31,230 bases of DNA from a virus. The stretch lies in IMG/VR virus record IMGVR_UViG_3300042305_002468, positions 1 to 31,230 of that record; one strand, 5' to 3'. Shown piece after piece: positions 1 to 31,230 of the stretch. Under the pieces are notes generated by a model that worked only from the letters and a program-made list of their open reading frames with translations, ran no database searches and was not told the origin of the DNA. Position 1 is the first letter of the stretch, and each line of letters starts with the position of its first letter. Made by a program: the position numbers and the translations under genes.

Positions 1-323
1 GCCACCTTCTCAAAGCTGAGCCCCGCGTCCATCTCCTTGGCGTAGCTGCCCGTCTCGTAGTAATCCACCAGCTGATCCAGGCTCACACCCAGCAGCCGGG
101 CCAGCCCGCGGTTCACGCCCGTGCCCACCTTCAGGGGGTCGACCTCGCCGCGGAAGTACTTCTGCGTGGTGCCGCTGGTGATGCCTAGCATGGCTGCCAT
201 GCGGCGCTCGCTGATCTCATTGACGATCATCGCCTGGCGCAACGCCTTGGCGAAGCGCACCAGCCGCTCGGAATCCGCCTCTGAGGCGGACACCTTGGCT
301 TTCGTTTTTGTGAGTGGGGACAT
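1..323 (-). CDS. Cro/CI-type XRE repressor, cut by window edge
   Basis: Reading leftward from an ATG at 323 there is an open frame to the window edge (107 codons, 3' end missing). After a basic, Ser-rich start (MSPLTKTKAKVS), the residues around 25-75 form a classic five-helix XRE fold: RFAKALRQAMI, then ISERRMAAMLGITSGTTQKYF as the helix-turn-helix, then LARLLGVSLDQLVDYYETG. The last part matches the hinge seen after the DNA-binding domain in Cro/CI-like proteins. It is divergent from the HTH gene at 521 and shares with it a control region with repeated operator-like sites. The likely role is the lysogeny repressor or an early Cro-type switch protein. I cannot see whether a C-terminal peptidase or oligomerisation domain follows. 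Confidence 0.85.
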   Translation of the reverse strand, partial: MSPLTKTKAKVSASEADSERLVRFAKALRQAMIVNEISERRMAAMLGITSGTTQKYFRGEVDPLKVGTGVNRGLARLLGVSLDQLVDYYETGSYAKEMDAGLSFEKV

Positions 324-520
324 GGGCTCATGCTGCCAAACAATTGGGTTAAATGCAACGGCCACGGCCGACCGCCGCTGCCAGCCCTGGTAACTGACGA
401 CCGAAACCTAAACCTAGTTGCCAGCCCTGATAAACACTTTCCCCCTTCATGCGACTTAATAGCTGGCAATCTGCTGCAACACGCGGCAGACTGGCCGCCT
501 GCCACAGCAAGCACCCACGC
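324..520. promoter_or_regulatory. Divergent control region with operator-like repeats
   Basis: This gap separates the leftward repressor from the rightward HTH gene. The 15-base string TGCCAGCCCTGRTAA occurs at 379-393 and 419-433, exactly 40 bases apart with one difference. Its core TGCCAGC recurs inverted at 462-468 (GCTGGCA). Repeated half-sites at near-integral helical spacing between a phage repressor and a divergent early gene are what an operator region looks like. I see no strong consensus -35/-10 pair on either strand, so promoter positions are not called. Confidence 0.5.
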
Positions 521-988
521 ATGACCAGTCGCTCGATCAGGCGCCTGCGCCTTCGCTCCACCCTGCAGCCGCGGGGTGCCCAGGCGTCAGAGGGTCTCCA
601 GGTCACCCACCGCCGCTGGAGCCAACTCATGCGCGTCTACCGGCAATGGGAGTCCCAACCGGCGGAAGACCGCCCGCGCTGCCCCGTCTACATGCCCTGG
701 GTTCAGTCCTTCGACTTGTTCGTCAAGGACATGGGACTCTGCCCGTCCCGGGAGTTGGGCCTGGTACGCCCCGATCCATCCCTCCCCTACCGCCCGAGCA
801 ACTGCACCTGGGGGGCCTGCACCCGCCCCGGGCGAACACCACGGCTGCTCATCAGCCACCAGGGTGAAACACTCCCGATCCGCGACTGGTGCCAGCGGCT
901 CGGCCTCTCCCGCGACACCGTCTACAGCCGCATTCACCGCGGCCTGTCGCCTGAGGCCGCACTGGGTCTGGCCCAGGAGTGCGCCTGA
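521..988 (+). CDS. Phage HTH DNA-binding protein (HNH/AP2-associated type)
   Basis: The 155-residue product has two recognisable parts. The middle reads HRRWSQLMRVYRQW, then DMGLCPSRELGLVRPDPS and NCTWG, the layout used by phage HNH-nuclease relatives to hold a DNA-binding module (in those families DMGxxPSxxHSLDRID...NCRW). The end (HQGETLPIRDWCQRLGLS then RDTVYSRIHRGLSPEAAL) is a helix-turn-helix of the type found at the C-terminus of such proteins. No HNH catalytic motif is present, so this is better read as a regulator or a nuclease relict than as an active nuclease. An earlier ATG at 449 is in frame, but it would translate an operator-like repeat and 24 residues with no family look. It overlaps the primase gene by one base (TGATG), implying translational coupling. 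Confidence 0.65.
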   Translation: MTSRSIRRLRLRSTLQPRGAQASEGLQVTHRRWSQLMRVYRQWESQPAEDRPRCPVYMPWVQSFDLFVKDMGLCPSRELGLVRPDPSLPYRPSNCTWGACTRPGRTPRLLISHQGETLPIRDWCQRLGLSRDTVYSRIHRGLSPEAALGLAQECA

Positions 989-3519
989 TGGGTGATCTCG
1001 TCCTCTCCGTCCACCCGGCGATCCGCAACAAGCCGCCCGCCTGGCTGTCTGAGTACGCCGACAACTGGCAACGCTGCGAGACCACCCTCGAAGGCCTCGC
1101 CGAACTAATCGCCGCTGGCCGCGCCTTCATCCCGGCGGCGATGCGATCCCAGCACCGCAGCTCGGAGGTGTTCCTGCACGCCGACCTGGTGGTGATCGAC
1201 ATCGACGAAGGCCTTGACCTCGATGGGTTTCGCCAGCACCCGATGGCGGCCCACGCCGCCCTGCTGTACACCACCTCCAGCCACCGGCCCGAGCCCGGCC
1301 AGCACCGCTTCCGTGTCATCTTCCAGCTGCAGGAGCGCATCAGTGACCCGGAGCTCTACAAGGCCCTGGTCACCCTGCTGATCCGCGAGTTCGGCGGCGA
1401 CAAGAGCTGCAGCGACCCCTGCCGCCTCTTCTATGGCTGCAGCACCGGTGAGCAGCAGTGGCTCCACCCTGACCAGGCCCTGCCAGATGAGCTCCTGCAG
1501 CGGGCCCGTGAGCTGGTCCGCCAGCAGAAGCAGCGCCTGGAAGCCACCGGCGACTACGACGACATCGACATCGGCCAGGCGATCCACGTCCTCGAGGAGG
1601 TGCTCGAGCCCACCGCCGATGGTGAGCGCGATCGCTTCATCCGCATCACCGCTGCAGCTGCCTCGGCTGGCGCCGATCTCTACCCCGCCTGGTCGGACTG
1701 GGCCTCCCGCGGCCACCACGGCAAAGGCAAGAACGCCCGCCAGGCCAACGAGCGCTTCTTCCGGGGATTCTCAGGCCGCTCCTCACTGGCCACGCTGTTC
1801 TTCCTGGCCGGCGAGCAGGATCCCAACTGGCGCCGCTCCATGCCTGAGCACCTGCGCAAAAGCGGCGGCGGCTTTCAGGTAGCCGCGGCCGGCTACGCCA
1901 TGGCCGACTTCATGGGCTGTGAAGACGACTTCCTGGATCTCGATCCCGAGCAGCGGCCAGCCGCTTCGGCGCCGACCCCCTCGATCTTCGAGATCACCGA
2001 GGCCACGCTGCAGGGCTGGCGGGAGCTGAACAAACCAGTAATCCCCACCTCGGCAACGCAAAAGCCGCCCGCTCCAGAGCAGCCAGCGCCGGAAGCGCCG
2101 GCCCCCTACTTTTCCACCCCGGAGCCGCCGCCCCTGCCGTCCGAGCTGGACGACCCCGACGATCCCTTTGAGGATCTCGGCCTCGATCTGATCCACGCCC
2201 ACGAGGCCGATCCGCCACCTGGTGAGCAGCCAGATCTCAGCGGCGACCCGCTCCTGAGGGGCGGCAAAAAGGGCCGCAGCAAGAAATCCACGGGCGGCGA
2301 CGACCTCACGATCCCGGTCATCAAGGACGCCGTGCGCAAGCGCTATCCGTCCCTGCGGCTCAACACCCTCACCTACAACCTGGAGTACGGGCCCATGCAC
2401 AAGCCCCGGGTGATCGGCGATCCGACCATGGCTTATGTGCCGGTCTCGGAGCTCGCTGGGCGCAACATGCCCAAAACGCTGGTCACCGACGTCACCCGGA
2501 TCCTGGGTGAGGAGAACGCCTACAACCCGGTCAAGACCTACCTGGAGCATTGCCGCAAGAACGCTGATCCAATCAGCTACTTCGATGAGCTGGCCCAGGT
2601 GCTGCTGGGGGTGAGCGAGGAGTCGACCGATAACCCTCGGCTGCCCTGCGGCCGGCTCTACGCCGACGAGGTGCTGCGCCGTTTCCTGGTGGGTGCCGTC
2701 GCCCGAACCATCAACCCTGGCTGCCCACACAGCTGGATGCTGATCCTGGTCGGCCCCCAGAACTTGGGCAAGTCCAACTTCTTTCAGTACCTCACCCCGC
2801 CCAGTCCCCTGAACAACGACTACCCCTGGGTGACAACCATCCAGCAGGGGATCGCCTACCTCAAGGAGAAGCCCCACGCCCTCCATGCCGGCTGGCTGGT
2901 TCTACTCGATGAGGTTGAGCGCTACTTCAAGCGGCAGTACACCGAGGAACTCAAGAACCTAATCAGCGTGGCCAACGACCGCTCAGCCCGCAAATACGAG
3001 AACGAGCGCTCCTTCCCGAGATCCTTCGTGCTCTGCGGGGCGACCAACTCCATGAACTTCATGGTCGACCCCACCGGCAACCGCCGCTTCATGCCGATCC
3101 GGGTGCCTGGCAAGGTCCCTGCTCCAGAGGACCCCAACATCAAGATCATCGACCTCGACCGACTCAAGCTCGACCGGGACCGGATCTGGGCAGCCGCCTA
3201 CCAGGCCTACCTGGACAGCCCGGTCCACGAGTTCAGCTCCTACGAACTCACCCGAGTGGAACCGGTCCACGGGGTCCACAGCCTCGACAGCCCGCTGGAG
3301 GGTTCACTGCGCACCGCCCTAGCCAGGCAGTGCAGCTTCGTCCACAAGGGGCAGCCGGCCTACACCATGGCCGACGTCTTTGAGTGGCTGGGCCTGGGCG
3401 TCGATCGCAGTACTGCCATGACCCGCCAGATCTCTGATGAACTGCGGCGCATGGGCTACGAGAACACCCTGGCCCGAATTCAGGGAACCCCCACACGCTT
3501 TTGGCGGAAGTACCAATAG
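988..3519 (+). CDS. Primase-helicase: AEP-like primase fused to VapE/SF3 helicase
   Basis: The 843-residue protein should prime and unwind the phage origin. The N-terminal third has the archaeo-eukaryotic primase signature: VVIDIDEG (D71, D73) and TTSSHRPEPGQHRFRV (H99), followed by SDPCRLFYG. A Pro/Glu-rich linker spans roughly residues 325-430. The C-terminal part is a VapE/VirE-type superfamily 3 helicase with Walker A GPQNLGKSNF (G589-K595), Walker B WLVLLDEVER (D641, E642) and an arginine-finger-like segment GNRRFMPIRV. The ATG at 988 is preferred over a GTG at 979 because AGGAG lies at 974-978 and it overlaps the upstream stop as TGATG. A terminator follows at 3567, and then a repeat-rich non-coding region that could be its origin. 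Confidence 0.9.
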   Translation: MGDLVLSVHPAIRNKPPAWLSEYADNWQRCETTLEGLAELIAAGRAFIPAAMRSQHRSSEVFLHADLVVIDIDEGLDLDGFRQHPMAAHAALLYTTSSHRPEPGQHRFRVIFQLQERISDPELYKALVTLLIREFGGDKSCSDPCRLFYGCSTGEQQWLHPDQALPDELLQRARELVRQQKQRLEATGDYDDIDIGQAIHVLEEVLEPTADGERDRFIRITAAAASAGADLYPAWSDWASRGHHGKGKNARQANERFFRGFSGRSSLATLFFLAGEQDPNWRRSMPEHLRKSGGGFQVAAAGYAMADFMGCEDDFLDLDPEQRPAASAPTPSIFEITEATLQGWRELNKPVIPTSATQKPPAPEQPAPEAPAPYFSTPEPPPLPSELDDPDDPFEDLGLDLIHAHEADPPPGEQPDLSGDPLLRGGKKGRSKKSTGGDDLTIPVIKDAVRKRYPSLRLNTLTYNLEYGPMHKPRVIGDPTMAYVPVSELAGRNMPKTLVTDVTRILGEENAYNPVKTYLEHCRKNADPISYFDELAQVLLGVSEESTDNPRLPCGRLYADEVLRRFLVGAVARTINPGCPHSWMLILVGPQNLGKSNFFQYLTPPSPLNNDYPWVTTIQQGIAYLKEKPHALHAGWLVLLDEVERYFKRQYTEELKNLISVANDRSARKYENERSFPRSFVLCGATNSMNFMVDPTGNRRFMPIRVPGKVPAPEDPNIKIIDLDRLKLDRDRIWAAAYQAYLDSPVHEFSSYELTRVEPVHGVHSLDSPLEGSLRTALARQCSFVHKGQPAYTMADVFEWLGLGVDRSTAMTRQISDELRRMGYENTLARIQGTPTRFWRKYQ

Positions 3520-3566
3520 CGCGTATCTTGCGGACTGACTGCTGAGGCGGTCAATGAGAACAGGAG

Positions 3567-3592
3567 CCCCGGTTTGGTCGCCGGGGTTTTTC
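3567..3592 (+). terminator. Rho-independent terminator after primase-helicase
   Basis: The stem CCCCGG (3567-3572) pairs with CCGGGG (3581-3586) across an 8-base loop and is followed by TTTTT. It lies 47 bases after the primase-helicase stop and would end the early rightward transcript before the repeat-rich region. Confidence 0.85.
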
Positions 3593-3942
3593 TTTGGAGA
3601 AGCGTGAGTCTCAAGAGACTTGCCACGACACTGAGACAGGCCAGCAGAAGGGTGAGTCTCCTGAGACCAGTCGTGAACCCTGCTGTTTTCAGGCCTGACA
3701 CCTGGGTCCAGAATGAGATGGCCGGGAATGCTTCGACTTTCGGGTGCGAGCGTAACGCCATCATTTCCTCGAGACCCGTTGGCACGACTCGTTCTGCTGA
3801 GAACCGTCACGGCGTAACACCGTAACGCCATTGGTCTAGACCTTTATTGAGGGAAGCTGTTTCCGGGGGCTACGCCCTCCCTCCCTCGCCGACCTCCTCG
3901 TCTCACTTCCGTCTCACTAATCTCACCGTTTGGTCATCGTCT

Positions 3943-3968
3943 GCCCGGACTCCTCTTTTCCTCCGGGC
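3943..3968. other. Stem-loop with pyrimidine loop
   Basis: GCCCGGA (3943-3949) pairs with TCCGGGC (3962-3968) around a 12-base all-pyrimidine loop. No T-run follows, so it is not a standard terminator. It lies between the two iteron-like clusters. Confidence 0.45.
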
Positions 3969-4070
3969 TAGTATTCATGCGGGTTCTGAACAACCCACCA
4001 GAGGGAAACTTCCTTCAAGAAAAGTCTAGGCGAATGGCGTGACGTGACGCTACACAAGTTTTCCGAGTTT

Positions 4071-4098
4071 CAAAACCCGCTCTGCCACAAGGGTTTTG
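4071..4098. other. Perfect 8-base stem-loop
   Basis: CAAAACCC (4071-4078) is perfectly inverted as GGGTTTTG (4091-4098) with a 12-base loop. The A/T outer stem end could act as a weak terminator in either direction, or as a structured element of the candidate origin. It lies between two of the iteron-like copies. Confidence 0.45.
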
Positions 4099-4263
4099 CC
4101 AAATCGTCTTCGTTTTCGTGGCGTTACAGAAGGCGCCGTTACACCCCCTGCCGCCCCTCCCCGTCTCATTGAGACAGCCCGGCACCTGCCAGATCCATCT
4201 CTCAGCCCACTAGCCAGGGCAACCGCCTGGCAGTACGATCCGCCCGTTCCGTCCTGCATTTCC

Positions 4264-4602
4264 ATGCCGGTCCCTCTTCCCTGGAGGCCCACGCCGGTCG
4301 CCTCCATCGAGCACCCCCACCCGCTCGACCTGCTGGACCGGCCGGTCATTGAAGCCCTGGCGGGCGTCTCCGCTCCCTCGGAGTCGGACATCGTCAACGC
4401 CTCCCGTCTGTACATCCGCTACCGCGATTCCCGCCTCTCGCCCGATCTTGCCGAGACGATCCTCCAGGCCCTCAAGGCCTGGAACCTCTCCGTCGAAGAG
4501 CTGCAGGAGCGGGCCCGGGCGATCTGGCAATCCGGCTGGCGTCCGTCAGTCCCCGACGCCGAGGAACAGCCCGTGGGCTCCGGTGCCGACGTGGAGGGCT
4601 GA
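4264..4602 (+). CDS. Hypothetical small phage protein
   Basis: This 112-residue protein is not recognised. The central part is clearly protein-like: LLDRPVIEALAGVSAPSESD, then ASRLYIRYRDS and LSPDLAETILQALKAWNLS, then a helical VEELQERARAIWQSGW, and finally an acidic tail. The spacing of hydrophobic and charged residues suggests an all-alpha fold with a possible DNA- or protein-binding helix pair. The frame is open upstream to a TTG at 4096, but that part would run through the iteron-like repeats. The ATG at 4264 is therefore chosen, although no clear ribosome site precedes it. It ends 3 bases before the dNMP kinase start and is presumably the first gene of that operon. Confidence 0.65.
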   Translation: MPVPLPWRPTPVASIEHPHPLDLLDRPVIEALAGVSAPSESDIVNASRLYIRYRDSRLSPDLAETILQALKAWNLSVEELQERARAIWQSGWRPSVPDAEEQPVGSGADVEG

Positions 4603-4605
4603 GCC

Positions 4606-5202
4606 ATGGAACCTTCCGCCTCCGAACCCCTGCTGATTGGCCTGACCTCCCACGCTCCTGGCAGCGGCAAGAGCACCATCGCCGGCCACCTGGCCGGCAA
4701 GGGGTTTGCCCTGGTCCCCTTTGCCCGGCCCCTCAAGGAGATGGCCGAGGTTTTCCTGACCCACCTCGGCACCCTCTCACCGGAAGACATCAAGCGGGTC
4801 GTCTACCGGGACCGCAACGAGGTCATCCCAGGCATCGGCGTCACCGGCCGCCACCTGCTGCAGACCCTGGGCACTGAATGGGGGCGCGAGCAGATCTGCG
4901 CCGATGTCTGGCTGCAGTGTTGGGTCAACACCGCCCGTTCGCTGCTGCGCCAGGGCACCCCGGTCGTTGTTGACGACGTCCGCTTCCCCAATGAGGTCGA
5001 CCTGGTCACCTCGATCGGCGGCCGCGTCTGGCTGGTGGATCGCCCCGGCGCCGAAGAAGCCGCCCAGGACTCCCTGGCTCACGCCTCTGAGGGGGGCCTC
5101 AAGGGCTGCCCCGGGATCACCGCCGTGGTCCTCAACAACGGCACCAGCCTCAGCGACCTTTTCTGGACGGTCGATTCCCTTCTGTCCATGGAGAAGATCT
5201 GA
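4606..5202 (+). CDS. Deoxynucleoside monophosphate kinase
   Basis: The 198-residue protein phosphorylates dNMPs to dNDPs with ATP, so that nucleotides from host DNA breakdown or from ThyX can enter phage DNA. The P-loop is SHAPGSGKST (K22), with His where many relatives have the first Gly. It is followed by the LID/NMP regions FARPLKEMAEVF and TGRHLLQTLGTEWGRE, then VVVDDVRFPNEVDLV (around residues 122-136) and GGRVWLVDRPG. The last two are hallmarks of the phage T4 gp1-like dNMP kinase family. Length is usual for the family. The stop overlaps the next gene's ATG by one base (TGATG), so it is probably co-translated with the deaminase-like protein. Confidence 0.85.
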   Translation: MEPSASEPLLIGLTSHAPGSGKSTIAGHLAGKGFALVPFARPLKEMAEVFLTHLGTLSPEDIKRVVYRDRNEVIPGIGVTGRHLLQTLGTEWGREQICADVWLQCWVNTARSLLRQGTPVVVDDVRFPNEVDLVTSIGGRVWLVDRPGAEEAAQDSLAHASEGGLKGCPGITAVVLNNGTSLSDLFWTVDSLLSMEKI

Positions 5203-5747
5203 TGGCAGATCCCTCTTCCAAGGGCAGCAGCAACCTGCTGATCGACATCCTCCATCCGGCAGCTCCGCCCTTGCCGGCGCCCCTGGGTACAGAAGACCTG
5301 CGCATGCTGGCCATCGCCCGCCACTACGCCGCTCAGTCGGTCGACCCTTTGAACCGCTCGGGCTGCGTGATCGCTTCCGCCGGCCGCCTGCTGGCCGCGG
5401 CCTGTGACACCTTCCCTGGCTCGATGCGCTCCACCATGGCCCGCCGGCGGGATCGGGCTGTCCGCTCAGGCCTGTTGCTCAGCGCCGAGCAGGCTGCTGT
5501 AGCGATTGCTGCAGCAAGCGGGGCATCCCTGCGCAACAGCTCCGCCTACATCTGGCCGGCGCCCACCGACGCCCGCTCCGCGGCGCTCCTGGTCGAGTCC
5601 GGTTGCGCCGTGATCACCACCCCTGGCTTCCAGATCCCTGAACGGCTGCAGTTCGACATGCAGCTGATCCGCGAGTTGGCCGCCGAAACCGGTGTCCTGT
5701 TCCGCGTGGTGGACGTCACCCCGCTGAGCGAGGGACCCCATGGCTGA
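5202..5747 (+). CDS. Cytidine-deaminase-fold protein lacking zinc ligands (pseudoenzyme)
   Basis: The 181-residue protein follows the dCMP deaminase layout: MLAIARHYAAQSVDPLNRSG, CVIASAGRLLAAACDTFPG, then LLLSAEQAAVAIAAA and SAYIWPAPTDARSAALLVES. In active enzymes the third block is L-H-A-E-Q-N-A and the fourth carries P-C-x-x-C. Here His is replaced by Ser (S94), the Glu is kept (E96), and neither Cys is present (around residues 121-126). With no zinc ligand left it should not deaminate. The fold and frame are intact, arguing for a retained non-catalytic role such as allosteric nucleotide sensing or a subunit scaffold. It sits between a dNMP kinase and a small unknown gene, with overlapping starts and stops on both sides. 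Confidence 0.7.
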   Translation: MADPSSKGSSNLLIDILHPAAPPLPAPLGTEDLRMLAIARHYAAQSVDPLNRSGCVIASAGRLLAAACDTFPGSMRSTMARRRDRAVRSGLLLSAEQAAVAIAAASGASLRNSSAYIWPAPTDARSAALLVESGCAVITTPGFQIPERLQFDMQLIRELAAETGVLFRVVDVTPLSEGPHG

Positions 5748-6060
5748 CATCAAGCTGCTGCCCAAACCCTCACCCCTGAAGGCCGAGCAGGTGCAACGCG
5801 GCCTGCGGGTGGAGCTCTGCGCCCGGGGCAAGCAGCCGCGCCTGGGCCTGATGACCGGCCTGATCGATCGCACCTACCCCCGCCCCCGAGTCGAGGTCAT
5901 TCCCGAGGGGCTGGCCCTGAGTCGCCTGGAGCTCTGGGCGATGGACGATCTCGTCCTGCTGCCCAAGCGCCGCCAGCTGGTTGGCATGGGCGGCGGCTGG
6001 AGGTGCCCCAAGGGCTACCCCCTGGTCAACAAGGAATCAGGTCACATCAACCGGAGTTGA
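5740..6060 (+). CDS. Hypothetical small basic protein
   Basis: This 106-residue protein is not recognised. The segment KAEQVQRGLRVELCARGKQPRLGLMTGLIDRTYPRPRVEVIPEG, described here in parts (QVQRGLRVELCA; PRLGLMTGLI; RPRVEVIPEG), has alternating hydrophobic residues like a small beta-barrel. It ends DDLVLLPKRRQLVGMGGG. Such a short SH3/Tudor-like barrel would fit a nucleic-acid-binding or DNA-mimic role, but this is inference. Its ATG lies 8 bases inside the deaminase-like gene, which suggests translational coupling. Confidence 0.7.
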   Translation: MADIKLLPKPSPLKAEQVQRGLRVELCARGKQPRLGLMTGLIDRTYPRPRVEVIPEGLALSRLELWAMDDLVLLPKRRQLVGMGGGWRCPKGYPLVNKESGHINRS

Positions 6061-6063
6061 TTT

Positions 6064-6717
6064 ATGGCACGCTGGGCGATCCCTGAAGACCTGCACAGCC
6101 GCATCACCAGTGGTCCGATCTGCCCGATCCTGGATCACTCCCGCGGCAGCCTGGATGGCAACATCCCCCGCTACGACGACAGCCATGCCTGCGTGCGCTG
6201 CATCGCAGCCCTGACGGAGGGGCGCCTGTCCCTGGACATCCGCCAGATTCACCCCCGGTACCGGCGCCGCTTTCTGGAGTTCTGGTCCTTCGTTCACATC
6301 AAGGACCCCTCCGAGTGCTGGCCCTGGCAGGGGCCGATCTACGCCGACGGCTCCACCAGCTACTTCCGCTTCCCGCGCCACTGGGGCAGCAGCCGCCAGT
6401 ACTCCGCCCCGCGGGTCGCCACCTGGTTCACCTGGGGCGACATCGGCCGCCTGCCGATCGATCACATCTGTGGCGACAAGTTCTGCTGCAACCCTCTGCA
6501 CCACAGGGTCAAAGGCGTCCCCCACTTCCACCACAACCGCCGGCTGAGTTCGATCGACCTGGTCGGTGCCCTGACTCGCCTGCGCAGCGACACCGATGAG
6601 TTCCTGCAGCTCACCCGTGAGCACAACCCCAAGAGCTACGAGAAGATCGAGCGCATGAACATCGACTGGATCAGCCGGCGCGCCGGCTCTGATGGGCCAC
6701 TCGGCAGCCACTCCTAG
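6064..6717 (+). CDS. HNH endonuclease
   Basis: This 217-residue protein has a C-terminal HNH module of the phage type. CWPWQGPIYADG opens the domain, then APRVATWFTWGDIG, then PIDHICGDKFCCNPLHH with H134, N143 and H147 as the likely catalytic triad and the Cys residues as zinc ligands. The N-terminal 70 residues hold an additional Cys/His group (CPILDHS, then HACVRC) that could form a second zinc site. It could be a free-standing homing-type nuclease or a nuclease involved in DNA processing. It lies 3 bases after the preceding gene, so it belongs to the same transcript. Confidence 0.85.
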   Translation: MARWAIPEDLHSRITSGPICPILDHSRGSLDGNIPRYDDSHACVRCIAALTEGRLSLDIRQIHPRYRRRFLEFWSFVHIKDPSECWPWQGPIYADGSTSYFRFPRHWGSSRQYSAPRVATWFTWGDIGRLPIDHICGDKFCCNPLHHRVKGVPHFHHNRRLSSIDLVGALTRLRSDTDEFLQLTREHNPKSYEKIERMNIDWISRRAGSDGPLGSHS

Positions 6718-6746
6718 AATCAAGCCGCAGTCCAGGCTCTCCCCCG

Positions 6747-7697
6747 GTGTCCAAAAAGAACAGCAAGCAGGAGGCGCTGGAGAGGGCCCAGAAGTACGTC
6801 TCCGGCGACAAGCTCAACAAGTCCGAGGTCAAGAAGCTCGAAGACAAGGGCCTCTCGCAGAAGCAGATCCAGGCGGTGGCCGGCTCCATGAAGACCGGCG
6901 ACAAGGCTCAGACCTACATCGATCGAGGCAGCAGCGGCGGTTCCGGCGGCAGCAGCAAGGTCCAGGTCGTCGGTGGTGGTGCCACGGTCAAGGTCAACAG
7001 CAAGGGGCAGGCCGTCGTTCCTGGTGGTGCACCCATCGATCGTTTCGCCTACGGCGTTCCGGGTTCCAACCCGGTCGTGCCCCTGAGTCAGAAGCAGGCG
7101 GACAAGATCAACAGGAAGGTCGACAAGGCCGGTGGCTCCTTGACCCCCGGCAAGGGGATGGTTGTCAGCCGCTTTGTCAATTTCACCGATCCCGGCATTT
7201 ACCTCCAAGGAAATGTCAAGGGGGGCGGCCCCATTCGCACCGGTGGCGGCAAGTACCAGTTGCCGATCTACACCTCTGCCGCTCGGTCCGCCGGCAAGGA
7301 CGGCAAGAGCAAGTCCGCCGGCAAGGCCAGGCCCACCCCTGGCGGCACCGGTGGCTCGACCGGCTCCACCGCAGGCAGCGCCGCGGCCACCGCTTACCAG
7401 CGTGCCCGGGACCACCTCTCCGGCCGCACCCCCGAGGGCCGGCCGCCCGAGATGTTCCCCAACGGCATCACGCCCGGCCAGGCGGTCGAGGGCGTTGCCA
7501 ACTACGCCGACCGCCTCGGGGTCAACAACGCCAACTACTCCGGCTGGATGCAGGACCGCGCCGAGGCCGATCGCTACCAGTCCGGCACCATGCTGCAGCA
7601 GTTTGCCAGCGTCCTGCCCAAAGCCCCTGACGTGCTCAGCGCCAAGGACATGATCGACATGGCCAACCGGATGAACAGGCGGATCCAGATCAGCTAA
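6747..7697 (+). CDS. Low-complexity Gly/Lys/Ser-rich phage protein
   Basis: The 316-residue product is not recognised. It begins with a charged helical segment (EALERAQKYVSGDKLNKSEV, KKLEDKGLSQKQIQAVAG) that looks like a short protein-interaction domain. It continues with Gly/Ser linkers (around residues 65-75 and 205-225) and ends with a folded-looking part (NGITPGQAVEGVANYADRL, SGWMQDRAEADRYQSG, LSAKDMIDMANRMNRR). The composition resembles accessory virion or scaffold proteins more than enzymes. The start is a GTG without a clear ribosome site, so the true N-terminus may be later. A short inverted repeat (GCAAGCT 7701-7707, AGCTTGC 7731-7737) follows the stop. Confidence 0.6.
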   Translation: MSKKNSKQEALERAQKYVSGDKLNKSEVKKLEDKGLSQKQIQAVAGSMKTGDKAQTYIDRGSSGGSGGSSKVQVVGGGATVKVNSKGQAVVPGGAPIDRFAYGVPGSNPVVPLSQKQADKINRKVDKAGGSLTPGKGMVVSRFVNFTDPGIYLQGNVKGGGPIRTGGGKYQLPIYTSAARSAGKDGKSKSAGKARPTPGGTGGSTGSTAGSAAATAYQRARDHLSGRTPEGRPPEMFPNGITPGQAVEGVANYADRLGVNNANYSGWMQDRAEADRYQSGTMLQQFASVLPKAPDVLSAKDMIDMANRMNRRIQIS

Positions 7698-7733
7698 GTC
7701 GCAAGCTCTGTCTGCGCCCCCGCCTGCCACAGC

Positions 7734-7762
7734 TTGCATTGATCAAACTCAGGCTGTAGGGT
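7734..7762 (+). promoter_or_regulatory. Sigma-70-type promoter for thyX
   Basis: TTGCAT (7734-7739) and TAGGGT (7757-7762) are separated by 17 bases, and a TG precedes the -10 as in extended promoters. Transcription would start about 20 bases before the GTG of thyX. It overlaps the right arm of an inverted repeat, so thyX may have its own regulated promoter. Confidence 0.5.
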
Positions 7763-7786
7763 GCGCCCTGAACGGCTCATCCCTAC

Positions 7787-8500
7787 GTGAGGAACCCCTT
7801 CCGCTGCGAAGTGGTCGCTGCGACTGAAATGCCGCAGCGGCTGATCTATCTCGCTCTCCACAACGACTACTCAGAAGACTTCCACCCCGACACCACCCTG
7901 CCGGAGGACCGCTGCGGCCAGATCGCCGTCAAGCGTCTCCTCGATGGCAAGCGGGGGCACTGGGGCCCCCTGGAGCACCCCACCCTGTCGCTGTTGCTGC
8001 AGGTCGATCACAACACGATGGTGCAGCTGCGCACGCATCGGGTCGGCGTGACATTCGATGTCCAGTCCCAGCGCTACTCGGGGACCAGGATCGAGCGCGT
8101 TGCCCGCGGCGAGATCCCCGTGGAAGAGGTCTTCTACATCCGCCCGTCTGGCGTCTACCGCGACCGCCAGGGCGACAGCTACGAGTGGAGCACGAATCAC
8201 ATTGCGCGCATGCGCCAGCTCTGCCTCAATGCCGCCCAGGACTACGCCGACCTGCGCGCCGAGGGCGTCTCCGAGGAGCACGCCCGTTACGTGCTGCCCA
8301 CCTCCTACTTCCAGAACGTGCTGCTCACCGGCAACGCTCGCAGCTGGTTGCACCTCCTTGATGTGCGCCTCAAGGCCGACGCCCAGGACGAAATCCGCTG
8401 GGCGATGGAGCTCGCCGAAGCCTGCTACAGCGATTGGGTCCCAGAGATCCATGCAGCCTGGGCAGCAGAGCGCCGCGGCAAGGCCATCCTCGCTCCCTGA
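7787..8500 (+). CDS. thyX: FAD-dependent thymidylate synthase ThyX
   Basis: The 237-residue flavoenzyme methylates dUMP to dTMP using methylene-tetrahydrofolate, FAD and NADPH. Visible signatures are GHWGPLEHPTLSLLLQVD (around residues 57-74), the ThyX motif region QLRTHRVGVTFDVQSQRYSG (R82, H84, R85, S94, R96, Y97) and the C-terminal HARYVLPTSYFQN, then NARSWLHLLDVRL. The core RTHR...FDVQSxRY is a variant of the textbook RHRx7S signature and, from memory, is the form common in cyanobacteria and their phages. The GTG start gives the expected N-terminus (CEVVAATEMPQRLIYLA); a later ATG would cut the first strand. It provides thymidylate together with Dcd at 14529. Confidence 0.95.
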   Translation: MRNPFRCEVVAATEMPQRLIYLALHNDYSEDFHPDTTLPEDRCGQIAVKRLLDGKRGHWGPLEHPTLSLLLQVDHNTMVQLRTHRVGVTFDVQSQRYSGTRIERVARGEIPVEEVFYIRPSGVYRDRQGDSYEWSTNHIARMRQLCLNAAQDYADLRAEGVSEEHARYVLPTSYFQNVLLTGNARSWLHLLDVRLKADAQDEIRWAMELAEACYSDWVPEIHAAWAAERRGKAILAP

Positions 8501-8504
8501 TGCC

Positions 8505-8693
8505 ATGAGCAAACTCAACCACCCACCCAGTAGCGAGCAGGCCTGCTTGAACTGCTACTACTCCCGCCCCTCTTTATCGGGCGGCCAGGTCTGCCGCCGC
8601 ATGCCGCCGACCCCTGAGACGTGCCTAACGGCCTGGCCACGCGTGCAGGACGCCGACTGGTGCGGCGAATGGGCCGCCCGAGAGGAGACCTGA
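8505..8693 (+). CDS. Small Cys-rich (zinc-ribbon-like) protein
   Basis: This 62-residue protein has ACLNCYYS, then GQ-V-C-RRMPP, then TAWPRVQDADWCGEWA. The order CxxC ... CRRxPP ... WPxVxxxDWCGEW is a recurrent small phage/prophage family likely to bind one zinc ion through four Cys. Function is unknown. It begins four bases after the thyX stop and is followed within 4 bases by the next gene, whose ribosome site GAGGAG lies inside its 3' end. Confidence 0.75.
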   Translation: MSKLNHPPSSEQACLNCYYSRPSLSGGQVCRRMPPTPETCLTAWPRVQDADWCGEWAAREET

Positions 8694-8696
8694 AGC

Positions 8697-9140
8697 ATGG
8701 CCCGTCCCTCCCGCGTCGATCTCATGCGCCGGCTGTTCCCCGAGCTGGGCAGCACCGGCACCGGCGGTGAAACCGAAGCCGCCATCGCCATCAACACCCG
8801 CGCCTGTGAGGCCATCCTGGCCGACCAGATCCAGCTGTTCGACTCCTTCCTGGAGCGCCACGGCCCCGGCGCCCTGGTGCTCAAGCTGGCCGGCAGCGGC
8901 CGCGATGCCTACTACACCCCCCTCGAGTCCTTCTGCGAAGACCTGCTGGCAGCAGAGGCGGCCGGCGACATCCACAACTCCCGCTTTCTGCGGGATGTGA
9001 TCAGCCGCATTCGGGTCACCGACACCGAGCACAACGCCCTGTTCCTGCTCATCGACAAGAGCCAGGCCAGCCTGCTGGTCGTGCCCCGCGAGTACCCCGC
9101 CCGAGCCATCCAGGAGCTACAGGAGTCCCACACCCTCTGA
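8697..9140 (+). CDS. Hypothetical protein
   Basis: The 147-residue product is not recognised. It looks globular and mostly alpha-helical: VDLMRRLFPELG, then AAIAINTRACEAILADQIQL, then a mixed core ALVLKLAGSGRDAYYTPLES and FCEDLLAAEAAGDI, ending in the strands NALFLLIDKSQASLLVVPRE. It carries a good ribosome site (GAGGAG at 8682-8687) and is tightly spaced between its neighbours, so the gene itself is secure. Confidence 0.75.
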   Translation: MARPSRVDLMRRLFPELGSTGTGGETEAAIAINTRACEAILADQIQLFDSFLERHGPGALVLKLAGSGRDAYYTPLESFCEDLLAAEAAGDIHNSRFLRDVISRIRVTDTEHNALFLLIDKSQASLLVVPREYPARAIQELQESHTL

Positions 9141-9143
9141 GCC

Positions 9144-9779
9144 ATGGCCAAGACCCTGCCCACCCTGCTGCCTCCGGCTCATGTCGTCGAGGTGGCCCGC
9201 TGCACCATGGGGGCCATTGATCTGGACCCCTACAGCAACGCCGAGATCAACCACGTCGTTCAGGCCTCCCGCTACCTGGAGCGAGACGAGGACATGGCGA
9301 TCGCCACCGGCCGCCACTGGTCCCCCGGCGGCAGCAAGCGCGCGCTCCTGGCCGTGCCCAACGGCTTGCGCCGCGGCCGCGCCCTGGCCAACAAGCTGCT
9401 GTGCGAGTACCGCGCCGGCAGCATCAACGAGGCCATCTTCTGGAGCGGCAGCAACGAGATCCTGGCCTCCTGCCCGTGGCTGTGGGACTTTCCGATCTGC
9501 CTGCCATTCCGCCGCCTGGCGCCGCGCTTCTGGGACGACGAACTGGAGCAGACCGCCCGGGTGCTGCCGGCAGACTGGTCTGCCATCGTCTACCTGCCAC
9601 CCCCGTCCCCATCGGGCGCCTTCCGTGAGGGCCTGGCCCGCTTCCATGCCGCGGCCTCCCCGTACGGCCGGGTTGTCCTGGACGAATGGAGCGGCGAGAG
9701 CCGCTGGCAGGAGTCCTACCAGGTGTCCGTGGGCAAGCCCTACGCCTTCGGCGAAACCGCCTCCACGGAAGAGTCGTGA
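9144..9779 (+). CDS. Dam-like phage N6-adenine methyltransferase, apparently inactive
   Basis: The 211-residue protein follows the layout of phage Dam-type N6-adenine methyltransferases: AIDLDPYSNAEINHVVQASR (residues 24-43, family DPxS region), YLERDEDMAIA, a strand followed by the catalytic region, then ANKLLCEYRAGSINEAIF, WLWDFPICLPFRRLAPRFW. At the place where the family has the catalytic N/D-P-P-Y, this protein reads LLAVPNG (residues 68-74). The aromatic and the double Pro are lost, so methyl transfer is unlikely. The rest of the fold is conserved, which suggests a non-catalytic DNA-binding or decoy role. The stop overlaps the next GTG (GTGA). Confidence 0.6.
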   Translation: MAKTLPTLLPPAHVVEVARCTMGAIDLDPYSNAEINHVVQASRYLERDEDMAIATGRHWSPGGSKRALLAVPNGLRRGRALANKLLCEYRAGSINEAIFWSGSNEILASCPWLWDFPICLPFRRLAPRFWDDELEQTARVLPADWSAIVYLPPPSPSGAFREGLARFHAAASPYGRVVLDEWSGESRWQESYQVSVGKPYAFGETASTEES

Positions 9780-10339
9780 GCCCGCACCTGCCCTACGCCT
9801 ACAGCGACGAGGATGAGTTCCTCCACCCGATCGATGGCTGGCTGCTGCTGGATCGCGCCGTCGTCTACGACAGCTGGATCTCCTGGCGCCATGTCCTGCC
9901 CAGGGGCAGCCGGGACTGCAGGGCACTGGATGAGGGCACCAACAACGCCATCCTGGCCCTGGCCGCCGAGCTGCATGCCATCCACCAGCTCGTCCCCGGC
10001 TACCACGACCTGGGTGAAAGCCCCTTCCGGGTTACCCGCTGGTGGGACCCATTCGGCGGCGATCCCTGGAGCAGCGGACGGCTGTGCGTCTTCTCGCTCG
10101 CCGATTGCAGCAGCAGCGACTTCATCGTCCGCTGGCTGCCGGAAGGTTCCGGGCTCCACCTGGAGCCGATCGGCGACACCTACATCCGGGCCTGGCTGCT
10201 CACAATCCCGGCAGGAGATCCTGCTGCTCCTCGTCCTGTCGGCGGGCGGCAGCGAGGGCGGGGCCGGAGCCATAAGCGCCCGAGCCCTCCTCCTGGAACA
10301 CCTGATCACGCTCTGCCCGCAGAGCAGCCCGTCCCCTGA
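9776..10339 (+). CDS. Hypothetical protein with run-on C-terminus
   Basis: The 187-residue product starts at a GTG overlapping the previous stop (GTGA). Residues 1-145 look well folded and aromatic-rich (PYAYSDEDEFLHPIDGWLLL, VVYDSWISWRHVLPRGS, VTRWWDPFGGDPWSSG, YIRAWLLTIP). The last 40 residues are Arg/Pro/Gly-rich low complexity and run through the 3' end of an opposing gene (10200-10547). It is not recognised as a family. The tail may be a recent extension after loss of an earlier stop. Confidence 0.6.
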   Translation: MSPHLPYAYSDEDEFLHPIDGWLLLDRAVVYDSWISWRHVLPRGSRDCRALDEGTNNAILALAAELHAIHQLVPGYHDLGESPFRVTRWWDPFGGDPWSSGRLCVFSLADCSSSDFIVRWLPEGSGLHLEPIGDTYIRAWLLTIPAGDPAAPRPVGGRQRGRGRSHKRPSPPPGTPDHALPAEQPVP

Positions 10340-10547
10340 GGATGTCCACGGCCGCGTAGGGGTCGATGCTCTTGGGGCCTCGTTCGTTGCCGCCGGTGCG
10401 CGCTGCCCGGGCATTGACCCGCCCCCTGGCGATCTGGGCCCGGGCATAGGCCTCGCGCCGCCTGGTCCCCGAATCACTGGCCCGGACGCCCCCGGCACCT
10501 CTCGCCTGGCTGTAGCGTCGATCCACGTCCTGCTTGATGCAGCTCAC
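10200..10547 (-). CDS. Small hypothetical protein opposing the metabolic block
   Basis: This leftward frame of 115 codons fills the otherwise empty gap between two rightward genes. It is basic and helical: KQDVDRRYSQARGAGG, RREAYARAQIARGRVNARAA, then GGNERGPKSIDPYAAVDILR and a Gln/Glu-rich tail. Codons are consistently G/C in third position, supporting a real gene. The start is a GTG without a visible ribosome site. Its 3' end overlaps the preceding rightward gene by 140 bases, which is unusually long. It could be a structural or DNA-binding protein, but function is unknown. Confidence 0.5.
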   Translation of the reverse strand: MSCIKQDVDRRYSQARGAGGVRASDSGTRRREAYARAQIARGRVNARAARTGGNERGPKSIDPYAAVDILRGRAALRAERDQVFQEEGSGAYGSGPALAAARRQDEEQQDLLPGL

Positions 10548-10602
10548 AGGCTAGGCGCAATCCAATTCCACCACTCAGCAAGCCAAGGCAACCGCTGAAC
10601 GC

Positions 10603-11151
10603 ATGCACCACTGTCCTCGCTGCGAGACCAAAGCTCGCGTCATCGAAATCCGCAAGCTCGCCAACGGCGACAAGCGCCGCCGCCTGGCCTGCCAGAACAC
10701 GTTCTGCGGCCATCGCTGGACCGCGCACGAGCGCTCCAACGACCCAGTGCCCCAGCCGGTGGTCAAGGCCAAGCCCAGGCGACGCAAAGCCCCAGGTGAG
10801 CCCGACCTCACCGATGAGCAGCTGCTGATGATCTTCCAGCGGGTCGACCTCAACAACTGCCAGCTGGCCCGCATCTTGAACCGCAGCCGTGAACTGATCC
10901 GCCAGGTGCGCGCCGGCCTGGCCTACCGCGACCGGCTACCCCAGATCATCCGCGCAGCAGAGGCTCGCGTGCCTGACAAGGGCCATCGCTGTGAGCAGTG
11001 CAACCAGTGGCTCGGCTACTGCGCCATGGGTTTCCCCGACCCCCTGCTCGAAGGCACCGCATTCGCCAATGAGTGCGTGACCTTCTCGCCCCGCAGCGAA
11101 GGCGTCAGCCAGGCATCTGCTGAGACATCACCTGCTGCAGCCGCTCATTGA
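10603..11151 (+). CDS. Zinc-ribbon transcription factor-like protein
   Basis: The 182-residue protein opens with a four-Cys ribbon (HHCPRCETKARV, then RRRLACQNTFCGHRWTAHER), the pattern of Ogr/Delta-type phage activators and of NrdR-like ribbons. A basic linker (KPRRRKAPGEPD) leads to an HTH (DEQLLMIFQRV, NNCQLARILNRSRELIRQV). A second Cys cluster follows (HRCEQCNQWLGYCAMGFPDP, then ECVTF). It could be a late-gene activator. It lies at the end of the rightward block and its 3' end overlaps the opposing gene by 47 bases. Confidence 0.7.
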   Translation: MHHCPRCETKARVIEIRKLANGDKRRRLACQNTFCGHRWTAHERSNDPVPQPVVKAKPRRRKAPGEPDLTDEQLLMIFQRVDLNNCQLARILNRSRELIRQVRAGLAYRDRLPQIIRAAEARVPDKGHRCEQCNQWLGYCAMGFPDPLLEGTAFANECVTFSPRSEGVSQASAETSPAAAAH

Positions 11152-11512
11152 TGCCGCTGAGCTGCTGGGTCAGCAGGGCGTTCACTTCCGCGGGGGCGGG
11201 CGTCGACTGGCCGCGACCGATCCCCTCCTGCTGGAATGCTCCGCTCTGGACCCCCTGACGGAAGACGGGTTGCACTTGGGCGATCTGAGCGCGCATCTGG
11301 CTCAACTGCTGGGCAAGCACCGCTTCTCGCTGCGCTTCGATCATCGAGACCTGCTGGAAAGCTTCGCTGATCTCTTTTTTGGTAACCAGCTCCTCCACGG
11401 CCCAATCCTCCAAGCCGTCCAGTCGGCGGCGCAACCCGAAGCCGGTCGCACTGGTGCCGATGGCCAATCCGGCGAACCCCGTGGCAGCCGCGATCGCAAT
11501 GGTGGTGATCAT
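11105..11512 (-). CDS. Small membrane-anchored coiled-coil protein (spanin/holin-like)
   Basis: From an ATG at 11512 the 135-residue product begins with a hydrophobic segment MITTIAIAAATGFAGLAIGT that could be a signal anchor. It continues with a long Gln/Glu-rich helix (VEELVTKKEISEAFQQVSMI, EAQREAVLAQQLSQMRAQIA) typical of a coiled coil, and ends LSGINERLQQVMSQQMPG. One N-terminal membrane segment and a periplasmic coiled coil is the architecture of an inner-membrane spanin, and its place behind a lysozyme fits. This role is inferred; no homologue is recognised. A TTG 13 codons upstream is less likely as start. Confidence 0.6.
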   Translation of the reverse strand: MITTIAIAAATGFAGLAIGTSATGFGLRRRLDGLEDWAVEELVTKKEISEAFQQVSMIEAQREAVLAQQLSQMRAQIAQVQPVFRQGVQSGAFQQEGIGRGQSTPAPAEVNALLTQQLSGINERLQQVMSQQMPG

Positions 11513-11573
11513 GGGAAATCTGTGAGCACCGATCCAAGGTGCGTGTGACAAATCTACCCAATAGAAGCGCCTT

Positions 11574-11756
11574 TCAGCGCGATTGTTCAGGCTTTCGCGT
11601 CCAAAGCTGCTGGATGCCCTCGATCGCTTTCTTGAGTCCCGCCTGCCCGGCCCAGGCCGCCGCGGGCTCCAGGAACGCCTTCTGGGCGATCAGTCTCACA
11701 ACCGGCGCCAGCAGCGAGGCGACCAGCACATCGCCCATCACATGGAGGTCGCTCAA
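11574..11756 (-). CDS. Small hydrophobic protein of lysis cassette
   Basis: This 60-residue frame starts with TTG overlapping the upstream stop (TTGA), or alternatively with an ATG at 11738. It has one amphipathic/hydrophobic stretch (VLVASLLAPVVRLIA) and a basic C-terminus. Size, location between two membrane proteins and tight overlap suggest a small holin or antiholin, but the evidence is context only. Confidence 0.5.
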   Translation of the reverse strand: MSDLHVMGDVLVASLLAPVVRLIAQKAFLEPAAAWAGQAGLKKAIEGIQQLWTRKPEQSR

Positions 11757-12085
11757 GGCTCGGGATTGTCAGAGTGCAGATCGGGGTTCAGGGTCCAGTA
11801 CCCCTGCTGGTAGCCCTCCTTAATACCCTCCTCAATACCCTCCTTGCGCCCCTTGCTGGCGCCGATCACATAGCCGCCGATGCCCAGCGCGGCCGCCAGC
11901 GGGCCGCCGGAGCCCAGGCCGGAGATCGACAAGCCCCGGTCCCAGCACTCATTGAAGGTGCCGCCGCTCACCCTGCAGTCGCGGATGTAGAGCGCTCCCA
12001 CAGCCACATTGAGCCCAAGTACCAGGGCGGCGCCGACCATGCCCAGGATCGCGGAGGCTTTGGCCAGATCGGGGTGCGATGGCAT
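11753..12085 (-). CDS. Small two-membrane-segment protein, holin candidate
   Basis: The 110-residue protein has two hydrophobic segments (ILGMVGAALVLGLNVAVGAL, residues 13-32, and GPLAAALGIGGYVIGA around 61-76) separated by a loop with two Cys (DCRVSGGTFNECWD). A charged tail with a short internal repeat (GIEEGIKEGYQQGYW) follows, ending TLNPDLHSD. Two membrane segments with a charged C-terminus is a class II/III holin layout. It lies 31 bases after the lysozyme gene on the same strand. The function is inferred from topology and position. Confidence 0.6.
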   Translation of the reverse strand: MPSHPDLAKASAILGMVGAALVLGLNVAVGALYIRDCRVSGGTFNECWDRGLSISGLGSGGPLAAALGIGGYVIGASKGRKEGIEEGIKEGYQQGYWTLNPDLHSDNPEP

Positions 12086-12116
12086 CGACCTGCCTCAGGT
12101 CAACAACCAGCCCAGG

Positions 12117-13424
12117 TTAGCCAGCTGGTGCCGTCCACATATTCGTGAGGCGATCCAGCTCCTGCCAGGGATTACCACCTGACAGAGCATTGACGTGAGT
12201 CGTGACGTGCGCACCAAACGCCCGTCCGGTTACACCCTGGCTACCGAGAACGGTGCCGCGGGGGACCTTCATGCCTGGCTTGACGCTGTAGTCATTGAGA
12301 TGCCCAAGAAGGAGCTCGTAGGGCTTGCCGTCTGCCCCTGTGAACTTGCCGCTCAGCCAGTTGCCGTAGCCGCGCCCCGACTCCCCGCTGCCCTGCCCCT
12401 GGAATCCCTTACCGGTGATCTCCAGGTCCACTGGCGCTACGATCGGCGCTCCCACCCCGCCCGGCTTGACGAGGTCGTAGCCGCTCTGCTCAGCATCGGG
12501 ATCCCTGGTGCGATTGGTCGTTGCACCACCGAGGCGCCCCATTCGCAGTCCGCTCGACGCGTCTGCTGGCATGCCCGCCTGTGGCGCATTGAACTGCGGC
12601 ACAGGCACATCGAAATCAGGGATCGCCTGAGAGCCAGGCAATTGGCCTCCAGCGGCCACCAGGGGTCCAAGGTCCTCAATCGATACACCGGTAGCGGCCT
12701 TGAACAGGCCGGGCAGCAGGGCGCTGCTGGCAGCCATGCGCTGCTTGCCCACCGCCCCAGCGAAGCTGTTGTCCAGAACCGCTCCCGCCACCCCTGCGGG
12801 ACCGCTAGCTCCCGCGGGGGTGATCTTGGGGGCCATGGCGAATGGGGCGGCCATGCGAAAGCCTCCCGTCCCGCTCGCGCCGCCGAGGATCCCAGCAGCC
12901 ACGGCCTCCAGAGGCGAGCCAGCCCGGGTTGGCGCAGGGCTTGAAGCTGCTGTTGCCGAAGGCGCAAAAGGCGCCATCGGTGCGCCGTTCCCTCCCAGGC
13001 GGCTCTGGTAATGAGACAGCAGCTTGTCTGCTGCCTTGACCGGCTGACCGTAGTAGCTCGCTCCCTGCATCGTCGGCAAAGAGGCCCATTCCGGCGCCAG
13101 CTTGGCCAGGGTCTCGCGAGTCAAGGGCTTGTCAGGGTCAACCCCGCGACGGCGAATCAGCTGCAGGGCAGCTAAGTCCTGATTGGCGGGCGAGAAATCC
13201 TTGAGCCCTAACTCCTTGGCGGCCCCTTCCCAGGTAGCCGGGAGAAACTGGTATGCACCTGCCGCCGCCGAAGCGTAGCCGCCCCCTCGGTTGACCTGGT
13301 TTGGATGCCTGGACAGATCGCTGAACGTCTTGCCCGTGAACATCGTGTTGTAGCCCTGGGGTCCGCTTGTGCCCTCTGCAAGCCTGATCGTGTCCAGCAG
13401 GGCTCTGGCGTTCGGGCTGATCAC
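12117..13424 (-). CDS. Modular phage lysozyme: GH104-type plus M23-like domain
   Basis: The 435-residue protein should cleave peptidoglycan. Residues 1-150 match the lambda R/GH104 endolysin family: ALLDTIRLAEGTSGPQGYNT with catalytic E17, GYASAAAGAYQFLPATWEGA, LGLKDFSPANQDLAALQLI, and LAPEWASLPTM. A long Ala/Pro/Gly linker (about residues 150-310) follows. The C-terminal 110 residues have an M23 metallopeptidase-like order (SGYDLVKPGG, APIVAPVDLEI, GYGNWLSGKF, LLLGHLNDYSVKPGMKVPRG, AFGAHVTTHV), but the first zinc His is Gln/Ser and the HxH is altered, so peptidase activity is doubtful. It may serve wall binding or be a virion-associated lysozyme. A GTG start overlaps the NblA-like stop (GTGA) and has GGAGGAA just upstream. 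Confidence 0.8.
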   Translation of the reverse strand: MISPNARALLDTIRLAEGTSGPQGYNTMFTGKTFSDLSRHPNQVNRGGGYASAAAGAYQFLPATWEGAAKELGLKDFSPANQDLAALQLIRRRGVDPDKPLTRETLAKLAPEWASLPTMQGASYYGQPVKAADKLLSHYQSRLGGNGAPMAPFAPSATAASSPAPTRAGSPLEAVAAGILGGASGTGGFRMAAPFAMAPKITPAGASGPAGVAGAVLDNSFAGAVGKQRMAASSALLPGLFKAATGVSIEDLGPLVAAGGQLPGSQAIPDFDVPVPQFNAPQAGMPADASSGLRMGRLGGATTNRTRDPDAEQSGYDLVKPGGVGAPIVAPVDLEITGKGFQGQGSGESGRGYGNWLSGKFTGADGKPYELLLGHLNDYSVKPGMKVPRGTVLGSQGVTGRAFGAHVTTHVNALSGGNPWQELDRLTNMWTAPAG

Positions 13425-13777
13425 GATTCCTCCATCCCGAGCGCAATGGCTTCGATGTCGACATCCATTCTGGCGGCTTCCTGGCAGGCCTCAGCACGTT
13501 CGCCGACGTAGGCCGCCAGCTCCTCGTTGCTGGGCATGTGCCCGAATGTCGCGATCATCTCTTCGTCGGTCTCAGGCAGCGCAAGGTAGATGTCCATCGG
13601 CTCCTCCACCTCCATCCCCGCTTCCACCATCACCGATCGCAGGTAGTTGCCCTGCAGCAGGTAGTCCCTGCGCTCGTCGATCACCAGAGCAATCAGCTCG
13701 GCCCGGCTCAGATCCTCGATCTCTCCCCTCAACTGCCGCAACTGGAACTGCTGCTCCAGGCTGAGATCGAGCATCAT
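13421..13777 (-). CDS. nblA: NblA-like phycobilisome degradation protein with C-terminal extension
   Basis: Residues 1-52 match NblA/Ycf18 (Pfam NblA): LDLSLEQQFQLRQLRGEI, EDLSRAELIALVIDERRDYL, LQGNYLRSVM. Bacterial NblA reads LSLEQQFxLR ... SRExxxxxLxxxxRQxxxREN. NblA dimers bind phycobilisomes and hand them to the Clp protease, and phage-borne nblA is known from freshwater cyanophages. The product (118 residues) is about twice the normal 55-65: residues 53-118 form an acidic extension (MDIYLALPETDEEMIATFGH, NEELAAYVGERAEACQEAAR). GGAGGT at 13783-13788 precedes a GTG-ATG-ATG start cluster; the first ATG is used here. It overlaps the lysozyme start by 4 bases, so antenna breakdown and lysis are co-expressed. 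Confidence 0.8.
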   Translation of the reverse strand: MMLDLSLEQQFQLRQLRGEIEDLSRAELIALVIDERRDYLLQGNYLRSVMVEAGMEVEEPMDIYLALPETDEEMIATFGHMPSNEELAAYVGERAEACQEAARMDVDIEAIALGMEES

Positions 13778-14216
13778 CACAGACCTCCGTGGTGACCAGC
13801 TGCAGGGGGATGGCCGCCGGTTGCAGCCAGGCCTCTATTCTCGCCTCGCGGTGCGAGCAGAACCATGGTGTGCCGCGGTACCAGCTGCGCCAGCAAGCCG
13901 TGCTGCCCTTGTCGGTATTGCAGCGCCGGCAGGCGGGCACCAGGTTGGAGCGCAGCGTGCTGCCGCCCTTGGCCCTGGGCTTGACGTGATCCAGGGTCAG
14001 AGAGGCCGCCGGGGGCGCCTCGCCGCAGTAGGCGCAGCAGCCAGCCCAGGCCTGCTTGATGCCTTGGCGGAACCGCCGCCTGGCATCTGCCGGAGAGAGA
14101 TCGACCAGGTAAAAGACAAGCTCTTCCCATCGTTCCGCCACAGGCGCCAGCCTCAGCTCACGCCACGCTACGCAGTTTGAGCGGGCGTCTGGTTGCCGCT
14201 GTTGCGAACGCCCCAT
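13572..14216 (-). CDS. HNH endonuclease with run-on C-terminus
   Basis: From the ATG at 14216 the protein has a McrA-type HNH domain: CCAYCGEAPPAASLTLDHVK with zinc ligands C61 and C64 and D76-H77, then KGGSTLRSNLVPACRRCNTD with N91 and C96/C99. The domain ends near residue 145 (REARIEAWL). The frame then continues for about 70 residues through the start of the nblA-like gene with a composition unlike a folded protein. The authentic end may once have been the TGATG at the nblA start. It could serve as a homing-type nuclease or as a terminase-associated HNH. It is the first gene of the leftward cassette and is divergent from 14272. Confidence 0.75.
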   Translation of the reverse strand: MGRSQQRQPDARSNCVAWRELRLAPVAERWEELVFYLVDLSPADARRRFRQGIKQAWAGCCAYCGEAPPAASLTLDHVKPRAKGGSTLRSNLVPACRRCNTDKGSTACWRSWYRGTPWFCSHREARIEAWLQPAAIPLQLVTTEVCDDARSQPGAAVPVAAVEGRDRGSEPGRADCSGDRRAQGLPAAGQLPAIGDGGSGDGGGGADGHLPCAA

Positions 14217-14271
14217 GGGCTCACAAGCAGGCAGCCAGGGCTTACACTGCGGCCCTCCCGTCCTCTCCTTG

Positions 14272-14532
14272 ATGGAAGTCCTCAGAGCTGGCCGCGGCCT
14301 GGCGGTCCAGGCGCCCCCTGTCCGGCGCACCCCGATACCGCGGACCTGGTTCACCACGGCGACAGCCGCTGCCATGCTGGGCCTCTCCGAGCGCACCCTG
14401 CGGCGGCGGATCACCCGTCCGGGCTGGGTGGAAGGCAAGCACTACCGCTGGATCACCCGCCAGTCCCGCCGCACTCTGGAGATCAACGTCTCCAACGTGA
14501 TCAAGCTGATGGACGCCCGCGGCTGGGGCTAG
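14272..14532 (+). CDS. Small HTH protein (excisionase-like)
   Basis: The 86-residue protein contains a winged-helix-type module: TWFTTATAAAMLGLSERTLR, RRITRPGWVEGKHYRW, SRRTLEINVSNVIKLMDARG. This is the layout of excisionase/MerR-type small DNA-binding proteins. It lies in the lysogeny side of the genome, so control of integrase directionality or of the divergent lysis genes is plausible. An earlier ATG at 14215 is also in frame; the 14272 start is preferred because it leaves room for a promoter between this gene and the HNH gene. It ends convergently with dcd (4-base overlap). Confidence 0.65.
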   Translation: MEVLRAGRGLAVQAPPVRRTPIPRTWFTTATAAAMLGLSERTLRRRITRPGWVEGKHYRWITRQSRRTLEINVSNVIKLMDARGWG

Positions 14533-15158
14533 GCCACCGCGGTCACCACCCGCTCCGGCTGGCCCTGGTACTTGCCGGCCCGACTTTCGTAGCTCACGCG
14601 GCAGGGGTTGCCGCGGAAGAACAGGGCCTGCACGACGCCTTCACCGGCGTAGATGCGCACGTCTGCGCCACTGCTGTTGCTGAACTCCAGGGTCAGATGC
14701 CCCCGCCAGCCAGCCTCCCCGGGCGTGAGATTGGCGATCACGCCGCAGCGGGCGTATGTGCTCTTGCCGATGAACAGGGCCGTGATGTCAACCGGCAGGT
14801 CCAGGTGCTCCATCGCCACTCCCAGTCCGTAGGAGTGCGCCGGCAGCACGAAGAAGTCACCGTCTTCATCGCTGTGCAGCTTCACCGGCTCGAGGTTCTC
14901 GGTGTTGAACCGCTTGGGGTTGACCACCGTGCCGGGCACATGCCGGAACACCAGGAACTCCTTAGGTGACAGCCGCAGGTCGTAGCCGTAGCTGCTGGCG
15001 CCAAAGCTGATCACCTGCCGCTTCCCCGACCTGCTGATCGCCGCCGCGCCTTGCTCCCAGCTTCTGGTCTCCTCCACCTGGCGCACCAGGTCCGGGGTGA
15101 ACGGGGTGATCATCCCGGCTTCTGCCAGCCGGGTGATCTCGACATCGTTCAGGAGCAT
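14529..15158 (-). CDS. dcd: dCTP deaminase
   Basis: The 209-residue enzyme converts dCTP to dUTP, the source of dUMP for ThyX. It shows the dUTPase-superfamily signatures: GASSYGYDLRLSPKEFLVFR (residues 53-72), LPAHSYGLGVAMEHLDLP, FIGKSTYARCGVIANLTPGE, GWRGHLTLEFSNSSGADVRI with the catalytic Glu in LTLEFSN (E158), and AGEGVVQALFFRGNPC ending ESRAGKYQGQ. Length is that of single-domain Dcd. An ATG start at 15158 follows a terminator at 15224-15255, so it probably has its own promoter. No separate dUTPase was seen in the window. Confidence 0.95.
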   Translation of the reverse strand: MLLNDVEITRLAEAGMITPFTPDLVRQVEETRSWEQGAAAISRSGKRQVISFGASSYGYDLRLSPKEFLVFRHVPGTVVNPKRFNTENLEPVKLHSDEDGDFFVLPAHSYGLGVAMEHLDLPVDITALFIGKSTYARCGVIANLTPGEAGWRGHLTLEFSNSSGADVRIYAGEGVVQALFFRGNPCRVSYESRAGKYQGQPERVVTAVA

Positions 15159-15717
15159 GAACCGCTACGAATCGCTTGCAAGCAAGCGTAAGCCACATCT
15201 TGCGCTCTGGTGGACATGGCACGAAAAAACCGGGCCCGTTGGCGCGGTGCCCGGTGGGGTGGTGGATGGTTGGGGGATTGTAGGGCGGAAGGATTTGCAG
15301 CGCGGCTGGCAGTGGATCAGGCACGTTCCTGCAGCCCCAGAACCACCAGCAGTCGGCGATTGACTGCGGAGTGGCGTGCTCATAGGTGATGCCAAGTTTG
15401 CGCATGTATTCCTGCGCATGGCATTCAACCTCATACAGGTCGAGGCTGAGATTGACGGTTTTGACGCCGCACATTTTCAGGTCAATTCCCTTGCCGCTGC
15501 TGCCGTTGCCCACGATTCCGCCAGCGGGCTGCTGTCGTGTGGCAAGGCCAAACGTGTGCTCCCGCCAGATCTGCTCCAGGTCGGCCTTATTAAGAGGGCC
15601 GTCTGGGCCTGGCATCATCATGTCACCAGGCACGTCCCATGAGCCGTCATCCATCATTCCCTGCACGAAAGCGGCATAAGCCTCACGCTGGCGCTGGATC
15701 TCGTAATCTCGGGTCAT
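14962..15717 (-). CDS. Hypothetical protein with uncertain C-terminus
   Basis: From an ATG at 15717 the frame reads TRDYEIQRQREAYAAFVQGM, MDDGSWDVPGDMMMPGPDGP, DLEQIWREHTFGLATRQQPA, then a Cys-containing middle part (LKMCGVKTVNLSLDLYEVEC, HAQEYMRKLGITYEHAT, DCWWFWGCRNVPDP). It is not recognised. Beyond residue about 145 the frame runs through a strong terminator (15224-15255) and then 197 bases into dcd. The real protein may end earlier by a frameshift or stop I cannot place; a TGA in the next frame lies at 15317-15319. The N-terminal 140 residues are convincing as a gene. Confidence 0.55.
   Translation of the reverse strand: MTRDYEIQRQREAYAAFVQGMMDDGSWDVPGDMMMPGPDGPLNKADLEQIWREHTFGLATRQQPAGGIVGNGSSGKGIDLKMCGVKTVNLSLDLYEVECHAQEYMRKLGITYEHATPQSIADCWWFWGCRNVPDPLPAALQILPPYNPPTIHHPTGHRANGPGFFVPCPPERKMWLTLACKRFVAVHAPERCRDHPAGRSRDDHPVHPGPGAPGGGDQKLGARRGGDQQVGEAAGDQLWRQQLRLRPAAVT
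15224..15255 (-). terminator. Rho-independent terminator upstream of dcd
   Basis: On the leftward strand ACCGGGC pairs across a 13-base loop with GCCCGGT and is followed by TTTTT. It lies inside the open frame of the upstream gene, 66 bases before dcd, which makes that gene's C-terminus doubtful. Confidence 0.75.
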
Positions 15718-15781
15718 CGGTTCGCCCTCCAGAGGCGGATCGGTTGGGGTCGGGAGTCGCAAGCTCACCGGCCCTCGCACT

Positions 15782-16546
15782 TTACGGTATAGCCGCCGCG
15801 ATGGCGTTGACCAGAGCGGTCACGCGGGCGTCGAGCAGGGCGAGGCCTAGGGATTCGCCGATGGAGTAGAAGGCGAGGCGGTGGGTGCCATAAAATGATC
15901 CAGATCTTAAGAGCGCAAGGCTTTGATTGGCAGGTGGTTGACTTGCTTGGGTAATTGTTGCCGTAGATGCTGCCACCCTTTGCTGAAAGTTAGCGCTGTT
16001 GTTTCTTGAGATTCCATTAAAGCCTGTCTGCATTGCAACTCCAAGCGGGGCGGCATTTCTTGATCGAACGTTCGTGGCCCCTATGTGGCTAATGCCTGCA
16101 GCTGCACTGTCTGATAGTCCGCTCAATACTAACGACGTGCCAAGGATGCTGACATGCACTGAAAGATGCTGGCTGTCTTGAGGATCGCTATTGTTGTTGC
16201 GATTGGTGTCCAAATACTTCGTACTCCCATTCCCCACCAACCCCGTCTTCCTGTTGTAATCCCCCGCCACAAAGCTAAAGTTTGTCGGCGCCGCCCCCAC
16301 CAACGGCACCAGCGCGCCAGCCAGCGTGCGTGCACCGGCCAGGATGCAACTGGCCTTGATAGCGCTCCAAATCCCATCAGCTTTGCACCCCACCACAAAC
16401 GCATTTATTGCATCCTTCACGCCAACTTCCAGCGCCTGGGTATCAGCAGCCTCCACGGCAGTGATGTACGCCTGTGCGTCGGGGTCGTAGGCGGCAGGCG
16501 GCTGCAGACTCCCCACAAACGCCACATCAAACAGGCTGAACGTCAT
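15782..16546 (-). CDS. Tail fibre / receptor-binding-type protein
   Basis: The 254-residue protein matches a family of phage tail and particle-surface proteins: AYITAVEAADTQALEVGVKD, AINAFVVGCKADGIWSAIKA, ARTLAGALVPLVG, then a lectin-like beta domain (GLVGNGSTKYLDTNRNNNSD, QDSQHLSVHVS, GTHRLAFYSIGE). The helical N-terminus probably joins the particle; the beta part probably faces the host. It overlaps the upstream gene as ATGA and closes the tail-fibre operon. The DNA between about 15890 and 16260 is less GC-rich than its neighbours, suggesting a horizontally exchanged tip domain. Confidence 0.75.
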   Translation of the reverse strand: MTFSLFDVAFVGSLQPPAAYDPDAQAYITAVEAADTQALEVGVKDAINAFVVGCKADGIWSAIKASCILAGARTLAGALVPLVGAAPTNFSFVAGDYNRKTGLVGNGSTKYLDTNRNNNSDPQDSQHLSVHVSILGTSLVLSGLSDSAAAGISHIGATNVRSRNAAPLGVAMQTGFNGISRNNSANFQQRVAASTATITQASQPPANQSLALLRSGSFYGTHRLAFYSIGESLGLALLDARVTALVNAIAAAIP

Positions 16547-17274
16547 AACTGCACCTCCACCGGCAGCCACTGCAGCGCCGATTCCACGGCCTCAGTCTCG
16601 GGATCGTCCGGCGCATAGGTGCCGTCCACCGCCCTCGGTTGATCCCATCGCCACCGCGACCCATCAGGGCTGGTCCACTCATCGCCTCGCGCCGGATTCG
16701 GCGGCCAGTCCCACTGCTGCTGTGGACCGGCCAGGCCCGCGACGAACTCGGGGGGCAGGTCGTATTGCGTGGCCAGCATCTGCAGGCCAGCCACCAACTC
16801 CAGCGAGATCAGGCCGATGCCGCGAGCGGTCTGCCAAGCGCTCAGGAACACCCTGGTGTCACCATCGGCAGCCTTCCCGAGACCCACGCCCAGGGCCAGT
16901 GCAAGGCGCGGCGAGACGGTCTGCGCAGCGGCCAGGAGCTGATCCACCTCCACCGGCAGGGCGTCAGAGAATTCGATCCAGCGGGGCGGATGCGTCTGGC
17001 GGTAATACGCATCCTGTTCGGCCTCGGTCAGCTCCACCAGCTCCCACTGCTGCAGCCACTGGCCATCGGCTTCGACTGGCTGAGCCTCCACCACGCGATG
17101 GGTGGCCGGGTCGTAGCTGGGATGGGGCTGGGCCAGCACGCGGAACACGTCGTAATGCGCCAGTTCGCGCTCAGAGGGGCTGCTGCTGAACGACCGGGCG
17201 GGCTCATCGGTGCGGAGCTGGCCCAGCGAATACGGCCAGCGGAGCGGGTTGAGGCGGATCAGGGTCCTCATCAT
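16543..17274 (-). CDS. Tail protein / fibre assembly-like protein
   Basis: The 243-residue protein opens with PYSLGQLRTDEPARSFSSSP and DVFRVLAQPHPSYDPATHRV, then VEADGQWLQQWELVELTEAE, a layout typical of phage proteins encoded next to tail fibres and often called tail-fibre assembly or DUF4376-type. The second half is helical (ALPVEVDQLLAAAQTVSPRL, FLSAWQTARGIGLISLELVA) and ends in a Trp-rich tail (QQQWDWPPNPARGDEWTSPD). It starts at the stop of the collagen-like fibre gene and overlaps the next gene by 4 bases, so the three are one transcript. Confidence 0.7.
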   Translation of the reverse strand: MMRTLIRLNPLRWPYSLGQLRTDEPARSFSSSPSERELAHYDVFRVLAQPHPSYDPATHRVVEAQPVEADGQWLQQWELVELTEAEQDAYYRQTHPPRWIEFSDALPVEVDQLLAAAQTVSPRLALALGVGLGKAADGDTRVFLSAWQTARGIGLISLELVAGLQMLATQYDLPPEFVAGLAGPQQQWDWPPNPARGDEWTSPDGSRWRWDQPRAVDGTYAPDDPETEAVESALQWLPVEVQL

Positions 17275-17969
17275 CAGCTCTGCACGGCGTAGGCCGCCAC
17301 CACGTCAGCGTTGGTGGTTCCAAATGCGGTGATGCTGAGCACGCCCACCTTCGACGCGGCAATGTTCGCGGGCTTGGTGCCCAGGAACTTCCAATCAGTC
17401 GGGAACGTGAGCGTGCGCTGGCTGGCTCCGGGTATCAGCCGGATCACGAGCGTTCGGCCTGCAGCCAGGCCGCTGTTCGTCAGCTCAAGGTTCCCGGTCA
17501 GCGTGATGGTGCGCACCTGGCCGTCGAGCGCCGCGAGGTCGAGGGCCACAGTCGCGCCATAGGTCAGCGACGCGAAGCTGGTAGCCGGTGCCAAACCCGC
17601 CGTAGACGGCGAGACTAGGGGGAGTTCTGCATCATCACCTGTCGAGCTACGCACCTCGCGGCTGGTGGCGTCGTAGGTGAGGTCAGTACCCGGTGCGGGA
17701 TCGCCTGGATCGCCTGGATCGCCTGGCTCGCCTGGATCGCCTGGCTCGCCCTTGGGGCCAACGAAATCTCCAAGCCCATCCCACTCGGTCCCGTCCCAGA
17801 CGAAGAACTCGCCGGTATCCTCCGCCTGCCAAACGTCGCCGATCGTGTTGCCGCTGTTGGGCAACGCTGCCTCGTTGGCGACTGTCCCCAGCAGGTTCAA
17901 CAGCGCGGTGATTGCGTCACCGCCAGCTGCGTCCATCTTCCCGGTGAAAGGGTTGAACTTGAATTGCAT
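17274..17969 (-). CDS. Tail fibre with collagen-like segment
   Basis: The 231-residue protein has a short N-terminal particle-binding part (MQFKFNPFTGKMDAAGGD), a segment EFFVWDGTEWDGLGDFVG of the type seen in fibre-associated domains, a collagen-like run of Gly-X-Y triplets at residues 71-93 (GPKGEPGDPGEPGDPGDPGD and on), and a beta-rich C-terminus (YGATVALDLAALDGQVRTIT, LTGNLELTNSGLAAGRTLVI). Collagen-like phage segments form trimeric stalks, so this is probably a trimeric fibre. At DNA level the triplets are near-identical 9-base repeats (GGATCGCCT type) and could vary in length. Confidence 0.8.
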   Translation of the reverse strand: MQFKFNPFTGKMDAAGGDAITALLNLLGTVANEAALPNSGNTIGDVWQAEDTGEFFVWDGTEWDGLGDFVGPKGEPGDPGEPGDPGDPGDPAPGTDLTYDATSREVRSSTGDDAELPLVSPSTAGLAPATSFASLTYGATVALDLAALDGQVRTITLTGNLELTNSGLAAGRTLVIRLIPGASQRTLTFPTDWKFLGTKPANIAASKVGVLSITAFGTTNADVVAAYAVQS

Positions 17970-17972
17970 GGC

Positions 17973-18248
17973 TCAGCTCTTGGTGACGGAAGTCAGGTTG
18001 CTGTTGCCGTCGTAGGTCAACGTCAGTGTGGCCACCGTCTCGCCACTGCTGCCGCCGGACTTGTAAACCACACCGGTCAGATTTTCGCCGGTGTAGCTCA
18101 GACTGATGTAGTCATGCTCAGGGATCGAGAGACCCTCGATTGTCGGAACCGGATTGTCCGGGTCGCCCTGGGTGCGCACGGGCAGCGGCTCACCGGCAAC
18201 GACCGCGAACTCCGAGTAGGTGTTCCCGTTGATTTTCCTGGTCGCCAT
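17973..18248 (-). CDS. Small virion-associated protein
   Basis: The 91-residue product ATRKINGNTYSEFAVVAGEP, GDPDNPVPTIEGLSIPEHDY, ISLSYTGENLTGVVYKSGGS, VATLTLTYDGNSNLTSVTKS is beta-rich and resembles small tail- or fibre-linked proteins that sit next to fibre genes. It ends 3 bases before the collagen-like fibre start and is the first gene of the tail-fibre group. A role in capping or attaching fibres is inferred from position. Confidence 0.65.
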   Translation of the reverse strand: MATRKINGNTYSEFAVVAGEPLPVRTQGDPDNPVPTIEGLSIPEHDYISLSYTGENLTGVVYKSGGSSGETVATLTLTYDGNSNLTSVTKS

Positions 18249-18286
18249 CCGACGGCCTCTCCGCGACAGAGCTGTCAGCTGCCATG

Positions 18287-19474
18287 TTAGCCAGGGCTGC
18301 CGAGGTAGATCCCAATAGGATCTTCTCCCCCCAGCCAGTTCCGATAGGCCTTGTGGTGGGCCGCCACGGTGTGTCCCATGAACAGTGAGGCGTGGGCATC
18401 GGTCACCCGGTAGCGGGGTGAATGCAGTCGCCGGGCGTAGGCATGCCGGAACCCGTAGGACGTCTGCCCCTCCCCGCCGATCAGACCATGGCGGCGCAGG
18501 TGCTGGTTCACCCGGGCGCCGGCCTGGGACTTGCTGCTCAGGGATGGCAGCGGCTTGGCCCAGAGTTGGGGCAGTCGGAACTCTTCCACCCATTCCGGGT
18601 GAAACGGCGGCACCTGACGCGGCGGCGTGGTGCCATGGCGGTTGGTCTTCCCGGCCGGAATCCAAATGCAGTCCGGGCGATCCTTTGAGGGCTCAGCCAC
18701 CCAGGCCTCCCAGGGTCGCAGGCCATAGACCGCCAGCAGCACCACGATCCGCCGCCAGGGGCCACTCAGTCCGCCGCTGGTGATCTTCTTGATCTCGTCG
18801 TCCGAGAAGAACGCCTGGGGCCTGTGCTCCACCGCCATGCCGGCGTTCTGCAGGGGATCCAGCAGGGCGCTGTTCCAGGGTTGTCCGCACAGCTCACACA
18901 GCTGCCGCAGAAAGGCCACAGCGCGTCTTCTGCTGGGACTCCTGGGACTCGTCTGCTCGATGGCCTGCAGCAGTGAGCTGTCGCTCAGCGGCTGCTCCGG
19001 GTCCAGTCGGCGCAGGTGGCTGAAGTAGTGCCGCTCGATCGTGGCGTCCGACACTCCCTGGGCCCGCTTGAACCGTTGCCAGATCGCCGCCACCTCATTC
19101 ACGTTCAGCCGGTGCTTTGCGCTCTTGCCCTTGCGGCCCGACCTTTTACCCGTTCTTACCCCCTCCCCGAAACAGGCCTCGTGCCAGGCGTCCGAGTCGA
19201 ACCGGTCCTTGTGGTCGTGGCGGAAGCGCAGCAGCGCCAGCGCCCGCTCCTGGACGTCCACCGGACCGGCGTCGAAATCCAGGTACAGCGGCACCCGCCG
19301 GCCGGTGAGCTGGACGTACAGCCGCCGGCCCACCGACCGCAGCCGGAACCCCCGCCCGAAGGTTCCCGAGCAGCGGGCGGCCAGGGCTCCGACGGTCAGA
19401 TCGATGACCTCCTGGCCCTCCGCCAAGGGTAAATTTACCCTTTTTTGACCCCTAATGCCGCGAGATGCCTCCAT
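18287..19474 (-). CDS. int: Tyrosine integrase
   Basis: The enzyme recombines phage attP with the host tRNA-Thr gene. Counting from the ATG at 19474 (395 residues), the catalytic positions are Arg in AVYGLRPWEAW (R253), the box-II segment TSYGFRHAYARR (R343, H344), MGHTVAAHH, and the nucleophile in HKAYRNW (Y377). As in many phage integrases, the first His of HxxR is Tyr. A core-binding domain precedes (NVNEVAAIWQRFKRAQGVSD, IERHYFSHLRRLDP). A TTG at 19498 or a TTG at 19417 are other possible starts; the upstream region carries repeats and a palindrome that might be Int-binding sites. The att core lies directly upstream. Confidence 0.93.
   Translation of the reverse strand: MEASRGIRGQKRVNLPLAEGQEVIDLTVGALAARCSGTFGRGFRLRSVGRRLYVQLTGRRVPLYLDFDAGPVDVQERALALLRFRHDHKDRFDSDAWHEACFGEGVRTGKRSGRKGKSAKHRLNVNEVAAIWQRFKRAQGVSDATIERHYFSHLRRLDPEQPLSDSSLLQAIEQTSPRSPSRRRAVAFLRQLCELCGQPWNSALLDPLQNAGMAVEHRPQAFFSDDEIKKITSGGLSGPWRRIVVLLAVYGLRPWEAWVAEPSKDRPDCIWIPAGKTNRHGTTPPRQVPPFHPEWVEEFRLPQLWAKPLPSLSSKSQAGARVNQHLRRHGLIGGEGQTSYGFRHAYARRLHSPRYRVTDAHASLFMGHTVAAHHKAYRNWLGGEDPIGIYLGSPG
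19425..19442. promoter_or_regulatory. 18-base perfect palindrome at integrase start
   Basis: AAGGGTAAATTTACCCTT is a perfect dyad at 19425-19442, followed on the + strand by a T-run. It could be an operator for int, or with an AATT loop a terminator stopping rightward transcripts before attP. It lies within the first codons of int if the ATG at 19474 is used. Confidence 0.5.
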
Positions 19475-19497
19475 CTGCCTCCAGGTGACCGGAGGCA
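19466..19497. repeat. TGCCTCC repeats, candidate Int/Xis arm sites
   Basis: TGCCTCCA occurs at 19466-19473 and 19476-19483, exactly one helical turn apart. TGCCTCC recurs inverted at 19491-19497 (GGAGGCA). The last two form an imperfect dyad centred near 19486. Direct repeats at 10-base spacing beside an attP core are typical of integrase arm-type or excisionase sites. Confidence 0.45.
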
Positions 19498-19525
19498 AAA
19501 GGTAGTCCCTGGCTGGATTTTGAGG

Positions 19526-19573
19526 AAGCCCTTGACGAGACTTGAACTCGTGACCTCTCCCTTACCAAGGGCC
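19526..19573 (-). other. attP core: 3' half of tRNA-Thr(GGU)
   Basis: On the leftward strand this segment carries an anticodon stem-loop CCCTTGGTAAGGG (anticodon GGT), variable region, T-arm ACGAG-TTCAAGT-CTCGT and the 3' acceptor strand CAAGGGC with discriminator T. No D-arm or 5' acceptor strand is present upstream, so it is not a functional tRNA gene. Tyrosine integrases often use the 3' half of a tRNA as core, leaving the host gene intact after insertion. Phage genes lie on both sides, so it reads as attP. Confidence 0.85.
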
Positions 19574-19641
19574 TTTTCAATCGCCAAAACCCTTGCTGTG
19601 GCTTGGGTTTTTCGGGCTGATTCTGGGGCTTACCCTTTCTC

Positions 19642-19866
19642 TTACCCTTGCTGAGGTTGCGATTCTTCGCGGTTCTGGCGCTCCAGGGGTGATGGCGTTA
19701 CACTCCGCAGCCGCTCAGCCGTCGGCATCCAGCGCAGCAGGGCCTGGGCCTCGGCGCGGATAGGACCCGGAATGCGCGCCGTCTGGCGGAAGTCGCTCAG
19801 TCGCACCAGCAGGGCCCGGGCCTGGGCCATAGCAGCCGCTTCCTGGTAGCGCAGCGGCTCGCTCAC
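19642..19866 (-). CDS. Small hypothetical protein
   Basis: The 74-residue protein is helical and basic (EPLRYQEAAAMAQARALLVR, LSDFRQTARIPGPIRAEAQA, LLRWMPTAERLRSVT). It is not recognised. The GTG start overlaps the upstream stop (GTGA), so it is coupled to the 103-residue gene before it. It is the last gene before attP. Confidence 0.6.
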   Translation of the reverse strand: MSEPLRYQEAAAMAQARALLVRLSDFRQTARIPGPIRAEAQALLRWMPTAERLRSVTPSPLERQNREESQPQQG

Positions 19867-20174
19867 GGCTGTAGCGAGGGGAACAGGTCACCGCCACTCA
19901 CGCCGATCTCGATCTCGGGGTCGACGACGATCAGATCGACGATGATCCGGCCGACCTTGGTGCAGAAGGTCTCGTACAGGCCGGTGTAGGTGCCGTGCAG
20001 CGGATGGTCGGCCGAGCCCCGGCCGTCCTCCGCATAGAGGGCGTCCAGCAGGGCGACCCGGTTGCGGTCCGCGTCGATTCCCTCGGGCGTGCAAGGGTGC
20101 GGAATCTCCGGGGCGGCGGGCACGCCAATGGGCTCGTCGAGACCCAGGTCCAGCTCCAGTTGAACGACGTCCAT
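19863..20174 (-). CDS. Small acidic hypothetical protein
   Basis: The 103-residue protein (VVQLELDLGLDEPIGVPAAP, PHPCTPEGIDADRNRVALLD, ALYAEDGRGSADHPLHGTYT, LYETFCTKVGRIIVDLIVVD) is strongly acidic. It is not recognised. The order 'DADRNRVALLDALYAEDGR...HPLHGTYTGLYE', seen in short pieces above, looks like a conserved domain of phage small proteins. It starts at an ATG with a divergent zinc-ribbon gene on the other side. Confidence 0.7.
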   Translation of the reverse strand: MDVVQLELDLGLDEPIGVPAAPEIPHPCTPEGIDADRNRVALLDALYAEDGRGSADHPLHGTYTGLYETFCTKVGRIIVDLIVVDPEIEIGVSGGDLFPSLQP

Positions 20175-20251
20175 GCAGGGCGGCAGCGGCAGTGGGCTCA
20201 GGCTACAGCCACGGCTGGCAGAATGAGTGCCACATCTGCCACTGGCAATCG

Positions 20252-20452
20252 ATGCGCTGCCCCAAGTGCCACCTCGGCGACAACGCCGCCGTCACCTGCA
20301 CCCGCCATCGCGTCGATGGCAGTGTTCGCCGGCGTCATGTCTGCCTGGCCTGCGCATTGCGCTGGACCACCACCGAAGAGGTCGTCCTGGGCAGCCTCTG
20401 CAAGGCGGCCCCGCCGGCGAACCTGGTGGAGCGCTCCAGGACTCGCCGATGA
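20252..20452 (+). CDS. NrdR-like zinc-ribbon protein
   Basis: From the ATG at 20252 the 66-residue product reads MRCPKCHLGDNAAVTCTRHR, RRRHVCLACALRWTTTEEVV, which is the NrdR/Ogr-type four-Cys ribbon (CPKC ... CLAC...RWTT). There is no ATP-cone, so it is not NrdR itself. A GTG at 20192 would add another CxxC (CHIC) and could be the true start. A likely role is a small DNA-binding regulator. It is a single rightward gene between two leftward blocks and ends one base before the opposing gene's stop. Confidence 0.65.
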   Translation: MRCPKCHLGDNAAVTCTRHRVDGSVRRRHVCLACALRWTTTEEVVLGSLCKAAPPANLVERSRTRR

Positions 20453-20911
20453 TCAGGCCGGATCGGCGACCTGCACGTCGATGATCTTCCCGGCGGCCCA
20501 GATGATCCGCAACGGGGCGCCATCGTCGGCGGTCTTCTGTCCGTCGAAGTCGACGGCCACCACCGGCGGGCTGCCCGAGCGGCTGGTATTGAAGACGACG
20601 GCCCCGCGCGCCGGACCGATGGCGCCGCCACTGGCTTCCCATTCCGGGTTGTCCGCCGTGAAAGCCGCGTCATTGCCGGAGACCACGACCGAGACACTGG
20701 TCAGTGCCTTGGTGTTCTGCGTGTAGCCATTACCGGTGGCCAGCTGCGTGTTTGCCGCGTCAACGGCCGCTTTGGTGGCATGCGCCCCACTGAAGACAAA
20801 TGCCGCACCTGCATACAGATTGACGATGTAAGTGTTGGCCTCCGTGTTCAACCCTTTCAGGAAATCCCCGATCGTGTTGTTGTACGGATAGGAGACCGGG
20901 GTGCCCGTCAT
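20453..20911 (-). CDS. Phage structural protein (minor virion)
   Basis: The 152-residue protein (NTIGDFLKGLNTEANTYIVN, LATGNGYTQNTKALTSVSVV, DAAFTADNPEWEASGGAIGP, GAPLRIIWAAGKIIDVQVAD) matches a common phage family in which YxNxF..LL.G, then GNGYTxGG, then AxFxADNPxW and a terminal IxWxxxGIIxL occur in this order. These proteins are usually encoded among head/tail genes as minor virion or head-decorating proteins. It is the last gene of the leftward virion block. Confidence 0.7.
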   Translation of the reverse strand: MTGTPVSYPYNNTIGDFLKGLNTEANTYIVNLYAGAAFVFSGAHATKAAVDAANTQLATGNGYTQNTKALTSVSVVVSGNDAAFTADNPEWEASGGAIGPARGAVVFNTSRSGSPPVVAVDFDGQKTADDGAPLRIIWAAGKIIDVQVADPA

Positions 20912-20954
20912 CGCGCCAGCACTGAATGCCCTGGCACTCTAGGCACCTGCCAGA

Positions 20955-22637
20955 TCAGGCAGTCTCCGTCACGTCCGGTGCCGGTGCACTGGCGCTGGCC
21001 GCTACCGCGGGGGGCTGAGCGACTCCGCCAGTCGCAACTCCTGGTGCTGGCACGCTGGCGGTGACAGCCGGGGGCACGGCGATCACCGCCGCTCCGGTTG
21101 CAACCGCTGGTGCTGGCGCCGTAGCAGTGACCAGCGCAGGGCTGGCGAGCGCCGCAGCACCGACTGCTGCCCGGGCCGCCGGGGCGGAGGCCTGCACGGT
21201 GACGGCAGTGGCAAACACCAGGGCCTTCGAGGGCGCCGGCTTGCCGTCCGGCCAAAGCTCTACCACCGGCGGCCGCTCCTGCGTCCGGCGGCTGGCATCC
21301 ACGAAGCGCTGCACCGATGGGTCGAACACCAGCAGTTCGTTGGTGCCGCGCTTGTACCACCAGTCATCGATCCGGGCTCGCCCTGCCGGCGGCTCCCGCA
21401 GACTGGTCCACAGGATCGATTGCCGGTCCGGCCGCGGCGGGACCGCTTCATCCGCCGGAATGATGTTGCGCGTGTCGACCACCAGCCCGTTGGAGTCAGC
21501 CAGGGGGATCACCGTCTGGTCCAGCTGGATCTGCCGGCGGGCCTGGTAGCGGAACAGCGCCTCTTCTCCAAGCGTTGGACTCGCATCCCCGAAGAACTGC
21601 CGCTGTTCATCACCCACCGGGTAGTCGCTGGGCTCAAAGAACGGGTAGCCCAGACTCCAGCGCACCGCGTGGATGTGCTTGCACTCCCGCCGCTGGTCCG
21701 CCCGCTGGGGCAGGTCCCGCCACCGCGCCCGGTAACCCAGCAGGGATTCCTCGCCCCGGCCGCTCGTCGTGCGCCCCGCACCCGGCCTGGGGAACAACTC
21801 CTGGCTGCCGCTGGCCCCGCCCAGGATGTTCGCAGTCCTAGTCCCAGAGAAGTCCGGGCAGCTGCAGTACAGCCGATGAGAGCTGCACAGCAGCCGGCTG
21901 CCATCGGCGCGCCAACGCACCGGTGCACCCGGGTTGTAGCGCACCGGCTTCCAGTAGCCGTAGTCGTAGTACGGGTTGACCCGCACCCGCATGAACGGCC
22001 GGCTCAGGTCAAAGACCAGCTTCATGCCCTGCAGGTCGACCCCGACCAGCGTCAACGCCACCACCCCGTCCGCGCTGTCCAGCAACCGCACGCCGTTGGC
22101 TGTCTCGATCGCCGAGTCTTCAAACTGGTCGCCGATCAGGGCCTCCCATTCGGCCAGCTGGGAAGCACTCAGCCGCGAGGAAACATCCAGGATCAGCCGG
22201 TGGCGATCCGGGCTCAGGGTCTGATCGAGGGTCACCTGCTGGGGCTCGATCGCCCTGGGCAGGATCACCGCTCCCCTGTGCCGGTTCACCACCGTCCAGG
22301 AGCCCTCCGGTGATCTCTGACTGGGGAACAGCGTGAAGACGTTGCGCTGACCGTTGGCCTGGTTGCCGAAGTCCCGGAACGTGTACACCAGGTACGACAG
22401 CTCCACATCACTCCAGCTGCTGCCGCTGCCCTGGAACAGGCGCTTGCCGGCCAGCCAGCGCTTGTAGTCGCTGTCGCGGTTGTAGGCCTCGAGCACCGAG
22501 GGGTAGTTGGCGCCGCCGGTGCTGGCGCCACGTCCGCCGCGGCCGCCATACAGGCCTGCCTTGCCGGTCTTCAGGGGGCGTTCAACCGAGGCGAGACCCA
22601 GGCCCCGGTCCAGCCGAGACCCGACTCGCCCGGCCAT
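20955..22637 (-). CDS. Large virion-associated protein with SWIM zinc finger
   Basis: The 560-residue protein is placed in the virion block. Residues 40-200 contain a beta-rich part (YLVYTFRDFGNQANGQRNVF, DQTLSPDRHRLILDVSSRLS). A SWIM-type zinc finger is split: LYCSCPDFSG near residues 256-265 and ECKHIHAVRW near 318-327 (C-x-C ... C-x-H), with a 50-residue insert between. SWIM fingers bind DNA or protein partners and are unusual in virion proteins. The last ~85 residues are an Ala/Pro/Val tail with imperfect repeats (VTATAPAPAVATG, VTASVPAPGVATG). The ATG overlaps the upstream stop by one base. Confidence 0.7.
   Translation of the reverse strand: MAGRVGSRLDRGLGLASVERPLKTGKAGLYGGRGGRGASTGGANYPSVLEAYNRDSDYKRWLAGKRLFQGSGSSWSDVELSYLVYTFRDFGNQANGQRNVFTLFPSQRSPEGSWTVVNRHRGAVILPRAIEPQQVTLDQTLSPDRHRLILDVSSRLSASQLAEWEALIGDQFEDSAIETANGVRLLDSADGVVALTLVGVDLQGMKLVFDLSRPFMRVRVNPYYDYGYWKPVRYNPGAPVRWRADGSRLLCSSHRLYCSCPDFSGTRTANILGGASGSQELFPRPGAGRTTSGRGEESLLGYRARWRDLPQRADQRRECKHIHAVRWSLGYPFFEPSDYPVGDEQRQFFGDASPTLGEEALFRYQARRQIQLDQTVIPLADSNGLVVDTRNIIPADEAVPPRPDRQSILWTSLREPPAGRARIDDWWYKRGTNELLVFDPSVQRFVDASRRTQERPPVVELWPDGKPAPSKALVFATAVTVQASAPAARAAVGAAALASPALVTATAPAPAVATGAAVIAVPPAVTASVPAPGVATGGVAQPPAVAASASAPAPDVTETA
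20958..21230 (-). repeat. Ala/Pro/Val tail repeats
   Basis: The 3' end of the SWIM-finger gene carries imperfect repeats of a unit near PAVTASAPAPxVATG, encoded by GC-rich DNA repeats. They may form a flexible, extended tail. Confidence 0.6.
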
Positions 22638-23158
22638 CAGAACAAGCCGCCCTGCGCGAAGACGTTGATCTTGGTCAGCGGTGTCGGCGCCAGGACGGCG
22701 GCACTGATGCCCACGTAGAGCACGACGCCGGCCGGCACGTAGAGGCCGGTGTTCTTCTTGCTCACCTCGGTGACACTGCTCTGGCCGCCCAGGTTGGGCA
22801 CCGGAATCGACAGGGGCGGCAGGGGCACGTTGGTGCGCTCGCCGGCGGCAGTCGACCCCACCACAGCACTGGCGACCAGGGCGGCATTGGCCTCGGTGAT
22901 GCCGAACACTGTCGGCGAGCTGCTCACGTAGAACAGCACCGACACGGCCGTGGTGCCCGCCTGGTTGGCGATGATCGACAAGCTGTCGACGACACCCCCG
23001 TCATTGCCCGAGCAGTCGACCAGTGGCGACAGACCGCCGGCCACCAGGCTGGAGAAGTTCGCCGGATCCGTGAGACAGGGCGAAGCGCCCAGGATGGCGA
23101 AGGTGTGCAGCGGCCGATCGACCAGCAGTGGCTGCTTGTTGGTGCTGCTGCTGCTCAT
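22637..23158 (-). CDS. Virion structural protein
   Basis: The 173-residue protein is beta-rich and Ser/Val/Ala-rich (SPCLTDPANFSSLVAGGLSP, DSLSIIANQAGTTAVSVLFY, GLYVPAGVVLYVGISAAVLA). It resembles small head or tail proteins of phages that lie beside fibre genes. It is not assigned to a named family. It ends at the SWIM-finger gene start (TGATG) and belongs to the same transcript. Confidence 0.65.
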   Translation of the reverse strand: MSSSSTNKQPLLVDRPLHTFAILGASPCLTDPANFSSLVAGGLSPLVDCSGNDGGVVDSLSIIANQAGTTAVSVLFYVSSSPTVFGITEANAALVASAVVGSTAAGERTNVPLPPLSIPVPNLGGQSSVTEVSKKNTGLYVPAGVVLYVGISAAVLAPTPLTKINVFAQGGLF

Positions 23159-23202
23159 GTTGCTGTGGCAATCGGCCTGAGAGCCATTCTACGGAGGCTG
23201 AC

Positions 23203-23697
23203 TCAGCCGCCGATCGGTCGCATGGCCCCCGGCCTGCGCGTGTCGAAGCCCGACTGCCTGGGCATTGGCCCCATGGCCAGTTGCCCGGGGATGCCGCGCT
23301 TGATCGCCACCTCGGGATCGCCCATCGGCCGCCGCATCGACTCACCCATGGGCGCCGTGGTGGTCAGCAGGGGGTTGTCCAGCTTCTGCAGGACCTTGGT
23401 CGGGGCGATCTGTTGCGGGTGACCCGGGATCACCGGGTTGTCGCCACCGGGCAGGCTGCCAGAAGGGCGCATCACGATCTGCTGCTGGGCCGCCGGGGTG
23501 ATCTGCAGTCCGGTGACCGGCCTGGCGATCCGACCGTCGTAGTAGGGATTGCTGGAGAGCAGCTGCTGCTGCTCCATGCCCATGGCGTTCTGCGGGTTGT
23601 TTCGCTGGCCATCAGGCGTCTCCCTGGTGCCCAAGTGGTGCCCAAAGAGCTTCGCGATCGAGGAGGATCCACCTCCACTCCGGGGCGGCATCTTCAT
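23203..23697 (-). CDS. Hypothetical virion-block protein
   Basis: The 164-residue protein is Pro/Gln/Met-rich and probably partly disordered (SIAKLFGHHLGTRETPDGQR, MGMEQQQLLSSNPYYDGRIA, TGLQITPAAQQQIVMRPSGS). It is not recognised. It starts at the stop of the repeat-bearing 445-residue protein (TGATG) and is likely to act with it as an internal or connecting virion protein. Confidence 0.65.
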   Translation of the reverse strand: MKMPPRSGGGSSSIAKLFGHHLGTRETPDGQRNNPQNAMGMEQQQLLSSNPYYDGRIARPVTGLQITPAAQQQIVMRPSGSLPGGDNPVIPGHPQQIAPTKVLQKLDNPLLTTTAPMGESMRRPMGDPEVAIKRGIPGQLAMGPMPRQSGFDTRRPGAMRPIGG

Positions 23698-25034
23698 CAG
23701 CCCAGCCCCATGCCGTGCTGCTGGATCGCTTCTTGATAGCCCCTCGACTGGATCGCCCGGACGTAGCTGTTCGACAGGGCCGCAGCACGCCGGCGCTGCT
23801 CGTCGGCACCGGTCAGCATCGCTCCATAGGTCTGCGGATCAGCAAGAGGTCCCATTCCGGTTGTGCCCTGCATGGCCTCCAGCTGGGCTCCATAGGCGTC
23901 TCCGTCAGCGATGGGACCGATGCCTTGAGTGGGAGTGATCGGTGCTTGCTGTTGAGGCATGTTCAGCATCTGCGCGTAGGTGTCGCCATTGGCTACGGGG
24001 CCAATCCCCCGAGTCCCCTGAAGGTCCTGCAGCTGCCGTCCATAGGCTTGGCCATCGGCGACCGGGCCAATACCCCCAACCTCCCCAGACGGGGCCCCGG
24101 CCTGAGGCTTGTAGCCGGCCCGGGCCATGGCACGCTCGGCGAGCTTTCTGTTGCCCTCGCTCGCGTTCGCCCAGGCCTGCATATCGGCTCTCTGCCAATA
24201 CTCCGCCTTGCTCTGATCCAGAACGGCAGGGAGCCCACCGGGCGATGTCGATTGAACCTGCAGCGGTGTCACGCCGCCGGCGCCGTCCGTGCTGAATGAC
24301 AGCGAGGGGTCAGGGGTTTCGTAGTCACCGCGCGAACCCGCCTCCACGCCCATGCCCAGGGCAGGCGCAGCGCTCAGGTAGCCACGGCCGCCCTGGGCTC
24401 GCCGGGCAGCCTCTGCCGCCTCTCCAGCCGACTGAGCGGCCCTGAAGACGGCTTCGTTCTCGGCGGCCTTCCAGTTCCAGGCCGGCAGCCCTGCATTCTG
24501 GGCGGCTTGATCCAGGGCCCGGTTCTGGGCCTGGCTGCGGGGATTCACGATGGCCACATTGCGGCCAGCCGGCAGGCGGGGGTTCTGCTGAGCAGCAGGT
24601 GCCCAGCCATCCGACCGGGGTTGGGGTGCCGGTGCGGACCGAGGCGCCGATGACCCAGATGCAGCGGCTGGCACTCGGCTGGCTCCTGCGTTGCCGCCAC
24701 CAACACCAGTCGACACGCCCGCCGGGTACTGGGATGGCACCCGGGCGGCGTCCGGCAGGTTCCCGATTGACCTCCGGGGCACTCGAGAGGCAGCTGATGG
24801 CCTCCGGGATCCATACGATGGGGCGCTCCCGGCACCCCTGGATGCGTCATAGAGGGCCTTACCTGCCCCGACCGCTCCCACAACCCCAGCCGCGTACGCC
24901 CCAAGACCCAAGGCTGCCCTCCCGGCGGCATCGACCGCCCCGCCACTCGCCCTGGCGAGTGGGGCAGCCACCCTGGCAAACGGAGCGGCAAGTCGGGCAG
25001 CAGTCGCTCCGGCTGCAACAATCGGGACGGGCAT
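23697..25034 (-). CDS. Internal virion-type protein with four tandem repeats
   Basis: The 445-residue protein begins with an Ala-rich hydrophobic stretch (AARLAAPFARVAAPLARASG, LGLGAYAAGVVGAVGAGKAL) that might contact membrane. A disordered Pro/Ser/Arg region and a helical Ala/Glu part follow (AENEAVFRAAQSAGEAAEAA). Residues about 318-408 carry four copies of G-[IM]-G-P-[VIL]-A-[DN]-x-x-[AT]-Y-[AG]-x-x-L. The C-terminus is helical (RRRAAALSNSYVRAIQSRGY). Size and composition fit a minor internal head or ejected protein. No homologue is recognised. Confidence 0.65.
   Translation of the reverse strand: MPVPIVAAGATAARLAAPFARVAAPLARASGGAVDAAGRAALGLGAYAAGVVGAVGAGKALYDASRGAGSAPSYGSRRPSAASRVPRRSIGNLPDAARVPSQYPAGVSTGVGGGNAGASRVPAAASGSSAPRSAPAPQPRSDGWAPAAQQNPRLPAGRNVAIVNPRSQAQNRALDQAAQNAGLPAWNWKAAENEAVFRAAQSAGEAAEAARRAQGGRGYLSAAPALGMGVEAGSRGDYETPDPSLSFSTDGAGGVTPLQVQSTSPGGLPAVLDQSKAEYWQRADMQAWANASEGNRKLAERAMARAGYKPQAGAPSGEVGGIGPVADGQAYGRQLQDLQGTRGIGPVANGDTYAQMLNMPQQQAPITPTQGIGPIADGDAYGAQLEAMQGTTGMGPLADPQTYGAMLTGADEQRRRAAALSNSYVRAIQSRGYQEAIQQHGMGLG
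23811..24080 (-). repeat. Four imperfect coding repeats
   Basis: Four units with the core GIGPVADGxxYGxxL are encoded here, with spacers of different length (some end LQGT or MQGT). The DNA copies have diverged, but the protein motif is kept, so selection is on the protein. Confidence 0.7.
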
Positions 25035-25037
25035 GAT

Positions 25038-25523
25038 CTATCTCCAGTTGATGGAACCAGTCAGGGTGGCGACCCGGGTGCCGACAGCTGTATCTGCCGG
25101 ACCTGGGATTGCCATGATGAATTCGGAGCCACTGCGCTCGAAGGCGTAGCGCCGCACCTCTTCCCGCCGGTAGTTGGGAACGTAAAGGGTCTCTGCCAGC
25201 CTATCGACTTCCCGCAGGTAGATCTCGCGGTAGTCGCGATCGGCCCGCAGGGGGTCGGACTGGAAGATGGCCCGGTCCGTGTCACCGGTGATCCGCTCGA
25301 TGCGGCTGGGCATCGGCTGGGTCTCGTCCCGGAAGATCTCCGACAGCCGCCAGGTGCGGTCGCAGCGATCCAGCTGGTACAGCACCTGGCCGTAGAAATA
25401 GCCGTCGGGGATACGAGCCATGGCTTCCTCCAGGCGCGCCAGATCCCCAGCAGGGATCATCGAGCCGTTATTGAAGCCCAGGTGAAACCGGGTGCGCGAC
25501 TTGTCGTAAGGGGAAAGCTCCAA
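25038..25523 (-). CDS. Cyanophage-type virion protein
   Basis: The 161-residue protein (ELSPYDKSRTRFHLGFNNGS, MIPAGDLARLEEAMARIPDG, QLDRCDRTWRLSEI, EIYLREVDRLAETLYVPNYR, AIPGPADTAVGTRVATLTGS) resembles a conserved protein encoded near head genes of cyanophages, from memory of that family. It is probably a structural or head-completion protein. No ATG is available; a TTG at 25523 is the best start. Confidence 0.65.
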   Translation of the reverse strand: MELSPYDKSRTRFHLGFNNGSMIPAGDLARLEEAMARIPDGYFYGQVLYQLDRCDRTWRLSEIFRDETQPMPSRIERITGDTDRAIFQSDPLRADRDYREIYLREVDRLAETLYVPNYRREEVRRYAFERSGSEFIMAIPGPADTAVGTRVATLTGSINWR

Positions 25524-25563
25524 CCGTCGCCCAGGTGCCGGCTCGGGTTGATTCTAGGGCGGT

Positions 25564-25995
25564 TCAACCAACGAAAACCAGGTCGTCCTGGATCACCTGA
25601 TCCCAGTCCACCCGGCCGACACTGCGTACCTGATCCAGGGTGGCGAACCGCTCACCCGGCAGGCTCATGCGCATCTCGATGATCTTCTTGGCGGTCGAGT
25701 AGCCCACACCCTTGATCCGCTGAGCGATCATCTCGGCAGTCGCCATGTTCAGGTTCAGCCGGGTGTCCGGCGGGATTGCCTGGGTCGGGATCACATCCTC
25801 GTCGATGCTCTCCTTGCTGCGCGGAGCATCCGGCTTGATGCCAGTGCGCCCCTTGCCGGGCTGGTACTCCACCAGGTCGGCCAGGGCGATGTAGGAAATC
25901 GTGCCGGCCTGGTTGCGGATCATCGCGCTGTCCTTGTCGTGGAAGCTGATCAGCTCCACGATCTGGCCGTTCTTCTCGTTCAGGTAGAGACTCAT
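25564..25995 (-). CDS. Helix-hairpin-helix DNA-binding protein
   Basis: The 143-residue protein has an N-terminal beta-rich part (SLYLNEKNGQIVELISFHDK, MIRNQAGTISYIALADLVEY) and a C-terminal ComEA-like helix-hairpin-helix: TRLNLNMATAEMIAQRIKGV, GYSTAKKIIEMRMSLPGERF, TLDQVRSVGRVDWDQV. HhH pairs bind the DNA backbone without sequence preference. In the virion block it could guide DNA at the portal or head. It follows the terminator at 26070, so it has its own promoter or is reached by read-through. Confidence 0.8.
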   Translation of the reverse strand: MSLYLNEKNGQIVELISFHDKDSAMIRNQAGTISYIALADLVEYQPGKGRTGIKPDAPRSKESIDEDVIPTQAIPPDTRLNLNMATAEMIAQRIKGVGYSTAKKIIEMRMSLPGERFATLDQVRSVGRVDWDQVIQDDLVFVG

Positions 25996-26069
25996 GCGCT
26001 GATGCTCAAGCGGCAGATCTGTCTTTCGGTGATCCTAGGGCGAAACCGCGCCGGCAAGCGCTGCGCATG

Positions 26070-26095
26070 AAAAAGCCCGGGCACAGGGCCCGGGC
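26070..26095 (-). terminator. Rho-independent terminator after capsid genes
   Basis: GCCCGGG and CCCGGGC (+ strand 26075-26081 and 26089-26095) form a 7-base GC stem around a 7-base loop, followed on the leftward strand by TTTTT. It lies 28 bases after the capsid-associated protein gene and would keep the capsid mRNA separate from the genes below. Confidence 0.85.
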
Positions 26096-26122
26096 CATCA
26101 CGCCAAGCGCTGCAAAGAGCGC

Positions 26123-26764
26123 TCAGAGGGTTTCGACAATGGCCGGGAGCCCACCGAAGTCGGAGACATCGGGCACGTCATCGAGGGTGAACCAGCAGGC
26201 CTCGGCAACCAGGAAGCTGCCGCCAGACACGTTGGAGGTGACACCGGAGCCGGCGCCGGTGGTCCCGTTGTCATTGAACACCTTGAGGGTGATCTCCGAG
26301 GTGGTCAGGATCGGGGCGGCCAGCAGCAGGGCCTTGGCGGCTGCGCCGGGGGCGATGGTGGTGCTCGCCACGGTCAGGGCCGTGGTAGCTGCCGTAGTGG
26401 CGGTCAGGGCGTCGGTGACGCTGACGGCCGAGGCCAGCTTCAGGCGGTCGCTGTTGGTGCCGACGATGCCGGAGCGGGCCGTGCCCTTGGCCTGGTCCTT
26501 GCGGGAGTCGAGCACCCGCAGACCCACCTTGTACAGCCAGACGCCGGTTGGCACTTTCATGCCAACGATGTCGGGCCGAGGCTTGTCATCGGGTCGCTTG
26601 TCAGGCGACGGGATGATCACGTCGAACTCGGTGGCGCTGGAGGCGCCGATCTTGGCGTAGCCGATCAGGTGGTGGTAGCGCAGGCCGGGGATGGCCACAA
26701 TGGCCTCACCCTGGTAGCTGCTGAGGTGATTGACGAAGTTGCCGGGAAAGATCTTCTTGGTCAT
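26123..26764 (-). CDS. Capsid-associated structural protein
   Basis: The 213-residue protein follows the major capsid gene (KIFPGNFVNHLSSYQGEAIV, AIPGLRYHHLIGYAKIGASS, TGVWLYKVGLRVLDSRKDQA, LAAPILTTSEITLKVFNDNG). It is beta-rich and Thr/Ala-rich in the middle. Its position, 15 bases after the capsid gene with a strong GGAGGT ribosome site, suggests high expression, as expected for a head decoration or cement protein. It is not assigned to a named family. Confidence 0.7.
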   Translation of the reverse strand: MTKKIFPGNFVNHLSSYQGEAIVAIPGLRYHHLIGYAKIGASSATEFDVIIPSPDKRPDDKPRPDIVGMKVPTGVWLYKVGLRVLDSRKDQAKGTARSGIVGTNSDRLKLASAVSVTDALTATTAATTALTVASTTIAPGAAAKALLLAAPILTTSEITLKVFNDNGTTGAGSGVTSNVSGGSFLVAEACWFTLDDVPDVSDFGGLPAIVETL

Positions 26765-26779
26765 GGTGGTTACCTCCGA

Positions 26780-27928
26780 TCAGTACACGAACGAGTAGGC
26801 AACCGTCACGAAATCCTTGTTGAGGATCTCGAAGCCAGCCAGCAGGGACCAGATCATGATGATAAACCGACTGAAGTCGTCGTTGTTGTTCAGCAAGACC
26901 TGGGCGTTCTCACCGCCAGTGCCGATACCGACCGACTGCATGCCGAAGAACAGCATGGGGGCCGCTTGATAAGTCGCACTGCCACTGCCGCCAACATTGC
27001 TGTTGATGTCAGCAGTGAAGCTCTTCTCGGGAAGATTGGTCGACTCGAACCAGCGAACTCCCTCGAAAAGGAAGCCCGTTGGCATCGTCGGCTGACCAGC
27101 GACGAAGCCGGCTTGACCGTACGCAGGACCGTTGCCGAGGTAAAAGGTTGCGTTAGGTGCCAGGTGAGGTTGCATCGGGTCAACGATCCCCTGACCCGCG
27201 TAGCGAGCCACTTCGCGGAAGTCGTTGTCCTGGCGCAGGTGCTTCATCGCAGCAGGGCTGGCGACGCAGCGGTAGTAGCCATCGGCGAACGTGGGGATGT
27301 TCCGCTCGCGCATCTGGGTGACAACCTCGAGGAGGTCATCCTTGACGCCGAACTTGGCCGATTGACCCGCAGCATAGGCTGCGACCGTGGTTGCGTTGGT
27401 TTTGGCTTTGCCCTTGGGGAAATAGTATCCGCCCTGGGTTGAGTCAGCCTTGCCATTCGCCTCGGCTTTGAACAGCTCGTCGGCGAAAACACGATCACGC
27501 CAGCGGCGGTAATCGTCAAGCAGGGTCATAGAGCCGATGCTCTGATGGAACACCGGAAGTGAACCAGTATCGAGCAAAAGCCTCTGCGCTATGACCAGCG
27601 TCTCGCGCGCAACTTTGAACGTACTGGGCGCAGACGCGTTGAGAGGGTCTGCGGGTCCGGTATATTCCTTCAAGGTCACATGAACCTTGTCCTTGACAAT
27701 GTTCCGAGAAGAACTGGTGCCGATTGTTTGATCAGCAGTCCGCTCTCGGGAATCCTTAGTGCCAGGATTACCCCAGTAGCGATACCGATCCAGCGCCACC
27801 GTTTGCCCGGGTTGAGCGGCGAAATCGTGAACCACGACGGGGTCCACGGCCATCTCAACCACGTAGGCAGGGTGGGGCCGATACAGCTCGGCGCCCAGAA
27901 CCTTCGGAAAGTCATTTTCGATCCACAT
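26780..27928 (-). CDS. Major capsid protein (N4 gp56/HK97-like type)
   Basis: The 382-residue protein has the layout of HK97-fold major capsid proteins of the N4 gp56/cyanophage type: VALDRYRYWGNPGTKDSRE, TVTLKEYTGPADPLN-type strand region, VFHQSIGSMTLLDDYRRWRD, FADGYYRCVASPAAMKHLRQ and DNDFREVARYAGQGIV, APMLFFGMQSVGIGTGGENA. The family motif G-x-Y-x-C/A-x-x-S-P-x-x-x-x-x-L is clear. It is the first gene of the leftward virion block, divergent from the LAGLIDADG pair. A weak GGAG lies 10-13 bases before the ATG. Third-position GC appears lower than in its neighbours, which could reflect selection for high expression. Confidence 0.8.
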   Translation of the reverse strand: MWIENDFPKVLGAELYRPHPAYVVEMAVDPVVVHDFAAQPGQTVALDRYRYWGNPGTKDSRERTADQTIGTSSSRNIVKDKVHVTLKEYTGPADPLNASAPSTFKVARETLVIAQRLLLDTGSLPVFHQSIGSMTLLDDYRRWRDRVFADELFKAEANGKADSTQGGYYFPKGKAKTNATTVAAYAAGQSAKFGVKDDLLEVVTQMRERNIPTFADGYYRCVASPAAMKHLRQDNDFREVARYAGQGIVDPMQPHLAPNATFYLGNGPAYGQAGFVAGQPTMPTGFLFEGVRWFESTNLPEKSFTADINSNVGGSGSATYQAAPMLFFGMQSVGIGTGGENAQVLLNNNDDFSRFIIMIWSLLAGFEILNKDFVTVAYSFVY

Positions 27929-28013
27929 GGGATGAAACGCTCCGATAGTGCGGGTTTTGGCAGGCGGGACGCTTGCCAGGTCTTACAGTAACTGCATTTC
28001 AGGGGGCGAAATT

Positions 28014-28637
28014 TTGGACACTGATGCCACGCGTGGCCTGCTCGGGCTATTCCTGGCAGACGGGCACTTGCACCGCATCCGCACGCCAACCCGCTACCGA
28101 ATACGAGCTGTGATTGAGGGTAGCGAGGGCGAAATTGATTTCCTCGATGAGAAGGCCGCCGAGCTGCGCCGCTATATCCCCACCACCGCTACCCTGCGGC
28201 GCTACCAGACCAGCACCCGCGAGAGCGGCAATCGCACCACCGTCTGCCGGCTGCGGGTCACCAGCGATGCGCTTCAGCCGATCTACAACCTGCTTTACCC
28301 CCGCCGCCGCCGCCAGGTCACCCAGCCGGCGCTCGAGCTGCTGGGCGGCCGGGCCGCGGCCTGGCTCTGGGCCGAGAACACCAGGCCCCTGAGCAGCGGC
28401 AGCTTCCTGCTCAAGCGCGTCGGCAGCCAGGAGGATGAAGCCCTGCTGGTGGCCGGCTGGCTGCGCATGCTCACCGGCGCCCAGGGTGAGATCTGGGACC
28501 AGGATCCGCAGCAGCGCCTGCGCCAGAAGCCACGCCTGCTGTTCAACCAGCAGCAGGCGGCTCACCTGCAGACGGCGCTGCTGCCCTATGCGCCCGTCAG
28601 CCGGCGATCGCTGTTCCTGCCGGGAGGTGGCCAGTGA
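28014..28637 (+). CDS. LAGLIDADG-fold protein A (motif 1 intact, motif 2 decayed)
   Basis: The 207-residue protein matches LAGLIDADG_2-type homing endonucleases over its full length: LLGLFLADGHLHRIRTPTRY with the first catalytic motif intact (LADG), then RAVIEGSEGEIDFLDEKAAE, VTSDALQPIYNLLYPRRRRQ, then the second motif as RAAAWLWAENTRPL, where active enzymes have WFMDDG. So the second acidic centre is Glu/Asn instead of Asp/Asp. Downstream FLLKRVGSQEDEALLVAGWL follows the usual fold. The start is TTG at 28014 after AGGGGG at 28001-28006, since an upstream GTG gives a poor N-terminus. It overlaps the next gene as GTGA. Confidence 0.7.
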   Translation: MDTDATRGLLGLFLADGHLHRIRTPTRYRIRAVIEGSEGEIDFLDEKAAELRRYIPTTATLRRYQTSTRESGNRTTVCRLRVTSDALQPIYNLLYPRRRRQVTQPALELLGGRAAAWLWAENTRPLSSGSFLLKRVGSQEDEALLVAGWLRMLTGAQGEIWDQDPQQRLRQKPRLLFNQQQAAHLQTALLPYAPVSRRSLFLPGGGQ

Positions 28638-29251
28638 ACGCCCAGTTCGTCAGCCTGGCGGTCGGCTACGCCCTGGGCGGCGGGCAGCTGCGACGCAAGG
28701 GGGCCAGACAGCGCCCCTGGCTGGAGCTGCGGCGACTGGAAACCGAGTCCACCTACCTGCTGCACCAGGTGCGACTGCTGCAGCGCAGCGGCAGCGGCAG
28801 CGTCCGAGTGGATGTCGACATGCTGCCCGGCCAGGGGTACTACGACCTGCGCCGCGCCCGGCTGCACAGCCCTCTGCTGGAGCGGACCATGGAGCTACTG
28901 CAGGTGGACGATGGCCAGCGCTACAGCCTTGAAGCCCTGCGGGTGGCCGGCGTGCGCGGCATCGCCAGCCTGTGGCTGGACGTGGGCCGCTGGCAGCTCG
29001 GCAGTGGCCTGCTGCCGGTCTCCTCCCTGGAGGACGCCCTTGTCCTGCTGGAGTACCTGCTCAGTCACCACAACATCAGGGCCGTCATCAGTGAGCGACC
29101 CGGCCCGGCCCTGATGCTGGCGCCGCGGCCGATGCAGGACCTGGCCGCCCTGCTGCGCCCCCAGGTGCACCGCTCGATGCGGCATGCGCTGCATCCCGGC
29201 GCTTGCTTCGGCAAGCAGCTACTGGATGAGCCCCGGCGCCAGCTTGCCTAG
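28634..29251 (+). CDS. LAGLIDADG-fold protein B (motif 1 decayed, motif 2 retained)
   Basis: The 205-residue protein has the same fold order as its upstream neighbour: FVSLAVGYALGGGQL with the first motif's Asp lost to Gly (LGGG), then LERTMELLQVDDGQRYSLEA, the second motif as GIASLWLDVGRWQL with an acidic residue kept (WLDVG), and the characteristic end VSSLEDALVLLEYLLSHHNI, RPMQDLAALLRPQVHRSMRH. It looks like a paralogue of protein A with the opposite active-site loss. The GTG start overlaps the previous stop, so the two are co-translated. A terminator follows at 29307. A heterodimeric nuclease or a DNA-binding regulator are both possible. Confidence 0.65.
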   Translation: MNAQFVSLAVGYALGGGQLRRKGARQRPWLELRRLETESTYLLHQVRLLQRSGSGSVRVDVDMLPGQGYYDLRRARLHSPLLERTMELLQVDDGQRYSLEALRVAGVRGIASLWLDVGRWQLGSGLLPVSSLEDALVLLEYLLSHHNIRAVISERPGPALMLAPRPMQDLAALLRPQVHRSMRHALHPGACFGKQLLDEPRRQLA

Positions 29252-29306
29252 ACTCGACCCGCCCCGAAGAAGAACGGCGGCAGGGGCAGCCGGTGAGCCG
29301 GCACCG

Positions 29307-29325
29307 CCAGGGCGCCTGGGTTTTT
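29307..29325 (+). terminator. Rho-independent terminator after LAGLIDADG pair
   Basis: CCAGG (29307-29311) pairs with CCTGG (29315-29319) around a 3-base loop and is followed by G and TTTTT. It separates the LAGLIDADG pair from the tail fibre at 29428. Confidence 0.6.
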
Positions 29326-29427
29326 GCCGTTTCCCCGGCGCGGCAACTGAACCTCCGTGCAGGTCGCTCCTGGGCGGAGGCACCTGGCATGCAGCCCTAG
29401 ACTGCCATGGCGGGCGGACTGCAAGGC

Positions 29428-31164
29428 ATGGCAATCCTGACACTGCGCCTGAACAAGGGGCAGCCACTGACGTTTGCGGAAGCCGACGGCAACCTCGTTG
29501 CGCTCAACGAGGATATTCAGACCCGGGCCCTCAAGAGCACCCGCATCAACGCTGGAGCAGGCCTAGGGGGCGGTGGCACCTTGGCGGCCAATCGCACGCT
29601 CGGGATCGCCAATGGCGGCGTCACCGAGTCGATGCTGTCGACTGATCAATTCCGCACGCCGAATACGTTCTTCGTGCGCAGCGACGGCACCAACCAGCGC
29701 AACGGCCGCAGCACCTGGAACGCCTTTCGCGACATCGAGTACGCCCTGGACCAGGTGCGCTCCTTCTCCCAGGTGACGCCCTGGTCGATTGTGCTGCTCG
29801 ATGGCTTGAGCACGCCCGGTGAGTTGGACGTGCCTGATTTCTGCACGATCTGGGGTGCCAACTTCCAGCGGCGCACGATCATTCGCCCCACGGCCGGCAA
29901 CGAGCAGCGCAACGTGTTCCGCTGCGGCAATGGCTCCCACCTGGTCAACCTGAAATTCACTGGCTGGGAAATCGACGACTTCGACAACCCCACCAAGGGG
30001 TTTGCGATGGTGTTCCGCCCTGGCGCCACGATCCTCCCCGGTGGTGTGCCCTACGGCCAAAACTGCGTCGTGAGCAGCGCCTTCACCGAGGTGCCGACAC
30101 CGCTGCCGATGGATGCCGCTGCCGGCAACCCCGCCCACCCCAAGGGCGGCGGCTGCGTGCTGGCGGATGCTTCGGTGCTGTCGCCCTACTCGGTCTACCC
30201 GAACATCATGACCTGGGGCTTCACGCCCAGCAGCGCCAACGGCATGGGCTACGTGTCCAGGAACCGTGGTTTCATCAACCCGGTGAACGCCATCGGCGTG
30301 GGCGCACACCGGCATTTCGTCTGCCTCGATGGCGGCCAGATGGTGGTGTCGGGCTCCAGCTCCCAGTTCGGCGACTACTCCTTCTGGAGCGAAGGCAGCA
30401 CCCAGCAGATCAGGCCGCTGACGATCGACCCCTCGCTGCTGGTCAGCCAGTCCGGGGCGGCGGGGATCATCAATGCCGCACGCGTCTCCCTGATCGATGA
30501 CGTCTGGGGCTTCCTGGTAGCCAACTACAACGCCGCCTCCTGGCCGGCCGGCTTTGAGGCCCTGACCCGCAAGGACTCTGGCCTGTTCCTCGATGCGATC
30601 GCCGCATCCCTGGTGCACGGCTTCGAGCGGCCGATGCTGAATTTCGCCGAGGGCATGTTCCGCTTTGACGGGGTGTGCGTCTACACCTACGACTTCCACG
30701 CTGCGTTCAAGGCCAGCTGGGACCGGCTGGCATCACAGTTGGTCGCCGGCGGCCAGCTCACATCCGGCGCCGAGGCGATGGTGCTGGCCCTGGTGGCACG
30801 ACTCAAGGCGACCCTCGACAACTACTGGTTCGAGGTGGGCCAGGGTCCTGCTCCGAGCCCGGTGGAGCCCGTGCAGCGCCGGCTGCGCTCGCTGATCACG
30901 GCCATCAACCACCAGTGGACCGCTCCACTGGCGGGGGTGGAGTTCTACCGGGTGCCACCAGCCCGGGTCGCCCGCCGCATCCAGCGCAGCATCGTGCAAC
31001 GCAACGGCGGGCGGGTGAGGTTTAGCGGCCAGGACGACGCCGGCAATGCGGTGTTTGTCGGTGGCCTGGGCATCGACGCCCGCAGCGGCCAGCTCGGCGG
31101 GCCGCCCTTTGACACCGCCATCCGCGGGCGAGTGACCCGTTCTGTCATTTCCAGGAGCTACTGA
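29428..31164 (+). CDS. Tail fibre protein
   Basis: The 578-residue protein begins with a particle-attachment segment MAILTLRLNKGQPLTFAEAD, a common start of phage fibres. Then follow fibre repeats in cyanophage style: TFFVRSDGTNQRNGRSTWNA, FRDIEYALDQVRSF, IVLLDGLSTPGELDVPDFCT, TIIRPTAGNEQRNVFRCGNG (a beta-helix-like 'event' layout), GMGYVSRNRGFINPVNAIGV, FVCLDGGQMVVSGSSSQFGD and YSFWSEGSTQQIRPL. The C-terminal 150 residues are helical then basic. It likely mediates host recognition. An upstream ATG at 29407 would add seven residues; 29428 fits the family start better. Confidence 0.85.
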   Translation: MAILTLRLNKGQPLTFAEADGNLVALNEDIQTRALKSTRINAGAGLGGGGTLAANRTLGIANGGVTESMLSTDQFRTPNTFFVRSDGTNQRNGRSTWNAFRDIEYALDQVRSFSQVTPWSIVLLDGLSTPGELDVPDFCTIWGANFQRRTIIRPTAGNEQRNVFRCGNGSHLVNLKFTGWEIDDFDNPTKGFAMVFRPGATILPGGVPYGQNCVVSSAFTEVPTPLPMDAAAGNPAHPKGGGCVLADASVLSPYSVYPNIMTWGFTPSSANGMGYVSRNRGFINPVNAIGVGAHRHFVCLDGGQMVVSGSSSQFGDYSFWSEGSTQQIRPLTIDPSLLVSQSGAAGIINAARVSLIDDVWGFLVANYNAASWPAGFEALTRKDSGLFLDAIAASLVHGFERPMLNFAEGMFRFDGVCVYTYDFHAAFKASWDRLASQLVAGGQLTSGAEAMVLALVARLKATLDNYWFEVGQGPAPSPVEPVQRRLRSLITAINHQWTAPLAGVEFYRVPPARVARRIQRSIVQRNGGRVRFSGQDDAGNAVFVGGLGIDARSGQLGGPPFDTAIRGRVTRSVISRSY

Positions 31165-31167
31165 TCC

Positions 31168-31230
31168 ATGTCCAGAGTTACTCGCGCCTGGCGCATCTAC
31201 ACCGACCAGCCCTCAAGCGGCAAACCGATC
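31168..31230 (+). CDS. Start of next tail gene, cut by window edge
   Basis: Three bases after the fibre stop, an ATG with AGGAG at 31153-31157 opens MSRVTRAWRIYTDQPSSGKP up to the window end. The placement directly after a fibre gene suggests another tail or fibre-associated protein; only 21 residues are visible, so no family can be named. Confidence 0.55.
   Translation, partial: MSRVTRAWRIYTDQPSSGKPI

Follow-up and report, generated by a model that had tools for sequence, protein, structure and literature searches.

The locus examined here raises the question of what a phage protein would do that begins as NblA, continues for about twice the length of NblA and is encoded directly ahead of a lysozyme gene. 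The DNA analysed, referred to as the window, is an IMG/VR virus record of 31,230 bases. The original prediction had described the gene, here named nblA-x, as NblA-like with a long C-terminal extension at the head of the lysis genes; its coordinates were right, and the strand, which had been left unstated, is the minus strand. The features on which the argument draws are the following.

13421..13777 (stop included), minus strand: nblA-x, 118 aa, NblA domain plus C-terminal extension; ATG at 13777, TGA at 13423-13421
13784..13788, minus strand: GGAGG, ribosome-binding-site-like as read from the sequence, 6 nt before the nblA-x ATG
13622..13777, minus strand: nblA-x residues 1-52, NblA helix-loop-helix; predicted helices 7-20 and 25-52, Pfam match at residues 4-50
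13424..13621, minus strand: nblA-x residues 53-118, acidic extension with two predicted helices, 71-78 and 84-104; no trusted family
13439..13465, minus strand: DVDIEAIAL motif, nblA-x residues 105-113, near the C-terminus
13572..14438, minus strand: HNH endonuclease ORF, upstream of nblA-x
12117..13424, minus strand: lysozyme/endolysin, 435 residues, GTG start; endolysin-like N-terminus, Peptidase_M23 C-terminus
11753..12085, minus strand: 110-aa ORF with one hydrophobic stretch by hydropathy
11105..11551, minus strand: 148-aa ORF with a weak N-terminal hydrophobic stretch

We give about an even chance to the reading in which nblA-x is a phage Clp adaptor, made from NblA by the addition of a docking tail, that is expressed together with the lysis proteins and directed at the phycobilisome.

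The NblA domain and the tail

The N-terminal half of the product belongs with NblA, as had been predicted for residues 1-52. Residues 4-50 match Pfam PF04485 at 34.7 bits (E 2.4e-8, cut-off 25), and separate scoring of the two halves, which had been proposed as a check, gives 37.4 bits for residues 1-55 and no Pfam family at E<=1 for residues 56-118. Started from nblA-x alone, phmmer recovers three NblA structures (E 0.004-0.008), and a profile of 35 sequences of the family, window included (A6), places 3cs5, 1ojh, 2qdo and 2q8v first among 177,635 PDB sequences (E 2.2e-6 to 0.013). By hhalign the N-terminal half aligns with 14 host NblA-like proteins, our choice among those fetched from cyanobacterial genomes, at 97.8% probability (E 9.5e-13), against 0.8% for the C-terminal half, and none of 30 controls with shuffled columns exceeds 2.2%; one half of the protein is therefore NblA and the other an addition. 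PF04485 is matched at E<=1 by 33 of the 35 family members, and ten of ten relatives scored singly lie under the Pfam NblA cut-off (15.1-21.9 bits). The NCBIfam NblA equivalog NF045916 is matched at E<=0.1 by 21 of the 35, and unlike NblA proper the window protein stays far under its cut-off (28.7 bits versus 100), which makes nblA-x a lineage-specific NblA variant.

AlphaFold2 with the 35-sequence alignment (mean pLDDT 79, superseding an earlier run on 2 sequences with a mean of 58) predicts the four helices listed above, with pLDDT 80-94 in the block of residues 11-60 and low confidence at the extreme C-terminal end. In this model the first two helices form the NblA-type hairpin that had been foreseen. 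Foldseek returned 7 rows from PDB and 42 from BFVD, none of them at E<=0.001 or an NblA entry, and the 14 chains compared by VIA-align, best Z 3.2, likewise held no NblA entry; these searches are uninformative because the query model is small and helical. Like NblA/Ycf18, nblA-x has the LSLEQQF motif together with the predicted hairpin, and it differs by its length (118 versus about 60 residues), its acidic tail and the valines at two positions of helix 2.

PMC4103541 places the ClpC binding of host NblA close to the N terminus and the phycobiliprotein binding close to the C terminus, and gives an average length of 63 aa; in PMC7966870 the protein is presented as a ClpC adaptor some 60 residues long. 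The N-terminal motif, ClpC-binding in host NblA, is retained across the nblA-x family. Where helix 2 ends, the residues that we take to be L51 and K53 of Anabaena NblA (reportedly so numbered in Bienert 2006) align with V49 and V51 of the window protein. Counted by eye over the 35 sequences, the Leu position holds S, T or A in 21 and L in three, being replaced in 32, and the Lys position holds K or R in 21, Q or H in eight and V, E or D in six. Leucine has mostly been lost in the family, and most relatives, but not the window's kind, have kept a basic residue. A host-like asparagine in helix 2, N44 of the window protein, is present in three of the 35.

The doubled length and the acidic, helical character ascribed to the extension hold: residues 53-118 comprise 18 acidic and 2 basic residues and two predicted helices. 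The tail has no trusted family in the Pfam, PHROGs, NCBIfam or PADLOC libraries; the weak rows amount to 31 families of at most four members each in PHROGs (best E 0.0055) and three of one member each in PADLOC (E 0.023-0.05). An antirepressor-like role, also suggested at the outset, gained nothing from these searches, in which regulators occur only as single weak library rows (Sigma70_r3, 1 of 35 members, E 0.038). Weak matches to AcrIIA4 (Pfam, 6 of 35 members, best E 0.00094; NCBIfam AcrIIA4_fam, 1 of 35, E 0.1) were treated as chance, and the two rows of known position (E 0.13 and 0.21) fall in residues 24-53, which is helix 2 and not the tail. Three of 400 genomes gave matches to residues 72-99 of the tail (E 0.027-0.045), which were also treated as chance; in genome G186 the ORF concerned looks by eye like a 6-phosphogluconate dehydrogenase.

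The tail is under purifying selection. Its dN/dS does not exceed 0.23 in any of the 16 pairs with finite dS, and between the window and locus L266 it is 0.04 (dN 0.013, dS 0.363); the comparison covered 17 pairs, which have sequences in common and are therefore not all independent. The end of the tail is conserved as a short peptide. Eleven IMG/VR sequences, picked out with just the NblA model, have the exact motif in eight cases, EIDMDEIVL in two and ELDMEEIID in one (L219), and in a set of 12 sequences gathered without the motif (A5) the D and I columns show no variation at all and the last L column almost none; the S-EIV1 copy has no such C-terminal motif. The motif was the sole search pattern for the 46 IMG/VR loci considered below, and its presence in all 46, like the invariant D, I and L in A6, is therefore by construction. 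In one subgroup (L254-L263) the middle of the tail is different and more acidic, and the end motif is retained.

It is plausible, as had been proposed, that the tail retargets NblA or recruits another partner. In the strongest form of this idea the hairpin would bring ClpC, phycobilisomes would no longer be bound, and the tail would deliver some other host or phage protein. The loss of the helix-2 leucine from 32 of 35 sequences, the conserved peptide near the C-terminus and the purifying selection on the tail are all in line with such a protein, but the window protein retains N44 and scores above the Pfam NblA cut-off, and the Lys position is still K or R in 21 of the 35. We know of no other target, and we regard a complete change of target as unlikely, though worth keeping in mind.

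Phage lineage and hosts

The window belongs, as far as its head gene tells, with Synechococcus phage S-EIV1. The ORF at 26780-27928, identified as the capsid gene by phrog_1357 'major head protein' (E 3e-19), encodes a protein with 64.2% over 100% to that of S-EIV1, the sole match among 50,697 phage records, and by this likeness the window phage carries an S-EIV1-type major capsid protein. Two plus-strand ORFs adjoining the capsid gene, at 27948-28637 and 28634-29251, may be LAGLIDADG-type homing endonucleases, judged by eye from the motif. In five other records (G816, G825, G826, G843 and G845; loci L224, L236, L237, L257 and L259) the capsid gene was matched in two to five pieces with inserts between them, and it looks as if it were interrupted by introns or other mobile elements.

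A capsid relative is encoded by 412 IMG/VR stretches, the best 80 of which were kept. PF04485 was searched for in 50 of 154 records, of which 39, S-EIV1 among them, had been retrieved with the capsid protein and 11 with dCTP deaminase. Twelve of the 50 reach E<=0.05 (6.1e-7 to 5.9e-4), one of them above the Pfam cut-off. They account for every capsid-bearing record of at least 44 kb in that set, 12 in number; the 27 capsid-bearing records that do not match are all shorter than 40 kb and for that reason probably fragments, and none of the 11 dCTP-deaminase-found records matches. A separate search added one more positive capsid-bearing record (G004, 48 kb). Every long S-EIV1-type record searched thus carries nblA-x, which is a genuine variant of NblA whose added tail is under selection.

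With the A5 profile a two-part protein of like length was found in 46 IMG/VR loci from many metagenome records. The product is identical to that of the window in locus L002 and 93% so in L003. A capsid match is present in 18 of the 46 records; of the 28 others, 23 are shorter than 44 kb and five span 50.8-74.6 kb. In the latter (G821, G834, G835, G840 and G851; L231, L247, L248, L254 and L268) an extended NblA occurs in a long record with no match to the S-EIV1-type capsid: either the capsid gene has diverged, or it is absent from the record, or nblA-x also occurs outside the capsid lineage. Tblastn against phages and plasmids gave chance rows only (four at E 2-8; one) or none, and a genome scan with the window protein gave 79 pattern matches and no relative.

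S-EIV1 itself (KJ410740) encodes a 'hypothetical protein', AHV82245.1, of 106 aa that resembles nblA-x in its NblA-like N-terminus and acidic end; it matches PF04485 at 17.4 bits (E 5.9e-4), below the cut-off. It differs from the window protein in sequence (20% identity), in the missing C-terminal motif and in gene order, as the lysozyme gene stands directly before AHV82245.1 in S-EIV1 and after nblA-x in the window.

S-EIV1-type phages are reportedly a widespread lineage, to judge from the title of Chenard 2015. In table 2 of PMC5332604 the S-EIV1 group accounts for 3.3% of the mapped cyanophage signal, and there nblA is entered for the PaV-LD, Ma-LMM01 and MIS-PhV1B groups, the entries of the S-EIV1 group being hli and ptoX without nblA. 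Phage nblA has been described from the freshwater phages Ma-LMM01, MaMV-DC and PaV-LD as well as from marine cyanopodoviruses, S-TIM5 and S-SCSM1 (PMC9602691, PMC4103541), and pigment loss is reported for some nblA-carrying cyanophages (PMC9602691, PMC4103541). The opening remark that phage NblA is known from freshwater cyanophages was therefore correct for freshwater but too narrow, marine nblA having already been published (PMC9602691). These NblA proteins, of Ma-LMM01, MaMV-DC, PaV-LD and the marine phages, are likewise borne by cyanophages, but of other groups; none of them came up in tblastn when the window protein, one relative and a host NblA served as queries. As far as the available parts of the nblA, cyanophage and S-EIV1 literature go, no report of the extended family was found, although the environmental sequences of Nadel 2019 may include members.

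The host of S-EIV1 is a Synechococcus, and that of the window phage is probably picocyanobacterial. The genome family to which G186 belongs would be Cyanobiaceae, or picocyanobacteria. In 400 sampled genomes of this family neither the capsid gene nor the A6 profile gave any match, and the four matches of the A1 profile (E 0.021-0.045) were taken as chance; as the set has no positive control, all three results show little. PF04485 is matched at E<=0.01 in 5 of 201 sampled genomes, one above the cut-off, and many such hosts may therefore carry no NblA that the PF04485 model can see. One member of the family, G504, has a 102-aa NblA-like ORF (L273, 5402-5710, minus strand) at 27.5 bits, above the PF04485 cut-off. 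It resembles nblA-x in being NblA-like, but has no C-terminal motif and is probably cellular, because rhomboid-like and trigger-factor-like ORFs lie on the same contig by eye. Since 67% of its length aligns with the S-EIV1 protein at 48.6% identity, nblA-x may have moved between phage and host. A divergent NblA-like ORF (LSLESNFELERIKRSIDAMD...) is nearly identical in G186, G471 and G490 (L029, L271, L272), and in G186 it adjoins an ORF that is ribonucleotide-reductase-like by eye. Some picocyanobacteria are described as having their own divergent NblA-like genes (PMC7439483).

The host data bear on an explanation in which nblA-x would pair with host NblA, or occupy ClpC, and so block antenna breakdown, allowing light harvesting to continue during infection. 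The title of one paper speaks of an essential NblA1/NblA2 heterodimer in Synechocystis, and an altered binding end might suit a dominant-negative partner. NblA does dimerise (PMC7760959, PMC7966870). The rarity of PF04485 in the G186 family nevertheless speaks against an anti-adaptor, which we consider improbable.

Lysis-type neighbours and the overlapping HNH frame

In the window the nblA-x stop and the GTG start of the lysozyme ORF overlap in the four nucleotides GTGA, as had been read originally. The lysozyme ORF matches phrog_90 endolysin in PHROGs (E 2e-37), and its Peptidase_M23 match (30.6 bits) is above the Pfam cut-off. Beyond it, the 110-aa ORF may be holin-like, and the 148-aa ORF seems by eye to be like the small ORF found downstream of nblA-x in other relatives.

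Across the 46 loci two arrangements occur. The next ORF is lysozyme- or SLT-like and 308-435 residues long in 14, with a stop-to-start gap of -4 to 9 nt, and a small ORF in 32, with a gap of 34-50 nt. Seven of the large ORFs were scanned: five pass SLT_3 or SLT (L223, L225, L232, L237 and L267), that of L229 passes Peptidase_M23 and that of L253 passes no cut-off; those of L265 and L266 match the window lysozyme, and the remaining five were classed by eye. Three of the 32 small ORFs were tested and all have an N-terminal hydrophobic stretch, and two that were scanned gave no Pfam match above cut-off; the small ORFs may be holin- or spanin-like. As the gaps and next ORFs differ, coupling to a lysozyme is limited to the window's kind and does not extend to most relatives. 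The unusual link to lysis claimed for this gene is therefore tight where it was first seen, and lysis-type genes recur beside the gene in the lineage, but the 32 loci with a small ORF do not share the coupling. A place at the head of lysis-type genes may apply to both kinds of locus.

This position would also suit a protein of the lysis cassette that has kept the NblA hairpin merely for dimerisation and acts on lysis timing or on envelope proteins. The place ahead of a lysozyme/SLT-like ORF or of small ORFs, like the three with a hydrophobic stretch, is in its favour; however, nblA-x has no hydrophobic segment and its hairpin aligns with NblA along the full length, and we judge this role to be about as improbable as that of an anti-adaptor. 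Finally, an extension produced by read-through or frameshift, with the real product ending near residue 55, is refuted for the family by the conservation of the tail, given the like length in 46 loci and the low tail dN/dS, and nothing was found in its favour.

The upstream ORF scores above cut-off for HNH (44.7 bits) and HNH_5 (46.1 bits), and an HNH ORF lies upstream of nblA-x in 43 of the 46 loci (L223-L263, L265, L266). In all 43 its frame extends 146-209 nt into nblA-x, out of frame with it; in the window the overlap is 206 nt (13572-13777). When the nblA-x of 18 representatives was resampled with synonymous codons, the overlapping frame stayed open as long in 0.1-10.2% of trials (8% for the window's copy in L265), and where HNH is missing, in three loci, the corresponding frame ends after 23-56 nt. 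Of 15 HNH pairs, 12 show less synonymous change in codons 1-50 than beyond codon 68, the other three being equal (L243/L248), opposite (L225/L227) and saturated, and the two pairs without HNH, out of 17, go one each way. These counts are not independent tests because the sequences are related. Judged from these patterns of sequence, dual coding over the overlap is likely.

Other ORFs around the gene may be recorded. A 105-aa ORF at 14215-14532 on the plus strand, antisense to the 5' part of the HNH ORF, has matches below cut-off to helix-turn-helix and DUF1233 (putative excisionase) families. An integrase ORF lies at 18287-19498 on the minus strand (phrog_1, E 6.6e-13), for which reason the window phage may be temperate; integrase matches occur upstream of nblA-x in L236 and L253 as well.

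A proposed phage adaptor

Taken as a Clp adaptor aimed at the antenna, nblA-x would be an NblA-descended protease adaptor that has been rebuilt in the S-EIV1-type cyanophage lineage. Homology suggests that its N-terminal hairpin keeps the ClpC-binding motif, and we infer that the protein forms a dimer and binds ClpC. The end of helix 2, the phycobiliprotein contact in host NblA, is partly changed, and the added acidic tail with its short conserved terminal peptide may provide a second docking site by which the target is chosen or held more strongly. SspB-type tethering adaptors combine a substrate module with a peptide at the extreme C-terminus, and nblA-x resembles them in layout, no sequence relation being claimed. 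The protein would be produced alongside the lysis proteins, presumably late in infection, and would deliver phycobilisome proteins of a probably picocyanobacterial host to Clp. Phycobilisomes appear to be the likeliest target because the window protein scores above the NblA cut-off and the host of S-EIV1 is a Synechococcus. Several observations go against this reading: the low score with the NCBI equivalog, the relatives under the Pfam cut-off, the valines at V49 and V51, the five long records with no capsid match, the lack of a peptidoglycan hydrolase next to the gene in 32 of 46 loci, and the absence of the motif in S-EIV1.

A related possibility, to which we attach rather less confidence, is that of a two-ended Clp adaptor, again made with the lysis proteins and partly overlapped by HNH, in which the hairpin is combined with a docking peptide for a target that is additional to, or other than, phycocyanin.

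If nblA-x is a core gene of its lineage, dismantling of the antenna or of the proteome would be a capacity not listed for the S-EIV1 group in table 2 of PMC5332604. The nblA-x family further provides natural variants of NblA in which a tail has been added and the target end partly changed, and in which domain swaps can separate the functions of the parts.
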